Source: a bacterium (GTDB lineage Bacteria > Verrucomicrobiota > Verrucomicrobiia > Limisphaerales > J093). Taken from it: 64,000 bases of DNA. The notes below the pieces were generated by a model. That model made no database searches and was not told the origin of the DNA. It saw only the letters and a list, made by a program, of their open reading frames with translations. The position numbers were made by a program, and so were the translations under genes. This document shows positions 1-64,000 of the stretch, piece by piece (positions within the stretch are counted from its first letter, which is position 1; the number at the start of each line of letters is the position of its first letter). The stretch is from the NCBI GenBank assembly GCA_021780105.1, contig JAJXZJ010000029.1, forward strand, positions 1 to 64,000. Direction: 5' to 3'.

Positions 1-1341
1 TTTGCGGCTGATGACGTCGCGCGGGAGGATGTCGCGGTCGCCATAGACTTCCGTGCCGATGCGCCAGGGTTTGCCGTCGCCGCCCAGGCCGCTGCGGCCG
101 ATCTCCAGCGAGCGCAGGCATTTTTGCAGGCTTTCCTTGAACGTGCGCCCGATGGCCATCGCTTCGCCGACGCTTTTCATCTGCGTGGTGAGCGTGGGGT
201 CGGCCTGCGGAAATTTCTCAAAGGCGAAGCGCGGAATCTTGGTGACGACGTAATCAATGCTCGGCTCGAAGCTCGCGGGGGTTTCGCGCGTGATGTCGTT
301 CTTGAGTTCGTCGAGCAGGTAGCCGACGGCGAGTTTGGCGGCGATCTTCGCGATGGGAAAGCCGGTGGCCTTGGACGCGAGCGCGGAGCTGCGACTGACG
401 CGTGGGTTCATCTCGATGATGACCATGCGGCCATTCTCCGGGCTGACGCCGAACTGGATGTTCGAGCCGCCGGTTTCGACACCCACGGCGCGGATGACGG
501 CGAAGCTGGCGTCGCGCATGATCTGGTATTCCTTGTCCGTGAGCGTCTGGATGGGCGCCACCGTGAGGCTGTCGCCGGTGTGAACGCCCATCGGGTCGAA
601 GTTTTCAATGGAGCAGATGATGACGCAGTTGTCGGCCTTGTCACGCATGACCTCCATCTCGAATTCCTTCCAGCCGAGGAGGGATTCCTCGATGAGGATT
701 TCGTTCACTGGCGAGAGGTCGAGGCCGCGCTTGGCCAGTTCCTCGAACTCCTCGCGGTTGTAGGCAATGCCGCCGCCGGTGCCGCCGAGCGTGAACGCGG
801 GCCGGATAATGAGCGGGAAGCGACCGATCTTCTCGGCAATGGCGCGAGATTCCTCCAACGTGTGCGCGACGCCGCTGATGGGCACGTCCAGCCCGATGGA
901 CTGCATCAATTCCTTGAACACGAGCCGGTCTTCGCCCTTTTCGATGGCGGCGGCGTTGGCGCCGATCATCTCGACGCCGTATTTGGCCAGCACACCGGAG
1001 CGGTGCAAGGCCATGGCGGTGTTGAGCGCAGTTTGGCCGCCGAGCGTCGGCAGCAGGACGAGCTTGTCCCGGGCGTTGAGGCGCTTCATCTCCGCAACTT
1101 CACGGGCGATGATTTTTTCGATGGCCTCCGGCGTGATCGGCTCGATGTAGGTGCGGTCGGCGAACTCCGGGTCGGTCATGATGGTGGCCGGGTTGGAGTT
1201 CACGAGGATGACGCGGAAGCCCTCCTCCTTGAGCGCCTTGCACGCCTGGGTGCCGGAATAGTCGAATTCGCAAGCCTGGCCGATGATGATCGGGCCGGCG
1301 CCAATGATGAGGACGGAGTGAATGTCAGTGCGCTTGGGCAT
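1..1341 (-). CDS. carB: Carbamoyl-phosphate synthase large subunit, N-terminal part (runs off the window)
   Basis: This encodes the first about 447 residues of the large subunit of carbamoyl phosphate synthetase, which makes carbamoyl phosphate from bicarbonate, ATP and glutamine-derived ammonia for pyrimidine and arginine synthesis. The frame opens with [27 protein letters not shown], the classic CarB start, and continues through the first ATP-grasp half ([52 protein letters not shown]). It is open to the window edge, so the ORF track omits it. It lies 92 bases downstream of ruvB on the same strand. A decayed second copy of its residues about 355-470 sits at 53.4-53.8 kb. Identification is certain; the missing C-terminal half is only a window effect. 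Confidence 0.97.
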
Positions 1342-1433
1342 ACAACAGCGGCAAGACGTTGCCGCAAGGGCGCGGCGTTGTCATTTCCTTTCTGACGGGT
1401 GAAGCCCGACGCCGTGCGAGCGTGGGCGAGCGA

Positions 1434-2453
1434 TCAAAACAGTCCCGGCTGGTTGCCTTTGGCGGGCGTCAGCCGGAGCTTCTGGTAGCTCAATTCCGTC
1501 GCCACGCGGCCTTGGGACGTGCGCTTGAGGTAGCCTTCCATGATGAGGTAAGGCTCATAAACCTCTTCGAGCGTGTCGGGTTCCTCGCCGACGGCCACCG
1601 CCAGCGAACTCACGCCCACCGGACCGCCGCTGAATTTCACGATGATGGTTTCGAGGATGCGCTTGTCCATCTCGTCGAGGCCGTTTTGGTCAATTTCGAG
1701 CATCTCCAGCGCCCGGTCGGCTACAGCGGCCGTGATGCGGCCGTCGTGCCGGACCTGCGCATAATCGCGGACGCGGCGGAGAAGGTTGTTGGCGATGCGC
1801 GGTGTGCCGCGGCTGCGCCGGGCGATTTCGTGCGCGCCGGCTTCCTCAATTTCAAGGTTCAGCAGCCGCGCCGAGCGCACAACGATCTTTTGAAGCTGGT
1901 CCGCTTCGTAGTAATCCAGCCGTTCGCGCACCGCGAAGCGCGTCAGCAACGGCGCCGTCAGCAGGCCGCTGCGCGTGGTCGCGCCGATGAGCGTGAAGCG
2001 CGGCAGGTTCAGCCGCACGCTGCGGGCGTTCGGGCCCTGGTCAATGATGATGTCCAGTTTGAAATCCTCCATCGCCGGGTAGAGGTATTCCTCGATGGTT
2101 TTCTGGAGGCGGTGGATTTCATCAATGAAGAGGACGTCACCTTCTTCCAGATTCGTGAGCAGGCCCGCAAGGTCGCCCGCCTTCTCGATGGTCGGGCCGC
2201 TGGTGGACTTGAGGCTGGCACCCATCGCTTTGGCGATGATGTTGGCGAGCGTGGTTTTGCCCAGACCGGGCGGGCCGCTGAGCAGGATGTGGTCGAGCGC
2301 CTCGCCGCGCTGACGTGCCGCCTGGACGGCAATTTCGAGGCGTTCCTTGACCTTCGCCTGGCCGGTGAAATCGGAAAACAGCGACGGCCGAAGCGTCAAT
2401 TCCAACGCCACGTCCGGCTTGCTCAACACGCCTGAAATCATCCGCTCGGCCAT
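1434..2453 (-). CDS. ruvB: Holliday junction branch-migration helicase RuvB
   Basis: RuvB is the AAA+ motor that, with RuvA and RuvC, drives branch migration of Holliday junctions. The 339-residue protein has the normal family length. Visible are Walker [10 protein letters not shown], Walker B LFIDEIHR, sensor 1 GATTRSG, the arginine-finger region [12 protein letters not shown], and the C-terminal winged helix ending in [11 protein letters not shown] place the start at MAERMISG (2453), which matches family starts, rather than the track's upstream start that adds 20 unlikely residues. The gene lies 81 bases after the serine acetyltransferase and before carB, so all three may be co-transcribed. 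RuvA and RuvC are not in this window. Confidence 0.97.
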
Positions 2454-2534
2454 CGGAACGAGAATGCGGAAAGCCGCCGCACGCGACAAGTGGAATTGCG
2501 CCTGGACGCCCACGCGCCAGCAACACCGCCGGCG

Positions 2535-3455
2535 CTAAATCTGGAAGTCGAGGATTGGGACATTGCGGTCGGTCTTGGGCATGACCTTGACCTTCGCGTC
2601 CTCGCTGATGACGAGCGAATTGGCTGGAACGCTGTGCGTGAGGAACACGTTGGCGCCAACGGTGCTGCCGGCGCCGATCACTGTGTCGCCGCCCATGATG
2701 GTGGCGCCGGCGTAGATCGTCACACGATCTTCGAGCGTCGGGTGGCGCTTCTGTCCGCGCAGGGCCTGACCGCCTGCCAGGGATCGTGCCACGAGACCCA
2801 CGCCTTGATACAGTTTTACGTGGCTGCCGATGTCGGTTGTCTCGCCAACCACCGTGCCGGTGCAATGATCCACGAAGAAATGCGTGCCAATCCGGGCGCC
2901 GGGATGCAGGTCAAGCCCGCTGCGGCTGTGCGCCCACTCGGTCATGATCCGCGGCAGCAGTGCCACCTGCTTCCGGTGAAGTTCGTGCGCCAGCCGCTGC
3001 ACGGCGATCGCCTCCACAAACGGATACGCCAGGATGACCTCCTCCTTGCTCAGCGCGGCGGGGTCGCCGTTGTAGGCGGCCTCGACATCGGTGCATAACA
3101 AATCACGAACGTTGGGCAGGCTGGCGAGGAATTCCAGCGTCCACTGCCGGGCCAGCCCGGGCAAATCCTTCTTTTTGGCGCCGGGCGGCGGGACATATTC
3201 CAGGCTCCGCCGAATCTGGCCTTCCAGGCGCACCAGCACCGATTCGATGAGCGTGGCCGTTTCCGTCTTGACCTGGGAAAGGTGCATGACTTCCTCCGCG
3301 AAATAGCCTGGAAAAAGCAGTCGTAACAAATCCACCGTGATGACGGCGATTTCGCGTTTGGAAGGTAGATTCTTGCCATCCAGATGGTTGATCCCGCCCA
3401 CGCGGGCGTAGGAATCGAGAAACTCGTTGGTCAATTGCGTCACCGTGACGTTCAC
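2535..3455 (-). CDS. cysE: Serine O-acetyltransferase (EpsC/CysE type)
   Basis: This likely catalyses transfer of acetyl from acetyl-CoA to serine, the committing step of cysteine synthesis. The 306-residue protein has a helical N-terminal half and a left-handed beta-helix built of hexapeptide repeats in the C-terminal half. The diagnostic stretch GARIGTHFFVDHCTGTVVGETTDIG, followed by VKLYQGVGL and RHPTLEDRVTIYAGATI, is typical of serine acetyltransferases of the EpsC subgroup. The start is GTG at 3455; no better start is visible downstream before conserved sequence. It is the first gene of a possible minus-strand run with ruvB and carB and diverges from parE. Confidence 0.9.
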   Translation of the reverse strand: MNVTVTQLTNEFLDSYARVGGINHLDGKNLPSKREIAVITVDLLRLLFPGYFAEEVMHLSQVKTETATLIESVLVRLEGQIRRSLEYVPPPGAKKKDLPGLARQWTLEFLASLPNVRDLLCTDVEAAYNGDPAALSKEEVILAYPFVEAIAVQRLAHELHRKQVALLPRIMTEWAHSRSGLDLHPGARIGTHFFVDHCTGTVVGETTDIGSHVKLYQGVGLVARSLAGGQALRGQKRHPTLEDRVTIYAGATIMGGDTVIGAGSTVGANVFLTHSVPANSLVISEDAKVKVMPKTDRNVPILDFQI

Positions 3456-3769
3456 GCGCCGACTATCCGGCCGGGGAAACCGAAAGGCAAGACCACCCCA
3501 AGCTGGGGGCGCCCTGCCCTGCCCTGCCCGTAGATGCTCCGCTGCGTTGCAGTCACGGACCCGCTGACTTTGGGAGCAGCTCTGGTATCCGGCTGGTATT
3601 CGGACGCAACGGTTTCGTCGCCTGTTTCACCCAAACCAGTGCGTGCGCCTGCAACCGTTCGACGCCAACAAACCGCCGGCTGCGCGCAGACAAATTTGGA
3701 TTTAGCCGGCGAATTTGTTTTCCAGTTTGCAACGGGCCGCCATTTCCGCAAGCTCATCGCCGTTGGATT
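3456..3769. other. Divergent intergenic region, no gene seen
   Basis: About 314 bases separate the divergently oriented serine acetyltransferase and parE genes, so promoters for both should lie here. I see a short tandem run of CCCTG units near 3512-3530 but no convincing gene, RNA or terminator. Confidence 0.5.
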
Positions 3770-5599
3770 ATGGCCGAAACCGCGAAACACAATTACGACG
3801 AGAGCAAGATCAAGACGCTGTCCTCGCTGGAGCACATCCGGCTGCGGACCGGCATGTATATCGGCCGCGTCGGCAACGGCTCGCATCCCGACGACGGCTG
3901 CTACATCCTGCTCAAGGAGGTCGTGGACAACGCGATTGACGAATACATCATGGGCTTCGGCCGTGAGGTGCGGATCGAGATCGAGGGCCGTTGCGTGCGC
4001 GTGCGCGATTTCGGCCGCGGCATTCCGCTGGGCAAGGTGGTGGACTGCGTGTCGAAGATCAACACGGGCGCGAAATACAGCGACGACGTGTTCCAGTTCA
4101 GCGTGGGTCTCAACGGCGTGGGCACCAAGGCCGTCAACGCGCTGTCGAAAAGCTTCGTCGTGCGCAGCCACCGCGACGGCGAGTTTGTCGAAGCGGCGTT
4201 CAAGCAGGGAAAACTCAAAGGTGAAAAAAACGGCCGCACGGACGATCCCAACGGCACGTTCATCGAGTTCGAGCCGGACCCGGAGATTTTCAAGGACAGC
4301 CAGTTCCTGCCGGAGCACGTCGAACACCGGCTGCGACACTACAGCTACCTGAACACCGGGCTGAAGTTGATTTACAACGGCAAGACGTTCCAGTCGCGCC
4401 TCGGCCTGCTGGACCTGGTGATGGAGGATTTGCACGGCGACGGGAGTGAACCGATTTACGCGCCGCTGCATTACACCGCGAAGACGCTGGAGTTTTGTTT
4501 CACCCACAGCAACTCGCGCTACGGCGAGACGTTTTATTCGTTCGTCAACGGCCAATACACGAGCGACGGCGGCACGCACTTGAGCGCCTTTCGCGAAGGC
4601 CTGCTCAAGGCCGTCAACGAATACGCCAGCGGCAAATTCGACGGGGACGACGTGCGCGAGGCAATGGTCGGCGCCGTGGCCATCCGGTTGAAGGACCCGG
4701 TATTCGAGTCGCAGACCAAGAACAAGCTCGGCAACACGGAAATCCGCACCGAACTGGTCAACCGCGTCCGCGAGGAATTGCTGCACTTCTTCAACCGCAA
4801 CCGGGAAATCGCCGACCAGATCGTTGCCAAGGCCGAGGACACCAAACAACTGCGCAAGGAGCTGCAGGAGGTCAAAAAACTTGCCCGCGAGCGCGCCAAG
4901 GCGATTTCACTCCGCATTCCGCAGCTCAAGGACTGCAAGCATCATCTCGACAAGAAGCGCGGCAAGGGCGGCGACACGATGATCTTCATCTGCGAAGGCC
5001 AGTCCGCGGCCGGCTCGATCACGAGCTGCCGCGACGTCAACCGCCAGGCGGTGTTCGTGCTCAAAGGCAAGCCGCTGAACGTCTGGGATCTCAAGCGCGA
5101 CGTGGTTTATCGGAACGACGAGATGTTCAATCTCATGCAGGCGCTGAACATCGAGGACAACCTCGACGGTCTGCGCTACGGCAAAGTGATTTTAGCCACC
5201 GACGCGGACGTGGACGGCCTGCACATTCGCAACCTCCTGATCACTTATTTTTTCAAGTTCTTCGAGCAGCTCGTCCACGACGGCCACCTGCACGTGCTGG
5301 AGACGCCGCTGTTCCGCGTCCGGAACAAGGAGCGGACGATTTACTGCTATTCCGAAGCGGAACGCGATGCCGCGGCGAAGTCACTTGGCGGCAAACCAGA
5401 GATCACGCGGTTCAAGGGGCTGGGCGAAATCAGTCCGGCGGAGTTCAAGCAATTCATCGGCGGCGCCATGCGCCTCAGCCAGGTGGAATACGCGCCCAAG
5501 CCTGAAGCGGCGCCGATCCTGACGTTCTACATGGGCAAGAACACGCCGGAGCGGAAGGACTACATCATGGAACACCTGGTCGTGCCGGTGGAGGAATAA
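3770..5599 (+). CDS. parE: Type IIA topoisomerase ATPase subunit (topoisomerase IV subunit B-like)
   Basis: This is the ATP-binding subunit of a GyrB/ParE-type topoisomerase, which powers DNA strand passage for relaxation and decatenation. The 609-residue length and lack of the GyrB insert fit ParE. Visible are the GHKL ATPase motifs (EVVDNAIDEY, RDFGRGIP, GLNGVGTKAVNALS), the transducer region, and the TOPRIM domain (ICEGQSAAGSI, KGKPLNVWD, ATDADVDGLHIRNLL, RFKGLGEI). The usual EGDSA is EGQSA here, but the metal-binding Glu and the DADVDG acidic residues remain. Its likely partner subunit lies 3.2 kb downstream on the same strand, with two antiparallel genes between. Assignment to topo IV rather than gyrase is from length and partner type only. 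Confidence 0.85.
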   Translation: MAETAKHNYDESKIKTLSSLEHIRLRTGMYIGRVGNGSHPDDGCYILLKEVVDNAIDEYIMGFGREVRIEIEGRCVRVRDFGRGIPLGKVVDCVSKINTGAKYSDDVFQFSVGLNGVGTKAVNALSKSFVVRSHRDGEFVEAAFKQGKLKGEKNGRTDDPNGTFIEFEPDPEIFKDSQFLPEHVEHRLRHYSYLNTGLKLIYNGKTFQSRLGLLDLVMEDLHGDGSEPIYAPLHYTAKTLEFCFTHSNSRYGETFYSFVNGQYTSDGGTHLSAFREGLLKAVNEYASGKFDGDDVREAMVGAVAIRLKDPVFESQTKNKLGNTEIRTELVNRVREELLHFFNRNREIADQIVAKAEDTKQLRKELQEVKKLARERAKAISLRIPQLKDCKHHLDKKRGKGGDTMIFICEGQSAAGSITSCRDVNRQAVFVLKGKPLNVWDLKRDVVYRNDEMFNLMQALNIEDNLDGLRYGKVILATDADVDGLHIRNLLITYFFKFFEQLVHDGHLHVLETPLFRVRNKERTIYCYSEAERDAAAKSLGGKPEITRFKGLGEISPAEFKQFIGGAMRLSQVEYAPKPEAAPILTFYMGKNTPERKDYIMEHLVVPVEE

Positions 5600-5665
5600 G
5601 GCCAGGGACTGAACCACCCTGGCGCAGATGGCCGCGCCGGACGGTTCGGTTCCCGCTCAACGCGA

Positions 5666-7165
5666 TCAGACGGAGGCCAGATCGAGAGGCTGGGCGGTCT
5701 CAGACGCTTCACGACCGATCAGTGCCTTGCCATTTTCAGGCGCCGGTTCGCCGGCCAGCAGGCAGCGGACGACGTCCGCCGCGGAGTAGTGGTCGCAACC
5801 GGGCTTGAGGAATCGCGCGACCTGCGCCACGTCGTCCCCGGCGGTCATGAGCGCCGGCTCGACGCCGTCAACGCCGCGCCACTGGCCGAGGCCGACATTG
5901 GCCACCAGCCCGTTGCAAAGGCATTTGCGGCCCTGCGTGTCCGCGATCGCTCCGCCCTTGCGGAGATAATCCTCGACCGGCTCGGCGGGACAGCGATAGC
6001 CCACGGACCCATCTGCCTTGCGATAAAGATGCCGGAGATAACCGAGGTCGCAAATCCGTGTGCGGGCGGCGTATTCCTGCGCGGTTGAGAGCGTTCCCTC
6101 CATTTGCACGACCTTGAACGGGAAGCCGGTGGGCGAGGCCACCGGATCGGTGAACACGCGCGCGGCACCGGCCAGGCTCAACTGGATCACCTCGCGCTTC
6201 AGCTCGGGGCGAAGGCCGGATTCGTCGCAAAAGGCAAACGCGGTGCCGACCTGAATACCGACGGCGCCGAGATTGAGCGCTTCGCTGAGTTTGCCGGGCT
6301 GGCCAAAGGAACCGGCCATCCAGAACGGCAGTCCCAGATCGCGGATCTTGTCCAGTTCCGGCACGTCGCGCGGCCCGTAAACCGGCTCGCCCTCGGCGCT
6401 GAGCTGGAGGAGTCCGCGGGGCGGGGCGTTGTGTCCGCCGGCTGTGTCGCGCTCCACGACGAACCCGTCCACGCGCCCGTTGGATTTCCGGGCCAGCGCC
6501 GTGGCCAGCGTGGCGGACGCGACAATGCCCAGGAAGTGTGGCCGTTGGACCGCGGGCAGTTCGCCGCCGCCAAAGGCCCGCGGATCAAACGTCGCCAAAA
6601 AGTCCTCGCCGGGCAGTGCCTCGCGAACGTCCATCTTCAACTCGGCGGCCGTTCCGTTTGCCAGATGATCCAGCGCTCCCGGAATGGCGCGTGGAATCCC
6701 CGCGCCCATGAGCACGTAATCCACGCCTGCCAGCATGGCGCCATACAAGGACGGCAGCGTCGGAAGCTGGATTTTTTCCAGCAGATTGATGCCGACGAGT
6801 CCGTCGTGACCGTCCTTGGCGAGAAAGACTTCCACAAAATTCGCCACGACCGTCAGTTCCACGAACTCCGCGCCGGGGTGCAGCGTGGGCATCGGCGGGG
6901 CCTTGAATGGCGACCCCGCCGGCTTGCCGCCTGGCACGTAATAGGCCGCCTTCACCCGCGCCGCCACTCCGGGAATGGGAAAGCGGTCCAAGGCATGGCG
7001 CAAATGGCCGGTGGGATCGCCCATTTGCAGGGCGCGGGCCAGAATGATGGCCAGCCCCGTGCCGGAGACGACCCCCAATTGCCCCAGCCGCGACACGGCG
7101 CGGGCCAACGTCCAACCGGACACGGCCACGCCCATCCCGCCCTGAATGATTTTCGGATGTGCCAT
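5666..7165 (-). CDS. Nitronate monooxygenase-like FMN enzyme
   Basis: This resembles the 2-nitropropane dioxygenase/nitronate monooxygenase superfamily, FMN-dependent TIM-barrel enzymes that oxidise alkyl nitronates; related members act in other redox chemistry. The 499-residue protein opens with PKIIQGGMGVAVSG, the family N-terminal FMN motif, and contains DGFVVERDTAGGHNAPPRG, which holds the GGH catalytic histidine motif, then AGSFGQPGKLSEALNLGAVGIQVGTAFAFCDESG, the phosphate-binding part. It is longer than the roughly 320-380 residues usual for the family; a C-terminal part with CLCNGL and VGYRC cysteines makes up the extra length. Start chosen at MAHPKI (7165), dropping 28 track residues. 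It sits antiparallel between the two topoisomerase genes. The substrate cannot be told. Confidence 0.75.
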   Translation of the reverse strand: MAHPKIIQGGMGVAVSGWTLARAVSRLGQLGVVSGTGLAIILARALQMGDPTGHLRHALDRFPIPGVAARVKAAYYVPGGKPAGSPFKAPPMPTLHPGAEFVELTVVANFVEVFLAKDGHDGLVGINLLEKIQLPTLPSLYGAMLAGVDYVLMGAGIPRAIPGALDHLANGTAAELKMDVREALPGEDFLATFDPRAFGGGELPAVQRPHFLGIVASATLATALARKSNGRVDGFVVERDTAGGHNAPPRGLLQLSAEGEPVYGPRDVPELDKIRDLGLPFWMAGSFGQPGKLSEALNLGAVGIQVGTAFAFCDESGLRPELKREVIQLSLAGAARVFTDPVASPTGFPFKVVQMEGTLSTAQEYAARTRICDLGYLRHLYRKADGSVGYRCPAEPVEDYLRKGGAIADTQGRKCLCNGLVANVGLGQWRGVDGVEPALMTAGDDVAQVARFLKPGCDHYSAADVVRCLLAGEPAPENGKALIGREASETAQPLDLASV

Positions 7166-7429
7166 AAAATCGCACCGCATTCCCGCCCTCGCGGAGGAGA
7201 ATGACCGCGACAGGAAAGTCAGGAATCGCCGAAAAGGTGCTCCAGGCACTTGGCGAAGAATCCTTCGGAAACCAACGCGTTTTCCAAAACGTAGCAGAAG
7301 GCGCGGATTCGGAAAGCTCGATTGTTGGAATTCTTCGGCGAGCGGATCGGGCTTGCTTCGGCGCGGCGGGCTGGTTCGTTGGTGCCGGGGGGGTGCCGTG
7401 GAGGCCGGCCGCCGGGGCAGCGACCTGTT

Positions 7430-8647
7430 TCAAAACGCTTGGAAGAGGCGCTGGAGGATGTTCGGGTGGCGGAACAAATGATCCAGTTCGGGCGCGCCGG
7501 GGTGGGTTTTTTCCAGGTCAAATTGCACCAGCAACGTCACGGTTTGGCCGCCGCGTCCGTTGCCGCGGATGGCGTCGAAGCCGTAGCCGTAAGCAAGAAT
7601 GTATTTCGACGCATTGTGGGGCGACCGATAGCCGATCGCCGCGCCGACGCCGGAGTTCCACCCGTTGTCCTGCTGCATTCCCGGCGTGTAGGCCATGACG
7701 CCGGTGAACGCGCCGGGCGTGATCGTCCAGCACTTCTTCGCATCGAACGGAATGGCATACGTGGCGCCCGCGAGCATGAAATTCCGCGCGCTGAGTTCGT
7801 TGTAATAGTAACCCGGCAGCGAAAAGGGAAACTCCGCCGCCAGTGCCAGTTCGCCGCCGAGCCGGTAGGCGCTGAAGCGATCCGGATGAATGCTCGTGCC
7901 GCCGTTGATGCTGAACGTGAGCGTGTGCTGCAATTCCGGCAACGTGTAGGCCAGCGCGGCGCGGCCCCAAAAAAGGTGGACCATGGATTCCACGCGCCGG
8001 TCGCCGGCATAGCCGTAGGCGCCGGAATTCAGCCGGAACTGGCCCTCATACCAAGCCGAAATTTCCAGCGCCAGGTCCGGCGCCAGCAAGGGTTCGATGC
8101 CGCCGTAGCGCAAACCCGCGCGAATCGTGGCCACCGGCTGGTCGCCCGGCAGGACGAAATTGGGCGCCGTCGTGTCATCGCGGTCGTAGAAGGTGTAATG
8201 AAAGCCGCCGCGCAGAAGTCCGTTCAGCGGAATCAACGCCCCGGGGTTGAACAGATGATAAAGCCGCAGCGACGGCCCGGCACCGCTGCCGGTGAAGGAT
8301 TCCTCGTGATACCACTTGCCGCGCCTGACCTCCTCGTAGCTGTCCGCGAAACCGCCGCCAGTGACGCCGATGCCAAGGTCGGTGTTCGGTCCGAGCACGC
8401 CGCGGATGCCCAGTTCGCCGTCCAGATATACCGGCGCGACGGCGAGCCGCAGCGTGAGGTTGGTTTGCACGAAGCCGGGCCGGTTGAGATAATAGAAGCC
8501 ATAGGCCGCGAGCGGCGCGTGGCCGTTGACCGGCTGGCTGTAGCCCAGTTCCAGCAAATCCCGCCGGACCGGGTCAATCTGCGCGCGGGCGGTAAAGACC
8601 GTCACGACAAGGACGACGGCCAGGGCGAGGGTGTGAAATCCCTTCAC
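7430..8647 (-). CDS. Putative exported outer-membrane beta-barrel-like protein of unknown function
   Basis: The predicted 405-residue product begins VKGFHTLALAVVLVVTVFTARAQ, a good signal peptide, if translation starts at the GTG at 8647; the longer track ORF would overlap parC on the other strand. The mature part alternates aromatic and glycine-rich stretches (FYYLNRPGFVQTNLTLRLAVAPVYLDGELGIRG, LFWGRAALAYTLPELQHTLTFSING, LALAAEFPFSLPGYYYNEL), a pattern expected of transmembrane beta strands. I do not recognise a named family. It diverges from parC and has an 11-bp stem hairpin just upstream. Function is not inferred. Confidence 0.6.
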   Translation of the reverse strand: MKGFHTLALAVVLVVTVFTARAQIDPVRRDLLELGYSQPVNGHAPLAAYGFYYLNRPGFVQTNLTLRLAVAPVYLDGELGIRGVLGPNTDLGIGVTGGGFADSYEEVRRGKWYHEESFTGSGAGPSLRLYHLFNPGALIPLNGLLRGGFHYTFYDRDDTTAPNFVLPGDQPVATIRAGLRYGGIEPLLAPDLALEISAWYEGQFRLNSGAYGYAGDRRVESMVHLFWGRAALAYTLPELQHTLTFSINGGTSIHPDRFSAYRLGGELALAAEFPFSLPGYYYNELSARNFMLAGATYAIPFDAKKCWTITPGAFTGVMAYTPGMQQDNGWNSGVGAAIGYRSPHNASKYILAYGYGFDAIRGNGRGGQTVTLLVQFDLEKTHPGAPELDHLFRHPNILQRLFQAF

Positions 8648-8671
8648 AGTTTCGGGGAAATTGCGCCAAAG

Positions 8672-8697
8672 CCGGCGCGGGCGCAAGCCCGCGCCGG
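8672..8697. repeat. Perfect 11-bp inverted repeat with GCAA loop
   Basis: CCGGCGCGGGC and its complement flank a GCAA tetraloop in the divergent gap between the outer-membrane-like gene and parC. It is strand-symmetric in the stem, has no T-run on either side, and so is not a standard terminator. It may be a REP-like element or an attenuating hairpin in the 5' leader of the minus-strand gene. Confidence 0.6.
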
Positions 8698-8798
8698 GGC
8701 CGGCGGCGGCAAAGAATGCTTGGCTTTCTCCGGCCACTCGCCTAGAGGATTCGACCCGCGCGCGGCCGGTCCGGCCGCCGTGTGGACAGACTTGGATC

Positions 8799-10949
8799 AT
8801 GGCACCAAAGCGAAAAGACAACCCTGACCAGCTTGATCTGCCGGCAACGCCATCCGAGGCGGCCGGCACCGTGGCAACCACCCGCAACACGAGCGCTATG
8901 GCTCCCGCCGGACCGACACCGAACGGCAACGGCCACACGGAAATCGTCGCCGAGCAAGCCGCGGCGGGGGCGACCGCGCATCACGCGTTCGCACCTGGAA
9001 AGATCGAACTGCCGCTCCACCGCCGCGTGGACCGCGGGTTTCTCGACTACGCCTCCTACGTCATCCGCGACCGCGCCATCCCGCACCTGGCCGACGGCTT
9101 GAAGCCGGTGCAGCGACGCATTCTTTGGGCGTTGCACCGGGGTGATGACGGCCGCTTCACCAAGGTTGCCAACGTCGTCGGCGACACGATGAAATTCCAC
9201 CCGCACGGCGACGCGTCCATCGGGGAAGCGCTGGTGGTGCTGGCGAACAAGCGCTACCTGATCGAGGGCCAGGGCAATTTCGGCAACGTGTTTACCGGCG
9301 ATCCGGCCGCCGCGCCGCGCTACATCGAATGCCGGCTGACCGAACTGGCGCGCACCGAGTTGTTCAACGACGAGATCACGGAGTTCGTGCCCAGCTACGA
9401 CGGCCGCAACCAGGAACCGGTCACGTTTCCCTCCAAGCTGCCGCTCACGCTCATGCTCGGCACCGAGGGCATCGCGGTCGGCCTTTCGGCGCGCATTTTG
9501 CCTCACAATTTTCCGGAGCTGCTCCAGGCGCAGATCGCGATCCTCAAACAGCAGCCCTTCAAATGCCTGCCCGACTTCCCCACCGGCGGCCTCATGGACG
9601 CCCGCGAATACCGCGACGGCGCCGGCAGCGTGAAGGTGCGCGCCAAAATCAAGGTCAAGGACGAGGGCACGGTGGCCATCAAGGAAATCCCGCCCACGAC
9701 CTCGACCGAGTCGCTCATCGCGTCCATCGAGGACGCCGCGCGCAAGGGCAAGCTCAAGGTGAAATCCATCAGCGACTTCACTTCCGAGGAAGTCGAGATC
9801 GAGATCAAATGCCCGGCCGGCGTGGACCCGGAGCAACTGGTGGACGCGCTTTACGCGTTCACCGATTGCGAGGTCACGATTGCCAGCCGGCTCGTCGTCA
9901 TCCGCGACAACCGGCCCGTCGAGCTGACCGTGAGCCAGGTGCTGCGCGCCAACACGGACCAGTTGCTCGACACGTTGAAGCGCGAACTCCAGCTCCAGGA
10001 GCAAAAGCTCCAGGACGAACTCCATTACCGCACGCTGGAGCGCATTTTCATCGAAGAACGCATTTACAAGCGAATCGAACAGTGCAAGACGAATGAGGCG
10101 GTCGTCGCCGCGGTTTACGAGGGCTTCAAGCCGCATTCGAAGGAGCTGGTGCGCGAGTTGACCGACCCGGACGTGGAACGCCTGCTCACCGTCCGCATCC
10201 GGCGGATTTCGCTGTTTGACATCAACCGGCACCGTAAGGAAATGGAGCAGGTCAAAGCCAATCTCGCGGAGACGCGGAAGCACCTGAAGAACCTCGTCAA
10301 ATATGCCATCGGCCACCTCGAAGCGCTGTTGGAGAAATACGGCCCGCTTTATCCGCGCCTGACCAGGAGCAGCCGCCACGACGAGATCGACGCGAAGGAA
10401 GTCGCGTTCAAGGCGTTCAAGGTCGCCTACGACCGCGAGTCCGGTTACCTCGGCTACAAGGTCAACGGCGAGGAGTTCAAGACCGACTGCACGAAGTTCG
10501 ACAAGATTCTCATGGTCTTCAAAGACGGTCGCTACAAGGTCATCGAGCTGCCGGAGAAGCTCTTCGTCGGGCCGGACCTGGAATACTGCGGCCTCCCGGA
10601 TCGCGGACAGGTGTTCACGCTGGTCTATTCCGACCGGGATGCGACCTACCTCAAACGCTTCACCTTCGGCGGGTTCATCCTGGACAAGGACTACTTCTGC
10701 GTGCCCGAAGGCGAGAAGGGCAAGGTGTTGTTCTTCGAGCCGGGCACGCCGGAGACGCTTTACCTCCGCTACAAGCCCGCGCCGCACCAGAAGATCAACC
10801 AGCAAACCTGCGTGCCCTCGGAAGTCGAAGTGAAAGGCGCCAAGACCCGCGGCCGGCAGCTCACGATCAAAGACGTTGGTGCCGTCGGCACCAAGCCCCC
10901 GCGCGGCTGGGATCCCGAAGCCACGACCACGAAGGTGTTGTTTGCGTGA
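8799..10949 (+). CDS. parC: Type IIA topoisomerase cleavage subunit (topoisomerase IV subunit A-like)
   Basis: This is the DNA breakage-reunion subunit that pairs with ParE. The 716-residue protein starts MAPKRKDN at 8799; the track's upstream start would overlap the divergent gene. After a low-complexity N-terminal tail of about 70 residues come the winged-helix motifs RRVDRGFLDYASYVIRDRAIPHLADGLKPVQRRILWAL, GDTMKFHPHGDASIGEALV and the active-site tyrosine in AAPRYIECRLTELA. The coiled-coil tower follows (LQEQKLQDELHYRTLERIF), then a short C-terminal domain without a clear GyrA-box, which favours a topo IV-type role. Bacteroidetes- and Chlamydia-like ParC share this layout. Co-function with the parE above is inferred. 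Confidence 0.87.
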   Translation: MAPKRKDNPDQLDLPATPSEAAGTVATTRNTSAMAPAGPTPNGNGHTEIVAEQAAAGATAHHAFAPGKIELPLHRRVDRGFLDYASYVIRDRAIPHLADGLKPVQRRILWALHRGDDGRFTKVANVVGDTMKFHPHGDASIGEALVVLANKRYLIEGQGNFGNVFTGDPAAAPRYIECRLTELARTELFNDEITEFVPSYDGRNQEPVTFPSKLPLTLMLGTEGIAVGLSARILPHNFPELLQAQIAILKQQPFKCLPDFPTGGLMDAREYRDGAGSVKVRAKIKVKDEGTVAIKEIPPTTSTESLIASIEDAARKGKLKVKSISDFTSEEVEIEIKCPAGVDPEQLVDALYAFTDCEVTIASRLVVIRDNRPVELTVSQVLRANTDQLLDTLKRELQLQEQKLQDELHYRTLERIFIEERIYKRIEQCKTNEAVVAAVYEGFKPHSKELVRELTDPDVERLLTVRIRRISLFDINRHRKEMEQVKANLAETRKHLKNLVKYAIGHLEALLEKYGPLYPRLTRSSRHDEIDAKEVAFKAFKVAYDRESGYLGYKVNGEEFKTDCTKFDKILMVFKDGRYKVIELPEKLFVGPDLEYCGLPDRGQVFTLVYSDRDATYLKRFTFGGFILDKDYFCVPEGEKGKVLFFEPGTPETLYLRYKPAPHQKINQQTCVPSEVEVKGAKTRGRQLTIKDVGAVGTKPPRGWDPEATTTKVLFA

Positions 10950-11089
10950 CGGCGGACGCGGCGGCTTCCTGCCGAAAGCCGCGTCGCCGAACCAAGCCGG
11001 CCGTGACGCTCGTCCGAAGATTGCCGCCACGCCGCGCGCCGTGTCTTTTCCCCGTCGCCAGGCGAAGTCGGCGCCGCTAGGCTCGCTCC

Positions 11090-12007
11090 ATGAAACTTCG
11101 CCGTTGGATTCGTGGCCTGCTCCTGGCCTTCGCGGGAGTCATCCTGGTGCTGGCGCTGCTGGTGGGCGGCGGCTGGTGGTATTTCCATCCCGCGGTCCAG
11201 CGCACCAACGGCATTGTCTATGGCCATCGTGGCGACCGGCCCCTGGCGCTGGACATCATCAAACCCGCCAAACCGAACGGACTCGGCGTGCTCATGCTGG
11301 TGAGCGGCGGCTGGAAATCCGCGCCGCCGGGAAGCTTCGGGGAATGGCTGGCGGCGCCCCTGTTGCGGCACGGCTACACCATCTTCGCCATCTATCACGT
11401 CTCGCAACCGGACGCGACCGTGATGGAGATCATTGCGGACATGCACCGCGCCGTGCGCTTCGTCCGGTTTCACGCGCGGGATTATGGCGTTGACCCGAAC
11501 CGCCTGGGCGTGACCGGCGGCAGCGCCGGCGGACACTTGAGCCTGATGCTGGCCACGCGCGGCGCACCCGGCCCCGCCGAGGCCACCGATCCGGTGGACC
11601 GAGAAAGCAGCGCGGTGCAGGCGGTGGCCGTGTTCTTCCCCGTCACTGATTTGCTGAACCTCGGCCCGTCCACGGAAAACCCCGGCGACGGCGGCCCGCC
11701 AATTCATTTTCACGCGGCGTTTGGTCCGCAATGCACCAACCCCGCCGTCTGGAAGGTCATCGGCCGCGAATCTTCGCCGATTTACCACCTCACCACCAAC
11801 CTGCCGCCGGTGCTGATTTATCATGGCGACGCGGACACGTTGGTGCCGCTCGACCAGTCCGAGCGATTCGCGGCCAAGGCCCATGAACTGGGACGCGAGG
11901 TCAAACTGGTCATCCACCACGGCGGCCGGCACGGCTGGCTGACCATGGTCCTGGACATCCGCCAGTTCGCCCGCTGGTTTGACGAACATCTGCGCGGAGC
12001 AAACTAA
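11090..12007 (+). CDS. Exported alpha/beta-hydrolase (esterase/acetylesterase type)
   Basis: The 305-residue protein has an N-terminal membrane segment (LLLAFAGVILVLALLVGGGWWYF), so it is membrane-anchored or exported. The rest is an alpha/beta-hydrolase: nucleophile elbow GGSAGG (Ser about 145), acid in YHGDADTLVP and catalytic His in GGRHGW. The fold resembles the Aes/BD-FAE carbohydrate-esterase group that deacetylates glycans, though the substrate is unproven. It stands between parC and an S53 peptidase on the same strand, with 140 and 309 bases either side, so it is probably transcribed alone. Confidence 0.8.
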   Translation: MKLRRWIRGLLLAFAGVILVLALLVGGGWWYFHPAVQRTNGIVYGHRGDRPLALDIIKPAKPNGLGVLMLVSGGWKSAPPGSFGEWLAAPLLRHGYTIFAIYHVSQPDATVMEIIADMHRAVRFVRFHARDYGVDPNRLGVTGGSAGGHLSLMLATRGAPGPAEATDPVDRESSAVQAVAVFFPVTDLLNLGPSTENPGDGGPPIHFHAAFGPQCTNPAVWKVIGRESSPIYHLTTNLPPVLIYHGDADTLVPLDQSERFAAKAHELGREVKLVIHHGGRHGWLTMVLDIRQFARWFDEHLRGAN

Positions 12008-12316
12008 GGTCGGAAAACATACTGCCGGTCTCGCCAGTGGACCACAGATTGCGCAGGATCCTGCAAAAACTGCGCACGCAGACCGGGCACCGTCCAAACG
12101 TTGTCCTCGTCAACGACCGGAATCGGGTTTTGTGGCCGGCGGCTGGCCGGCAGTGGTGATTTTGTAAATATGCCGAAGCATGACCGGCACAGTTTCGTCC
12201 AACGTTCCCGGAGCGCGCCGGCCGGCGGCGCGGTCAGGTAGAAGCCATTTGGATGTATTTGATAAGGTCGCCGTCAAACATGGCCTGAAAAGTGCTGGCA
12301 CACATCGTGCAAACGT
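12008..12316. other. Intergenic region, no gene seen
   Basis: About 309 bases between the esterase and the S53 peptidase, both on the plus strand. The ORFs listed here on the minus strand are shadows. The last third presumably carries the promoter of the peptidase gene. I see no convincing terminator or RNA. Confidence 0.4.
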
Positions 12317-14962
12317 ATGCAAAGTTGGTTGAACTCCGCAGTCTGTGTTGTAGGAATTCTGTTGTCGCTGGCCGTCCAGGCGGCCAACCGCCGGCCTCTC
12401 CCCGGCCATGTGCCCCAGGCCGTGGCGCGGTTGCAATCGTTGGGGCGGCTGCCGGGGACCAACCAGATGGACCTGGCCATCGGCCTGCCACTGCACCACC
12501 AGGAAGTGCTCACCAATCTGCTGCGGGAACTCTACTCGCCCGCCAGTCCTAATTTTCACCATTATCTGACACCGGCCCAATTCACAGCCGCGTTCGGCCC
12601 CACCGAGCAGGAGTATCGTGCGGTAATCGCCTTCGCCCAGGCACACGGCCTGACCGTTCGGGGCACGCATGCGAACCGGATGCTGCTGGACGTGTCGGGC
12701 GCCGTAAGCGACGTCGAGAAGGCCTTCCACGTGACGATGCGGCTTTATCCGCACCCGCAGGAAGCGCGCAATTTCTTCGCGCCGGATGCCGAGCCGTCGC
12801 TCGACGCCAGTGTGCCGGTCCTGCACATCAGCGGGCTGGACAACTACACCCTGCCCCACCCCATGTCGCTGCGACGGAAAACGTCGGCGCCAGCCATGAA
12901 CGCCACGGCCCAGGCTGGTTCGGGTCCAAGCGGGTCGTTTTGGGGCAAGGATTTTCGCGGCGCGTATGTGCCCGGTACAACGCTCACGGGCACCGGCCAG
13001 GCGGTCGGCTTGTTTGAATTGGACGGCTATTTCACCAGCGACATCACCGCCTACGAGCATCAGGCCGCGCTGCCAAATGTGCCGTTGAACAATGTCCTGA
13101 TAGATGGGTTCAGCGGCGTTCCCACGAGTCGTCGCTCCGGCAGCGGTAATGAGGAAGTGGCGCTGGACATCGAGATGGCTGTCAGCATGGCGCCGAGGCT
13201 GTCCCAGGTGCTGGTGTATGAGGCGTCACCGAACGGCACCACGGCCACGATTGACGACATGCTCAATCGCATGGCCACGGATAATCTCGCGAAGCAACTG
13301 AGCTGTTCGTGGGGTTTCGACATTGATGCCACTTCGCAACAAATCTTCCAGCAATACGCGGCCCAGGGACAGTCCTTCTACCTCGCTTCCGGCGATGCCG
13401 GCGCCTTTACCGGCCCGGTGATGCAGCCGTCGGACGATCCATATATTACCGTTGTCGGCGGCACCAGTCTGGCGGTCACTTCGTCGGGCGCCTGGTCCGC
13501 GGAGACAACCTGGAACGGAAGCGGCGGCGGCATCAGCACGATCTACCCGCTCCCCGACTGGCAGCAGGGCGTGGACATGTCCGCAAATCAAGGCTCCACC
13601 ACCATGCGGAACCTGCCGGATGTGGCCATGATCGGGGACAATGTCTGGGTGATGGCTGACAGCGGCAAATCCTTTGCCGTGGTGGGCACCAGCATCGCGG
13701 CGCCGCTTTGGGCCGCCTTCACCGCGTTGGTTAATGAACAGGCCGCCACCGGCGGTCAGCCACCGGTCGGCTTTGCGAACCCCGCCCTTTACGCCATTGG
13801 CAAAAGCGCGGAATACGCCGCGTGCTTCCACGACATCACCACCGGCAACAACACGAACAGCACCAGCCCGGACCAGTTCTATGCCACGCGCGGCTACGAT
13901 CTCTGCACGGGACTTGGCACTCCGCGCGGCACCAGTCTCATTGCCGTCCTCCTCGCCCCGCCCACAGAGCCGCTCGTCATCACGCCGCCGCTGGGCTTCA
14001 CTTCCCAAGGCCCCGTCGGCGGACCGTTTGCCGTCACCTCGGAAACCTATACGCTGACCAACACGGGAACCGCGCCGCTGAACTGGTCGCTGGCCAACTC
14101 GTCATCCTGGCTCGACGTGTCGCCGGCGAGCGGCACGCTGACGCCCGGCGGCCCGGCCACCACCGTGACGGCAACCTTGGATCCCTCGGTTACCAACGTT
14201 CTGATCGGTAATTTCACCGCGACGCTGGCGTTCACGAACCTGACCGATGGCGTCGGACAACACGTCCAATTCAACCTCCTCGTCGGCAACGCCGGTTTCG
14301 AGACGGGCGATTTCACGGACTGGAACTTTGCCGGCGATACCAACGTTAATTTCGCCGACAGCATTGACATGACCGCGCTGGTCGGCAGCAGCACCATTCC
14401 TGGCGTGGACGATTCGATGTTCGTTCACAGCGGTATCTACGGCGCGTTCCTGGGGCAGAGCACCTCGCAAGGCTCGCTGAACCAGACGCTGCCCACCGTC
14501 GCGGGACAAAGCTACGTCGTTTCGTTCTGGCTGGACAACCCGGCCGTGGGCACGCCCAACGTGTTCAATGCTTCCTGGAACGGAAACCCGCTGTTCAGCC
14601 AGACCGACCTGGGCCAGTTCGCGTGGACGAACCTGCAATACGTCGTGACCGCCACGGGCAACAGTTCCGTGCTCAAATTTGGCTTCAGCAATGATCAAAA
14701 CGCCTTCGGGTTGGACGACATCAGCGTCCAGCCCCTCTCCACCCTGACCGCGTTGGGTGTCACGCAAAGCGGCGCCACGCTGTCCCTGACTTGGACGGCC
14801 ATTCCCGGCCTGACCTATCAGGTCCAATACACGGAGGATCTCGGCGCTGCCTCGTGGACCAGTCTGGGCGGAGCGGTCACTGCGAGCAGCAACACTCTGA
14901 CGGTGACCGATTCGATCACGGCCTCGTCGCAACGCTTCTATCGCGTCGTGGTTTCGCCGTAA
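12317..14962 (+). CDS. Secreted S53 (sedolisin/kumamolisin-type) peptidase with C-terminal adhesion-like domains
   Basis: Secreted serine-carboxyl peptidase, 881 residues. A signal peptide (to about residue 23) precedes a pro-kumamolisin activation domain (about 35-190; YHHYLTPAQF-like NFHHYLTPAQFTAAFGPT). In the catalytic domain Glu280 and Asp284 lie in GNEEVALDIEM, the oxyanion Asp360 in LASGDAG and the nucleophile Ser459 in VVGTSIAAPLWAAF; the calcium-site region FHDITTGNN...YDLCTGLGTP is also present. After about 555 come a BACON-like Ig domain (SWLDVSPASGTLTPGG), a DUF642-like jelly-roll segment (NAGFETGDFTDW...AFGLDDISV) and a final fibronectin-like module ending QRFYRVVVSP. S53 enzymes generally work at acid pH. 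The extra C-terminal domains suggest surface or substrate attachment. Confidence 0.92.
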   Translation: MQSWLNSAVCVVGILLSLAVQAANRRPLPGHVPQAVARLQSLGRLPGTNQMDLAIGLPLHHQEVLTNLLRELYSPASPNFHHYLTPAQFTAAFGPTEQEYRAVIAFAQAHGLTVRGTHANRMLLDVSGAVSDVEKAFHVTMRLYPHPQEARNFFAPDAEPSLDASVPVLHISGLDNYTLPHPMSLRRKTSAPAMNATAQAGSGPSGSFWGKDFRGAYVPGTTLTGTGQAVGLFELDGYFTSDITAYEHQAALPNVPLNNVLIDGFSGVPTSRRSGSGNEEVALDIEMAVSMAPRLSQVLVYEASPNGTTATIDDMLNRMATDNLAKQLSCSWGFDIDATSQQIFQQYAAQGQSFYLASGDAGAFTGPVMQPSDDPYITVVGGTSLAVTSSGAWSAETTWNGSGGGISTIYPLPDWQQGVDMSANQGSTTMRNLPDVAMIGDNVWVMADSGKSFAVVGTSIAAPLWAAFTALVNEQAATGGQPPVGFANPALYAIGKSAEYAACFHDITTGNNTNSTSPDQFYATRGYDLCTGLGTPRGTSLIAVLLAPPTEPLVITPPLGFTSQGPVGGPFAVTSETYTLTNTGTAPLNWSLANSSSWLDVSPASGTLTPGGPATTVTATLDPSVTNVLIGNFTATLAFTNLTDGVGQHVQFNLLVGNAGFETGDFTDWNFAGDTNVNFADSIDMTALVGSSTIPGVDDSMFVHSGIYGAFLGQSTSQGSLNQTLPTVAGQSYVVSFWLDNPAVGTPNVFNASWNGNPLFSQTDLGQFAWTNLQYVVTATGNSSVLKFGFSNDQNAFGLDDISVQPLSTLTALGVTQSGATLSLTWTAIPGLTYQVQYTEDLGAASWTSLGGAVTASSNTLTVTDSITASSQRFYRVVVSP

Positions 14963-14974
14963 CCGTCGCTGGCC

Positions 14975-15385
14975 GTCTGCGCGATCTCGTCGGCGGTCAG
15001 CGCGCGCGCGGGATTTCGATCATCGTGCCGACGCTGTAGGTGAGTTTCACCTTCTGCGCGGCCATGACTTCCTTGGCCACGCGGTGGACGACTTCGGCCT
15101 GGAGGTCGAGTTCCTTCTTGAACCCGACCAGCGGGATCATAATTTCCGGATACACCAGGCCCAGGCGGCAGCCGCGGAAGCCGAGCATCGGGTTGAACTC
15201 GTGGAGTTCCTTGACGCGCTGCTGAATCTTTCCGACCGGCACGCCCATTTTCGCGGCGAGGTCCTTCTGCGCGGCTTCCTCGTGCGGGAGAAACTCGTGC
15301 AGCGGCGGGTCGAGGAAGCGGATGGCGGCCGGGAAACCTTTCAGGGCCTTGAAGATGCCGACGAAGGCGAACGCCGCTTCTGCTT
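14975..15385 (-). pseudogene. ppdK fragment A (internal segment of pyruvate phosphate dikinase)
   Basis: Reading from about 15385 downward, the translation is [28 protein letters not shown], then [22 protein letters not shown] and [10 protein letters not shown], which is the phosphoenolpyruvate-binding part of pyruvate phosphate dikinase. The piece has no start, and its last codons run through a (CG)n stretch where two extra bases shift the frame before [10 protein letters not shown]. Homology then stops at the S53 gene end. Its upstream edge overlaps the last codons of the DNA methyltransferase, which borrows its stop codon from this remnant. It is a broken piece; an intact ppdK should exist elsewhere. 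Confidence 0.85.
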
Positions 15386-16375
15386 ACTGGAAACCTGGCT
15401 TGCCTTCGGCTTGATCCTATGTTCGACCTGGCTTTCCGCTAATGCAAAATCCAGTTGGCCAACACTCATCGTGGGAACGGCATAGTCCAATTCAACTTCG
15501 GTTTCTTCCCCTCGAAAACGTGGGTAAAGCGCCGCCAAGTGAGGGATCGCCTGCTTGGCCAACGCAAAGTAGTGTTCGTCAATCTCAATGCCTATGGATT
15601 CGTAGCCCAATGCCTCGGTAGCTGCGATTGTCGAGCCTGACCCCATAAACGGGTCGCAAATCACACCTTCGCCCAGCGGCAGCAGGGCGCGGGCAAGAAT
15701 GCGCATGAAGTGTTGGGGCTTTAGACACGGGTGATCCGAGATCGCGGCCTCTCGATCTGGTGTCCGCCCGCTGGGTATGGCGTCAGGCAGAGGACGTTCA
15801 GTCGCCAATCGCCGCAAACCGCCGGTTTTCCAGCGGCGCAGGTTTTCAGCCACCGTCCGTTCAGAGATCGGCTTTCGGAAGAGCATCCACGGTTCGTAGG
15901 CTCCTTTGGGCGTCACGCAGACTTCCGGGAACTCGCGCTCGGCGTTCTTGGGCCGGTCTCCGCCGCGAAAGCTAAAGTAGAGCCGCATTAAGGCGGGCCG
16001 AATCTCAAAACCAGCCTCAGCCATTGCGACTTGGACGAGAGGCTGTAGCACCGGGTGACCAGCCACACACACATGCGAACCGGGAACCAAAGCTGGCATC
16101 AACAAGCTTCCCCAGTCGCGGAAATAGACGCGCAGTTGGTCTTTTTGAGCGCCGTTCAACACCGTGAAGCGTGGAAGCGGATCACGTTTGCTGCCGCCTA
16201 TCGTGGGCGGCAACCGCCACACACCGCCGCGCCCCGCGCGAAGTTTGGCAACCTCTTTCTCGGTAAATTCCAGCAAACCGTAGGGCGGATCGGTACACAC
16301 GGCGTGCAGCGAGTTCGGCGGACACTCACGCAACCAGTCAAAGCAGTCGGCATGAAACAACTGATATCTACTCAC
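15341..16375 (-). CDS. Type II DNA methyltransferase, beta-class (N4-cytosine or N6-adenine)
   Basis: This modification enzyme methylates an exocyclic amino group in the recognition site. Motif [12 protein letters not shown], lies near residue 30 and the SAM-binding motif [19 protein letters not shown], lies near residue 250, with a variable target-recognition stretch between; this order defines the beta class. The N-terminus [12 protein letters not shown] is typical for such enzymes. The start is GTG at 16375 inside a TCACCGGCGGTGA palindrome. Divergent from the restriction gene with 66 bases between them. The last about 14 residues ([12 protein letters not shown]) are frame-shifted ppdK sequence, so the native C-terminus may have been replaced or extended on insertion. 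Sequence specificity cannot be read. Confidence 0.92.
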
Positions 16376-16442
16376 CGGCGGTGAATTTCAAGTATAGGCG
16401 AAAGACAAGCAAGTCCAAACCGAGTATCAACCATAGGTGAAA
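16372..16442. promoter_or_regulatory. Divergent promoter/operator of the restriction-modification pair
   Basis: The 66-bp gap and its edges hold a perfect palindrome TCACCGGCGGTGA over the methyltransferase start, and repeated GGTGAA-type words (GGTGAAT at 16380, GGCGAAA at 16397, GGTGAAA at 16436), plus AGTAT at 16391 and 16423. Controller (C) proteins of restriction-modification systems bind such repeats between divergent genes. The HTH domain fused to the nuclease is the natural candidate ligand. Operator function is inferred. Confidence 0.45.
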
Positions 16443-17338
16443 TGGATGCGCGAACGACGATTGGGCGATTTGTCCGCCAACTCAGGGAAGGCAAAGGCCT
16501 GACGCAGGACCAAGTCGCCACCAGAACCGGCATCTCCTACCAGTTCTTGTCTGGCTTGGAGAACGGTCGCGAAAATTTCTCCATTGATGTATTGGAGTCC
16601 TTGGCGAAGGCGCTCGGAGCTTCACTCCCTCGGTTGGTTGGTGGAGCCTACGGAACCCAAGGCGACCTCTCGTCGTCCAAATCCAATCCGAATTTCTTTC
16701 GTCCACAGGTTCCGCTTCCGCCAGGAATGAAAGTCCGCCATTTGGAAGCTGCGATCAACGCGACGCAGGAGCTGGTTGGTCAGATCAATGCAGGTCTGGT
16801 CGCGAGCGGAGCGAAACCGCTGCCGCAATACATCCAAGGTAACAACTTTAGCGGTCTTGTGTCGAACGTGCTTTGCGATGCCTTGGATGAACACTCGCCG
16901 TTCAAACACAATTCCGATCAAGCCTACCCTGACCTCATCAATCCGAACGCACACGAAAACGGCAAACCGGCGGGTTTGGAGGTCAAATCCACAGTCCAGA
17001 TCGGCAAAGGCGGGGAGAGCCACAACGGCCACTCAGGGTGGCACTTGGTAACCTGCTTTCAAGTTGAGCCTGCCAGCGGAGTTGTTCGGTTTGTGCATAT
17101 CATGGTGGCGGTACTCAACGGCCACGCTCATCCGCAATCCGATTGGGTTTACGTGGGCAGCAAAGTGAACGCCACCACTGGGAGCCGTCGTACGGAGACA
17201 TACAACACAACGCTCACTGGGACGACCAAGTTGCGGGATGGCACCGTCTATTTGGACCCGGGCGTCGTGGACTTCAAGCGGTGGCGGCAGGCTCGTTCAG
17301 GCCCGATCCCGCCCTACTCGATTTTCAGCAAGGTTTGA
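16442..17338 (+). CDS. Fused HTH (controller-like) - type II restriction endonuclease
   Basis: The 298-residue protein joins two modules. Residues about 5-70 (RQLREGKGLTQDQVATRTGISYQFLSGLENGRENFSIDVLESLAKALG) form an XRE/Cro helix-turn-helix very like restriction-modification controller proteins. Residues about 100-298 carry a PD-(D/E)XK nuclease signature, YPDLIN followed by GLEVKST, and a conserved-looking IGKGGESHNGHSGWHL segment. I think the nuclease part resembles the ScaI-like family, but this is from memory and unverified. The partner methyltransferase diverges from it. Controllers are usually separate genes overlapping the nuclease gene, so the fusion is notable. Base composition appears lower in G+C than the surroundings. 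The stop lies five bases from the ppdK terminator. Confidence 0.85.
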   Translation: MDARTTIGRFVRQLREGKGLTQDQVATRTGISYQFLSGLENGRENFSIDVLESLAKALGASLPRLVGGAYGTQGDLSSSKSNPNFFRPQVPLPPGMKVRHLEAAINATQELVGQINAGLVASGAKPLPQYIQGNNFSGLVSNVLCDALDEHSPFKHNSDQAYPDLINPNAHENGKPAGLEVKSTVQIGKGGESHNGHSGWHLVTCFQVEPASGVVRFVHIMVAVLNGHAHPQSDWVYVGSKVNATTGSRRTETYNTTLTGTTKLRDGTVYLDPGVVDFKRWRQARSGPIPPYSIFSKV

Positions 17339-17343
17339 TGATC

Positions 17344-17372
17344 AAAAAGCCGCCCCGGTTGTCCGGGGCGGC
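17344..17372 (-). terminator. Rho-independent terminator (ppdK 3' end)
   Basis: A perfect 10-bp stem GCCGCCCCGG/CCGGGGCGGC with a 4-base loop is followed on the minus strand by TTTTT. It sits 60 bases past the stop of the ppdK C-terminal fragment and reads in that direction, so it is most likely the original ppdK terminator. It also lies right after the restriction gene's stop, though that side lacks a T-run. Confidence 0.85.
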
Positions 17373-17430
17373 GCTTGTGAATTTAAGCCTGAGCAGCGGA
17401 GCTTTGCCGAGCCGCCACTACATGCAGGGG

Positions 17431-17670
17431 CTACTTCTTCTTCGCCGGTTTGGCCGCCTTGGCGGCTTCCTCTTCCAGCGCGGCCTGCGCGGCGGCCAGG
17501 CGGGCCACCGGCACATGGAACGGCGAGCAGCTCACGCAGGTTAGGCCGATGCGGTGACAGAACTTCACCGAGTCGGGGTCGCCGCCGTGTTCGGCGCAGA
17601 TGCCCAGCTTGATGCCCGGCCGGGTCGCACTGCCTTTCTCCACGGCAATTTGCAGCAGCGGCTCATCGTC
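17431..17670 (-). pseudogene. ppdK fragment B (C-terminal end of pyruvate phosphate dikinase)
   Basis: The translation [34 protein letters not shown]...[20 protein letters not shown] is the C-terminal end of pyruvate phosphate dikinase, followed by an Ala/Lys-rich tail and a TAG stop. Canonical GICGEHGGDP is [10 protein letters not shown] and the usual GLDYVSCSPFRVP is [13 protein letters not shown], so catalytic residues are drifting. The fragment has no start of its own: upstream it joins in frame to a PIN-domain remnant at LLQIAVE. The gene order of fragments on the minus strand is C-terminal piece first, internal piece second, with the restriction-modification pair between. Confidence 0.85.
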
Positions 17671-17950
17671 CGGATCGCTGAGGCGAGGAATCCAAGCGGG
17701 CTGAAGTTGACACTGTCCCCAGCGGCAAAGAGGGCGTCCAGCACGTCGTCAATGTCCTCTGAGGTCAAGCCCATTTCCGCGGCGTAACGCTGGCCAACCT
17801 CCTCATATTCGAACAGGAGATGGTTGCTCAACACCATTTGCCAGCGGCCTCGATGGAGATCAGCGATAATCGCGAAGGCAGCACCGCTGCGTGGACCAGA
17901 GCAGCACTCAAAAAGACGTTCGTGTCAAGGATGGCCCGGGCATGGCCGGC
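17660..17950 (-). pseudogene. Frameshifted PIN-domain (VapC-like) gene remnant
   Basis: Three frames together give ARAILDTNVFLSAALV, then [63 protein letters not shown], then [19 protein letters not shown]. This is a PIN-domain ribonuclease of the type found in toxin-antitoxin pairs, with the LDTNV and DPDDE acidic motifs. At least two frameshifts (near 17885 and 17693) interrupt it, the start codon is missing, and its C-terminus (the usual D..VTHN part) is replaced by the ppdK end. It begins directly at the fucosidase stop codon, and no antitoxin gene is visible. Confidence 0.75.
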
Positions 17951-17951
17951 A

Positions 17952-19298
17952 TCAAAGCGCCTGCGGCTTGCCGTTGATTTCCAACACCACCACACCGGCG
18001 GCCGACGTTGGTGAGGCTGCGGGGACGTGAACGATTTTGCCTTCGGCGGTGGTTTCGACCGTCAGCGGCGTTTTGCCGTCGAGCAGATACGCCTTCTCAA
18101 CGGGGCTGGCCAGCGGGACCACCAGCCGGCCGTCGGCGGGCCAGTCAAAGACTTCGAGATAAATCCTGCCCGGCTTCTGCGTGGCGCGGCCCCAGGCGAG
18201 TTTCGGGAACGGGCTGGCGGTGGTGTCGTAGATCGCCTCGTGGTTGACCTTCATCCACGCCCCGATCTCGGCCAGGCGCTCGACGCTCGGCGCGGGGAAA
18301 AGCCCCTCGCTCGTCGGCCCGATGTTGAGCAGGTAATTGCCGCCCTTGCTGGCGCAGTCAATCAGGTTGCGGATGAGTGTCGTCGAGGATTTCCAATGCT
18401 GGTCGTTTTTGTTGTAGCCCCAGTGGTTGTTCATCGTCATGCAGGACTCCCAATCCACGCCCGGTCCGAAACCGGTCGGCGGGATTTCCTGCTCCGGCGT
18501 GCCGTAGTCGCCGATGCGTTCGTTGCCTTTGTCCATGCCGTTCATGCCGGCGCGGGCCTTGCCGACGCGGTTGTTGATGATGATCTGCGGCTGGAGACTG
18601 CGGACGTAGTTGTAAAGGTCCACGCCGCGGTCGTGCGTCCAGGGCGATTCCCATTCGCCGTCGAACCACAGAATGCCGATCGGCCCGTAGCGCGTGAGGA
18701 GCTCCTTGAGCTGGCCCTTCATGTAGGCGACGTAGCGGTCCATGTCCGGCGGCGTTTTGGGCGCCTTGTCATTCCAGGCGCGGCGCGTTCCCCAGTCCGG
18801 GTGATGCCAGTCCATGATCGAGTAATAAAAACAAAGCTTGATGCCGGCGTCGTGGCAGGCGGCGGCGAGTTCTTTCAGCGGGTCGCGCGGAAACGGCGTG
18901 GACTTGATGCACCAGTCGGTGAGGTCGCTGCGGAACATGCCGAAGCCGTCGTGGTGCTTGCTGGTGATGACGATGTATTTCATGCCGGCGTTCTTGGCCA
19001 TCGCCACCCACGCCTTGGCGTCGAACTTCACCGGATTGAACTGTTGCGCGAACTTCTCGTATTGCGACACCGGCATGTGTGTCTCTTCGAGGAACCACTC
19101 GGCGTAGTTGGTCTTGCCGTTCCACTCGCCGGCGGGCACGGAATAGACGCCCCAGTGGATGAACAGGCCGAAGCGGGCGTCGCGCCACCAGACCATGCGG
19201 GCGTCGTGTTCGGCGGGCGTTTCGGCAAGTGCGGGTGCCACGGTCAGGGCCAGCAGCGCGGCCAGCGCAAACCGGTGAAGGAATCGGGTGAGTTTCAT
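17952..19298 (-). CDS. Secreted alpha-L-fucosidase (GH29)
   Basis: GH29 retaining enzyme removing alpha-linked L-fucose from glycans. The 448-residue protein has a signal peptide (KLTRFLHRFALAALLALTVAPALAE), so it acts outside the cytoplasm. The catalytic TIM-barrel shows the family patterns WWRDARFGLFIHWGVYSVPAGEW, YIVITSKHHDGFGMF, DWHHPDW and the nucleophile Asp about 213 in GPIGILWFDGEWE; NNRVG and GGNYLLNIGPTSEGLFP follow. A small C-terminal beta-sandwich ends at VVVLEINGKPQAL. It heads toward the PIN remnant and restriction cassette; upstream are the SET gene and two further secreted hydrolases on the same strand, suggesting a glycan-use cluster. Confidence 0.94.
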   Translation of the reverse strand: MKLTRFLHRFALAALLALTVAPALAETPAEHDARMVWWRDARFGLFIHWGVYSVPAGEWNGKTNYAEWFLEETHMPVSQYEKFAQQFNPVKFDAKAWVAMAKNAGMKYIVITSKHHDGFGMFRSDLTDWCIKSTPFPRDPLKELAAACHDAGIKLCFYYSIMDWHHPDWGTRRAWNDKAPKTPPDMDRYVAYMKGQLKELLTRYGPIGILWFDGEWESPWTHDRGVDLYNYVRSLQPQIIINNRVGKARAGMNGMDKGNERIGDYGTPEQEIPPTGFGPGVDWESCMTMNNHWGYNKNDQHWKSSTTLIRNLIDCASKGGNYLLNIGPTSEGLFPAPSVERLAEIGAWMKVNHEAIYDTTASPFPKLAWGRATQKPGRIYLEVFDWPADGRLVVPLASPVEKAYLLDGKTPLTVETTAEGKIVHVPAASPTSAAGVVVLEINGKPQAL

Positions 19299-19403
19299 AT
19301 CAGTATGTCGCTTTGCTTTGTATTCGTGAACGCGGCACAGACTAGCGCGAAACCGCCGGCCAGTTCAACCGCGTTTCGCGACGCTCTTTCGCCACGCCCG
19401 GCT

Positions 19404-19817
19404 TCAACCAGCTCCCAATCCCGGCTCCGCCGCCGTCCCAAGTTTCCGCGACGCGTCGGCGTCGAACGCGAAGTAATCGCAGGTCAATTCCTCGCCGGCC
19501 GCGATGTCCCGCCGCGCCACGGTCGTGACCAGTGGCTCCGTGTCAGCCGCGCCGGTGTTGGGATTGCCGGAATGATTCATGAAGCACGCATGGTCGCCGC
19601 TCAACGCGACCGAACCGCTCGCGCCATTCACGAACCCGAACCACCGCAGATGCGCCTGCGCCAGGGCGGGCAATGACATGACTTCCGCCGGCGTGAACTC
19701 GCGGTCAAATCCCGGCACGAACCGCCAGACCGGCGTGCCGCGCGGGATAAACTGCGCCGCAAACAGCCCCAGACCGTGAATGCGGCTCGGCGCAACGCGG
19801 GCTTCAATCAGCATCAT
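19404..19817 (-). CDS. Small SET-domain protein (putative lysine methyltransferase)
   Basis: SET domains transfer methyl groups from SAM to lysine. The product starting at MMLIEARVAPSRIHGLGLFA (19817 or 19814) is about 137 residues and contains the SAM-binding IHGLGLFA, the pseudoknot motif FMNHSGNPNT (canonical NHSC.PN) and GEELTCDYFAFD, all SET hallmarks. No pre-SET or post-SET region is present. The track's longer ORF starts inside the preceding gene and is rejected. It lies 95 bases after the GH71/99-like gene on the same strand. The substrate is unknown; bacterial SET proteins of this small kind are scattered and poorly studied. Confidence 0.85.
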   Translation of the reverse strand: MMLIEARVAPSRIHGLGLFAAQFIPRGTPVWRFVPGFDREFTPAEVMSLPALAQAHLRWFGFVNGASGSVALSGDHACFMNHSGNPNTGAADTEPLVTTVARRDIAAGEELTCDYFAFDADASRKLGTAAEPGLGAG

Positions 19818-19912
19818 CGCCGCATCGTTCCGGGCTGCGGCCGGCCGGTCAACGAGAATGCTTGCGGCCGGAATGCTCCGACTGGCCTTGCTTCGATTTG
19901 GCCCGCCGCAGC

Positions 19913-21928
19913 TCACGGTCCTTCCTCCTTCCAGATGCAACGATAGTTGAAACGTCGGTTGGGCGCGCTGTCGCCGCTGGTGCAAAGGGAGATCGGGTCT
20001 TTCAGGTCGGTCGGATTGTCGCACCAATGGAAGTCGAATGAGAAATGGTTGCCGGTCAGACCAAGCAGCTTGCGCGGGACAGCGAGTTCCAGCGCGTCGC
20101 CGGTGTACCGATAGTTCAGTCGGGCCACTTCAACCCAGGTTCCGCCGTCCGCACCGGGCGTGAAGCGCTTGAGCGTGGTCGTATGGTCGCTCAGCACGGA
20201 CTGGTTGATGAGGTAGTCGTAGCCGCACCACCCGGTGGCGGGGTTTTGATCGGCATCAATCAGGAGCAGCATCCAATTGTGGCCGGTGTGTGGTGTCAGC
20301 GCGTCTTTCGTCTGGGCATAGAAGAAAACGGAGTTGCGGTCCACGGCCACCTTGCAGGTGATGATGTCATTGCGCCCCGTGTCGTTCGTGTAGTGCAGGC
20401 CGCCGTAGCCGTCGTAGTCGCGGTGGAACGTGTCGCCCGCGGTGTCGCGGTATTCGACTTCGACGCCGGACCAGTCCGCGAAACGGCCGTCTATCTTGAT
20501 CCGGCGCAGACCGCGCAGCCCGGGAACCGGGCGGACGCCCTTGTAGCGCCGGATGTTCCCGGCCATCTGCATGTAGTAATTGTCCGTGTAGCCGCCCTTC
20601 ATCGGCCCGATGGTGCGGTTGAACTCGGCGTTGTATTGATCCACGAAGAAATACGGGCTGTCGCGGCGCATGAACCGGGTCGTGGGCCTGCCGTCCGTCG
20701 GCGCGTATTTGCCGGCCGTCCACTCGTTCCAGTCGTTGAGGTAGAGGAACTGCGGATTGGCTTGGAGGGCTTCGTCCCAGCGCTGCTGGAAATAAATCCC
20801 GTCCCCCTCGGGATGCTCGACCGTGCGCCCCAGCCACGGCACGAACGTCGGCTCGGGCAGATCGAATTCGTTCAAGGGCGGTTCGCCGTTCTCGCGCGTC
20901 CAACTCTTGCCGATAAGGCTCGACGGATGTTGCGCGGGTGTGACGGCGGCTTCCTCCTTCTGGCCGTTGTGCTTCGAGACAAGCTCATCGGGCGTCATTG
21001 CGGCGACGCGTTTGTCGCCCATGTCCAGACCGAAACTCCAGTTGTCTTCCGTGCCGACAAACCGTTTGCCGGCCCACTGATAATAGCCCCACCACATCGT
21101 GCGCCGGGTGAAGAAGCCTTTCACTTCCTTGGTGTAATCCTGGTAGAATTCGTCGGCAAAATCCGGATCGCCGTAATGCGGATTCTTCGGGTCCGCCTTG
21201 GCGGCGGGTTCGTAGTGCGGATTCGGATTCGCCGGGCCTTTGCCGTTGGCGTCCGCGCTGGGGTTGCCGTTGTAGAGCAACAGCGGCTTGCCGTCCCAGT
21301 AGAACCACAGGTCGGCGTATTTTCCCGGCTTGTACACCTTGTCGAACAAGTCCTGCACCACCGTGATGACCGGGCCGTTGAATGCCCAAAAGCAAAACTG
21401 CGGCACCCGGTTGCCCTCCGCCTTCATCTTCTCCATGACGGCGAACAGGACGGCCCATTCGTCCCAGTAACGCACCGCGTTGGTTACATCCATCACCAGC
21501 ACGTCCACGCCCGCGTCGGCGAGCATGGACATGTCCTTGCGGATGACATACTCATCCTTGCTAAAAAAGTAGCCCGCCTCCGGTTCGCCCCAATGGTAAG
21601 AACCTTCCGTCCAGAGCGGATCCTTGGCATCGAGTCGCGCCTTGGGATCTTCGGCGAGAATGCGCGACACGTCCGCGGCATACGGGCGTTTGAGGTTGTG
21701 ATTCGCATCGCTGTGCCACGTGATGTAGAAGATCCCCACGACCCGCCGCTGGTCTGTCTTGACCGGGCCCACTACGGAAGAGGTCGGCAGGTTCCGTCCC
21801 AACGCGTCGTGCCCGACCCACGTGTCGGGAAACAGGTCGCGGTAGGAAGGCGTTCCATCCGCAGACGCCCCGCTCGCCACACTCAGCAGGCAGGCCAGGA
21901 TCAGGGGGATTCGCACGTTGTTTTTCAT
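19913..21928 (-). CDS. Secreted GH71/99-like glycan-active protein with CBM9-like C-terminus
   Basis: The 671-residue protein starts with a signal peptide (MKNNVRIPLILACLLSVASGASAD). Residues about 60-480 look like the GH71/GH99-like TIM-barrel group: VVGIFYITWHSDANHN, DVLVMDVTNAVRYWDEW, FYWDGKPLLLYNG, YLNDWNEWTAGKYAP. Residues about 500-671 (IKIDGRFADWSGVEVEYRDTAGD...MLLLIDADQNPATGWCGYDYLIN) match a CBM9/DOMON-like beta-sandwich, a sugar-binding unit. The substrate is not certain; enzymes of this layout in Verrucomicrobiota and Bacteroidetes occur in polysaccharide-use clusters. It is followed by the SET gene and preceded by a GH39 gene on the same strand. Confidence 0.75.
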   Translation of the reverse strand: MKNNVRIPLILACLLSVASGASADGTPSYRDLFPDTWVGHDALGRNLPTSSVVGPVKTDQRRVVGIFYITWHSDANHNLKRPYAADVSRILAEDPKARLDAKDPLWTEGSYHWGEPEAGYFFSKDEYVIRKDMSMLADAGVDVLVMDVTNAVRYWDEWAVLFAVMEKMKAEGNRVPQFCFWAFNGPVITVVQDLFDKVYKPGKYADLWFYWDGKPLLLYNGNPSADANGKGPANPNPHYEPAAKADPKNPHYGDPDFADEFYQDYTKEVKGFFTRRTMWWGYYQWAGKRFVGTEDNWSFGLDMGDKRVAAMTPDELVSKHNGQKEEAAVTPAQHPSSLIGKSWTRENGEPPLNEFDLPEPTFVPWLGRTVEHPEGDGIYFQQRWDEALQANPQFLYLNDWNEWTAGKYAPTDGRPTTRFMRRDSPYFFVDQYNAEFNRTIGPMKGGYTDNYYMQMAGNIRRYKGVRPVPGLRGLRRIKIDGRFADWSGVEVEYRDTAGDTFHRDYDGYGGLHYTNDTGRNDIITCKVAVDRNSVFFYAQTKDALTPHTGHNWMLLLIDADQNPATGWCGYDYLINQSVLSDHTTTLKRFTPGADGGTWVEVARLNYRYTGDALELAVPRKLLGLTGNHFSFDFHWCDNPTDLKDPISLCTSGDSAPNRRFNYRCIWKEEGP

Positions 21929-22049
21929 GATTACAATTCTCCTTCAAAGGCGCCATCGAGGATGGCAGGCGTTTCGGCACATCCACCTTTGCCGCCGGGC
22001 GGGTAATCCGCGTCAGCAGCTTCTTTCGGGTGACAATTCATATCGCTCG

Positions 22050-23519
22050 TTATCTCGTCCTGGCCGCTGACTGCCACTGTAACAAGGCAACGGCGGGGCC
22101 ATCCAGGGTTAATGACATCACACCGTTGCCGGTCGCGTTGGTCGCGTTGCCGATCAGAACGAAATCATGTGTTGCATCCACCAGGCGTGTCGCGACGACA
22201 GTGCGCCCGGACCACGGGAGTTGGCTGACCATGAGCCGGTATTCCGTGTGCGAGCGAGCCAGTTGGCTGATGAGCACCGAGGCTTCGCTGCCGGCTTCGT
22301 TCAAGCCCGCGGCCACCGCCAGTTGCCCCGCCATGCCATCGTGTGTCTCCACGCGGCGAGGTGTGTCGAGCAGTCGGCGAAACGCGAGCAAGGCGTAATA
22401 GTTCTTTTGCGGCACTCCGTTCTCATTGAACAACCCGAATCCGCCCAGTTCACCGTGATAAAGATTGCAGACGTCCACCGGCGCATCCTGCAAATCCAAC
22501 AGCGCTGAGACGATGAACGCGGCGCCAGGCGCTCCCGCCATCGCTTCGTAATACGCCTGCCGGGCTTGTGGCGAACTGCTGCGCGACAGCGGCGCCCAGG
22601 AGCCACCCGGAAGGAAATTCCATTCGTTGAGATGGCTCTCCGTCTTGGTAAATCCGTTCGCATCCAACAGGCTGCGAATGGCCCGGACACGCCGCACCAA
22701 CTCGCGCGGATCGGCGGTGTAACAGTGCCATGAAAAGAAGTCCAACGGCAGGTCCTCCCGGCGGCAGAGCGCGAGGAAGTTCGTGACAAATGCAGTTGGA
22801 CGAAATTCTCCGTCAACGAACTGGCCGCTCGCACCCACGGCCGGACCACCCACTTTCAACCTGGGATAGCGCCTTTTGATGGCGTTCGCGGCGACGCGGT
22901 AGAGGTGAAAGTAGTCTTCGTCCGTTCCGCTCCACATGGCCGGGCGGTTCTCCGGTTCATTCCAGATTTCCCAGTAACGGATGTCGCAGTGAAAACCGTT
23001 CGCCCAGCCCTCATTGTAATGCCGGATGATGCCCAGACAGATGTTGGCCCACTGGGCGGCATCACGCGGTGGATGCGCAAATCGTCTTTTCGAGGTGTGT
23101 TCGATGCTTTCGCCAAGACGGTAAACAATCTGGGCGCCGGTCTGCCGCGTGTCGGCGAGGTATTCGTCCGTGAGGGCAAAGTCGTAGCTGGCAGCCTGAT
23201 CGGAAGCCGCGTTGAAATCCGGAAAAACACAGTGGACGTCCACGACATCAGGATTCGGCCAATGACAATCATGCAGCCGCACGCTGGGCGGTTTGAGCAT
23301 CTGAAGAGCGGCGGTCACGTCAATCAAGCCGCCGGCCGCAAGCGGCCCCTTGTTGATGCCATGCAGGGGTCTCAAGAACCCGTTCGTCCGTGAAAAATCG
23401 AGGAGTAATTCCGTAGGTGCGTCCGCCCCACGCAAGGGCGTTATGGCTGACACGACCGCCATCGCAGCCATGATGGCCCACGCCGCGAAAGTCGAAACGT
23501 TTTCAAATCCCTGTTTCAC
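22050..23519 (-). CDS. Secreted GH39-like beta-xylosidase/glycosidase
   Basis: Retaining glycosidase of clan GH-A. The 489-residue protein has an N-terminal hydrophobic signal (FAAWAIMAAMAVVSAITPLRGA). The barrel shows RPLHGINKGPL, PSVRLHDCHWPNPDVVD, the acid/base Glu in YWEIWNEPENRPAMW, FFSWHCYTADP and the nucleophile Glu in SHLNEWNFLPGG, followed by a small beta-sandwich. GH39 members hydrolyse beta-xylosides, alpha-L-iduronides or other linkages, so the exact substrate is open. It lies upstream of the GH71/99-like gene, 121 bases apart, and both probably serve the same glycan pathway. Confidence 0.87.
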   Translation of the reverse strand: MKQGFENVSTFAAWAIMAAMAVVSAITPLRGADAPTELLLDFSRTNGFLRPLHGINKGPLAAGGLIDVTAALQMLKPPSVRLHDCHWPNPDVVDVHCVFPDFNAASDQAASYDFALTDEYLADTRQTGAQIVYRLGESIEHTSKRRFAHPPRDAAQWANICLGIIRHYNEGWANGFHCDIRYWEIWNEPENRPAMWSGTDEDYFHLYRVAANAIKRRYPRLKVGGPAVGASGQFVDGEFRPTAFVTNFLALCRREDLPLDFFSWHCYTADPRELVRRVRAIRSLLDANGFTKTESHLNEWNFLPGGSWAPLSRSSSPQARQAYYEAMAGAPGAAFIVSALLDLQDAPVDVCNLYHGELGGFGLFNENGVPQKNYYALLAFRRLLDTPRRVETHDGMAGQLAVAAGLNEAGSEASVLISQLARSHTEYRLMVSQLPWSGRTVVATRLVDATHDFVLIGNATNATGNGVMSLTLDGPAVALLQWQSAARTR

Positions 23520-24129
23520 ATCTCTCCTCGAAGGCTTCGTCCAAAATGGACGGAAGCCAAGGGGCCAACCCGGCGGCGCTTCCAGCTTGCGGACGCATCA
23601 GCGCGTCCAGTTCGGCCATGCCCGGCATTGTTTGGCTAGCGGCTGTCTTGATCACTCCGACCAGCCCATCATCTGTCCGAGTCGGCATCATCTTGCGTAA
23701 GGCAAAGGGTTTATAACCATGAGCCTTGCCTTCTGCACGCAAAATATGGGCCGAATCTCGAATCACTTTCGGAAGCGCACATTGCCTGCATGCACAGAAG
23801 TGCGCCAACGCCCACGAAGCCAGCCCTAACCCTGCCGGCAACTTTTCGCCCGATGATGAGGTGTTGCCCCTCCCTGCAGCCACCTGAGTCCCTCGGCCGT
23901 CCGCACGAACCAACGACAATCCCCGGCCAGAGTCCGGTCGGCGATGTCCTCGAATGGCGAAGCAAGCCAAGGGACGCAAGTGCGGCGGTGGGGGTTGCCG
24001 ACGATCGCAGGGTCCGCACCTCGATTTTGAGCAACTGGCACCCGCGAATCAGATCTTGGAGGGCATTGATGTCAGCCTTCCAAAGGGCGGGATCGTTACT
24101 ATCCGAGCTGTAACTCCTTGATTCTGAAG
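23520..24129. other. 610-base region without a confident gene; possible decayed ORF
   Basis: A minus-strand ORF (23503-23979) contains ACRQCALPKVIRDSAHILRAEGKAHGYKPFALRKMM, which is less repetitive than most shadows here and has a CxxC pair, but the upstream frames look mixed and no family is recognised. It overlaps the start of the GH39 gene. I read this as non-coding or as a decayed gene, not a supported CDS. Confidence 0.3.
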
Positions 24130-24204
24130 TGGAGCCAATGGTCGGGATTGAACCGACGACCTACGGTTTACGAAACCGTTGCTCTGCCACTGAGCTACAT
24201 TGGC
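24130..24204 (-). tRNA. tRNA-Thr (anticodon CGU)
   Basis: The minus strand folds as a complete cloverleaf: acceptor GCCAATG/CATTGGC, D arm GCTC/GAGC, anticodon arm ACGGT-TTCGTAA-ACCGT, T arm GTCGG-TTCAATC-CCGAC, discriminator T and an encoded CCA. The loop TTCGTAA places CGT (CGU) as the anticodon, which reads ACG threonine codons. No integrase or att-like repeat is seen beside it. Confidence 0.96.
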
Positions 24205-24317
24205 CCTGACAAGGCGGGAAATCTGCGGCCAGCAATGAATCGTGGCAAGCGATTTCCACCGTCTGTCTCCGTTATCACACAACGTCATGGCTCGCGGCCA
24301 CCTGGCTGCGACACTGA

Positions 24318-26828
24318 TCACGGCACTTGAGACACAGGCGCCTTCGCCTTCGGAGCGGCGAGTGGCAGCGGAAGTTCAGCCGTGAAGGCCAGTTCCGGAT
24401 CGCCGCGCCGCTGCAGCGTCAGACAAAGGGTGCGCAGGCTGGGCCTGAGCCGGTGGACGGTGGACTGGCCGTTGCATTCGAGCGTCACCGGCTTGCTGAA
24501 GTCAATCAGCCGGCCGTCGAGAAACACCGCGGCCGACGGGACGTCTGGTGTTGTGGTCACCGTAAGGAGGTTGTCGTGACAGGCCGCGTCAATTTCCCGC
24601 TCCTTGCCGGGGGCATCGGTGTGAAGCCAGAAGAAGTCCGTGACGACCTTGTCGGTCATCAGCCACGTCAGATCGCGCGGCGCGGGGTTGCGCACGGCGG
24701 AATACATTTCGGCAATCTTGTCGCGATCCGGCAGTCCGGTGTGGCCATTGCCGGGAATGATTTGCACGGTCACGGGATAGATGTCGGTGCGGTCGCCGCG
24801 CAACGCCTGCATCGCCGCGGCAAATTTGCGGTCGCGTTCAATGCGGCCATACATCGTGTCCTTCTCGCCGACCATGCAGGTGAAGACGGTGTTGCGGAGT
24901 GTCTTGCCGGTGGTCTCGCCGTCGGTGGGCGCGCCGGCGCTGGCGTGGATGGCGGCAAAAAGGTCCGGTTCTTTCGGGCCGATCGCGAACGCGCCGTAGC
25001 CGCCATGCGAGTAGCCCATGATGAACACCTTGTCCGGGTTCACGCCGCCGAACAGCAGGAACTCGCGGACCAGGTTGGCGACGAGCGGATAAACATAGAC
25101 ATCGTAAAAACCGTTCCACATGTCGTTGGGCGCGCGCAGGGCCACGTAGTAATAGCCGCCAACTTCGGGATGGTCGCGGTAGTAGTGCTGCATGATCTGC
25201 CACTGGCTGTCGTTGACCTCCTTCGGCGCCCCGCCGCCGCCATGCATGGCGATGAACAACGCCCACCCATCCGCCGGGCGGACACCGATGGTCCGAACCG
25301 TGAACGGGCTGACATGGTTGTCAAAAGATGCCCGGTGCGCGGCGAAGTCCTGCGCGAGCACGGCGTGAACCGGCGCGGCGCGGAAGGCGGTCCAGGCGGC
25401 CTGCCGCACCGCGGCTTCATTCCGGAGCAACAGGCGTTCAAACCGCACCGGGAATTTCCAGACTGCCTGCGCGTTGGCGGACGCGGAAAAGAACCGGAGC
25501 AGTTCGGCCTGTAGCGCGGCTCCGTCACGCGGGTCAAGCCGGCGAACCGGCGGCGGCGGCGCGCACACGGCAGCCGGTGTGATCACGGGGGGAATGCCGC
25601 CGAGAAAGATCGTCAGCGCGTCCTGCGCGTTGGTGCCGGTGGTGAAATACTGCCGATGCACGGCGCCGCCGTGCGTGACGGCAATCTGGTAAGTGTGGTG
25701 CTTGGCCAGTTCAAACGGCAGCGCGTCGTTCATGTCCGCCGTTTCGCCGCGACTCTGGCCGGTGAAACGACGCGTGCCGTCCGCGAGGTCGGTCACCACC
25801 ACGTCGGCGGCGACACGGCTGCCCACGGGGCGGTCGAGCACCCTGACCTGCAGCCGCGTGGCGTCGGCGTCGGCGGGCTTGGCCCTGGCGGCGTAGCGGC
25901 CGGTCACGTTCACCGCGTTCACCCAGTCAATCCGCGGCGCCCACACCAGCGGAAAGGCGAGGCCGGTCTTCGCGAAGCTGCTCGCGTAAATCGCGTGTTC
26001 GGGCACGTCCTTCAGGGCGTGCGAGGCGTTGTCCACGAACCAGCCGTGGTCCAGTCCTTTCGGGTCCGGTTCCGCGGCGCCGGCGAAATGCCAGCCGTTG
26101 TCCCAGACCTCCACCCAGGTGTGATTGCCACTGTTGTTCGCCCAGAGTGGCGTGCCGGCGACGCGGGCGGGCACGCCGACAGCGCGGCAGGCGTCCACCA
26201 GCAGGATGGAAAGGCCGGTGCAGGTGGCGACGCCGGTTGCCATTGTTTCAAACGGCCCCTGATCGGGCCGGTGGCGCTGCGTCGAGTAACGCACTTTGAG
26301 CAGACCAAACAGTTTCTGATTCAGCCGTTGAGCCGCTTCGCCTGGCGTCCGACAGTGCTCGATCAGCGGGGCGGCAATCTCGTAGAGGCGTTTCCGCCAG
26401 TTGTCGCGGGGTTCATTCAGGTTGGCGTAAGGCAGCACATCGTTGAAAAACACGCCCTCCGGCAGACGACGCCCCCACGGGACCGCCGCGCGGACCCGGT
26501 AAGCCAGCGCGAGATCGTCCCGCAGGAATTCGGCCGAAAGACGCGTCAGATCGCGCGGCGGCATGTTCGTGAGCAGAAATTGGAGTCCGTCGCGCTGGGC
26601 GGCCGGTGTCTCGTTCAGCGCGCGGACCAGCTCGCTGCGATTGGTGCCCGCCAGCGCCAGCGCCTCCTCCACTGACGCGGGCCACCACGCGGCGGCCGCT
26701 GCAAACCCGCTGCCGGCTGAAATACTTCCTATAACGACTCCCAGCAGAATCCACGTCCTGATGGCAGGAACGCGCCACAATCTTCCCGCCGAACATGCCA
26801 ATCCCAACCGTCGGACACAGATTTTCAT
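24318..26828 (-). CDS. Exported transglutaminase-like / alpha/beta-hydrolase fusion protein
   Basis: This 836-residue protein combines two enzymes. After an N-terminal signal/membrane region, residues about 180-260 hold a transglutaminase-like core: Cys203 in GVATCTGLSILLVDACRAVGVPAR, His in NNSGNHTWVEVWDNGWHF and a following acidic residue. Residues about 540-760 form an esterase resembling poly(hydroxybutyrate) depolymerase/feruloyl-esterase types: LFIAMHGGGGAP, nucleophile Ser607 in FIMGYSHGGYGAFAIG and His in IIPGNGHTGLP. A short beta domain with PSAAVFLDGRL ends the protein. Transglutaminase cores can act as proteases or amide-forming enzymes, so the reaction is unclear. The fusion suggests linked processing of a peptide-polysaccharide or envelope substrate. 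No neighbour in the operon clarifies it. Confidence 0.82.
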   Translation of the reverse strand: MKICVRRLGLACSAGRLWRVPAIRTWILLGVVIGSISAGSGFAAAAAWWPASVEEALALAGTNRSELVRALNETPAAQRDGLQFLLTNMPPRDLTRLSAEFLRDDLALAYRVRAAVPWGRRLPEGVFFNDVLPYANLNEPRDNWRKRLYEIAAPLIEHCRTPGEAAQRLNQKLFGLLKVRYSTQRHRPDQGPFETMATGVATCTGLSILLVDACRAVGVPARVAGTPLWANNSGNHTWVEVWDNGWHFAGAAEPDPKGLDHGWFVDNASHALKDVPEHAIYASSFAKTGLAFPLVWAPRIDWVNAVNVTGRYAARAKPADADATRLQVRVLDRPVGSRVAADVVVTDLADGTRRFTGQSRGETADMNDALPFELAKHHTYQIAVTHGGAVHRQYFTTGTNAQDALTIFLGGIPPVITPAAVCAPPPPVRRLDPRDGAALQAELLRFFSASANAQAVWKFPVRFERLLLRNEAAVRQAAWTAFRAAPVHAVLAQDFAAHRASFDNHVSPFTVRTIGVRPADGWALFIAMHGGGGAPKEVNDSQWQIMQHYYRDHPEVGGYYYVALRAPNDMWNGFYDVYVYPLVANLVREFLLFGGVNPDKVFIMGYSHGGYGAFAIGPKEPDLFAAIHASAGAPTDGETTGKTLRNTVFTCMVGEKDTMYGRIERDRKFAAAMQALRGDRTDIYPVTVQIIPGNGHTGLPDRDKIAEMYSAVRNPAPRDLTWLMTDKVVTDFFWLHTDAPGKEREIDAACHDNLLTVTTTPDVPSAAVFLDGRLIDFSKPVTLECNGQSTVHRLRPSLRTLCLTLQRRGDPELAFTAELPLPLAAPKAKAPVSQVP

Positions 26829-26954
26829 AACCCTCCGCAGCGTGACAGATCGGCCGTGACTTGCAACGGCTCAAGTAACCGCCGACCGCGGCGGACGTTT
26901 TTGCGCGGTGTTTGGGCGGCCCGGCATGCGGATGGCAAGCCGGCCGGCAGCGGA

Positions 26955-28871
26955 TCAACCCGCCGACGGAACCGCCGAAGCGATGCGAATCGCCTCCAAC
27001 TCCTCCCACCGGGCGTAAAGCCGGGCGAGATTCTCTTTCGCAGCGGCGAGATCGGCGGTGAGCTGGTTGGTGTGCGGCGCGTGCGTGCGGTGAAAATCCG
27101 GCGAGGCAAACAGGCCTTCGATCCGGGCGATTTCCGCGTCCACGGCCAGGATTTGCCCTTCCATCCCCTCCAATTCGCGCGTCTCCTTGAACGAGAGTCT
27201 GCGCGGCTTGGCGGGTTTCGACGCAGCGGCGGTTCGAGAAGGCGCCGCCGATTTGGTTAACGACAAGATGGCCGCGCGCTCACGAGCAGCAGCCACATCT
27301 GTCCGTTGTTTCTTCTCCAGGTAGTAATCGTAGTCGCCGACGCTGTGATGGATTCTGCCGTCGCCCTCGAACGCCAGCACGTCCGTGCAGACACGGTTGA
27401 GGAAATAGCGGTCGTGACTCACGACCAGCACAACGCCTGGAAACGCGATCAGCGCCTCCTCCAGCACGCGCAACGTCGGCAGGTCGAGGTCGTTCGTCGG
27501 CTCGTCGAGGATGAGAAAATTGCCGCCGTTTTTCAGGATGCGCGCGAGCAACAGCCGGCTGCGTTCGCCGCCGCTGAGGTATTTCACCTGCGTGGTGATG
27601 CGGTCGTCGGCGAACAAAAACCGTTTGAGATAGGCCCGCAGGGACAGCGTGCCATTGCCGAAGATGACAAATTCCGTGCCATCGCTCACCTCCTCCAGCG
27701 CCGTGCGCTCCTCGCGCAATTGAATGCGGCCCTGGTCCACATAGTTGAACTTCGTGAGCTGGCCGGTCTTCACCGTGCCTTCGGTGGGCGCCAACTGGCC
27801 GATGACGAGCTTAAGCAAGGTGGTTTTGCCCAGACCGTTCCGGCCGGCGACGCCGATGCGCCGGCCGTTTTCGAACGTGAAATTGAATCCGCGAAACAGC
27901 GTGCGTCCGCCCAGGTCCATGCCCAGATTGCTCAACTCCACCACACGGTTGCCCAGTGCCGGCGGCGGTGGCAGGCAAAGCTCCACGTCCTCCTCGACCA
28001 CCGGCCCGTCCTGCGCGGCGGTTTCGTAGTAACGCTCGAACCGGTTCTTCTGTTTGCTGCGCTGCGCCCGCGGACCCTGCCGCACCCAGGCCAGTTCCTT
28101 TTTCAGAAACATCTGGCGCTTGTGTTCGATGGTGGCGTCGGCGGCCTGACGCTCGGCCTTGTCCAGCAGGTAATCGGTGTAGTTGCCGGCGTGCGAGAAA
28201 AACCGGCCATCGGACAGCTCCACCATGCGTTTCGCCACGCGATCGAGGAAATAGCGGTCGTGCGTGACAACAAGGAATGAACCATGGAATTCATCGAGAA
28301 ACTCCGCCACCCACTCAATGGATTCCGGGTCCAGGTGGTTCGTCGGCTCGTCGAGGATGAGGAGGTCCGGCTGTGCAACCAGGGTGCGGCACATGGCCAC
28401 ACGCCGTTTCTCGCCGCCGGAAAGCGTCTCAATGCGCCGGTTGCCGGCGGGACAGTTCAGGTGCGACATCGCGGTTTCGAGGCGCCGGTCCAGCGTCCAG
28501 CCTTCCAGCGCGGCGATGCGCTGCTCCAGCGCCTCGTGCCGCTTCGATGCGGCCGGCAGCGATTCGAATTCCGCAATCAAATCGAGCACCGGCTTCGCGC
28601 CGTCGCGAATGTTTTCGCGAACGCTCTTCGCCGGATCGAGCATGAAGTCCTGCGGGAGGTAGCTGACGACGAGTTCGCGCCGCCGCGTAATGTCGCCGCG
28701 GTCGGGCGATTGCAGCCCGGCGAGGAGGCGGAGGAACGTCGTCTTGCCGCAGCCGTTGCGCCCGACCAGCCCGATGCGGTCGCCCTCCTCAACGGCGAGC
28801 GTCGCGCGGTCAAGCACCACGCGTTCGCCGTAGCGCACGGTGATTTCAGTGGCGGTCAGGATGGTGGACAT
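26955..28871 (-). CDS. uup: ABC-F ATPase, Uup-like
   Basis: Soluble ABC-F protein with two ATP-binding cassettes and no membrane part; these act on ribosomes, and Uup is also linked to branched DNA intermediates. The 638-residue product starts at MSTILTATEI (28871). Cassette 1 has Walker A GRNGCGKTT, signature LSGGEKRR, Walker B LLILDEPTNHLD; cassette 2 has GRNGLGKTT, LSGGERSR, FLILDEPTNDLD. The linker KKELAWVRQGPRAQRSKQKNRFERY is the ABC-F signature. A C-terminal coiled-coil (EGMEGQILAVDAEIARIE...) matches the Uup DNA-binding domain. The upstream gap is divergent with the mannosidase gene. Confidence 0.92.
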   Translation of the reverse strand: MSTILTATEITVRYGERVVLDRATLAVEEGDRIGLVGRNGCGKTTFLRLLAGLQSPDRGDITRRRELVVSYLPQDFMLDPAKSVRENIRDGAKPVLDLIAEFESLPAASKRHEALEQRIAALEGWTLDRRLETAMSHLNCPAGNRRIETLSGGEKRRVAMCRTLVAQPDLLILDEPTNHLDPESIEWVAEFLDEFHGSFLVVTHDRYFLDRVAKRMVELSDGRFFSHAGNYTDYLLDKAERQAADATIEHKRQMFLKKELAWVRQGPRAQRSKQKNRFERYYETAAQDGPVVEEDVELCLPPPPALGNRVVELSNLGMDLGGRTLFRGFNFTFENGRRIGVAGRNGLGKTTLLKLVIGQLAPTEGTVKTGQLTKFNYVDQGRIQLREERTALEEVSDGTEFVIFGNGTLSLRAYLKRFLFADDRITTQVKYLSGGERSRLLLARILKNGGNFLILDEPTNDLDLPTLRVLEEALIAFPGVVLVVSHDRYFLNRVCTDVLAFEGDGRIHHSVGDYDYYLEKKQRTDVAAARERAAILSLTKSAAPSRTAAASKPAKPRRLSFKETRELEGMEGQILAVDAEIARIEGLFASPDFHRTHAPHTNQLTADLAAAKENLARLYARWEELEAIRIASAVPSAG

Positions 28872-29060
28872 GCCGGATCGTGACGCCAGCAGAGATGGGG
28901 CTTGCCCAAGCCGCATTCCGCAAATCGCGTCACCAAAGCAACCGTAGCGGTGGCTGATTTGATTGTCAGCCCGATTTGCGATCTGTCGTCGAAAATCCGG
29001 GTGATGGTTCGGACAATTCCGGGATTGGCATCCTGACCGAATTGGCGTTCATTCGTGGCC

Positions 29061-31583
29061 ATGAGATTCAATTCCGGCAAATTGGTTTCGGTCCTCTGCG
29101 GCATGCTGCTGGTGGCAAATCCGATGGACCGCGTTTGGGGGGCTGGATTGCAGATTGTCAGCCTGAACGGAGCCTGGGAGTTTGCGCCAGCGGGCGGTGG
29201 CGAGTGGCGACCGGCAACCGTTCCTGGCTGCGTGCATTCTGATTTGCTGGCTGCCGGAAAAATCCCCGATCCGTTTTACCGCGAAAACGAAAAGGCGGTG
29301 CAGTGGGTCGGCGAAACCAACTGGGTTTACCGCCGCACGTTTCAGGTTTCGACGAGCGAGTTGGCCCATGACCGGGTACTCCTGCGATGCCAGGGTCTGG
29401 ACACATTCGCCACGATCCGGGTGAACGGACGCGAACTTGGGCGCACGGACAACATGTTTCGCACGTGGGAATTTGACGTTAAACCGGTGCTGCAAGCGGG
29501 CACCAACAGCATCGAAATCGCCTTCGAATCGGTGCTGCCCTACATGAAGCAACGCAACACGGAACGGCCGTTGTATGAATGGGCCGGCTCACACGAACCC
29601 AAAGGCCGGGCGTGGGTGCGCAAGGAACCCTGCGATTTCGGCTGGGATTGGGGCCCGGTGTTGATTACCTGCGGCATCTGGAAGCCGATCGAGTTGGTGA
29701 CGTTCGATGAGGCAAGGCTGGCGGATGTGGCCATTCTTCAGGATCTGTCGGACAAGACGAAGGCGGAGCTCACCGTGCAAATCAAAGCCGAGACAACCAA
29801 ACCTTCAGATTTGCGAGCCGTGGTCCACGTTACCCAGGCCAACCGACCCATTGCGCAGGAAGAGTTGAATCTCGTGGACGGCGCGGCCACGGCGCATTTG
29901 ACGGTTCACGATCCGATGCTGTGGTGGCCGAACGGCATGGGGAAACACCCGCTCTACGACGTGCAGGTGGATTTGCTTGGCGTGAATCACACCTTGCTGG
30001 ACCGAACGGTCAAACGCATCGGACTGCGCACGGTTCAGTTGCTGCCGGCGGACAACACGCATTCGCTGCGGTTTGCGGTGAACGGCGTTCCGTTTTTTGC
30101 CAAGGGCGCAAACTGGATTCCCTGTGATCCGTTTCCCAATCGGGTGACCCCCGCTGAACTTCGGCGCTACGTTGCCGGTGCGGTCGCCGCCAACATGAAC
30201 ATGATGCGGTTCTGGGGCGGCGGTTATTACGAGGAAGACGCATTGTATGATGCCTGCGATGAGATGGGCATTCTGGTCTGGGACGACTGCAAATTTGCCT
30301 GTTCAAGCTATCCCGCGTTTGATCCTGCGTTCATGGAAAATGTGCGCCAAGAAATCCGCGATAACGTGCGCCGGCTTCGCCATCACCCGAGCATCGCCGT
30401 CTGGTGCGGGAACAATGAGATTTCCCTGATGACCGGCCCCAAGTGGTCCACCAACAGCATGGCGCGCGCTGATTACGACAAGCTGTTCACCGGCCTGATC
30501 GGCGGGGAAATCAAGCAACTCGACCCGCAGGCGCTTTACGTGCCGGGCAGTCCCGAGGTGGGCGATGTCCATTACTGGCAGGTGTGGCACGGCGGAAAAC
30601 CGTTTGAGGCCTACCACAGCCTGAACGGATTCATGAGCGAATTCGGCTTTCAATCGTTTCCCGAACCCAGAACCGTTGACACCTACACGGCGCCCGAAGA
30701 CCGGACCTCGCTGTTCACGCCGGTCATGGAATGGCACGAACGTTCCGCCGGTGACGGCAACAAGATCATCAGCGACATGATGCAGCGCTACTTCATGCCC
30801 GCCAAGGATTTCGACAGCGCCTTGTGGTTGAGCCAGATCTTGCAGGGCTATGGCATCAAGAGCGGAGCGGAGTTTTGGCGACAAAACATGCCCCTCTCGA
30901 TGGGCTGCATCTTCTGGCAGTATGACGACATCTGGCCGGTCGCGAGCTGGTCGTCGGTGGATTATTTCGGCCGGTGGAAGGCGCTGCAATACATGGCGCG
31001 GCGCTTCTATGCGCCCGGGCTGGTTTCCGGTCGCGCTGAGACCACCAACCAGTCCGTGGCCGTTTACGTCACGAGCGATCTCCTCCACTCCAGTCGTGGA
31101 CGGCTTTCCTGGCAGGTGACCGATCTCAACGGGAAATCGTTGGAGCGCGGAAACCAAACACTCGACTTGGACGCTCAAGCCAGTCGCATCGCCAAGAAAT
31201 TGGATGTGGCCGGACTCGCCGAGCAGCACGGCGCCACCAATTTGCTAGTCTGGCTCGAGTTGAAAGTGCCGGGACAGCCGGTTTCCAAAAACCTGGTGAC
31301 GTTCGTTTATCCGAAGGAACTGAACCTGCGGGATCCCGGACTCAAAACGTCCGTTCGCCAGACCGGCGAGGAGTTTCACGTTAAACTGACCGCCAAAGCG
31401 CCGGCACTCTGGACCTGGCTGACGTTGAAGAATTCTGACGCCCGATACTCGGATAATTTCGATCACGTGCGCCCTGGTTCACCCGTTGAAATGACGGTGA
31501 AGCCTCAACGCTCCATGACAGTGGCAGAATTCAAGAATGAATTACAGGTGCATAGTCTTTACGACACTTACAGCCATCCTTGA
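29061..31583 (+). CDS. Secreted beta-mannosidase (GH2)
   Basis: GH2 retaining exo-enzyme releasing mannose from beta-linked mannosides. The product, about 840 residues, has a signal peptide MRFNSGKLVSVLCGMLLVANP; I prefer ATG 29061 over the GTG two codons earlier. The N-terminal sugar-binding domain (SLNGAWEFAP, VPGCVHSDLLAAGKIPDPFYRENE) and immunoglobulin domain precede the TIM barrel with acid/base Glu about 453 in AVWCGNNEISL and nucleophile Glu about 527 in FMSEFGFQSFPEP. The W..GKHPLYDV and KRIGLRTV patterns are typical for beta-mannosidases. It diverges from uup and is convergent with prfC. Confidence 0.94.
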   Translation: MRFNSGKLVSVLCGMLLVANPMDRVWGAGLQIVSLNGAWEFAPAGGGEWRPATVPGCVHSDLLAAGKIPDPFYRENEKAVQWVGETNWVYRRTFQVSTSELAHDRVLLRCQGLDTFATIRVNGRELGRTDNMFRTWEFDVKPVLQAGTNSIEIAFESVLPYMKQRNTERPLYEWAGSHEPKGRAWVRKEPCDFGWDWGPVLITCGIWKPIELVTFDEARLADVAILQDLSDKTKAELTVQIKAETTKPSDLRAVVHVTQANRPIAQEELNLVDGAATAHLTVHDPMLWWPNGMGKHPLYDVQVDLLGVNHTLLDRTVKRIGLRTVQLLPADNTHSLRFAVNGVPFFAKGANWIPCDPFPNRVTPAELRRYVAGAVAANMNMMRFWGGGYYEEDALYDACDEMGILVWDDCKFACSSYPAFDPAFMENVRQEIRDNVRRLRHHPSIAVWCGNNEISLMTGPKWSTNSMARADYDKLFTGLIGGEIKQLDPQALYVPGSPEVGDVHYWQVWHGGKPFEAYHSLNGFMSEFGFQSFPEPRTVDTYTAPEDRTSLFTPVMEWHERSAGDGNKIISDMMQRYFMPAKDFDSALWLSQILQGYGIKSGAEFWRQNMPLSMGCIFWQYDDIWPVASWSSVDYFGRWKALQYMARRFYAPGLVSGRAETTNQSVAVYVTSDLLHSSRGRLSWQVTDLNGKSLERGNQTLDLDAQASRIAKKLDVAGLAEQHGATNLLVWLELKVPGQPVSKNLVTFVYPKELNLRDPGLKTSVRQTGEEFHVKLTAKAPALWTWLTLKNSDARYSDNFDHVRPGSPVEMTVKPQRSMTVAEFKNELQVHSLYDTYSHP

Positions 31584-31616
31584 GTGAGGTTGAAGCGTGG
31601 GGACCGATTGCCTGAG

Positions 31617-33218
31617 TCATTCCCTTGCTGTTTGCACCGGCAGCGCGGAGAGCGGCACGTTCCTGTTTGTTTCAGCGAAATAGTTAGCCGACCAGTCGTT
31701 GGGGAAGAGCACCACCGGATTCTTGCCGAGGTCGTAGGCGAGCTTCGTGCCGCTCGGCAACAACAGGGCGTCGAGTTCGTCTTCGGTCATGCCCTCCGGC
31801 AGCCAGCGGACGACGGTCCACGGCGCGGCTTCGAGGCGCGAGGCCGCGCCGTATTCACTTTCAAGCCGGAACTGCACGACCTCGAATTGCAGCGGACCCA
31901 CCGCCGCGAGCAACGGCAGCTTGACGGATGAATGGCGCAGGTAAAGCGTCTGAATGACGCCTTCCTGCATCAACTGGTCCAGACCCTGGCGAAATTGTTT
32001 GAACTTGGCCGTGTTCGGGTTGTGCAAATACGCAAATGCCTCGGGCGTGAAGCGCGGGATTTCCTTGTAGGTGATGGCCGGATCGGTCGTGAGCGTGTCG
32101 CCAATGCCGAAACTGTCGTGGCCGACCAGGCCGATGACGTCGCCGGGGAACGCCTCGTCCACCGTCTCGCGCTCGTTGCCGAACAGTTTGTGCGAGCTGG
32201 ACAGGCGCACCTTTTTGGCGGAGCGCGAGTGATGCACCGTCATGTCGCGCTCGAATTTGCCGGAGCAAACGCGGACGAACGCGATGCGGTCGCGGTGCTT
32301 CGGGTCCATGTTCGCCTGGATTTTGAAGATGAAACCGCTGAAATGAGGGTGCTCGGGGGAAATCTCCGTGCCCGCCATGATGCGCGGCTTCGGCGCCGGC
32401 GCATGTTTCAGAAAACCGTCGAGCAAAAGCTGGACGCCAAAGTTATTGATGCCGCTGCCAAAGAAAACCGGCGTGGTCCGGCCGGCGAGCACGGCGGCTT
32501 CGTCAAAGTCATGCCCGGCATGCTGGAGCATTTCGAGTTCCTCGACGGTCTTGTGAAACGTCGCGTCGTCAAGCTGGCCGCGAATCGCGGGATCGTGGAG
32601 TCCGCCAACCTCGACCGGCGCGCGATATTGGCCGCCCACGGTGCGCTCGAACAGGTGCATTTGCTGGCCCTGCCGGTCATAGACGCCGCGAAAATCGAGG
32701 CCGTTGCCGATGGGCCAGTTCACGGGGAACGCGCCAATGCCGAGCACGCGCTCCAGTTCATCGAGCAGCGCCAGCGGATCTTTCATCGGCCGGTCGCACT
32801 TGTTCATGAACGTGAAGATCGGCACGCCGCGCTGGCGGCAGACCTCGAAGAGCTTGCGCGTCTGCGGCTCGATGCCCTTGGCCGAATCAATCACCATCAC
32901 CACCGAATCCACGGCGGTGAGCACGCGGTAGGTGTCCTCGGAAAAGTCCTTGTGCCCCGGCGTGTCCAGCAGGTTCAGGCGGTAGCCGTTGTAATCGAAC
33001 TGCAACACCGTCGAACTGATCGAAATGCCGCGCTTCTTTTCCAGCTCCATCCAGTCGGACGTGGTGGCGCGCTGGTTTTTGCGGGCGGTGACCGAGCCGG
33101 CGAGCTGCACCGCACCACCGTAAAGCAACAGCTTTTCGGTCAGCGTGGTCTTGCCCGCGTCGGGATGCGAGATGATCGCGAACGCCCGCCGTTTCTGGAT
33201 TTCTTTGGCAATATTCAC
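31617..33218 (-). CDS. prfC: Peptide chain release factor 3
   Basis: RF3 is the GTPase that recycles RF1/RF2 from the ribosome after peptide release. The 533-residue protein has normal length. The G domain shows HPDAGKTTLTEKLL (G1), the DTPGHKDFSEDTYR motif (G3) and NKCDR (G4); domains II and III include FKIQANMDPKHRDRIAFVRVCSGKFERDM and LLAAVGPLQFEVVQFRLESEYG, characteristic for RF3 rather than EF-G. The start is GTG at 33218. It is upstream-isolated by about 520 bases from infA and convergent with the beta-mannosidase gene. Confidence 0.95.
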   Translation of the reverse strand: MNIAKEIQKRRAFAIISHPDAGKTTLTEKLLLYGGAVQLAGSVTARKNQRATTSDWMELEKKRGISISSTVLQFDYNGYRLNLLDTPGHKDFSEDTYRVLTAVDSVVMVIDSAKGIEPQTRKLFEVCRQRGVPIFTFMNKCDRPMKDPLALLDELERVLGIGAFPVNWPIGNGLDFRGVYDRQGQQMHLFERTVGGQYRAPVEVGGLHDPAIRGQLDDATFHKTVEELEMLQHAGHDFDEAAVLAGRTTPVFFGSGINNFGVQLLLDGFLKHAPAPKPRIMAGTEISPEHPHFSGFIFKIQANMDPKHRDRIAFVRVCSGKFERDMTVHHSRSAKKVRLSSSHKLFGNERETVDEAFPGDVIGLVGHDSFGIGDTLTTDPAITYKEIPRFTPEAFAYLHNPNTAKFKQFRQGLDQLMQEGVIQTLYLRHSSVKLPLLAAVGPLQFEVVQFRLESEYGAASRLEAAPWTVVRWLPEGMTEDELDALLLPSGTKLAYDLGKNPVVLFPNDWSANYFAETNRNVPLSALPVQTARE

Positions 33219-33743
33219 AAACCAGGAAGAGTAACCAACGGTCCGGCGGGAACAAGTTTTGGATGTTGCGCCGGCAAATCACCGACACGGCCCGGACGGC
33301 ATCCGGCGGCCAGACGCCCGCCATTGTCTCCCCCGGCCGGGTGGAGGGGGGTGACGCTGGACAACTTCTTCAAGCGGCTGCCGAACGACCTTGGCGAAGC
33401 GAAAGGCCGGAGCACGCCGGGCCGGATTCGGCGCGGTTCTGAACATCCAGGGATCACCCGCAGTCGGTGAATCGCCGGGAAGAAAGGACGACTCTCCAAA
33501 CGAGGCGGCTTCGCGGAAACAATCGCTGCGCCAGTCCATTGCACGGCCATGGCCAACGGCCCTTGCCGGCCTAACCACGCGCTTCCGCCCGGTTGCCCAT
33601 CCAATGCCGTCGTCACGCTGATGACGGTCGGTGCTTTGCGCCTTTGCACCTTGAAACGCCGCGCGCAAAAGGTTGCCTCATCCGTATTCGCGCCGCGCGC
33701 AATGCCGGTTTGCGGCGGCAGACGGACTGCCCCTGCGGGCGCC
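33219..33743. other. 525-base region with no gene seen
   Basis: Both flanking genes (infA, prfC) run leftward, so this lies between them. ORFs in either direction are short, Arg/Pro/Gly-rich and unlike known families. It contains a C/G-rich stretch (CCCCCGGCCGGGTGGAGGGGGG near 33330). The left part presumably holds the prfC promoter. Confidence 0.4.
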
Positions 33744-33959
33744 TCAGCGGACCCGCCAGGTGATGCGGGCCTTGTTCAAATCGTAAGGCGACATTTCCAT
33801 TTTCACACGGTCGCCGACGGTCAGGCGCACCCAGCGTTTGCGCATCTTGCCGCAAATGGTCGCCAGCACCTGATGTTTGTTGTCCAGTTCCACGCGAAAC
33901 ATCGTGCCGGGGAGCACGGTGGCAACACGGCCTTCCACTTCAATGTGTTCTTCCTTCAT
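33744..33959 (-). CDS. infA: Translation initiation factor IF-1
   Basis: IF-1 is the 71-residue S1/OB-fold factor that binds the 30S A site during initiation. The sequence [27 protein letters not shown] and [32 protein letters not shown] matches the family end to end. I start it at 33959, not at the track's 34193, since the extra N-terminal residues come from the preceding intergenic hairpin region. The usual EL or EG variants are present. It lies downstream of the RRM gene with a terminator between, so it is probably transcribed on its own. Confidence 0.97.
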
Positions 33960-34033
33960 AGGCTGATGATGCTGTGCCGGCCGGTGAACACGCAGATCAC
34001 CCCGCCGGCCGGCGAACCGGATGCTGCCAAATG

Positions 34034-34067
34034 AAAAAGGCGGAGTCCGGTTCCCCCGAACCCCGCC
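34034..34067 (-). terminator. Rho-independent terminator of the RRM-protein gene
   Basis: On the minus strand GGCGGGGTTCGGGGGAACCGGACTCCGCC folds into an imperfect G/C-rich hairpin and is followed by TTTTTC. It lies directly past the stop of the RRM-protein gene and ahead of infA. Confidence 0.75.
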
Positions 34068-34083
34068 AGAAATTTCCGAAGGC

Positions 34084-34422
34084 TCAGTAGCGGCTGCGAC
34101 CACCGCCACCGTAACCGCGGCCGCCGCCGCCGCCGCCGAATTCACGGCGACCACCGCCACCGGGCGCCCGCTCTTCGCGCGGCTTCGCCACATTGACGGT
34201 GAGGGCGCGACCGCCCATCTGGGCGCCGTTCAGCGCCTGGATGGCCTTCTGTGCTTCCTCTTCCGTGCTCATGGTGATGAAACCAAATCCCCGCGGCCGG
34301 CCGCTCACGCGGTCCACCATCAGGTTGGCTTCAAGGACCGTGCCGTGCGCCGCGAAGGCGTCCTGCAGGTCGTTTTCGGTGGTTTCGAAGGATAGATTTC
34401 CGACGAACAATTTATTATTCAT
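34084..34422 (-). CDS. Small RRM RNA-binding protein with glycine-rich tail
   Basis: The 112-residue protein, started at [10 protein letters not shown] (34422), is one RNA recognition motif followed by a glycine/arginine tail. RNP-2 is [10 protein letters not shown] and RNP-1 is [10 protein letters not shown]; the tail [21 protein letters not shown] is RGG-like. Such single-RRM proteins of cyanobacteria and Verrucomicrobiota bind RNA and are often cold-responsive. The leader upstream is long (about 200 bases or more) and relatively AT-rich, which would fit post-transcriptional control, but nothing specific is shown. It precedes infA with a terminator between. Confidence 0.93.
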
Positions 34423-34767
34423 GTGATGTTTGGCTGTCTGACAAGCTTTGCTTTCCACAGACTGTTCCCGAACGTCGGGTTTAAAATCATCACTGAACCA
34501 GGTTCACCTGAAGATCTACCATGCCTAGAAAGAGACAAGCTATCCAACAGAACGCGCGCAATATTGCGGATTTCGGCAGGATAGCAACAACAATCGGCAA
34601 CTTTTTTTCACCTCCCCGTCCCGCTCAATCCCGCGCCGAAACGCGGCCCGGGGCCATTCCTTCCGGCGGCACGCGTGCGGACGACTCTCGCTGACGCGCC
34701 GCGCCCGGCCTCTCGTCGCGGCTCGCGCAGTTCGCAGCCGAAAGGTTGGCGTCAGGCATCCTGCCGG
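34423..34767. other. Intergenic region / probable long 5' leader of the RRM gene
   Basis: About 345 bases between the subtilase gene end and the RRM gene start. The part nearest the RRM gene is AT-richer than its surroundings and probably contains the promoter and a leader RNA. No reading frame or named RNA family is recognised. Confidence 0.4.
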
Positions 34768-36645
34768 TCAGCGTTCCCGTTTCAACGCCTGGATCAGCGC
34801 CACGGGGTCGGCCAGTGTGCCGAGTTGCACGGTCTCGCCGTCGCGCGTAACCGGCACGGTGCGCCCGGTCTTGAGTGCGGCCGCCCAGAACGCCTCCGGT
34901 GTCACGTCCGGCTTCGCCTCGCAGGCCAGCGCATACAGTCCGGCGATCCACGGCACGGACCAGCTCCAGCCCGCGCTGGCATAAAATGCGTCGTCGTCCG
35001 GGCCGGTGGGACCGGCCGTGGTCCGCGCGTCCATCGGCACCAACAGCCGTTCGCCAGGCCGAAACCGGCCGGGACCGTTCCAGAATTGCGACGCCCACCA
35101 TGATCCCAGGCCAAACGACTCGAACTGGTCCGGATCCAGCAGGGCATCGCGGCCGAGGCCGTGGAACTTGAAGCCGTAATGGCGCTCAATGGACGTCGTA
35201 ATCACGAACACGCCTTCGCGTTGGGCGCGTTCCACGGCGGCGTCCGCCACGGCACCGCCTTTCATGTCCGGCGACCAGCCGACGGAAATCGAGATGACCC
35301 GCAGCTTCCGCCCGGCCGGCAGCGTGGCATTCACGTCAAGCAACCGGTGAATCGCCGCTGCCAGCGAGGTGAAGTCCAGTTCGCCCCTCGCGTCCGCGTG
35401 CCACTGGGCCACGTAATACAACTCGGCTCCGGGCGCGACGCCACAGGTCTTGCCCACGGCAATGGACGCGACCGCCGGGCCATGCATGGAGGCATCGCTG
35501 TTCACGGCGTAGTGGATTTCCTCGTAGAGCCGGAGCCGGGCGCGGTATTCGCGATGGTTGACGAGCAGCGTCTGGTCAATGATGCCAAGGCCGACGCCGC
35601 GGCCCGTGAAACCGCGGGCGTGCAGCGCGCAAACGCCCAGGCCGGGGTTCCGACCGAGCTCCATGATGTGCTGCGCGTCAAATCCGGCGGGCATTCGTTG
35701 CGGCCAGCGGGTCCGGCTGTCGAAGTCCGAATGCAACAGGTCGGCCAGCCGGTCCTGGAGGTCCAGCGCGCGCAGGTCGTAGCTGCGCAGATCCACCTGG
35801 TCGTGGCGCGGTGAGTTCGCATCCCAGTGACCGATTTCCGCTCGCGTGCCGCGACGGAATTTCAACGGCGCCGGCTGGCGGACGATTTCCAGCCGGCCGG
35901 TGGCGGACAGGTTCGTTTGGAATCGGGGCATGGCGGCAAACGGCCAGGGAGCGGCCGCGGCCGCGGGCCGGGCAAAGCGCGTGTCCGGCAGGTCAGGGTT
36001 AAGCTTGGCTCCGGTAAAGTGAAATTCGACTTCGTGGTCCGCCCGGATGGTGTGCGGCAGTTTCAACCCGCCCACCTCCCGGTAATCTTCCAAAGTCAGC
36101 GTGCCGACGCGCGCCAGCCGGCCGCTGGCCGCGTCGAACCAGAGCCGCGGCCGGACCTCGGTTTTGTTGCGAACCGTGTAAAAGGTCTGGTTGTTCGTTC
36201 GGACCTCGTCGCTGAGTCCCCCGCCGTAAAGCTCCGTCAGGCGGAGTTGGCCGAAGGGCGCCGTTGCGAGCATCAGGTCGAGCATCACGGCCTGATCTTG
36301 CGGATCGGTCACGTCACGAACACCGTCCGGCTTGGACGCCCAAAGCCGCGCCTGCGTGTCCCGGCCGTGCTGGAACGTCGTGCCATCCGCCTTCTTGAGC
36401 GTGAGCACCATGAAGCCGGGCGCCTTGAGGGCCAGTTCGACGCTGAACTCGTGCGGTCCCTCGCGTCCCGTGCCGGTGAAAACGATGTTGGTCGCCTGCG
36501 TCAGCGCCTCGCGACCACCGATGGCGTTCAGGTGCGCGTCAATCAATTCCGCCGCCGGTGGCGGTGCCACCGCGGCCAGCATGCTGGCCAGGCAAACCAC
36601 CGCGGCGAAGGCACTGACGCCCAAGGAGTGTCTGATAGTGTTCAT
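34768..36645 (-). CDS. Exported subtilisin-like (S8) protease with N-terminal LolA-like domain
   Basis: The 625-residue protein has a signal peptide (MNTIRHSLGVSAFAAVVCLASMLAAV). Residues about 30-220 resemble outer-membrane lipoprotein-sorting or LolA-like beta domains (LIDAHLNAIGGREALTQATNIVFTGTGREG...TLTLEDYREVGGLKLPHTI). Residues about 340-600 form a divergent S8 domain: Asp357 in LGIIDQTLLVNH, His388 in SMHGPAVASIAVG and Ser561 in GWSWSVPWIAG, which aligns with GTSMAAPHVAG but has Trp instead of Thr before the serine. The triad thus appears complete. It is divergent from the GntR-ABC operon and shares the palindrome region. The biological substrate is unknown. Confidence 0.78.
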   Translation of the reverse strand: MNTIRHSLGVSAFAAVVCLASMLAAVAPPPAAELIDAHLNAIGGREALTQATNIVFTGTGREGPHEFSVELALKAPGFMVLTLKKADGTTFQHGRDTQARLWASKPDGVRDVTDPQDQAVMLDLMLATAPFGQLRLTELYGGGLSDEVRTNNQTFYTVRNKTEVRPRLWFDAASGRLARVGTLTLEDYREVGGLKLPHTIRADHEVEFHFTGAKLNPDLPDTRFARPAAAAAPWPFAAMPRFQTNLSATGRLEIVRQPAPLKFRRGTRAEIGHWDANSPRHDQVDLRSYDLRALDLQDRLADLLHSDFDSRTRWPQRMPAGFDAQHIMELGRNPGLGVCALHARGFTGRGVGLGIIDQTLLVNHREYRARLRLYEEIHYAVNSDASMHGPAVASIAVGKTCGVAPGAELYYVAQWHADARGELDFTSLAAAIHRLLDVNATLPAGRKLRVISISVGWSPDMKGGAVADAAVERAQREGVFVITTSIERHYGFKFHGLGRDALLDPDQFESFGLGSWWASQFWNGPGRFRPGERLLVPMDARTTAGPTGPDDDAFYASAGWSWSVPWIAGLYALACEAKPDVTPEAFWAAALKTGRTVPVTRDGETVQLGTLADPVALIQALKRER

Positions 36646-36826
36646 ACATTTTGTGTTTGGTTGAGGATACTCATGCCGGTGTCAGTCCGCCGCCCGGCCA
36701 GCCGGTCAACCCGCGTATTTCAGATTTGGACCACGCCGGCATGGCTTCATCACGCCGAAGGTGCGCTTTTCATGCTCCGGTGTCCCCGGAAAAAAGTGGC
36801 GTGACGACTGGACAAGGGTCATGTCA

Positions 36827-36852
36827 AAGTGTAATAGATGACTATGACACTT
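36827..36852. promoter_or_regulatory. Palindromic operator candidate for the GntR/YtrA regulator
   Basis: AAGTGT-A-ATAG, spacer ATGA, CTAT-G-ACACTT forms an 11-base-arm imperfect palindrome, flanked by two TGTCA words, 43 bases ahead of the regulator start. A TTGACA-like hexamer on the minus strand overlaps it and could belong to a promoter of the divergent protease gene. Autoregulation by the adjacent YtrA-type protein is typical of the family; binding here is inferred. Confidence 0.55.
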
Positions 36853-36894
36853 GTCAACCAGCGCCAACGCGACCGCGGGCGGGAGGTTTGAGGC

Positions 36895-37287
36895 ATGGAA
36901 CTCCGTCTTTCCACTTCCGACGGCGTGCCCGTTTACCGCCAGATCGTCAGCCAGGTGAAATACCTGATGGCTGCGGGCCGGCTGCAAGCCGGGCAGGAAT
37001 TGCCGACGATCCGGGCGCTGGCCGAGAAGCTGGTCATCAACCCGAACACCGTCGTCCACGCCTACGCGGAACTGGAGCGCGAGGGCGTGGTGGTGCGGCG
37101 GCACGGTTCGGGCACGTATGTGGCGGACACCCCGCCCCGCCGCGCCACCAGCGCCCGCCGCGAGACTCTGATCCCCAAGGTGGACTCGCTGCTCGCCGAT
37201 GCCGCGCACCTCAATCTCGGCGTGGAGGAAGTGATCCGTCTCGTCTGCGAACGTTACGCCAACCTCAAACAACCGGACAAATCATGA
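36895..37287 (+). CDS. GntR-family transcriptional regulator (YtrA subfamily)
   Basis: A 130-residue repressor with the winged HTH ELRLSTSDGVPVYRQIVSQVKYLMAAGRLQAGQELPTIRALAEKLVINPNTVVHAYAELEREGVVVRRHGSGTYVAD and only a short C-terminal tail, the layout of YtrA regulators that control neighbouring ABC transporters. The gene end overlaps the next start in an ATGA (37284-37287), which indicates translational coupling with the ABC ATPase. A palindrome lies upstream. The effector is unknown; YtrA systems often respond to cell-wall or antimicrobial stress. Confidence 0.9.
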   Translation: MELRLSTSDGVPVYRQIVSQVKYLMAAGRLQAGQELPTIRALAEKLVINPNTVVHAYAELEREGVVVRRHGSGTYVADTPPRRATSARRETLIPKVDSLLADAAHLNLGVEEVIRLVCERYANLKQPDKS

Positions 37288-38177
37288 ACGACTCGACCAT
37301 CATCGAACTGGACCGGGTTTCCCGGCGCTTCGGCGCGAAGCTCGCGCTGGACGAAGTTACCCTCCGCGTGCCGCGTGGGGTTGTGCTCGGCCTTGTCGGC
37401 GCCAACGGCGCGGGCAAGACCACCTTGATCCGCCACCTGCTCGGCCTGCTCCGCGCACAGCGCGGCGCCGTGCGCGTGTTCGGCCTCGACCCCGCCACGC
37501 ACCCGGTGTCGGTGCTGGCGCGGCTCGGCTATCTGTCCGAGGACCGCGACCTGCCGCCGTGGATGTCCGTCGGCGAACTGCTGCGCTACAGCCGCGCCTT
37601 CCGGCCCGCTTGGGATACGGGCTACGCGGAGCAGTTGCGGGAACAATTTCAACTCGCGCCCGGTGCCGTGCTCCGTCAACTGTCGAAAGGCGAGCTGGCC
37701 AAGGCTGGTTTGATCGTCGCCCTCGCCCACCGGCCCGAGCTGCTGGTGCTGGACGAACCCAGCTCCGGCCTCGATCCGATTGTGCGCCGCGAACTGCTCG
37801 AAGCGGTCGTCCGGTCCGTCGCCGAGCAGGGTCGCACCGTGATCTTCTCGTCGCACCTGCTCGACGAAATCGCCCGCGTCTCGGACCACGTCGCGATGAT
37901 GGCCCACGGCCGGCTGCTGTTGCACGGCCCGCTCGCCGGGGTGTTGGAGCACCATCGCCGCACAGTCGTGCGCGCCAACGTGACGCGCGACCGTCTCGTC
38001 CAACTACCCGGTGTGCTGGCTGTGACCGGCGGGCCGGTCGAATGGACGGTCATCGGCAACGGCTCGCCGGAGGCGTTCGCGCCGGCATTGCACGCGCTTG
38101 GCGGCGAGTCGTTGGAAGAAAGCGACGCGACGTTTGAAGAAATCTTCCATGCCCGTGTCGGCCACGCGGCCGCTTGA
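37284..38177 (+). CDS. ABC transporter ATP-binding protein
   Basis: This 297-residue ATPase powers the membrane protein encoded next. Walker A is GANGAGKTT, Walker B LLVLDEPSSGLDP and the H-loop SSHLLDEI. The signature is LSKGELAKAG where LSGGQ is usual, a variant known in YtrB/export-type cassettes. It is translationally coupled to the GntR regulator and is followed after 46 bases by the permease. The C-terminal part (VVRANVTRDRLVQLPGVLAVTGGPVEWTV) is the extra domain of exporter ATPases. Export of an unknown compound is inferred. Confidence 0.9.
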   Translation: MNDSTIIELDRVSRRFGAKLALDEVTLRVPRGVVLGLVGANGAGKTTLIRHLLGLLRAQRGAVRVFGLDPATHPVSVLARLGYLSEDRDLPPWMSVGELLRYSRAFRPAWDTGYAEQLREQFQLAPGAVLRQLSKGELAKAGLIVALAHRPELLVLDEPSSGLDPIVRRELLEAVVRSVAEQGRTVIFSSHLLDEIARVSDHVAMMAHGRLLLHGPLAGVLEHHRRTVVRANVTRDRLVQLPGVLAVTGGPVEWTVIGNGSPEAFAPALHALGGESLEESDATFEEIFHARVGHAAA

Positions 38178-38223
38178 AGAAAGGGCAAATGGGATCTGAC
38201 CAACCTGCCACCAGAACTTCGCC

Positions 38224-39870
38224 ATGAACTCGATCACCCGTTCGCTGCCGGCCGTTCCTTCCGGGAACGCGACCGGCTGTCGCTGGGCGCCGCTGCGGGC
38301 GCTCGCCTGGGAATTGCTCTGGAAAAACCGCGTCCTCCTGCCGGCCCTGCTCATCGTGTGGGGGGCCGGCGCCTGGCTGGCGCACGTCGTCGCCGGCGCG
38401 CCACCGTCCGACCACGGCATGATTCCGTATCGCCAGGCCGGTGTGGTGCTGTGGCTGGCCTCGCTGATGTTCGGCTTCGCGCCGTTCACACTCATGGACA
38501 GCCACGGCGGCTGGCGGTTCAGCTCGATGACCACGCGCTGGTTTGTGCTGCCATTGCCGGCCACGTTGCTGGTGCTGTTGCCGCTCGCGCTGGGCTGGCT
38601 GGCCATTGCCGGCGTGCATGGCGCCTGGACGCCGCTGGTCAAACGCCTGCTGCCGTTCACCGATCCGACCTATCACGGCGTGCTGCTGCTGGGCTTGATG
38701 ACGCTGGTCCAGACGGTGGCGTGGCTGACGCCGCGGAAGCCGGCGCAATTCTGGACCCTCGCCGCGCCGCTGCTGGTCGTGGCACTCTGGCTGGCGTTCG
38801 TGCCGCCAGAATCCCCGCGCTGGGCGGCCGAACGCGGGCAGATGATGCGCATCGTGGCGGGTGTGTCGGCGGCGCTGGCGTTGATCAGCATCGCCGTGGC
38901 GCGGGCACACCGCCGTGGCGACTGGCCGGGCGGCTTTTCGCTGGCGTGGCCGGGCCGGGCCGCACGAACGCGGATCAACGCTGATGTCACGCCGTGGCGC
39001 TCGCCCTGCGCGGCGCTGGCCTGGGCGGAAGCGCGGCCGCTGGGGCGCGCCTTTGCGTTGAGCTGGCTGACGGTGGCCGGGTTGATCAGCGTGCTGGTAA
39101 TCGCCGGCATTCATTCGCGGCTGCCCGATCAACGGTGGTTTTCCGGGGTGGCCGTCATTGCGGCGCTGGACTATCTCATGCTTTGGGGGCTTCTGTGGCT
39201 CGCGCCGGCGGGCATGGTGGTGGCGGGCGAATCGCTGGGCGTGTTCAAGACCAGCTTCACGTCATTCCGCGCAACGCTGCCGGTAAACGCCGGCACATTG
39301 CTGGCGCCGCGGTTGCTGGCCATGTTGCTGGCCTTCCTCACGGTCTGGGTGCCGGTCATCGCCCTGCTGGCGGCCGGCTTCAAGCTGATGCCCGATTTGC
39401 CGCCCGGCTACCCGCGCCTCGCGGAAATGATCCCCATGCTGGTCTGGTTCATGGCCGTAAGCAGTCACGCGATGACCGGCGCGTTGCCGCTCCTGCTGAC
39501 CGGCCGGCTGGAGGGACTGCCCACCATGCTGGTGCCAACCTTGCTGGCCTGGGCGGGCACCTGGCAACTCGCCGGTTATCTGGGCGGCGAAGGCCAGGAC
39601 GCGCCGGCCGCATGGGTCGTCGTAGTGCTGCTGGTCGTCAAATTGCTGATCGCCACCACTGGCCTCACCCTCGCGGTGCGCGGCGGACATCTGCGACTGC
39701 GCACAGCGACCATCGCCATGGCCACGTGGATCATCCTCGCCTCCGCGGCGGGGTGGGCGCTGGCGAGCCACGGCCAAATGGTTCGTGCGCTCGCGGTGGC
39801 GACGTTGATTCCATGCGCCCGGCTGGCGTGGTGTCCGCTCGCGGTGGCGTGGAACCGGCATCGCGGTTAA
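38224..39870 (+). CDS. ABC transporter membrane protein
   Basis: The 548-residue polytopic membrane protein has about a dozen hydrophobic segments, for example LLPALLIVWGAGAWLAHVV, AGVVLWLASLMFGFAPFTL, LLVLLPLALGWLAIAGVHG and LLAMLLAFLTVWVPVIALLAAGF. It lies 46 bases after the ATPase and so is the likely permease of the YtrA-controlled exporter. No substrate-specific motif is recognised. Its position and hydrophobicity are the main evidence. Confidence 0.8.
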   Translation: MNSITRSLPAVPSGNATGCRWAPLRALAWELLWKNRVLLPALLIVWGAGAWLAHVVAGAPPSDHGMIPYRQAGVVLWLASLMFGFAPFTLMDSHGGWRFSSMTTRWFVLPLPATLLVLLPLALGWLAIAGVHGAWTPLVKRLLPFTDPTYHGVLLLGLMTLVQTVAWLTPRKPAQFWTLAAPLLVVALWLAFVPPESPRWAAERGQMMRIVAGVSAALALISIAVARAHRRGDWPGGFSLAWPGRAARTRINADVTPWRSPCAALAWAEARPLGRAFALSWLTVAGLISVLVIAGIHSRLPDQRWFSGVAVIAALDYLMLWGLLWLAPAGMVVAGESLGVFKTSFTSFRATLPVNAGTLLAPRLLAMLLAFLTVWVPVIALLAAGFKLMPDLPPGYPRLAEMIPMLVWFMAVSSHAMTGALPLLLTGRLEGLPTMLVPTLLAWAGTWQLAGYLGGEGQDAPAAWVVVVLLVVKLLIATTGLTLAVRGGHLRLRTATIAMATWIILASAAGWALASHGQMVRALAVATLIPCARLAWCPLAVAWNRHRG

Positions 39871-39905
39871 ACCACGCCGAAGCCACGCCGCCACCACTCT
39901 GAGCG

Positions 39906-42900
39906 TCACTTCTCCGGCACTTCAATCACGTCGCCGTCGCGAAGCCAGAGGTCGTTGCGAGGGTCAACGGTTTGCTCATTGAAAACCCACTCGTTCGTCT
40001 GGCCCGTGGCGGGATCCACGCGCCGCACCTTCACCCGCGTGAGATCCGACGTGCTGAGCAGCCGCGCGCTGCCGGTCAACGCTTCCTTGAGGTGAAACGG
40101 AAGAATGAACCCAGTCCAAAACCCTTCGGACGTCCGCGGCCGGTCAGTCACTGGCGCGCCGGAAGAACCCAGCGACAGCGTGACAGACTGCGGCTGGCCT
40201 TTGACCACGACCGTCACCTTCCGCTCCAGACATTTGGCCAGCGACCAGCTAAAATCCGCCGGCAGCCCGCCCCAGGACTCGGTCAACTTGTGTTCCCGAT
40301 CCGGGATGTTCACCGCGTCGCCCCATTCGAGCGGAATATCCTTGGCGCGATCCTCCGAGGCCACCAGGGCGGCGACATCCACCGGAATTGCCGTGAGCTT
40401 GCCCGTCTTGGGATCGCGGCGGCTGATCGTGACCTTGGTGAAGTCAGGAAACGGCACCGGCGCCGACCGGGCTGCTGGACGTCCCGGACGAACGACTTGC
40501 TCCGCCCCCCACGGCAAGACCGCGATCGCTTCCAGCAGCGTGAACCGGTTGAGCGTGTTCGTTCCCTGCTGGAACACCGGATACACCGTGCCGGTGCTGT
40601 GCCGCGTGACGGTGATCTGGTCCAAGTCTTCCGCGCCGTGTTCGCGGAGCAACGCGACGATGTCGCCGGCATCCGCCTGGGTGAACTGCCCGCGGTTGGG
40701 GACACTGTAAATATTGCGGTTGTCCGGCAATTTTTCCGCCATCGCCAGCGGCGTTTCGCCCGCTGAATCCTTGGCGTTGACGTCCGCCTTGGCGTCGAGC
40801 AAGACGCGGATCAGGTCCGGGTCGCGGCGGTTGACGGCGAAGTGCAGCGGCGTGCGGCCGTTGGCATCCCGCGCGTTCACGTCGGCGCCGTGCGCCAGCA
40901 GGAACTTCACCAACTCCAGATTCTGGTTGGCCACCGCAACCAGCAGCGGCGTCACGTCCTGATTCGCCTCGAAGGACGGCTGCTGGCCGTAAGCACCATA
41001 TTGCATCATGGGGACACCTGGGAACGGCATCGGAACACCGGGGTGGATTAGCCTTCCGGGGCCAGGCACAACCGCACCGGCCGGCTGGTTCTCCGCCACC
41101 GGGGCTTTGCGCTCGGCGAGTGTGGGAATGTCCTTCGGCCAGTTGCCGTGGGCGTTGACGTCCGCCTTGGATGCCACCAGCAATTCCACCGCGTCATTCT
41201 TGTTCCACTGCGCCGCCAGGTGCAACGCGGTCCAGCCATTGGTGGTTTTGCCGTTTTCGTCCGCGCCGTGTTGCAGCAAAGCCTGCACAATCGGTTGTCG
41301 GGCTTCGTCACCCAGCGTCACCGCCCGGAACAGCGGGAACCACGGCTGATCGCGACCCTTGGTCCAGCCGGACAGATTCGGGTCGGCGCCGGCGTTCAGC
41401 AGCAAATCCACCAGGTCCGTCTTCCCGGCGTCCACCGCGTACTGCAATGGCGTGTTGCCGCCGCTGTCGCGAACGTTCAACTCCGGCTTGCGGGCGAGCA
41501 ACAGCTTGAGCGTGTCCCACGCGTTGACGAGCACGGCCCAGTGGACCAGCGTGATGCCGCTGGCCGCCTTCGCGTTCAGGTTCGCGCCGTGATCCAGCAG
41601 CAGCCGGGTCAGGTTCGTGTTGCCCGTGCCCACCGGGGCGAACAGGACGGTCCATTCCTTGTCAGCGGAACTTTCGTGGAAGTTGCCTTGGTAGTCCCGA
41701 TAGATCGCCGGCACCGGCGCTTCGAGGTTGGCGTGGTGGTCCAACAGCAACTCAACCAGCGCCGGCTGCGCGTCTCGGACGGCAAAGAAGAGCGCGGTGT
41801 AGCCGTTAGCATCGGAAACGTTTACCGCGGCACCCCTTTCAAGAAGCAGCTTCGTGGTCTCCGCCTGCTGGCGGAGAATGGCCCACATTAACGGCGTATC
41901 ACCACGTTGATCCGCAGAGTTGATGTCGGCTCCGTGCTTCAGCAGAAGTTCCACCATTGCCGGAAAACCATTCCTTGCCGCGACGCACAACGGCGTGGTC
42001 CCGCCAATGTTCGCCACGTTAGCCCTGGCATTGACCTGGGCGCCCTTGGCCAGGAGCACTTCGGCCACCTCCACAAAACCGTGTTCCGCGGCGGCATGAA
42101 GTGGTGTCCGGCCGTCCCGGTTGGCAGCGTTCACGTCCGCGCCGGCCGCCAGCAGGATTTCGCACACCCGCTTGTGGCCGCTTGTCGCCGCCATGTGCAG
42201 CGCGGTATGGCCTTGGCTGTCTCCAGCATTCACATCTGCCTTGTTCGCCAGCAGGTATTCCGTCACGGCCAGGTAACCATTCGCGGCTGCTTTGTGAAGT
42301 GGCGTGCCTCCGTTCTCGGAAGCATTGCGGGCATTCACGAGATCCGGACTGTCCTGAATGATCGCTTTGATGCGCTGGAGTTCGTCGGCCTCTTCCTTGG
42401 TCGCCGGCGGGTCCGCTGTCCCGAAGTCCTCGGCCGCAGCGGCGGTCGTCGCCGCCGGCGCGCGTTGGGTGGCGGCCAGCTCGCGCTGGAGCGACAGCAC
42501 GTCGCGGCGGGCGGCGATTTCGTCCAGCGGCGGCGCCGCGCCCACGGCGATCTGCCCGCGGACCTCCTGCAAATCCTCGTCGGCGAGCTTCAGTTCCTGC
42601 TGGATCAAGGCCATCTGCCGCTCCTTCGCCGCGTTCTCCGGCAACTGGCGCTGGAGGTGGATCAGGTCTCGTCGGACCTTGCGCACTTCGTCCGGCCCGG
42701 CCCTGCCGTTCTCGACCTTCTTCTGCGCCCCGACGAGTTCCTGTTCGACCAGCTTGATTTCCTCATGGAGTGATTGCACCTCCGCCGGACTCATGGCTGG
42801 TCGGGCCGCCACCGCCGGCGCCGCACCGGCCGCGGCCTGCAACACCTGGAGCCGCGCACGCTGGATGCCGAGGATGAATTCGATTCTGGCGCTGATGGCG

Positions 42901-43583
42901 CTGAGCTGCTTCTCCAGTTCTGATTGGGCCATGACGGCGGTGAACTCCGAAGTGGATGATAGAAGCTCGGGACTGGCTTCCGCGTTCAAGGCCACGTGGA
43001 AGGCATTCGTTTTCAAGTCCGGCTGGCTGCGAAAGAGCGCGATTTGGTCGCGCAGTTTGGGCACGTTGAGCAGCATCTTCCTCAATCCTTCATCCGGGAA
43101 AAACGCGAGCACGGCGCGGGCCTGCTTTTCCGGGTCATCCTTCAATCGTTCAATGCTGGCGAGCCGGACGGCGAGTTGCGCCGCTTCCCCGCTGGCGCCG
43201 GCTTGGGGATTGCCGTCCTGATTCCCCGCAAGGTCGGCGGTGCTCAACGCGCCGAGGGTGACGAGGTTTTCGCGGCTGAGTTTGACGAGGTTGGTCTCGC
43301 CGCTGTAATCGCGGAGAATCCGTTCGTAGGCGGCCACGGCGTCGTTCGTGCGGCCGAGCCGGCGGTAGCACTCGCCGAGGCGAAAGACAGCCGTGGCGCC
43401 GGCCTGGCGCATGACGTCGGCCTGGCGGACGGCGCTTTCGTAGGCGCGCGCGGCGGCGGCGTAGTCGTGGTTCACCTCCTCGTCGAGCAAGCCCTTCTGC
43501 AGCGCCTCGGTGAACGGGTCGGCGGCGAAGGCGGCGGCGCTGAAAACGACCGCGAACAGCAGCAAAGTGAATCTGTTTTTCAT
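39906..43583 (-). CDS. Large secreted ankyrin-repeat protein with SLBB-like C-terminus
   Basis: The 1225-residue protein begins MKNRFTLLLFAVVFSAAAFA at 43583, a clear signal peptide. Residues about 20-130 look TPR-like (AARAYESAVRQADVMRQAGATAVFRLGECYRRLGRTNDAVAAYERIL). A long coiled-coil/ALA-rich stretch follows to about 400. About 13 ankyrin repeats (TPLHKAAANGYLAVTEYLLANKADVNAGDSQGHTALHMAA...) run to about 960. The C-terminal part (ITVTRHSTGTVYPVF..., VTISRRDPKTGKLTAIPVDV, VKVRRVDPATGQTNEWVFN..DLWLRDGDVIEVPE) resembles SLBB domains of polysaccharide-export proteins. It presumably works in the periplasm or at the outer membrane in protein-protein or glycan contacts. It lies upstream of a two-component pair on the same strand. 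Confidence 0.83.
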   Translation of the reverse strand: MKNRFTLLLFAVVFSAAAFAADPFTEALQKGLLDEEVNHDYAAAARAYESAVRQADVMRQAGATAVFRLGECYRRLGRTNDAVAAYERILRDYSGETNLVKLSRENLVTLGALSTADLAGNQDGNPQAGASGEAAQLAVRLASIERLKDDPEKQARAVLAFFPDEGLRKMLLNVPKLRDQIALFRSQPDLKTNAFHVALNAEASPELLSSTSEFTAVMAQSELEKQLSAISARIEFILGIQRARLQVLQAAAGAAPAVAARPAMSPAEVQSLHEEIKLVEQELVGAQKKVENGRAGPDEVRKVRRDLIHLQRQLPENAAKERQMALIQQELKLADEDLQEVRGQIAVGAAPPLDEIAARRDVLSLQRELAATQRAPAATTAAAAEDFGTADPPATKEEADELQRIKAIIQDSPDLVNARNASENGGTPLHKAAANGYLAVTEYLLANKADVNAGDSQGHTALHMAATSGHKRVCEILLAAGADVNAANRDGRTPLHAAAEHGFVEVAEVLLAKGAQVNARANVANIGGTTPLCVAARNGFPAMVELLLKHGADINSADQRGDTPLMWAILRQQAETTKLLLERGAAVNVSDANGYTALFFAVRDAQPALVELLLDHHANLEAPVPAIYRDYQGNFHESSADKEWTVLFAPVGTGNTNLTRLLLDHGANLNAKAASGITLVHWAVLVNAWDTLKLLLARKPELNVRDSGGNTPLQYAVDAGKTDLVDLLLNAGADPNLSGWTKGRDQPWFPLFRAVTLGDEARQPIVQALLQHGADENGKTTNGWTALHLAAQWNKNDAVELLVASKADVNAHGNWPKDIPTLAERKAPVAENQPAGAVVPGPGRLIHPGVPMPFPGVPMMQYGAYGQQPSFEANQDVTPLLVAVANQNLELVKFLLAHGADVNARDANGRTPLHFAVNRRDPDLIRVLLDAKADVNAKDSAGETPLAMAEKLPDNRNIYSVPNRGQFTQADAGDIVALLREHGAEDLDQITVTRHSTGTVYPVFQQGTNTLNRFTLLEAIAVLPWGAEQVVRPGRPAARSAPVPFPDFTKVTISRRDPKTGKLTAIPVDVAALVASEDRAKDIPLEWGDAVNIPDREHKLTESWGGLPADFSWSLAKCLERKVTVVVKGQPQSVTLSLGSSGAPVTDRPRTSEGFWTGFILPFHLKEALTGSARLLSTSDLTRVKVRRVDPATGQTNEWVFNEQTVDPRNDLWLRDGDVIEVPEK

Positions 43584-43897
43584 GGCGCGAGGCTGACGCA
43601 AATGGGACGCGGAATTGTCAAGATTTTGCAAAATCGCAGAACATTACGGAAAGACACGAATTTCACGCCGGAACGCGCCGGCCCGCGGTGGAGGTTGGGC
43701 GGCGGTGCTCCGCCGCCCAAGATGGGGCGGAGCGGCGGCTCCGCCCTACCACTGCACATTCGATTCCACTCGGGGCGCGCACAGTCCTTGACTCCGGTTT
43801 TCGGGTTCATTCGAGTTTTCGCCGCGTCTTCGACGAGCTTCGATCTGTTCGCGTCCGGCTTCGTGGAATTCGTGTCACGCTTCATACCCTTGGTGTC
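43584..43897. other. Intergenic region with two adjacent hairpins
   Basis: This 314-base gap separates the ankyrin gene start from the response-regulator stop. It holds the promoter of the ankyrin gene and two perfect hairpins (listed separately). No gene was found. Confidence 0.5.
43697..43746. repeat. Pair of REP-like hairpins
   Basis: GGGCGGCGG-TGCT-CCGCCGCCC is followed after AAGATG by GGGCGGAGC-GGCG-GCTCCGCCC. Both stems are perfect 9-mers with 4-base loops. The paired layout is like a BIME/REP doublet. No T-run follows either hairpin, so termination is not the obvious role. Confidence 0.7.
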
Positions 43898-44581
43898 TCA
43901 TTGTCTTTCGAGCCGGTAGCCGACGCCGTGGACGGTCTTGATCCAGCGCGGCTGGTCGGGCAGCGGCTCCAGCTTCGCGCGCAGGCTGGCGACGTGGGTG
44001 TCCACCGTGCGCGTGGTGGGAAACGCGCCGCAGCCCCAGACGACGTCGAGGAACCGCTCGCGGCTCACCGGCTCGCCTTCGGCCTCAGCCAGCAACCGCA
44101 GCATGGCAAATTCCTTCGCGGTGAGATGCAGTTCCCGGCGGCCGCGCCAGGCGCGAAGCTGCGCGAGATCAATCCGCACGTCGCCGAACCGGAGTTCCTG
44201 CACCGCCTTTTCGCCGCGCTGGCTGCGCCGCAGCAATGCCCGCACACGCGCCAGCAGTTCCTCAGTGCTGAACGGCTTCACCAGGTAATCGTCCGCGCCG
44301 GCGTTCAAGCCGGTGACGCGGTCCTCGATCTGGCCTTTCGCGGTGAGCATGAGGATCGGTTCGGCATTGCCGAGGCGACGCAGCTCGGCGCACAGCGCAA
44401 AGCCGTCGAGCTTCGGCAGCATGATGTCGAGCAGGATGAGGTCGGGCTTTTCCTTGAGCGCGCGGTCGAGCCCGGCGGCGCCGTCGGCGGCGGTGATGAC
44501 GCGGTAACCCTCGGCTTCGAGCATGTCCGCCAGCGCGGTCCGCATGGCGAGTTCGTCTTCGATGATCAACAAGCGAGGCAT
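43898..44581 (-). CDS. OmpR/PhoB-type response regulator
   Basis: The 227-residue protein has a receiver domain (LLIIEDE, phospho-acceptor Asp in LILLDIMLPKLDGF, Lys in DDYLVKPF) and a winged-helix output domain (LTAKEFAMLRLLAEAEGEPVSRERFLDVVWG...TRTVDTHVASLRAKL...RWIKTVHGVGYRLE). It binds DNA when phosphorylated by its partner kinase, whose gene is 108 bases upstream on the same strand. The gap between them carries a GTTGANN heptad tract. Target genes are unknown. Confidence 0.94.
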   Translation of the reverse strand: MPRLLIIEDELAMRTALADMLEAEGYRVITAADGAAGLDRALKEKPDLILLDIMLPKLDGFALCAELRRLGNAEPILMLTAKGQIEDRVTGLNAGADDYLVKPFSTEELLARVRALLRRSQRGEKAVQELRFGDVRIDLAQLRAWRGRRELHLTAKEFAMLRLLAEAEGEPVSRERFLDVVWGCGAFPTTRTVDTHVASLRAKLEPLPDQPRWIKTVHGVGYRLERQ

Positions 44582-44590
44582 GGCTGTGAG

Positions 44591-44611
44591 GTTGAACGTT
44601 GAGAGTTGAAT
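44591..44611. repeat. GTTGANN heptad tract in the kinase/regulator gap
   Basis: Three consecutive 7-base units GTTGAAC, GTTGAGA and GTTGAAT lie between the sensor kinase and the response regulator. Two further tracts of the same unit lie inside the kinase gene. Confidence 0.7.
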
Positions 44612-44689
44612 GGTCTTAAGGTTCGGCTGGCAGGGCGGCGCACAGCTACCGGTTCATGAAAGGGTTACCGCATTGGTGTGAATGGGTGT

Positions 44690-46924
44690 TCATCCGTGGT
44701 TGAGGTTGGAGCCGGGCTTCACGGGCAGTTCGATGATGAACCGGCTGCCGCGGCCGACTTCACTCTCCACCCGCACCCGGCCGCCGTGCGCGGCGACGAC
44801 GTGCTGGACGATGGTCAGGCCGATGCCCACGCCCGGCGTCTCGCGGCGCAACTCGGAACCGCGCCGGTAAAACGGTTCAAAAATGCGCCCGTGCTCCGCC
44901 GCCGGAATGCCCGGTCCATGATCGCTCACGCTCAGGTTGAGCGTTGAGGGTTGATGGTTGACGGCGATCGTGACGGTTTCGCCGGCCGGCGAGTGTTTCA
45001 CGGCGTTGTCAATCAGGTTCACCAGCGCCTGCTGGATGGCGTGGCCGTCCAGATCAAGTTGAGAGTTGAGAGTTGAGAGTTGAGGGTTCGCCAGTTCCAG
45101 GCAGACCTGACGCTCGGCGGCGTAAGGCTCCATGAGTTTGACCGTGTGCTCGACCAGCGCCGCAAGGTCGGTCGGCTCGAATTCGTAGCGTTTCCGGCCT
45201 TGATCAATGCGCGAGAAGTCGAGGACGTTTTCAATGAGCGCGGACAGCCGCCGGCATTCCTGGCCGATGAGGCGGAAGTAATCGCGCTGCTTCGCGGCGT
45301 CGGTGACCTTGCCGCGATCCAGATTTTCGGCGAGCAGGCGGACCGAGGCGATCGGTGCGCGAAGTTCGTGCGACACGCTCGAAACGAAGTTCGATTTCAT
45401 CTCGCTCAACCGGAGTTGCCGGGCGAAGGCGCGGTGCGCGGCGAGCAAGCCGACAAGCGCCGTGCCGGCTGCGGCAAGGACGAGCCCGCCGAACAGCCCG
45501 GCGCGTTGGCGGGCGCGGGCATAAAGCATCGGCGCATCGGCGAGATAGACCTCCAGATCCAGCCGCGGATGGCTGGGGAATACCTCGAAGTCACGGCCGG
45601 CGTTCGGATCGCCGACGCGTTCGTTCGGGCCATAAAGTCGGCCAGTCAAAGCGAACGGAATTTCGGCGCGGCTGAAAGCCGCGGCTTTCGCTCCCGTTGC
45701 GGCGGAACGCAAGAGCGGCTCGCCTTCCAAGGAAATGGCGAGGCCGAGATACACGGGCAACGTGACAGCGGTTTGGTTCAAAGCGCGGGCAAGTGCCCCC
45801 TGCACGATGGGCTTCGGGTAAAACCGGATTCTCGTGACCGGTTCCGCCGAGTCGGACCGGTCGCTGTTGATGTAAACCACGCTGGGACCCGCCACAGCCA
45901 GCCAGCGGTTGGTCTGCCAGTCCAGCCAGCAGTTCGTGGTGACGTTGCCGCGGAGCGGAATGACGGCTTGCAGGGCATGGGTCAACGCGCGCAGCCGCCC
46001 GCTGGCCAGCCAGCGGAGCTGCAATGCCGCCACCGCCGATTGCGCGGGCTCTGATTGGTTCGCCGCCAGACGCGCTGCGTCGGCGAGGAACCGTGGAATC
46101 AACACCGACGGATCGCTTCCGCACTGGCGGACGAGTTCATCAAACAAAGGCCGCTCCAATCCGTTGGTTCCCGCTTCCCGCAGCGCGCGGGCCAGCACAA
46201 GGTTCGCCAGCGGCAGGCCGCTTTCGGTCGCGATGCGATCGAAGCGGCCGGCGAGATGCACGAGAAATTTCACCCGCGCCGATGGCGGATTGGTGGCGAG
46301 ATCGAGCATTGCCAAATCGAACTGGGCATTGGCTTTGGCGGACGCGGGTGGGTCGGTGACCAGAAACTCGTTCAGCCGGACGCGGGCGTTGGTAGCCGCG
46401 TTGTCCGACAACACCTGGCCGACCGCTTCCCAGCGCGAGCGTTGCGCGGCGGTAAGTTCGTCGAGCCAGGCCGCCGGCACCGGCGTGGCCGGGTAATCAC
46501 GCGGGCCAATCAAGGCGCCTTGAGTGTCGAGCAGCACGCTGTTCGGCATAGCCGCTTCCGGCCGCCAATACGGGTTTTCGCGCCGCCATTCCGCGAGTTC
46601 TTGCTGGTAGAGTTCCAGCGCCGGTGCCGTGGGATCGTTCGTCCCCGGCCAGCGAACGCCGCCGCCAGCGATGCCCATGCCATTCCAAGCCTCGCCAACA
46701 GTTTCCTGTTCCGAAAGCTCGCCGGCGAAGACACGACCGAGTTGAGCCGAAAGACTGCGGGTGATGTCTTCCGCGCGTTGACGCGCGTCCTGCTCGCTCG
46801 CCGTGTAATCGCGCCGCACCGCGAACAAACCGAGGAGGGCCAGGGCGGCGACCGGCAGCACGATGAGCAGCGCCTGCCAGAGGAAGGTCGGGCGGCGTGC
46901 CGGGCGTGGGCCGGTTGCTTTCAT
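44690..46924 (-). CDS. Membrane sensor histidine kinase
   Basis: About 744 residues with start chosen at MKATGPRPARR (46924). It has a transmembrane segment near the N-terminus (FLWQALLIVLPVAALALLGLFAV), a large periplasmic sensor domain of about 420 residues of unknown family, a second membrane segment (GLVLAAAGTALVGLLAAH), then HisKA (FVSSVSHELRAPIASVRLLAENL) and HATPase (LVNLIDNAVKHSP, VSDHGPGIP, GVGIGLTIVQHVV). It should phosphorylate the adjacent OmpR-type regulator. Odd: the catalytic part contains residues ANPQLSTLNSQLDLD and HQPSTLNLSVSD, encoded by GTTGANN heptad tracts, so short repeats have been accommodated in frame. Confidence 0.93.
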   Translation of the reverse strand: MKATGPRPARRPTFLWQALLIVLPVAALALLGLFAVRRDYTASEQDARQRAEDITRSLSAQLGRVFAGELSEQETVGEAWNGMGIAGGGVRWPGTNDPTAPALELYQQELAEWRRENPYWRPEAAMPNSVLLDTQGALIGPRDYPATPVPAAWLDELTAAQRSRWEAVGQVLSDNAATNARVRLNEFLVTDPPASAKANAQFDLAMLDLATNPPSARVKFLVHLAGRFDRIATESGLPLANLVLARALREAGTNGLERPLFDELVRQCGSDPSVLIPRFLADAARLAANQSEPAQSAVAALQLRWLASGRLRALTHALQAVIPLRGNVTTNCWLDWQTNRWLAVAGPSVVYINSDRSDSAEPVTRIRFYPKPIVQGALARALNQTAVTLPVYLGLAISLEGEPLLRSAATGAKAAAFSRAEIPFALTGRLYGPNERVGDPNAGRDFEVFPSHPRLDLEVYLADAPMLYARARQRAGLFGGLVLAAAGTALVGLLAAHRAFARQLRLSEMKSNFVSSVSHELRAPIASVRLLAENLDRGKVTDAAKQRDYFRLIGQECRRLSALIENVLDFSRIDQGRKRYEFEPTDLAALVEHTVKLMEPYAAERQVCLELANPQLSTLNSQLDLDGHAIQQALVNLIDNAVKHSPAGETVTIAVNHQPSTLNLSVSDHGPGIPAAEHGRIFEPFYRRGSELRRETPGVGIGLTIVQHVVAAHGGRVRVESEVGRGSRFIIELPVKPGSNLNHG
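44936..44963. repeat. GTTGANN heptad tract inside the kinase gene
   Basis: Four 7-base units (GTTGAGC, GTTGAGG, GTTGATG, GTTGACG) encode the HQPSTLNL stretch just before the G1 box. The unit length of 7 would shift the frame if copy number changed by one. Confidence 0.8.
45061..45088. repeat. GAGAGTT heptanucleotide tandem repeat inside the kinase gene
   Basis: GAGAGTT x3 plus GAGGGTT is nearly perfect and encodes PQLSTLNSQL between the HisKA and HATPase boxes. One repeat gain or loss would alter the reading frame, so it could act as a phase-variable switch; this is an inference. Confidence 0.9.
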
Positions 46925-47037
46925 CAATACCGTTGTCAGCGCCATGAGTACCAGACCTTGCCGGGTTCACCGAGCCGATTTGTCAGGAAATTGTCAAATC
47001 GCCGCCATGCACTGCCGGCTCGCAAGCTTGCTTTGCC

Positions 47038-49785
47038 ATGCTGGCATTTCACACTCGCCGCATGACGCACTTCTCCCGCCTGGCTACGTGGAAGTTGTTT
47101 TCTGCCTGGCTTGTCCTGAACACAGGCTGGTTTGTCCCGTCCGCAACCGCGGCGCCGTTGGAGCAGGTCATTGTCGTCTTCAAAACCCATTTCGACATCG
47201 GTTACACCGACATGGCCAGCAACGTCGTCCAACGCTACCGCACCACGATGATTGACCAGGCGCTCACGGTCGTGGACCAAAACCGCGACCTGCCGCCGGC
47301 GCAGCAGTTCGTCTGGACGATCCCCGGCTGGCCGATGACACGCATTCTCGACAACTGGCCGGGGCAGACGGCCGAGCGCCAGCGCCGCGTGATGGACGCG
47401 TTCAGGCAGGGGCGCTTTGCCGTGCATGCCCTGCCCTTCACCACGCACACGGAATCACTCGAACCCGAGGACCTTGTCCGTGGACTGGGGTTCGCCTCGC
47501 GACTGACCCGCGCCGCCGGTCTGCCGCTGCCCCGCGGCGCGAAAATGACCGACGTGCCGTGCCATTCGTGGATTCTGCCGACGCTGCTGCGCCACGCCGG
47601 CGTGGAGTTCCTGCACCTCGGCTGCAACGCCGCCAGCAGTTCGCCGCGCGTGCCGCTGCTGTTCTGGTGGGAAGGCCCCGACGGCTCGCGGTTGCTCACG
47701 ATGTATAGCGCCCGGGGTTATGGCACCACGCTCGAACCGCCGCCCGGCTGGCCGCACCGGACGTGGCTGGCGTTGATCCTGACCGGCGACAACCACGGTC
47801 CGCCGACGCCGGCGGAGGTCCGGCAGTTGCTCGCCGAGGCGAAGGTGAAACTGCCGGGCGTCCGCGTGCGCATCGGCCAGCTTGAAGATTTCGCCGACGC
47901 CTTGCTCGCGGAGAAACCGGACCTGCCGGTCGTGCGCGGCGACATGCCGGACACGTGGATTCACGGGCCGATGTCCGATCCCGCCGGCGCCAAGCTCGCG
48001 CGCAACCTCCGGCCGCAGATTGGCATCGCCGAGGCATTGAACACCGAACTGCGCTCCTGGGGCGTGGCCGAGCCGGATGCGGCGCCGACGATTGCCGCGG
48101 CCTACGAGCAAAGCCTGCTCTACGGCGAACACACCTGGGGCGGCGCGCTTTACTGGGTGTCGCAATACAACGGCGGCCGCAGTCTGGAATACGGCGAAGA
48201 CTGGCGGAAGGCCGAGGCCGCCGGGAAATTCCGCCGGCTCGAAGCCTCGTGGGCCGAGCACACCGCTTACATCGAAAAGGCGCGCGATCTCACGCAACCG
48301 CTGCTGCGCGGCGAACTCCAGAAGCTCGCCGATGCGGTCAAGGCGAAATCTGGCGAACGGCGCCTGGTCGTTTTCAACCCGCTCCCGTGGCCACGCAGCG
48401 GCGTGGTCACGATGGATGTCACCGGCACGCCGCTGGCAAACCGGCCGGACGCCGCTTGGACCATCGCCGGCAAGGGAACGCACGTGACCGCGCGCCTCAA
48501 TGACGACGGCCACACGCTGCGCTTTGCGGTCGCTGACATTCCCGCAAACGGTTATCGCACGTTCCGGTTGGAACCGGCGACGGCGGACCTTCCGCACACG
48601 CCGCCAGCCGACGCAACGTTGGAGAACCGCTTTTTCCGGCTCACGCTCGATCCACGGCACGGCACCATCAAGTCGGCGATGGACAAACGCGCCGGTCGTG
48701 AGCTGGTGGACGCGAACACCGCGATCGGCTTTGGCCAGTTGCTTTACGAACGCTTCTCGGCCGACGACGTGCAGCGCTTCGTGAAAGCCTACGTGAAGAT
48801 TGACGCCTCGTGGGCGACCAACGAACTCGGCAAACCCAATCTGCCGCCGGCCAGCGAAGTGCCGTATTCCGCTGCGTCACCCGCAGAATTTGCTTTTCAC
48901 CGTACGAAGTCGCCCGGAACGCAGCTCGCCACGATGACGGCGCCGGCCGGCCACGGCCTGCCGTTCGGCGTCACGACCGCGATCCGGCTCGACGCCGATG
49001 AACCGTGGTTTGAAATCGAATTGACGCTGCACAACAAGCCGGCCGACCCGTGGCCGGAGGCGGGCTGGCTTTGCCTGCCGTTCAAGGCCGCGTCACCGCA
49101 GTTCCGGCTCGGCCGGCCCGGCTCGATCATTGACCCGGCCCGCGATATTGTTCCCGGCGCAAACCGGCATCTGCTGGAGCTGAACACCGGGCTGACCGTG
49201 GCCGATCCGCAGGGCCGCGGCGCCGGCCTGTGCGCGTTGGACAATCCGCTCGTCGGCCTCGGCGAGCCTGGCTGCTGGCGATATTCGCTGGATTATGTGC
49301 CGCGGAAACCCGTGGTTTACGTGAACCTGTTCAACAACCAGTGGACCACGAATTTCCGGCTCTGGAATTCCGGCACCTGGACGGTGCGCGTCCGCATCTG
49401 GGCGGTGAATGCGGCGACCGACAACGAAGCCGCGCTGGTCACGCCGTCGCTCGAAGCGCGGTATCCGTTGCAGGCGGCGCTGGCACAGGGCGCCGGCGGC
49501 AAACTCCCGCGCACCCAGACCGGGCTGACGCTCTCGCGCAAGGGCGTGCTGGTGACGGCGTTCGGGGCGAATCCCGACGGCACCAGCACCGTGTTGCGGT
49601 TGTGGGAACTGGCCGGCCGTTCGGGCCAATGCCACGTGCAACTGCCTCAAGGCTTGCGCCCGGCACGGGTGCAACCGGTGAATTTGCGCGGCGAGCCGGT
49701 CGGGGCGCCGATTGTGGTCCACGGCGGCGCGTTTGCGTTCGACCTGCCGGCATTCGCGCCGGCGAGTTTTGTCCTGCCGCCGTGA
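47038..49785 (+). CDS. Secreted GH38-like (DUF5054) glycoside hydrolase
   Basis: The 915-residue protein begins with a hydrophobic signal (LFSAWLVLNTGWFVPSATAA); ATG 47062 eight codons later is an alternative start. The N-terminal domain reads VIVVFKTHFDIGYTDMASNVVQRYR, the HxDxGYTD metal-binding pattern of the GH38-like alpha-mannosidase fold, and has PCHSWILPTLLRHAGVEFLHLG and FWWEGPDGSRLLTMYS, typical of the DUF5054 branch. The C-terminal half is beta-sandwich. Alpha-mannosidase activity is likely only by similarity. It is followed after 62 bases by the GH106-like gene on the same strand, so both may form one glycan-use unit. Confidence 0.8.
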   Translation: MLAFHTRRMTHFSRLATWKLFSAWLVLNTGWFVPSATAAPLEQVIVVFKTHFDIGYTDMASNVVQRYRTTMIDQALTVVDQNRDLPPAQQFVWTIPGWPMTRILDNWPGQTAERQRRVMDAFRQGRFAVHALPFTTHTESLEPEDLVRGLGFASRLTRAAGLPLPRGAKMTDVPCHSWILPTLLRHAGVEFLHLGCNAASSSPRVPLLFWWEGPDGSRLLTMYSARGYGTTLEPPPGWPHRTWLALILTGDNHGPPTPAEVRQLLAEAKVKLPGVRVRIGQLEDFADALLAEKPDLPVVRGDMPDTWIHGPMSDPAGAKLARNLRPQIGIAEALNTELRSWGVAEPDAAPTIAAAYEQSLLYGEHTWGGALYWVSQYNGGRSLEYGEDWRKAEAAGKFRRLEASWAEHTAYIEKARDLTQPLLRGELQKLADAVKAKSGERRLVVFNPLPWPRSGVVTMDVTGTPLANRPDAAWTIAGKGTHVTARLNDDGHTLRFAVADIPANGYRTFRLEPATADLPHTPPADATLENRFFRLTLDPRHGTIKSAMDKRAGRELVDANTAIGFGQLLYERFSADDVQRFVKAYVKIDASWATNELGKPNLPPASEVPYSAASPAEFAFHRTKSPGTQLATMTAPAGHGLPFGVTTAIRLDADEPWFEIELTLHNKPADPWPEAGWLCLPFKAASPQFRLGRPGSIIDPARDIVPGANRHLLELNTGLTVADPQGRGAGLCALDNPLVGLGEPGCWRYSLDYVPRKPVVYVNLFNNQWTTNFRLWNSGTWTVRVRIWAVNAATDNEAALVTPSLEARYPLQAALAQGAGGKLPRTQTGLTLSRKGVLVTAFGANPDGTSTVLRLWELAGRSGQCHVQLPQGLRPARVQPVNLRGEPVGAPIVVHGGAFAFDLPAFAPASFVLPP

Positions 49786-49847
49786 ACCGGTTTGCACTCC
49801 GGCGCTTGATTTCGCGGCCGAGTCGGTTCGTAATCGGTCCCGAAAAC

Positions 49848-52800
49848 ATGATGAAACGCCACTGCCTCCTTTCCCCATCGGCGTGCCGCGTCCTCCGCGG
49901 GCTGGCCGTCGCGCTTGCCTTAACGACGGCGTTCCTGGCCGCGTCCGCGGCGGTGAACGTCGAATCCAAGCAGGCGAAGAAACTGTTCGCGCATCCGCCG
50001 CGCGAGTTTTCCAGCGGGCCGTTGTGGGTGTGGAACGACCTGCTGACCGACGCCGAGGTTCGCGACACGATGTGTGACCTCGCGGCGCAGGACGTAAAGC
50101 AGGTGTTCGTCCACCCGCGGCCGGGCTTGATGACGCCGTATCTTTCGCCGGAATGGTTCCGGCTGTGGAAGGTGGCGCTCGACGAGGCCGCGAAGCTGGA
50201 CATGAACGTGTGGATTTACGACGAAAACTCGTATCCCTCCGGCTTCGCGGGCGGCTGGGTGCCGGAGCTGATGCCGGAATCGCGCGGCCAGGGGCTGATG
50301 CTCAGCGAGACGAAAACCCCGCCGCGCTGGGAAGCCGGCACGCTCGCCGTGTGCCGGATTGACGGCCTGCAGGCCACGAACGTCACTGCGCAAGCCCGCG
50401 CCGGATCAACGCTCCCGGCCGGCCGCTACGTCGTGGCCACGGTCGTCCGCGCCGGCAACACCCCTTGGAACGCGGACCACAGTTACGTAAACCTGCTCAC
50501 GCCCGGCGTGACGGCGAAGTTTCTCGACGTGACCCACGAAGCTTACCGGCGCGAAATCGGCACGCAGTTCGGCCAGCGCGTTCCCGGCGTGTTCACGGAC
50601 GAACCGAACATCCGTCCCGCCGGCGGCCTGCCGTGGTGCGACGATTTGCCGGCGGAGTTCCAGAAACGCTGGGGCTACAGCCTGCTGGATCAGATCGCCA
50701 GCCTGAGCTTTGAGGTCGGCGACTGGCGGAAGGTCCGGCACGATTTCTTCCAGACGTGCAACGCGCTGTTCATTGAACGCTGGAGCCAGCCGTATCACGA
50801 TTATTGCGCCACGAACCACCTGGAATGGACCGGCCACTACTGGGACCACGAGTGGCCGAATTGCGGCGCGGTGCCGGACAACATGGCGATGTATGCGTGG
50901 CACCAGCGGCCGGCGATTGACTGCCTGATGAACCAGTTTGCCGAGAACACCCACGCGCAGTTCGGCAATCTGCGCATGGTCCGGGAGCTTTCCAGCGTGG
51001 CCAATCAACTCGGCCAGCCGCGGACGCTCTGCGAGGTTTACGGCGCCGGCGGCTGGGATCTGCGCTTCGAGGACATGAAGCGCATCGCCGACTGGCTGGG
51101 CGTGCTCGGCGTGAACACCTTCGACCAGCACCTCTCCTACATTACCATCCGCGGCGCGCGCAAACGCGACCACCCGCAGTCGTTCTCCTATCACGAACCG
51201 TGGTGGGAGGCGTATCACGTCTCCGCGGATTACCTGGCGCGGCTGTCGGTGGCAACGTCGCAGGGCCAGCAGGCGAATTCGATTCTCGTGCTCGAACCGA
51301 CCACCACGGCGTGGATGTATCAGGGCAACGACAACGCACTGCGCGACGTGGGCAACTCGTTCTTCAACCTGCTCAAATCGCTCGAAGCCGCGCAGATCGA
51401 GTATGACATCGGTGACGAGGACATCATGGCGCGTTACGGATCGATCCAGGGGCCGGAACTCAATTCGGGCCTGGTCATCAGCAACCGCTATTACACCACG
51501 GTCGTCGTGCCGCCGCTGACCGAGAACCTGAACGCCACGACCATGGATCTGCTGCACGACCTGCTGCGCGACGGCGGCACGGTGTTCTGCTGCGGCGACC
51601 CGCCGGCGCGGGTGGACGGCGCGCTGTCTGACGCCGGCACACTGCTGGCGAAGCACTCGCACTGGATCCGGGTTGACCCTGCCGCGCTGCCGCGCACGCT
51701 CCAGCCGATCCAGGCGAACACCGGCTTCACCATCAATCGCAAAACCGGCGACGAAGGTATTCTGTTCCACCAACGCCGGGTGTTGAAGGATGGCCAGCTC
51801 CTGCTTTTGGTGAACAGCAGTCTCACCGCACCCAGCGCCGGCACGCTGGCTGCGCGCGTCGGCGCCGTGGAGGAATGGGACCTCACGACTGGCGGCACCG
51901 CGGCCTACCCTTACGCGCTGACACGAACCGGCATCGTCGCGCGCTTTGACTTGCCGCCCGCGGGGAGTCGGCTCTTGTTTCTGGCCTACAAGCCGCGCAA
52001 GCCGGAGCCGGTTTCCGCCGCGACCACGGCCGTCATTTCGCCCGTGGACGCGCCGACCGCGCACCGCATCGCCCCCAACGTGCTGACGCTGGATTACGTG
52101 GACGTCACGGCCGGCGGCGAGTCGCGCTCCAACTTCTACTTCTATCCGGCCAACCAGTTCGCTTTTCAGAAGAACGGCCTGCCGCGCGATCCGTGGGACA
52201 ACGCGGTGCAATTCAAGGACGAACTCATCAGCCGGAAGTTCCCCGCCGCCAGCGGCTTCACCGCCAGTTACCGGTTCACCATCGTCGCCGCCGTGCCACC
52301 GAACCTCGCCATCGTCATCGAGCGGCCCGACCTTTACACCGTCACCTGCAACGGCCGGCCCGTGAGTGCCAAGCCCGGCGACTGGTGGCTGGACAAGGCG
52401 TTCGGCCGGATTCCGCTGTCGTCCGCGGCGCGCGTCGGTGAGAACGTCGTCACGATCCAGGCGGCGCCGTTCACCATCTTTGACGAATTGGAGCCGGCCT
52501 ACGTGCTCGGTGATTTTGCGCTGAAACCGGTAACGCACGGATTTGTGATCGTGCCCGCCGCGCCGGTGAAACTGGGTAACTGGAACGATCAGGGAATGCC
52601 GTTCTATGCGGCGGGTGTGGCGTATCGCGAAACCTTCAACCTGCCCAACCGGCATGGAACCTATGCCGTCACGCTGCCGCGCTGGTCCGGCAGTGTCGCC
52701 AAGGTGACGGCCAACGGCAAACTGGCCGGCTACATCACCGCGCCGCCGTGGGAATGCGACGTCACCGACGCGCTGCGGCATGGCAAAAACACGATCGAGA

Positions 52801-52985
52801 TTACCGTGATTGGCACGCTGAAGAACACGCTGGGACCGCATCACGGCCATCCGGCGCTGGGCAGCGCGTGGCCGGGCATGTTCCAACAGGGACCGGCGCA
52901 AGGCCCGCCGCCGGGAGCGGATTATTCCACCGTCGGCTACGGCCTGTTCGCGCCGTTCACGCTGAAACAGACGGTGCGGCCGTAA
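49848..52985 (+). CDS. Secreted GH106-like glycoside hydrolase (alpha-L-rhamnosidase type)
   Basis: About 1045 residues from MMKRHCLLSPSACRVLRGLAVALALTTAFLAASA, a signal peptide; the longer track ORF starts inside the preceding gene. The N-terminal barrel has GPLWVWNDLLTDAEVRDTMCDLAAQDVKQVFVHPRPGLMTPYLSPEWF and IYDENSYPSGFAGGW, the pattern of GH106-like rhamnosidases and relatives. Galactose-binding beta-sandwich domains follow (NPWDN-like...YRFTIVAAVPPNLAIVIE, VPAAPVKLGNWNDQGMPFYAAGVAYRETFNLP). Substrate by homology would be alpha-L-rhamnosides of plant or algal polysaccharides, not proven. It probably shares a transcript with the GH38-like gene. Confidence 0.8.
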   Translation: MMKRHCLLSPSACRVLRGLAVALALTTAFLAASAAVNVESKQAKKLFAHPPREFSSGPLWVWNDLLTDAEVRDTMCDLAAQDVKQVFVHPRPGLMTPYLSPEWFRLWKVALDEAAKLDMNVWIYDENSYPSGFAGGWVPELMPESRGQGLMLSETKTPPRWEAGTLAVCRIDGLQATNVTAQARAGSTLPAGRYVVATVVRAGNTPWNADHSYVNLLTPGVTAKFLDVTHEAYRREIGTQFGQRVPGVFTDEPNIRPAGGLPWCDDLPAEFQKRWGYSLLDQIASLSFEVGDWRKVRHDFFQTCNALFIERWSQPYHDYCATNHLEWTGHYWDHEWPNCGAVPDNMAMYAWHQRPAIDCLMNQFAENTHAQFGNLRMVRELSSVANQLGQPRTLCEVYGAGGWDLRFEDMKRIADWLGVLGVNTFDQHLSYITIRGARKRDHPQSFSYHEPWWEAYHVSADYLARLSVATSQGQQANSILVLEPTTTAWMYQGNDNALRDVGNSFFNLLKSLEAAQIEYDIGDEDIMARYGSIQGPELNSGLVISNRYYTTVVVPPLTENLNATTMDLLHDLLRDGGTVFCCGDPPARVDGALSDAGTLLAKHSHWIRVDPAALPRTLQPIQANTGFTINRKTGDEGILFHQRRVLKDGQLLLLVNSSLTAPSAGTLAARVGAVEEWDLTTGGTAAYPYALTRTGIVARFDLPPAGSRLLFLAYKPRKPEPVSAATTAVISPVDAPTAHRIAPNVLTLDYVDVTAGGESRSNFYFYPANQFAFQKNGLPRDPWDNAVQFKDELISRKFPAASGFTASYRFTIVAAVPPNLAIVIERPDLYTVTCNGRPVSAKPGDWWLDKAFGRIPLSSAARVGENVVTIQAAPFTIFDELEPAYVLGDFALKPVTHGFVIVPAAPVKLGNWNDQGMPFYAAGVAYRETFNLPNRHGTYAVTLPRWSGSVAKVTANGKLAGYITAPPWECDVTDALRHGKNTIEITVIGTLKNTLGPHHGHPALGSAWPGMFQQGPAQGPPPGADYSTVGYGLFAPFTLKQTVRP

Positions 52986-53078
52986 GCACCATCGGAACCG
53001 ATCGCGCTTGCAGGCCGCCATCGGGGGGCTTGTGCTTGACTGCCAGCGTCTGACGCGTGATGGGGAAAAGTGGGTGAG

Positions 53079-53288
53079 TCAAAGTTCGTCCTCGCGCGCG
53101 GCGTAGAACAGTTGGTAGGCGCGGTCGCAATCGGCTTCCGGCACGAAGACTTGGGCGGGGCGGCTCAAATCGCCGTCGTCCGGCTCGGCGGGATCCGCGA
53201 ACGCCTGCGTAGCAGTGGTGCCATGTTTCTCCAGCATCATCACGAGCATCTCGGCGTTGACGACCGGGCCGGTGTAAAACAATTTCAC
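53079..53288 (-). CDS. DUF2007-type small protein
   Basis: A 69-residue protein with GTG start: MKLFYTGPVVNAEMLVMMLEKHGTTATQAFADPAEPDDGDLSRPAQVFVPEADCDRAYQLF. The opening pattern, in which the protein 'sees' the left-over strand end and pairs ECL/MLEK helices, is that of the DUF2007 family of putative signal-transducing proteins. Function is unknown. It is convergent with the GH106-like gene and lies beside the carB remnant. Confidence 0.8.
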   Translation of the reverse strand: MKLFYTGPVVNAEMLVMMLEKHGTTATQAFADPAEPDDGDLSRPAQVFVPEADCDRAYQLFYAAREDEL

Positions 53289-53440
53289 GCGGGAAATTTA
53301 ATCGCAGACGTTCACAAGCACCAACTCCAGCTGAGTTGAGTCATTCAGCCCGGCGTTGGCGCGCAAGCGGCTACGCTGGGTGAACGGACAAACTGAACAC
53401 AACTCTGAAGGACACAATCTCCTTGATCTACACTAGGAAC

Positions 53441-53817
53441 CTGCGGTCAATTTTCGTGAGGTTGAAGATTTCCCCAATGGTGAAGCCGGCGCGAAGGGCG
53501 TGGCGGATGAAGAAGATGCGTTCGGCGTTGGGAACGGTGAGCTTTCGCGAGATCACGTCTCGCGGGGGGTGTCGCGGTCGCCATAGACTTCAGTGCCAAG
53601 GCGCCAACGGCTTGCCGTCGCCGCCCAGGCCGCTGCGGCCAATCTCCAGCGAACGCAGGCATTTTTGCAGCCTTTCCTTGAAGGTGCGGCCGATGCTCAT
53701 GGCCTCGCCGACGGAGTTCATCTGCGTGTTCAGCGTCGGGTCGGCCTGCGGGAATTTCTCGAAGGCGAAGCGCGGAACCTTCACAACCACCTAATTGGTT
53801 GGCGCGAAGCTCCGTCG
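53441..53817 (-). pseudogene. Decayed carB fragment (second partial copy)
   Basis: The minus strand encodes [58 protein letters not shown] and, after a single-base loss, [43 protein letters not shown]. This is CarB from about residue 355 to 470, near identical over 60 residues to the copy at the window start but with substitutions (for example TTQMKS to NTQMNS), small gaps and frameshifts. The fragment lacks both ends. The 53289-53440 and 53818-53977 flanks hold nothing recognised. It is a genomic remnant, not a functional enzyme. Confidence 0.93.
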
Positions 53818-53977
53818 GGCCATGAAAGTGACCCGGTCCTGGCGGCTCGCGCGGGACGTCCGCTCCACCGGCCGTCCCAATTCGGGCACTGCCGCGCATT
53901 CGCCGGCTTGACTGTTGGCGCGATTGCGGCAAGCGTGGCGCGACGGTGTTCCGCCCTGTTTGGCTGCAATCTGAATC

Positions 53978-54961
53978 ATGAACGACCCCGCCATGAAGCC
54001 CATGCTGGCGCTGGCCTTGTATAGTGCGCTCCTGTTTTCCACCTCGTGGGCGGGCGGCAGCTTCCCGTTGCGGCTTGGCCTGACGCACGCGCGGATTCAG
54101 GTGGCGATCAGTTTCGTCGCCGGCCTCATGCTGGGGATGGCGCTGCTGCATTTCATTCCACACGCCGAATCCCAGCTTCATTCCCTGGACACCACGATGG
54201 CCTGGGCCATGGGCGGTTTCCTGGTGATGTTCTTCCTGCAACGTTTCCTGCACTACCATCAGCACGAACTGCCGGAGGAAACTGCGGGCAACCGCGAAGA
54301 TCACGCGGGTGAAGCCCACGTGCATGAACACGCGCATCACGACGGTCATGGCCAGGCGCACGCAGCGGAGTCCCCGGCGCACCGTCACGCCGGGCCGCTG
54401 GCCTGGGTGGGAACGGCGGCGGGCCTGACGCTGCACTCGCTGCTCGACGGCCTGGCCCTGGCCGCCGCCGTGGCGATGGAATCACGCGGCCACAGCGTGT
54501 TCGTCGGCTTCGGCACCGCGCTGGCGGTCATCCTCCACAAACCGTTCGACGCGATGGCGATTTCCACCTTGATGGGCGCCAGCGGCTGTTCCCGCCAGGC
54601 GCGGCAATGGCTCAATTTCCTCTTTGCGTTGACCGCTCCCATCGGCGTGATGCTGTTTTATGTCGGCGCCAGCCGGTGGGCCGGAGAGGACGCGCCGTTG
54701 CTCGGCCGCGCGCTGGCCTTCTGCGCCGGCACGTTCCTGTGCATCGCGTGCAGCGACCTCCTGCCGGAACTGCAATTCCACTCGCACGACCGGTTCAAGC
54801 TCTCTGTCGCGCTGCTCGGCGGGCTGGGTGTCGCAATCCTGATTGGCCTGTTTGAAACCGGGGGCCACGACCACGGCCACCAGGCCGGCCTGAACGGCCG
54901 GCCGCCGGTCGCCTTCACCGCGCCGGCCGCGGGACCATTTCGTTCAGCCGCTCACTCGTAG
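53978..54961 (+). CDS. ZIP-family metal transporter
   Basis: ZIP permeases import divalent cations such as zinc, iron or manganese into the cytoplasm. The 327-residue protein has eight hydrophobic segments; the metal-site helices IV and V appear as LTLHSLLDGLALAAAVAME and VILHKPFDAMAISTL. A histidine-rich cytosolic loop lies between helices III and IV (HYHQHELPEE...HVHEHAHHDGHGQAHAAESPAHRH), and a second His-rich patch is near the end (GGHDHGHQ). Start ATG 53978; a second ATG lies five codons on. Its end overlaps the convergent URO-D gene by ten bases. Which metal it carries is not known. Confidence 0.92.
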   Translation: MNDPAMKPMLALALYSALLFSTSWAGGSFPLRLGLTHARIQVAISFVAGLMLGMALLHFIPHAESQLHSLDTTMAWAMGGFLVMFFLQRFLHYHQHELPEETAGNREDHAGEAHVHEHAHHDGHGQAHAAESPAHRHAGPLAWVGTAAGLTLHSLLDGLALAAAVAMESRGHSVFVGFGTALAVILHKPFDAMAISTLMGASGCSRQARQWLNFLFALTAPIGVMLFYVGASRWAGEDAPLLGRALAFCAGTFLCIACSDLLPELQFHSHDRFKLSVALLGGLGVAILIGLFETGGHDHGHQAGLNGRPPVAFTAPAAGPFRSAAHS

Positions 54962-56193
54962 CGGCCGGCGGCCAGCGCCGCGTCCAACATGGCCGCGATG
55001 TTTTCCGGCGGCACGTCGGCCATGATGTTGTGAACCTGCTGGAAGACAAAGCCGCCGCCGGGCTTGAGGATTTGCACCTGTTGCTGGACATGTGCCCGCA
55101 CCTGCTCCACCGAGCCGCGGGCAAGCAGCTCACGGGTGTCGCAGCCCCCGCCCCAGAAGGTGAGTCGCGTGCCAAAATCCCGTTTCAATCCGGCCGCCTC
55201 CATCCCGCGACAGGAGATTTGCACCGGATTGATCGTGTCGAGGCCGGCTTCGATCAGGCCCGGCAACAATTCGCGCACGCCGCCACAGCAGTGCAGCATG
55301 ATTTTGATGTGCGGCGCCAGTTGCCTGGCGCGCTGCCACATCAGGCGTTCGCGCGGCTGGAAAAATTCGCGATACATCGCCGGCGACACCTGCGGCCCGC
55401 GCTGCGAACCGAGATCGTCGCCGAATAAAACGATGTCCACGTGCGCGCCCACTGCGCCTAGAAACGACTCCAGATTGGCCAGGTGTAGTTCCACCAGCAC
55501 GTCCAGAAACTGGTGCGCGCGGCGCGGATCGCCGGCCAGCAGCATCAGGAAGTTGTCGTTGCGATACAACATCTGCCCCTGCTCCAGCAGGTTTCCGCCA
55601 AACAACGCAATGATGGCCCGGTCGGTCCGCTCGCGCAGACAGCGCGCGCCTTCGGCCAGGCGGCCGGCGCCGTCCGGCCCGGCCACGAGCGGCCCCGGCG
55701 GCGACGCCACGACGTTCCACATGCTTTCAGCCAGATGGTCGCCGAGGTGCGCCAGGTCGTCCTGCTCCGCAAATGGCCAATACACCTGCTCGAAATACAG
55801 CACGCCGTCCGGCATCTGGGCGATGACGCGGCCCGAGTCCGACAGCACCACCCACCGGCCGCTTTCACGGCGCAACTTCACCCACGCCGGCATCAGGCAA
55901 GGCGTGCCGTCCGGCAGCGTCCACTCCTGCCAGTCGCGGTCGTCCAGCGCGAAGCCGCGGCCCATTTCGAGCGCGTCAATGTGAAACCGCGCCAGCACGT
56001 CGTCGTCCACGATGGCGAGTTGCTGGACGGGATCGTAAACGCGGATTGGCCGCGGCGGCAGTCCGAGATGCCGGCGCAAACGCGCATACGCCAGGGCGGC
56101 AATCCCGGAGGAGCGATGCCCGGAGAGGTCGAGCGGAACCCGGTCGGCTTCCTGATGATTCAGAGCGGCGAGGACGCGTTGGCGTGCTGTCAT
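54952..56193 (-). CDS. Uroporphyrinogen decarboxylase-fold (URO-D family) protein
   Basis: About 413 residues starting at MTARQRVLAALNHQEADRVPLDLSGH, a typical opening for the MtaA/CmuA/HemE-like group. The family includes true uroporphyrinogen decarboxylases and corrinoid-dependent methyltransferases. Visible are PVQQLAIVDDDVLARFHIDA, VDIVLFGDDLGSQRGPQVSPAMYREFFQPRERLMWQ and IKIMLHCCGGVRELLPGLIEAGLDTINPVQISCRGMEA, where HCCG is a plausible metal-ligand site seen in methyltransferase members. Verrucomicrobiota often carry many paralogues. The exact reaction is unknown; haem synthesis is less likely than methyl transfer. Confidence 0.85.
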   Translation of the reverse strand: MTARQRVLAALNHQEADRVPLDLSGHRSSGIAALAYARLRRHLGLPPRPIRVYDPVQQLAIVDDDVLARFHIDALEMGRGFALDDRDWQEWTLPDGTPCLMPAWVKLRRESGRWVVLSDSGRVIAQMPDGVLYFEQVYWPFAEQDDLAHLGDHLAESMWNVVASPPGPLVAGPDGAGRLAEGARCLRERTDRAIIALFGGNLLEQGQMLYRNDNFLMLLAGDPRRAHQFLDVLVELHLANLESFLGAVGAHVDIVLFGDDLGSQRGPQVSPAMYREFFQPRERLMWQRARQLAPHIKIMLHCCGGVRELLPGLIEAGLDTINPVQISCRGMEAAGLKRDFGTRLTFWGGGCDTRELLARGSVEQVRAHVQQQVQILKPGGGFVFQQVHNIMADVPPENIAAMLDAALAAGRYE

Positions 56194-56298
56194 GATTGAC
56201 AGGCGATTAAACCGCGCCGCCGGCGCGGTCAAGCCGCGATTCGCGTCCGGCCACAAATTGGCTCCGGCCCAGCCGGGGATGCCCGTCGGCCGCCGCCT

Positions 56299-56691
56299 TC
56301 AGCCCTGCGGTTGCCCGTCCAGCGCCGCCTGGGCCGCTGCGAGCAGCGCCCCGGCCTCGAGCGGCTTTTCCAGGAAGGCCGTTGCGCCCAGCGCCAGACA
56401 TTTGCTCCTCACGTCCGGCGAACCCAGGGCCGTGATGACAATGACCGGCACGTGCGGAAACGCGCTTTTGACGGCCGTGAGAATGTTCGAACCGTTGACG
56501 ACGGGCATTCGCAGGTCGGTAATGACCAGGTCAAACTGGCCGTGGCGCGTTTCCAGGTGATCCGCCGCCTCGCCGCCCCAGACGGCAGCGGTGACATTGG
56601 CGCCTTCGCTGGTCAGCACTTTGCTGAGCGCGCGAAGCATGCCGGCGTCATCATCCACCACCAGCACCGTTTTGTTGTGTAAACTGCTCAT
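56299..56691 (-). CDS. Single-domain response regulator (receiver only)
   Basis: A 130-residue CheY-like protein started at MSSLHNKTVLVVDDDAG (56691). The acidic pocket VVDDD, phospho-acceptor Asp in LVITDLRMPVVNGS, Thr in VIVITAL and Lys in FLEKPL are all present. No output domain, so it acts by protein binding. It diverges from the hybrid kinase gene 284 bases away and could be part of its phosphorelay. Confidence 0.92.
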   Translation of the reverse strand: MSSLHNKTVLVVDDDAGMLRALSKVLTSEGANVTAAVWGGEAADHLETRHGQFDLVITDLRMPVVNGSNILTAVKSAFPHVPVIVITALGSPDVRSKCLALGATAFLEKPLEAGALLAAAQAALDGQPQG

Positions 56692-56974
56692 CGCCGGAAA
56701 AGGTGCGCGCAACCGGGCGGCCAAACAACTCTGTTTTGGGTGACGCCCCGGACCGGCGACCGCTCGTTACCCGGATGCCAGGCGGCTGGCACCGCATCGC
56801 CGCTGGTCTGACCACGCCCGGAACTCCAACCTTCTGAAAGAATGCAAAGAATTAGCCCTTGCAACGTTCGTGCGCAAAAATATCATCTTTCAATCCGGTG
56901 ACGAAAGTCTTCACACAACAAGACCTGCAGGTTGGAACTGCCGCTTTCGGGCGGAGCGCTGATATGCGTTCCGT

Positions 56975-59900
56975 ATGACCGAGCGTTGTTCCAAGCCCTT
57001 CGTTCCGCCTTGGAAATGGCTGTTGTCATTTGCGTTGGGCTATTTTGCGTCGGCCATCGTGGCGGCCGCGTTCCGGTTCCCGCCCGCTCCCTTGGCCTGT
57101 TACTGGTTGCCAGCCGGGCTTTATCTGGGCGTCCTGCTGCGGTGTCCAAGCCACTCCTGGCCGTGGTTCGTGCTTGCGGCGTTTCCCGCTAACCTGGCTT
57201 TCGACTTGCTGTCCGGCCGCGGTCCAGCAACAAGCCTGCTGCTCTTCGCGGGCTGTTCCGGTGCAACCCTGGCGGCGGCCTGGCTGGTGCGGCGCTGGGT
57301 GACCGATCGCCCGACGCTCGCGAACGTCCACGAGGTGGTCACGGTCTTCCTGGTGGCGGCTCTGGTTGATTCCACCCTCAGTGCCACGATTTGTTCAGCG
57401 ACGCTTTCACTCACTGCGCCACTGGTTTCCGGGGGGACGGATGGCCCTTCTGGTGCGCCGGGAATCTGGCGGGAATCCTCCTTTTCACGCCGATCGTGCT
57501 GAGTTGTGGCCGGCCCAATTCCCGGGCGCTCTCGTGGGAAACCACGCGTCAGATCAAAGCGGCGGCGCTGGTCGTTGCCCTCATTGGATGCGCGTGGTTT
57601 GCTTTTGCCCCGTCCGGCGCTTCGATGATCGTCAAGCGCTACATGGTCATACCTTTGCTGATCTGGGCCGGCGTCAGCTTCGGCACCCCGGGGGCGGCGG
57701 TTGCCAACCTGTTGGTCGGCCTCGTGGCGGGCTGGCACAGTATGCACGGCCACCCGGCTTTCCTCGTCGCGGGCGCAGCCAGCCGCATCGAACAGGCGGT
57801 GGACCTCCAGATATTCCTGTCGCTGGGGGCGATCAGTTCCCTGCTGGCGGCCGCATTCCTCGCGGAGCGCCAACGGGCGGAGCAAGCGTTGCGGGATGCA
57901 GAAAGCCGCACACGCCGTCTCAACCGCGTGCTGCGGGCAATCCACGAGGTTCACGGGCTCCTGGCGGCCGAAAAGAACCGACGACGGTTGTTGCAGGGCG
58001 TATGCGAAATCCTGCTCCGCACGCGCGGTTATGTTTCGATCTGGGTCGGCGAGCCGGACCACGACTCCCGGAAAGTGGTTCCACTGGCCCACGCCGGCAT
58101 CGCGGCGGCGTTCTGGAAGCACGCCCCCATCACCTGGGATGACAGCCCGCTCGGCCGCGGCCCGACCGGCACCGCCATCCGCGAACGTCGCACCGTCGTG
58201 TTTGACGACCTTGCCAACGACCCTCGTTTCGCTCCCTGGCGCGACCCGGTGGTCGCCCTCGGCGGAGCCTCGATTGCCTCGATACCGCTCATTCACCAGG
58301 AACGGCTCCGGGGCGTGCTGACGGTCAAGGCCGATCGGCCGCGGGCCTTCGACGCCGAGGAGGTGGAACTGCTGAACGACCTGGCCAATGACATCGCCCA
58401 CGCGCTGCAAAGCCTCGAAACCGCGGTGGCGCTGGAGGAGCTGAACGCCACCTTGGAACGACGCGTGGGGGAGCGGACGTGCGAACTCAGCGAAAGTGAG
58501 GCGCGTCTCCGGCTCACCCAATTCTCCGTGGACCGCGTCGGCGATTGCGTCTTGTGGACGCACGCCGACGGCCGCGTGGCCAACGTGAACGAGGCGGCCT
58601 GCCGCACCTTCGGTTATTCCCGCGACGAGTTCCTGCGCCTCACGATTCCCGATTTGGATGCGGATTGCCCGGCTGCGGCCTACGCGTTGTTTTGGGAGCA
58701 AATCCAGGTTTGCGGCTCGTTTGTCCTGGAGCACAATTTGCGACGCAAATCGGGTGAACCATTCACGGGCGAGGTCCGCGTCACTTACGTCGAATTCGAC
58801 GGCAAGAAATACAGCTTCGTCCTCATTCGCGACATCACCGAGCGCAAACACGCGGAGCAGACCCGGCAAATGTTCGCCGAAGAGATTCATGATCTCTACA
58901 ACCGCGCCCCGTGCGGCTACCACAGCCTCGATCCCGAAGGCACATTCCTCCAAATCAACGATACGGAGCTCCAGTGGCTGGGCTACACGCGCGAGGAACT
59001 CGTTGGCCGCAAGCAATTCAGCGACCTGCTCACCCCGGAAAGCCAGCGGACGTTCGCAGCCAACTTCCCGCTGTTCCGGCAGCGCGGCTGGGTGAATGAC
59101 GTCGAGTTCGATCTGGTGCGAAAGGACGGCACGCTGCTGCCCGTGCTCCTCAATGCCACGGCGGTGACAAGTCCGGCGGGCGAGTTCTTGCGCAGCCGTT
59201 CGACCATGTTCGACGACAGCAAACGCCGGGCGGTCCAAAACGAGCTGCGTCAGGCGCGGGACGCCGCGGAATCGGCCAACCGCGCCAAGAGCGTCTTTCT
59301 GGCCAACATGTCGCATGAAATCCGCACGCCGTTGAACGCGATTCTCGGCTACACGCAGTTGCTGCAGCACGCGGAAGCCTTGCCCGTGGAAGCGCGCGAG
59401 AAGATCAGGATCATCAACCGCAGCGGCGCGCACCTGCTCGATTTGATCAACGCGGTGCTCGAAATGTCCAAGATCGAATCCGGCCGCGTGGCCGTCGAGC
59501 CAACGACCTTTGATCTCCACGCGTTGCTGGCAGATTTGGCCGGGATTTTCCGCCTGCAGTCCGAAAGCAAACGACTGGCATTCACGGTGGTCAACGGCGA
59601 CGGTTTGCCCCGTCATCTCCGGGCGGACGAACCGAAGCTACGCCAGGTGTTGGTGAACCTGCTCGGCAACGCCTTCAAGTTCACCGAACGCGGCCGCGTG
59701 GAACTGCGGGCGGCGGTGGTCGAGGACGGCGGTTCCTCATGGTTGCGCGCCGAGGTGGAGGACACGGGCGCCGGCATCGCACCCGCGGAACAAAGCCGGT
59801 TGTTCCAGCAATTCGAGCAAACCAGCAGCGGGCGCCAGCTCCAGTCCGGCAGCGGACTTGGCCTGGCGATCAGCCGCCAATTCGCCCGCTTGATGGGCGG

Positions 59901-60672
59901 TGATTTGACCGTGACCAGCCGCGAGGGACACGGCAGCACCTTTTGTCTCAAGGTTCCCGTCCTTGTCGCCGGCCGCTCCGCCGCAGGTGAACCCGCGGAA
60001 ATCCGCCATGTGGCCGGGCTGGCGCCGGGACAGCCGGAGTTCCGGATTCTGGTCGTGGATGACCATCAGGAGAATCGCCGTTGGCTCGGCGAATTTCTGC
60101 GTCTGGCCGGTTTCCTCGTCCGCGAGGTAGCCGATGGCGAAGAAGCAATCCGCGTCGGGGAAACCTGGAAACCCCATCTGGTGCTGACCGACCTGCGGAT
60201 GCCGGGGATGGACGGCTTTGAGGTGACGCGACGCATCAAGGCCGGTCCGCGCGGCCGCGAGACGGTGGTTGTGGTGTTGACGGCAGCGGTGTTCCAGGAG
60301 GAGCAGGAAGCCATTCTGGCGGCCGGCGCGGCCGAAGTGCTGGCAAAGCCCATAGACAAGGACTTCCTCCTCGGTCGCATCGCGGCGCACCTGCCGGTCC
60401 GGTTCCTCTACACTGCCGAACCGGAAACGCCCGCGCCGGCAAACGGTTCGTCCGCCGGCGCGCCGCTTACACCGCAAGCCCTGGCAAACGTGCCGGCGAC
60501 ATTGCGGTCCGCCCTCCACGGCTGCGTGCTGCGCGGCGATTCACCCCGGCTGAACGCGCTGCTGCAGGACGTGGCCAGGCTGGATGCCACGCTGGGCGAC
60601 CGGCTGCGCGCCCTGGCCAGAAACTACGATTACGACACGCTCTCCCGACTCCTCGCCGAGCCATCCTTATGA
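56975..60672 (+). pseudogene. MASE1-GAF-PAS hybrid histidine kinase, interrupted by one frameshift
   Basis: Reads as one gene if one G is restored. The first part (56975-57430, MTERCSKPFVPPWKWLLSFALGYF...YWLPAGLYLGVLLRC...) is the N-terminal half of a MASE1 membrane sensor; the track's second ORF (57391-60672) continues GDGWPFWCAGNLAGILLFTPIVL, the other half. The join is at the six-G run 57431-57436; seven Gs would restore VSGGDGWPF. Then come a GAF domain, two PAS domains, HisKA FLANMSHEIRTPLNAILGY, HATPase (LVNLLGNAFKFTE, VEDTGAGI, GSGLGLAIS), a receiver (VVDDHQENRRW, VLTDLRMPGMDGF) and an Hpt-like tail lacking a clear His. The frameshift may be a sequencing error, a true pseudogene or slippage. 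It overlaps the next gene by ATGA. Confidence 0.85.
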
Positions 60673-61874
60673 CCTCTCCATCCTCTTCCTCCGCCGTGAT
60701 CATGATTGTGGACGATACGCCGGCCAACCTGGCGATGATGGAAGACATGCTGGTCGCGCAAGGTTATGGCGTCCGTTGTTTCCCACGCGGCCGGCTGGCC
60801 CTGGCCGCGGCCAGCGCCGAGCCGCCGAACCTCGTGCTGCTGGACGTCAACATGCCGGAAATGAACGGCTACGAAGTCTGCGCCGCGTTCAAAACCGATC
60901 CGCGCCTGGCCGACATCCCGATCATCTTTGTCAGCGCCCTCAACGACACGACGGACCAGGTCAAGGCCTTCAATGCCGGCGGCGTGGACTATGTGACCAA
61001 ACCGCTCAGGGTCGAGGAGGTGCTTGCCCGCGTGAAGACGCACCTTGACCTGCACCGGCTCCAGCAGGAACTCGAACGGCAGAACGCGCGGCTGGATGAA
61101 CTGGTCAGCCTCAAGACCCGGCAGCTCGCCGAGGCCCACCAGCGGCTCGCCATCCTCGACGAAGCCAAAAGCGACTTCCTGCGCCTGATTTCGCATGAAC
61201 TGCGCACGCCGCTGCACGGGCTGTTTTCTGTCGGCGACCTGCTCTTCGATGCCTGCCCGCCGGCGTCGTCCACCCAGTCGCTCAAAGACCTCTTTCAACA
61301 GTCCCGCGACCGGTTGCTCACCATCGTGGACGATGCGCTGCTGTTGACGCAGATCACCACGGACGCCAGCGCCATCGCCACAAACCCCGCTCCGCTCCGC
61401 CAAATCCTGCGCACCGCGGCCGGCCGCGTGGCGGCGTTCGCCAGCAGCCGCAAGGTCCAACTGGCGCCGATCCCGGACACTGGGTGCGTGGTTCGCGTTG
61501 ACGCCGCCCTGTGTGTGCGAGCGCTGCAAGCCCTGCTGGAAACCGCCGTCAAATTCTCCAGCCCGGGGGAAACCGTGCGGCTCGCAATCACGCCCGCCAA
61601 CCAAGAAACCGGCCTGGTAATCGAGGCCGCCGGCCGGGACATTCCCGCACAAACCCTCCCCAAAATCTTTCAATTGCTGGCCATTTCCGAGGCGATCGTT
61701 CCGGGCGGCGATCTGGGTCTGGCGGCACCGCTGGCCCGGCGGATCCTCCGACTCTTCGGCGGCGAGGTGACGGTGGAAAATCTGGTTCCCCCCGGCGTCC
61801 GGTTCACCGTCCAATTCAGCGCCTTGAAGTCCGCCTCCAACCCTGACAGCAACGCCACGCAGACAGACGCTTGA
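60669..61874 (+). CDS. Receiver-histidine-kinase hybrid with degenerate ATPase
   Basis: The 401-residue protein starts with a receiver domain (IMIVDDTPANLAMM, Asp in LVLLDVNMPEMNGYEVC, Lys in DYVTKPL), then a coiled coil and HisKA (DFLRLISHELRTPLHGLFSV). The ATPase part is eroded: the N box reads LLETAVKFSSPGE where NAxKF is expected (Ala/Val rather than Asn), the G1 box lacks DxGxG (AAGRDIPAQ), and only GGDLGLAAPLARR recalls G2. It may bind ATP weakly or serve as a phosphotransfer scaffold. The ATGA overlap with the upstream kinase gene shows translational coupling. Confidence 0.85.
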   Translation: MTSPSSSSAVIMIVDDTPANLAMMEDMLVAQGYGVRCFPRGRLALAAASAEPPNLVLLDVNMPEMNGYEVCAAFKTDPRLADIPIIFVSALNDTTDQVKAFNAGGVDYVTKPLRVEEVLARVKTHLDLHRLQQELERQNARLDELVSLKTRQLAEAHQRLAILDEAKSDFLRLISHELRTPLHGLFSVGDLLFDACPPASSTQSLKDLFQQSRDRLLTIVDDALLLTQITTDASAIATNPAPLRQILRTAAGRVAAFASSRKVQLAPIPDTGCVVRVDAALCVRALQALLETAVKFSSPGETVRLAITPANQETGLVIEAAGRDIPAQTLPKIFQLLAISEAIVPGGDLGLAAPLARRILRLFGGEVTVENLVPPGVRFTVQFSALKSASNPDSNATQTDA

Positions 61875-61968
61875 CGTCGCAACTGCTGCCCACGATCTCT
61901 GCCGACATCGCAGCGACTCGCTCAACGACAGGGCCGGCGCGGCATCGTGGCGGGTTTGCCGGCAAACC

Positions 61969-62649
61969 TTACCGCCAGTGGCCGCCCGCGCGATACCAGC
62001 CGTGGGGTCCGCGCTCCCAGTGCGTTCGCACCCAGACCCCGTGCGGATAGGGCGGCAACGCCCAGCGTCCGCCAATCCACACCCACGCACCGCCGTCCCA
62101 CACCCATTCGCCATCAATCCAGACATACTCCGGGCCGGGAGCAACCACGACCGTTTCCACCGGTGGCGCTGGCGGGGCCTGGGCAACGACCGGGTTGGCC
62201 GTGCTGATCATATAAGCGATCACCTTCTGGCTGACTCCCGCGTTGTGGAGATCAATGAGCGCATCCGCGTCCAGATGATAGACGGCGCGGGTGTTGCTGA
62301 TTTGCCCAATGATCACGTCGTCGCTCAAACCAGCCCGGCTCATGGACTTGATGTCGGCAATGCTTGGGGGCGGCCCGGGCGGTGGCGGATAATAGGGAGG
62401 CGGCGCGCTGCGTTGGCGGTCCATGCCGTGTCCGATCAATCCGCCGGTAATCAGTCCGGCGGCTCCGCCTATCAACGCGCCGGCCCCCGGATTGTGACGG
62501 TCGGCCAGGGCGCCAATGGCCGCCCCCGACGCGCCACCGATCAAAGCCCCGTTGGCGGTGTAATCGGGCCGCCCGCCGGGCGTCGTGCATCCGGCCAGCA
62601 GGCTGGCCAGCCCGATGACGCTGGCCGCTTTGATGGCGACAGTTTTCAT
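61969..62649 (-). CDS. Glycine-zipper lipoprotein with YXWGXW-like tail
   Basis: About 226 residues from MKTVAIKAASVIGLASLLAGCTTPG (62649); the lipobox LAGC marks an outer-membrane-type lipoprotein, and GGAAGGG-like AAGGGTGG precedes the start at a proper distance as an SD site. A glycine zipper (NGALIGGASGAAIGALADRHNPGAGALIGGAAGLITGGLIGHG) follows, typical of envelope proteins that span or insert in the outer membrane. Then the module SIADIKSMSRAGLSDDVIIGQISNTRAVYHLDADALIDLHNAGVSQKVIAYMI, shared with the neighbouring DUF6600 protein. The end is Trp-rich (YVWIDGEWVWDGGAWVWIGGRW...HWERGPHGWYRAGGHWR). Function unknown. Confidence 0.83.
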   Translation of the reverse strand: MKTVAIKAASVIGLASLLAGCTTPGGRPDYTANGALIGGASGAAIGALADRHNPGAGALIGGAAGLITGGLIGHGMDRQRSAPPPYYPPPPGPPPSIADIKSMSRAGLSDDVIIGQISNTRAVYHLDADALIDLHNAGVSQKVIAYMISTANPVVAQAPPAPPVETVVVAPGPEYVWIDGEWVWDGGAWVWIGGRWALPPYPHGVWVRTHWERGPHGWYRAGGHWR

Positions 62650-62677
62650 GTTCCACCCTTCCTTTGTCATAGTTTGA

Positions 62678-63853
62678 TTACCGGCCACGGTGGTCTCTTT
62701 GTTCTTCGTGTGGCCCTCTCTGTTCCCGCTCGTCGTGACCTTTCATTTCTGCATGGGAGCTATAACCTCTTACGTCAACGTGGATGCCCGGCGTTTCAAT
62801 GCGGATGTCGTGGTGCGTGTAAACCGCCATCCGCTCGCGGCCAAGCCCTTCAACGATGAAATGGCCGTGGTCCAGGCGGTAGCCATTCATGATGACGCTC
62901 CGGCTGAAAACAATGCCCACCCGGTCGCCCGGCAGGAGGAACGCGTGAAGATTGTGGTCCCAGAAACGCTTGTAGGGAACGAACGTGAACACCCCGGCGC
63001 CCAGGCCAAAATCAACGTCCACCGCCAGGTGGCCGCCGAACGACAGACCGACGCCTGGTTTGAAGATTGCTCCGGGCGGGAGGGGCGCCCAGCCGCAGTA
63101 ACCGTCGGCCTGCCGCCAGCAGACCCACGCCGGCGCCCAGTCATTGCCCGGCACCCACATCCAACCCAACGAGTCCCGATACCACCGGCCATAGTGAAAG
63201 GCAATGTCGCCCCAGGGATAATCCGATTGCCAGAACCAGCCGTCTGCGGTGTAAACCCAGTGGCCCTGATCGCAATAAGGCCGCCAGTAAGGATCCGTCG
63301 CCGCCACGGCGGGCCGCCAGCACAGACCGTGGCCAGGGACATCCATCCATGTCCCGTAGGGGGAAAGTTGGGCCTGGAACGAATCGAGGCTCGCAGGCTG
63401 TGCGGCCGGCACCGCGGCACCCGGCGGGGGTTCCGACGCAGCCGGCGCTGAGGCGTATTGCGGCGGCGCTGGAGCCGCAACCTGCGTCGTTGCCAACGGC
63501 GCCGGCGCCGGACTGGCAACGACTGGAGCAGGTGGTGCCGCCGGTGGCTGGCTGGCGGACAGGCTTGAACTACCGGCACCGAGCAACGCCTTGATCTCGT
63601 TTTGCGTCACGCTCTGACTCTGGAGATAGATGAGTTGATCGGCCGACAAGTTGTAGCTTGCTCCGGCATTTTTGATGTAGGTCAGAACCACGTCTTCGCT
63701 CAGGCCGGCCTTGGCGAGCTTGACCACGTCCTGAACCCCGGGCGGGAGGGTCGGCACCGCCGCCGTTTGAGCCAGACAGCGGGCAGCCGACAGATGCACC
63801 ACCAGGCCGGCCACGAAACAGCCGATCATGATATGACGCTTTAGCTTGATCAT
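62678..63853 (-). CDS. DUF6600-like secreted protein
   Basis: About 391 residues started at MIKLKRHIMIGCFVAGLVVHLSAARCLAQ, a signal peptide; the track's start adds 38 residues from upstream. Residues about 30-85 contain GVQDVVKLAKAGLSEDVVLTYIKNAGASYNLSADQLIYLQSQSVTQNEIKALL, matching the module in the next gene. A Pro/Ala-rich linker leads to the Trp-rich domain YGTWMDVPGHGLCWRPAVAATDPYWRPYCDQGHWVYTADGWFWQSDYPWGDIAFHYGRWYRDSLGWMWVPGNDWAPAWVCWRQADGYCGWAPLPPGA, typical of DUF6600. A hydrophilic His/Glu-rich tail ends it. Two paired envelope proteins sharing a module hint at a common role. Confidence 0.83.
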   Translation of the reverse strand: MIKLKRHIMIGCFVAGLVVHLSAARCLAQTAAVPTLPPGVQDVVKLAKAGLSEDVVLTYIKNAGASYNLSADQLIYLQSQSVTQNEIKALLGAGSSSLSASQPPAAPPAPVVASPAPAPLATTQVAAPAPPQYASAPAASEPPPGAAVPAAQPASLDSFQAQLSPYGTWMDVPGHGLCWRPAVAATDPYWRPYCDQGHWVYTADGWFWQSDYPWGDIAFHYGRWYRDSLGWMWVPGNDWAPAWVCWRQADGYCGWAPLPPGAIFKPGVGLSFGGHLAVDVDFGLGAGVFTFVPYKRFWDHNLHAFLLPGDRVGIVFSRSVIMNGYRLDHGHFIVEGLGRERMAVYTHHDIRIETPGIHVDVRGYSSHAEMKGHDEREQRGPHEEQRDHRGR

Positions 63854-63872
63854 TATTTTGAGAGTCGAGGGT

Positions 63873-64000
63873 TCACTTCCGTGCCATCCATGAATTCTCG
63901 ATGGACACCTGATTAACGGCCAAGGGATCGCCCTCCCAACCGCCCCCCAGCGCTTTGTAAACCGCAATGAGGTCCGTGGCCGTGCTTTCGTTGCTCTGCA
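63873..64000 (-). CDS. RND efflux outer-membrane lipoprotein (NodT family), 3' end
   Basis: Only the last 42 codons lie in the window: QSNESTATDLIAVYKALGGGWEGDPLAVNQVSIENSWMARK then stop. The segment DLIAVYKALGGGW is the hallmark C-terminus of NodT-like outer-membrane factors of RND efflux pumps. It is the partner channel of a tripartite exporter presumably encoded outside the window. It precedes the DUF6600 gene by 19 bases. Confidence 0.87.
   Translation of the reverse strand, partial: QSNESTATDLIAVYKALGGGWEGDPLAVNQVSIENSWMARK

Follow-up and report, generated by a model that had tools for sequence, protein, structure and literature searches.

The window (the whole stretch of 64,000 nucleotides analysed here) carries a restriction-modification (R-M) cassette of about 2 kb, at approximately positions 15367-17431, with two divergently transcribed genes. 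The forward-strand gene is an uninterrupted ORF that begins with ATG at position 16442 and whose stop codon ends at position 17338. It encodes a protein of 298 aa with an N-terminal controller-type helix-turn-helix (HTH) domain and a C-terminal PD-(D/E)XK nuclease domain, and its full length is conserved in Verrucomicrobiota relatives. On the reverse strand, positions 15341-16375 encode a beta-class N6/N4 DNA methyltransferase with a GTG start (Pfam N6_N4_Mtase, 2.6e-15; PADLOC MTase_II, 1.1e-87), which carries the motif DPPY near its N-terminus and FMGSGS near its C-terminus and is also the divergent neighbour in the relatives. The methyltransferase and nuclease genes are adjacent both in the window and in its relatives, as in type II R-M systems. 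The divergent intergenic region between the two starts (16376-16441) measures 66 bp, the value given in the first-pass annotation, provided that the methyltransferase starts at GTG 16375; the start in relatives lies two codons further in.

The cassette is flanked on both sides by pieces of a pyruvate phosphate dikinase gene (ppdK). One edge is formed by an internal ppdK fragment (14972-15366, reverse strand), 95-97% identical to the intact ppdK of the same genome, and the other edge by a 3' fragment (17432-17649, reverse strand), 95% identical to it. The intact gene is present on another contig (G000:C52:13018-15705), and the flanking pieces in the window are in scrambled order. Nobusato et al. 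in 2000 reportedly described R-M insertion with long target duplication. The ppdK pieces around the cassette are possibly the trace of such an insertion, which we offer only as a suggestion because the two pieces share no overlap with each other. Further to the right, small reverse-strand ORFs at 17565-17995 resemble, by eye, the remains of a disrupted PIN-domain toxin gene; Pfam was run on one of them (17565-17837) and gave no match. The flanks of most relatives are unrelated to those of the window. The right-hand neighbour gene of the window is also present in L001 (9723-10724), and part of the left-hand neighbour in L003 (164-1273), hinting at a location common to the window and some relatives. 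In another relative, L005, the R-M cassette is surrounded by a 117-bp direct repeat (2116-2232 and 4318-4434, 91% identical).

The HTH domain of the fusion protein (residues 1-69, positions 16442-16648) is recognized by Pfam, PADLOC, AF2 and Foldseek. Residues 7-62 match HTH_31 (1.4e-14) and HTH_3 (8.4e-14) over the curated Pfam cut-offs. The first ~70 residues had been described as C-protein-like, and this description holds. C.AhdI, C.Esp1396I and C.BclI are among the nearest solved relatives of the HTH in the PDB sequence search, and the same three were matched by Foldseek with the full model (1y7y, rmsd 0.7). However, other XRE regulators (ClgR, DdrO) score equal to or better than C proteins against the window HTH, and its match to the PADLOC Control_protein models (5e-10) is well below that of true separate C proteins (7e-20). 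By itself, the window HTH cannot be told from other XRE regulators, either by sequence or by fold.

The HTH is followed by a variable linker (residues 70-86, positions 16649-16699), in which the commonest residue per column has a mean share of 0.43, versus 0.77 in the HTH. The AlphaFold model of the full protein has the two-part organization that had been expected, with a confident HTH (residues 3-70; AF2 pLDDT 84-96 over the domain), a low-confidence stretch at residues ~71-80 and a mixed alpha/beta nuclease domain. In comparison with L001, the pN/pS values are 0.13/0.69 in the HTH, 0.11/0.77 in the nuclease and 0.52/0.49, that is, about 1, in the linker. This comparison indicates that the HTH and the nuclease are both under purifying selection, and that the linker is not.

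The nuclease domain (residues 87-298, positions 16700-17335) was identified from its motif, profile comparison and predicted fold. Its catalytic motif, P163-D164...E180-x-K182 (16928-16987), is invariant in an alignment of 15 diverse homologues with hosts in Verrucomicrobiota, Pseudomonadota and Actinomycetota, which bears out the earlier assignment to the PD-(D/E)XK nucleases. The suggested HMM search of the two halves identified the HTH half; the C-terminal half has neither a Pfam nor an NCBIfam match. Sequence searches of the PDB, with the single protein and with profiles, returned HTH matches and no credible nuclease match, and only HTH proteins were listed by Foldseek for the full model. 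For the nuclease domain alone, Foldseek placed EcoRV, SwaI and NaeI first, an assignment to the EcoRV-type fold that is only suggestive because E exceeds 0.01 and TM-scores are at most 0.43 throughout. The family profile was also aligned by hhalign with a phage-borne nuclease annotated as R.SnaBI, giving a probability of 95% and an E-value of 3e-8 over the S..PD..ExK region; this phage nuclease matches PADLOC REase_II PDLC03564 at 1.7e-96. The homology to SnaBI-like restriction endonucleases thus includes the catalytic residues, but it is remote (~20% identity), the SnaBI name comes from the record annotation, and the specificity need not be the TACGTA of SnaBI. Membership in the PvuII family was rejected: the hhalign probability was 0.8%, with a PvuII query verified against PDB chains, and the family profile had no match to PvuII chains at E up to 10. 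Because of these hhalign probabilities and the predicted-domain matches, the window nuclease falls in a SnaBI-like family, probably with an EcoRV fold, and is not a PvuII relative.

In a scan of genome contigs, 17 relatives were found at 52-77% identity, all of them reaching into or spanning both halves and all from Verrucomicrobiota wherever the group is named. When 388 sampled genomes of the phylum were included, four further fused systems (L020-L023) and two without a controller (L024 and L025) came to light. The HTH is present in all 21 close relatives, which are full or partial homologues keeping both halves, and at least part of the divergent methyltransferase gene lies beside the fusion in each of the 17 and the four added ones. 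One gene has an apparent frameshift near codon 50 (L014), and another ends at the end of its contig (L016). The joining of the two halves is therefore no chance event. With the window, the fused clade comprises 22 systems, from genomes that are metagenome assemblies. Fusion is the rule in this clade, which has so far been found in Verrucomicrobiota only; the phage records contained none of its members. Downstream of its intact fusion, L002 carries an incomplete extra copy of the nuclease domain (7727-8035), which covers residues 185-297 at 61% identity.

More distant homologues are organized differently. On the Acidiphilium multivorum plasmid pACMV5, the gene for a 73-aa HTH protein shares 4 bp with the nuclease gene, and a convergent methyltransferase gene follows. 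This separate HTH protein matches the PADLOC control protein at 7e-20, and the system has canonical tandem C boxes, ACTTATAGTC-gctg-GACTCATAGTC. Nucleases without the N-terminal HTH are present on Klebsiella, Gordonia, Rhizobium, Mycobacterium and Iamia plasmids. In these systems and in that of a Pseudomonas plasmid, nuclease and methyltransferase occur with no C gene annotated, and direct ORF searches upstream of the nuclease in several of them found none. The Acidiphilium, Klebsiella, Gordonia and Rhizobium systems resemble the window in having a homologous nuclease (20-27% identity) and an N6/N4 methyltransferase; unlike in the window, the controller is separate (Acidiphilium) or absent (the others), and the methyltransferase is mostly convergent. 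The methyltransferase is also longer at its N-terminus in the Klebsiella and two Verrucomicrobiota controller-less systems. By eye, this extra stretch is winged-helix-like in the controller-less L024, L025 and L026, and fused systems do not have it; it contains no Pfam domain. The survey of relatives that had been called for yields 21 fused homologues together with separate-controller and no-controller ones. The HTH is thus no fixed component of the nuclease family, which goes against the first of the two refutations named in the first-pass annotation.

The family profile also detected another homologue in the genome to which the window belongs (on contig C11); it is unfused and is accompanied by a separate 79-aa C protein, a 5-methylcytosine-type methyltransferase and a Vsr-like nuclease. 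Two other homologues are fused, one (L048) in another genome of the phylum and one (L049) on a Psychrobacter plasmid, where the C-box palindrome is GAGACTATAGTCTC. In the nuclease tree, which is unrooted and has long branches, the window clade is supported at 93/93, and the L048-L049 pair (98/85) lies beside the unfused enzyme on contig C11. Two independent fusions are the simplest reading of this tree, the second fused clade being probably separate in origin; a single ancestral fusion with later splits may be the alternative. No relatives of either fused clade were found in viral contigs. Around the second R-M system of the genome (L047, G000:C11:219500-227500) there is a 182-bp direct repeat (756-937 and 4684-4865, 92%), the first copy of which lies inside a clpB-like gene. 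In the Streptococcus phage phi-SsuHCJ31_comEC (L050), a broken clade-B nuclease homologue (2474-3823) directly precedes a nuclease annotated as R.SnaBI, which belongs to the same superfamily, and a methylase annotated as SinI-like is next to the pair.

The upstream regions of the fused genes have in common an 18-bp box, a near-perfect palindrome in the deep branches (TTTCAACTATAGTTGAAA). Two such boxes, both imperfect palindromes, are found in the window. The first, O1 (TTTCAAGTATAGGCGAAA, 16386-16403), is present in all 22 systems, with the core ACTATAGT or nearly so, at a near-fixed distance from the coding start (54-56 bp upstream in fused relatives with a clear start) and close to where the methyltransferase gene begins. 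In L020 and L021 the called ORF begins further upstream, and the register of O1 was set by homology. The second, O2 (TATCAACCATAGGTGAAA, 16425-16442), lies 39 bp from O1 and overlaps the fusion's ATG by its first base. At up to 4 mismatches, O2 is found in half of the systems (11 of 22, the window among them); some others have a more degenerate copy, and L012, L013, L015 and L020-L023 have none. Because O2 is absent from deeper branches, the two-site scheme is not general. In a search of the 4.55-Mb genome with a degenerate pattern at one mismatch, O1 and O2 were the only matches, and the reversed control pattern had zero matches. A scan for a sigma-70-like promoter found none. C boxes similar to this core occur in the unfused Acidiphilium system and in the second fused clade. 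Symmetric C boxes, imperfect in the window, thus lie upstream of the controller-bearing gene in 22 of 22 systems. As candidate binding sites, these conserved promoter boxes further support a controller role of the HTH half.

The above observations lead us to the reading, to which we assign a probability of roughly 80%, that this is a type II R-M cassette in which controller and nuclease form one polypeptide, and that the fused protein regulates its own expression by binding to its promoter. The divergently transcribed methyltransferase would protect the host DNA, and the nuclease half would cut unmodified DNA. By analogy with C-protein systems (PMC4321490, PMC6237814, PMC3850674), the HTH half may bind as a dimer to O1 and, where present, to O2. 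Judging from its position, occupied O1 would limit the methyltransferase promoter and tune the fusion's own promoter; in the deepest branches O1 directly adjoins the start of the methyltransferase gene, and therefore binding should limit methyltransferase expression. Occupied O2, also by its position, would shut off expression of the fusion when the protein is abundant, either by blocking initiation or by a roadblock of the type reported for Kpn2I. We propose that, with the HTH bound to its own operator sites, the level of nuclease would thus be set directly by operator occupancy. A more far-reaching version, which we consider rather doubtful, is that the fusion arose at least twice in the nuclease superfamily, apart from PvuII, and that the operator competes with cleavage for the same dimers, so that occupancy throttles activity as well as synthesis.

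Other roles of the HTH can be imagined. It could be an extra DNA-binding arm of the nuclease, for target recognition or for an effector site, and no transcription controller. Some restriction enzymes do carry extra DNA-binding domains, and an HTH that is generic XRE by sequence and fold would suit this role. However, homologous nucleases exist without the HTH or with the HTH as a separate gene, and the boxes beside the HTH-bearing genes are conserved and have no other match in the genome, as would suit a dedicated operator rather than a restriction target; such an arm is unlikely.

We give still less weight to the possibility that the fusion is nominal, with free controller and free nuclease both made by an internal start, a frameshift or proteolysis. 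The linker is variable and of low confidence, and in several fused members codon 96, near the N-terminal edge of the nuclease domain, is an in-frame ATG. But not every member has a start codon at this position, which lacks a ribosome-binding site and lies within a conserved R-x-VPLPPG block, and CR.NsoJS138I was seen as a full-length protein only (PMC3850674). Moreover, no in-frame start with a ribosome-binding site near the junction is conserved in the 17 fused genes, which removes the first-pass annotation's own concern that relatives might be split there. Its central claim, a C-like HTH and a nuclease in one polypeptide, agrees with the single 298-aa ORF and with the retention of both halves in 21 homologues; on this sequence evidence, we regard the ORF at 16442-17338 as a true controller-nuclease (C-REase) fusion. 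Least probable of all, and hardly credible, is that the boxes serve as binding sites of the methyltransferase or include the recognition site of the R-M system, with promoter methylation as the regulator and another job for the HTH: O1 does abut the methyltransferase start in deep branches, but close orthologues differ in the box core (CTATAG, GTATAG), which would not suit an R-M target, and the Pfam scan detected no additional DNA-binding domain in the methyltransferase.

The system shows controller-nuclease fusion to be a recurrent outcome rather than a quirk of the PvuII family, and one stable enough to persist in many Verrucomicrobiota. The superfamily also has separate-controller and no-controller members, and its fused and unfused lineages meet in the window's genome. 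Therefore, it offers a natural comparison set for the effect of fusion on the R-M timing switch. In addition, the candidate operator is precise and unique, making the regulatory half directly testable.

Among the known systems, the free controllers C.Csp231I and C.EcoO109I are similar to the window in having two palindromic sites set far apart (spacers of 18 and 25 bp, against 21 bp in the window), and differ from it in being free C proteins with the recognition sequence CTAAG-N5-CTTAG (PMC4321490). The idea that wide box spacing is peculiar to fusions was dropped, because these free proteins also have long spacers. This kind of fusion is not new, since C-REase fusions were found and tested in the PvuII family by Liang & Blumenthal in 2013 (PMC3850674). 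The fusions of that family are CR.NsoJS138I, Mru1279I, Asp90I, Gsp7428I and Oni7112I, and CR.NsoJS138I has both nuclease and controller activity (PMC3850674). As in CR.NsoJS138I, controller and nuclease lie in the window in one ORF with no conserved internal start. The PvuII-family fusions also share with the window an N-terminal controller joined to a type II nuclease, upstream boxes and, in several of them, a divergent methyltransferase; their nuclease is unrelated and their operator sequence is different. What appears to be new here is the fusion in an unrelated nuclease family, conserved across a phylum and with a well-defined candidate operator, and probably also its repeated origin. Finally, the PvuII family is divided into three classes, with fused, separate or no C protein (PMC3850674), and the superfamily of the window nuclease contains the same three.

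Follow-up and report, generated by a model that had tools for sequence, protein, structure and literature searches.

What might a protein that joins a transglutaminase-like (TG) core to an esterase do outside the cell? The question is raised by an 836-aa open reading frame (ORF) on the minus strand at 24318..26828 of the window, by which we mean the whole 64,000-nucleotide stretch of DNA analysed. A first-pass annotation had read this ORF as an exported fusion of the two enzymes, with both sets of catalytic residues apparently present, that might act on a peptide-linked polymer. Homology and Pfam matches support the fusion, with both domains found by Pfam in the one ORF. The ORF starts with ATG, with GGAGGG just 5' of it, and although long antisense ORFs overlap the same stretch, homology backs the minus-strand protein instead.

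Architecture of the fusion protein and its two candidate active sites

The protein comprises, in order, an N-terminal helical domain, the TG core, an Ig-like domain and an alpha/beta-hydrolase; all parts are encoded on the minus strand. Residues 1-46 (26691..26828) resemble a Sec signal peptide: read by eye, the N-terminus TWILLGVVIGSISAGSGFAAAAA has a basic region, a hydrophobic stretch and an Ala-rich end, and residues 1-44 have low pLDDT in the AF2 model. The protein is thus probably exported, as had been proposed. AF2 secondary structure delimits an all-helical domain at residues 51-145 (26394..26678), with a mean pairwise identity of 48% across the family. It is followed by the TG-like catalytic domain at residues 146-320 (25869..26393; Pfam PF01841, AF2 and Foldseek) and, from AF2 strands, by a beta-sandwich (Ig-like or carboxypeptidase-regulatory-like) domain at residues 321-410 (25599..25868), which by alignment apparently also occurs in stand-alone TG relatives. 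AF2 and identity further define a weakly conserved helical linker domain at residues 430-498 (25335..25541) and, beyond the alpha/beta-hydrolase (serine esterase) domain at residues 499-735 (24624..25334; Pfam, NCBIfam, PDB and Foldseek), a C-terminal beta-rich domain at residues 740-822 (24363..24611). The AF2 model of the whole protein has a mean pLDDT of 77.5 and a pTM of 0.51, with low values at residues 248-254 and 608-635; catalytic positions were not taken from it, since its confidence is poor around both active sites.

The TG domain matches Transglut_core (PF01841) at residues 151-246 with a score of 59.4 bits, above the cut-off of 23 (E-value 4.7e-16), and the alignment ends at profile position 103 of 108. 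A domain-only AF2 model of residues 45-320, for which 31 sequences were used, has high confidence (pLDDT 94.9, pTM 0.93). In this model the putative nucleophile Cys203 (26220..26222) lies at the N-terminus of helix 203-216 and the putative general base His236 (26121..26123) is the first residue of strand 236-242; a Cys at the helix start and a His on the following strand are the canonical positions of the TG fold. The Cys-His-Asp arrangement suggested by the first-pass annotation, which loss of these positions in a model would have contradicted, therefore holds for Cys and His, but the conserved acid is a Glu, not an Asp. By simple strand register Gly250 takes the usual place of the Asp (58 of the 67 TG-domain sequences have Gly here), and the conserved acid follows three residues later at Glu253 (26070..26072; His+17), picked out by conservation. 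Of the 67 sequences, 61 have Glu and 3 have Asp in the Glu253 column, and two of the three exceptions bear a Glu three residues earlier; Asp255, by comparison, is variable among the fusions. Glu253 is thus the likely third catalytic residue, as judged from the alignment. The only cysteines of the TG region are 159, 203 and 214, and zinc-binding CxxC pairs were not found there.

When the TG domain was compared to known structures by Foldseek, the matches included 3isr (a putative cysteine protease), S. pyogenes TglA, BDI_1141, LapG, PeiP, TgpA and PNGase, as well as the animal transglutaminases TG2, TG3 and FXIII, none of them close. The best match by both structure and profile is 3isr.

In the C-terminal half, Pfam detects matches to alpha/beta-hydrolase families (Peptidase_S9, Esterase and DLH) around residues 595-677. 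Among esterases of solved structure, LC-Est1C is nearest in sequence (3wyd; E 6.5e-8, or 7.4e-12 with the family profile), and the closest fold match by Foldseek is LpqC (3d0k). The putative nucleophile Ser607 (25008..25010) lies in a GYSHGG motif that aligns with the nucleophile motif of LC-Est1C; as with Cys203, its position was confirmed in the translated sequence. Conservation and alignment with 3wyd identify Asp657 (24858..24860) as the putative triad acid, conservation identifies His696 (24741..24743) as the putative triad base, and an HGGGG motif is also present. By its motifs the domain thus qualifies as an alpha/beta-hydrolase with a predicted GxSxG, Asp and His triad. Its NCBIfam matches are weak and confined to PHA-depolymerase-like esterases; assignment as a short-chain-length PHA depolymerase (NF050058) was rejected at 36.9 bits against a cut-off of 150. 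Prolyl oligopeptidase was likewise rejected: Peptidase_S9 (PF00326) scored 25.2 against 22.6 bits, yet only profile positions 60-97 of 213 were matched, and Pfam detected no N-terminal beta-propeller in the fusion protein.

Conservation and distribution of the fusion

We searched 58 relatives, scanned genome contigs and examined the ORFs in the fetched loci. The same fusion was present in 43 two-domain ORFs, from Verrucomicrobiota, Planctomycetota, Armatimonadota and Bacteroidota-labelled (Bacteroidia) bins, and the full-length relatives are ~34-60% identical to the window protein. Cys203, His236 and Glu253 are invariant in all 43 fusions, Ser607 in 42/42 that cover the position, and Asp657 and His696 in 40/40 that cover them. 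Mean pairwise identity is 59% for the TG core and 50% for the esterase, compared to 26% for the Ig-like domain and 22% for the linker. Since all six catalytic candidates are invariant wherever covered in the 43 ORFs, both sites look maintained rather than decayed, and the earlier view that both sets of catalytic residues are present is borne out. The TG and esterase parts fall in two adjacent ORFs in L046 and L064, a split that may be due to frameshifts. The fusion was not described in the open-licence literature searched, which included carbohydrate, fucoidan, CBM9, Akkermansia and PUL contexts.

In a sample of 289 Verrucomicrobiota genomes, the TG profile was found in 54 and the esterase profile in 15; the two domains were fused in 9 genomes and apart in 3, and 3 had the esterase only. 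A TG domain was present in 12 of the 15 esterase-bearing genomes compared to 42 of the 274 others (p 1.8e-7, for genomes that are not independent owing to shared ancestry), and this co-occurrence was marginal when the fused cases were left out (p 0.055). The TG domain is commoner alone, as 42 of the 54 TG-bearing genomes lack the esterase. From these counts, the TG domain also exists independently, while this esterase family occurs mostly alongside it. Distances between the TG domains and between the esterase domains were correlated (Mantel rho 0.38; 0 of 999 permutations as high), which reflects co-inheritance and is no proof of joint function. In a tree of 66 TG domains, of which at least two TG-only rows (L049 and L073) lie at contig ends, fused and TG-only forms cluster, with about seven changes between them and modest support. 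Furthermore, the Planctomycetota, Armatimonadota and Bacteroidota-labelled rows are nested in Verrucomicrobial groups, a pattern that transfer combined with gain and loss could explain.

TG domains were also seen in other architectures. A stand-alone, secreted-looking TG-like protein of ~380 aa (L080:6773-7912, minus strand; L081:7559-8707, plus strand) occurs in many sampled genomes of one genus of the same class, and its neighbours in L080 look housekeeping. In L094 (6578-8050, minus strand) the same TG-like domain comes after an Ion_trans (voltage-gated-type ion channel) domain within a 491-aa ORF, a candidate fusion that is possibly a frameshift or assembly error. Two further proteins (L045:3175-5820 and L052:6381-8801, both plus strand) share a homologous ~450-aa N-terminal region (43% identity) before the TG domain and have no esterase; L045 shows a weak Peptidase_C25 match (E 0.0014, below cut-off), and a GH29 gene comes next.

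Genomic context and the CBM9 partner

All genes described next to the window copy lie on the minus strand. They comprise a GH39-family glycosidase gene at 22050..23519 (PF01229, E 1e-19; PDB glucosidase 5z3k, E 1e-37), a GH29 alpha-L-fucosidase gene at 17952..19298 (PF01120, E 2e-98) and, between these two, a 671-aa ORF at 19913..21928 that is possibly GH99-like from a weak Pfam match below cut-off; it has no PDB relative by sequence and may be an undescribed glycosidase. A tRNA-Thr gene at 24130..24204 separates the fusion gene from the glycosidase genes, which suggests that they are transcribed separately, and an operon of the fusion with GH39 and GH29 was for this reason not claimed. A promoter and terminator scan around the window gene performed no better than shuffled sequences.

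In several relatives, by comparison, the fusion gene belongs to an operon-like run of same-strand, nearly gapless genes, some of whose members were assigned by clustering and not by Pfam. One run (L023) reads sulfatase, Gfo/Idh/MocA, GH27-type melibiase, GH2, fusion and 3-keto-disaccharide hydrolase; another (L029) reads GH95, GH2, two Gfo/Idh/MocA, fusion and CBM9; and a third (L055) reads ThuA, two GH2, sulfatase, fusion, CBM9, 3-keto-disaccharide hydrolase and GSDH. The run in L060 includes a GH106-type gene, CBM9, the fusion and GH106. L025 and L026, both from Bacteroidia-labelled bins, have in common a run of ThuA, CBM9, GHL10, Gfo/Idh/MocA, fusion, GH106, GH92 and Gfo/Idh/MocA; their TG domain is nested among Verrucomicrobial sequences, so that either cluster transfer or mis-binning could account for the shared run. 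Among 85 neighbours scanned at fusion loci there were only 7 CBM9, 6 sulfatase and 5 Gfo/Idh/MocA genes; at many fusion loci the neighbours were ordinary, and sulfatases and GHs are frequent in such genomes generally. The context in several relatives, with its CBM9 partner and its GH and sulfatase runs, points to a polymer-degradation setting. Verrucomicrobiota have been reported as specialists on sulfated fucose and rhamnose polymers (PMC8857213), and the neighbouring enzymes at these loci fit such polymers.

The strongest functional link found is to CBM9, by adjacency or fusion. In six loci (L022, L029, L054 from G031, L055 from G033, L058 from G045 and L060 from G047) the next gene downstream of the fusion, on the same strand, encodes a CBM9-like protein of ~320 aa; the one in L055 spans 10339-11310. 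Such a gene sits immediately upstream of a TG-only gene in L041 and three genes ahead of the fusion in L025/L026; the CBM9 identity rests on Pfam in L022, L025, L041, L054 and L055 and on strong similarity in the other loci. Moreover, in eight relatives (L030, L031, L034, L035, L036, L044, L048 and L068), seven of which are planctomycete bins, the protein itself begins with a homologous CBM9 module, fused N-terminally. CBM9_1 genes are scarce, with 1-6 per genome in eight genomes, and the copy next to the fusion is the sole one found in G033 and G045. Pfam finds no CBM9 module in the window protein, and no CBM9 gene adjoins the window copy; the nearest CBM9 homologue of its genome lies on another contig, with 41-51% identity in pieces. 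Elsewhere in the same genome (L078:3925-8607, contig C28), a CBM9-like ORF (6466-8607, minus strand) sits beside an 838-aa ORF (3925-6441, plus strand) that was identified as esterase-like by eye from motifs, with an MFS-like transporter also there; this is possibly a parallel CBM9-esterase pairing.

Proposed function, alternatives and relation to known systems

We propose, with a probability of roughly one half, that the fusion is exported and serves glycopolymer catabolism as an accessory hydrolase with two active sites, a thiol amidase or peptidase combined with a serine esterase. The TG-like domain would act as a Cys-His-Glu thiol hydrolase that cuts an amide bond (peptide, isopeptide or N-acyl), and the C-terminal alpha/beta-hydrolase, kin to LC-Est1C, LpqC, PHB-depolymerase and CE1-type enzymes, would act as a Ser-Asp-His esterase that takes off an ester decoration or cross-link. 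The CBM9-like module, fused in Planctomycetes or encoded next door in several Verrucomicrobia, would deliver the enzyme to its polymer, presumed to be a complex glycopolymer, often rich in fucose or rhamnose, from which decorations or cross-links are stripped; nearby glycosidases, sulfatases and 3-keto-glycoside enzymes would then digest the exposed chain. We infer the same role for the window copy. Against this catabolic reading, many neighbours are ordinary genes, no CBM9 gene adjoins the window copy, a tRNA gene separates that copy from the glycosidases, and stand-alone TG copies can sit among housekeeping genes. A more specific version is tentative: that CBM9 targeting, a Cys-His-Glu thiol amidase and a serine esterase form a three-part system that opens amide- and ester-linked cross-links in complex glycopolymers, often sulfated and rich in fucose or rhamnose, and so prepares them for glycosidases and 3-keto-glycoside enzymes. 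Of the earlier suggestion that the protein strips a peptide-linked polymer outside the cell, the polymer-degradation setting stands, but the peptide part was a guess, and the loci point to glycopolymers.

Other roles are less probable. The protein might serve cell-envelope maintenance: the TG domain would trim surface proteins or an envelope polymer of its own cell, the esterase would de-acylate that polymer, and the glycosidase context would be incidental. TG domains with the same Cys and His do occur alone, at one copy per genome, in a genus of the same class with genomes of 2.2-3.5 Mb (G170, G078 and others), among genes that, read by eye, look folD-like, FabI-like and Dus-like, and the Foldseek matches include PeiP, a pseudomurein endoisopeptidase, and TgpA. 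However, fusion or adjacency to CBM9 and the GH/sulfatase runs better suit an accessory catabolic gene, and the fusion is patchy (9/289 sampled genomes) with phyla intermixed on the tree, which makes an envelope role unlikely. It is still less likely that the TG domain is a transamidase or acyltransferase that cross-links proteins or tethers the enzyme or its CBM9 partner to the surface: the fold superfamily is shared with cross-linking transglutaminases, and TG2, TG3 and FXIII are among the Foldseek matches, but the best structural and profile match, 3isr, is annotated as a putative cysteine protease, and Transglut_core is the only TG domain found by Pfam, which did not detect the accessory N- and C-terminal domains of animal transglutaminases. 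Moreover, bacterial TG-like proteins of known function are mostly hydrolases, which also counts against a transamidase.

We consider it improbable, slightly more so than a transamidase, that the TG domain serves for binding or as a scaffold, without catalysis, and that the esterase is the sole enzyme. The canonical Asp is absent as such and the Pfam match stops five positions short of the profile end, at 103 of 108; yet Cys and His are invariant in the 43 fusions and in aligned stand-alone relatives, and the acid is kept as Glu or Asp. Least probable is a glycan-peptide amidase, in which a PNGase-like TG domain would free N-glycans for trimming by nearby GH29, GH92 and GH2 enzymes. GH29 does lie near the window copy and GH92 in L025, and the PNGase structures 2f4m and 3esw appear among the lower Foldseek matches, but their rank is low, other loci have rhamnosidases and sulfatases instead, and membership of the PNGase family was rejected because the TG region has no CxxC zinc pairs.

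Verrucomicrobiota and Planctomycetota play a major part in the breakdown of recalcitrant, decorated polysaccharides. As an exported accessory hydrolase, the fusion would be an assayable candidate for a polymer-unlocking step in these phyla; it is linked to CBM9 and, in several relatives, also to rhamnosidase, fucosidase and sulfatase genes. If the proposal is true, a Cys-His-Glu variant joins the transglutaminase-like fold and the uncharacterised stand-alone relatives in other Verrucomicrobiota gain a context. Both component folds were already known; the novelty lies in the joining of TG and esterase, in the CBM9 link and in Glu as the acid.

Compared to the TG-like superfamily (PF01841), whose nearest structure is 3isr of Cytophaga hutchinsonii, the fusion has the same core fold and Cys/His placement but differs in the Glu at His+17, its own N-terminal helical domain and the fused esterase; its TG domain is only 20% identical to 3isr over 132 columns. 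Peptide:N-glycanase (NGLY1/Png1) shares the TG fold and a Cys-His-acid set, and the acid of Png1 presumably also lies 17 residues after the His, whereas the fusion lacks the zinc CxxC, has Glu as its acid and matches these structures at low rank. With LC-Est1C (3wyd), LpqC (3d0k) and the PHB-depolymerase/CE1-type esterases it has in common an alpha/beta-hydrolase with GxSxG, Asp and His, but it falls far below the PHA-depolymerase NCBIfam cut-offs, carries HGGGG and has its esterase as the C-terminal part of a two-enzyme protein. The CE1-CBM-type multidomain carbohydrate esterases likewise join an esterase to a CBM, or place the two side by side, in polysaccharide loci; in contrast to these, the second catalytic domain of the fusion is a TG-like thiol enzyme by homology, and we know of no described carbohydrate esterase with such a domain.
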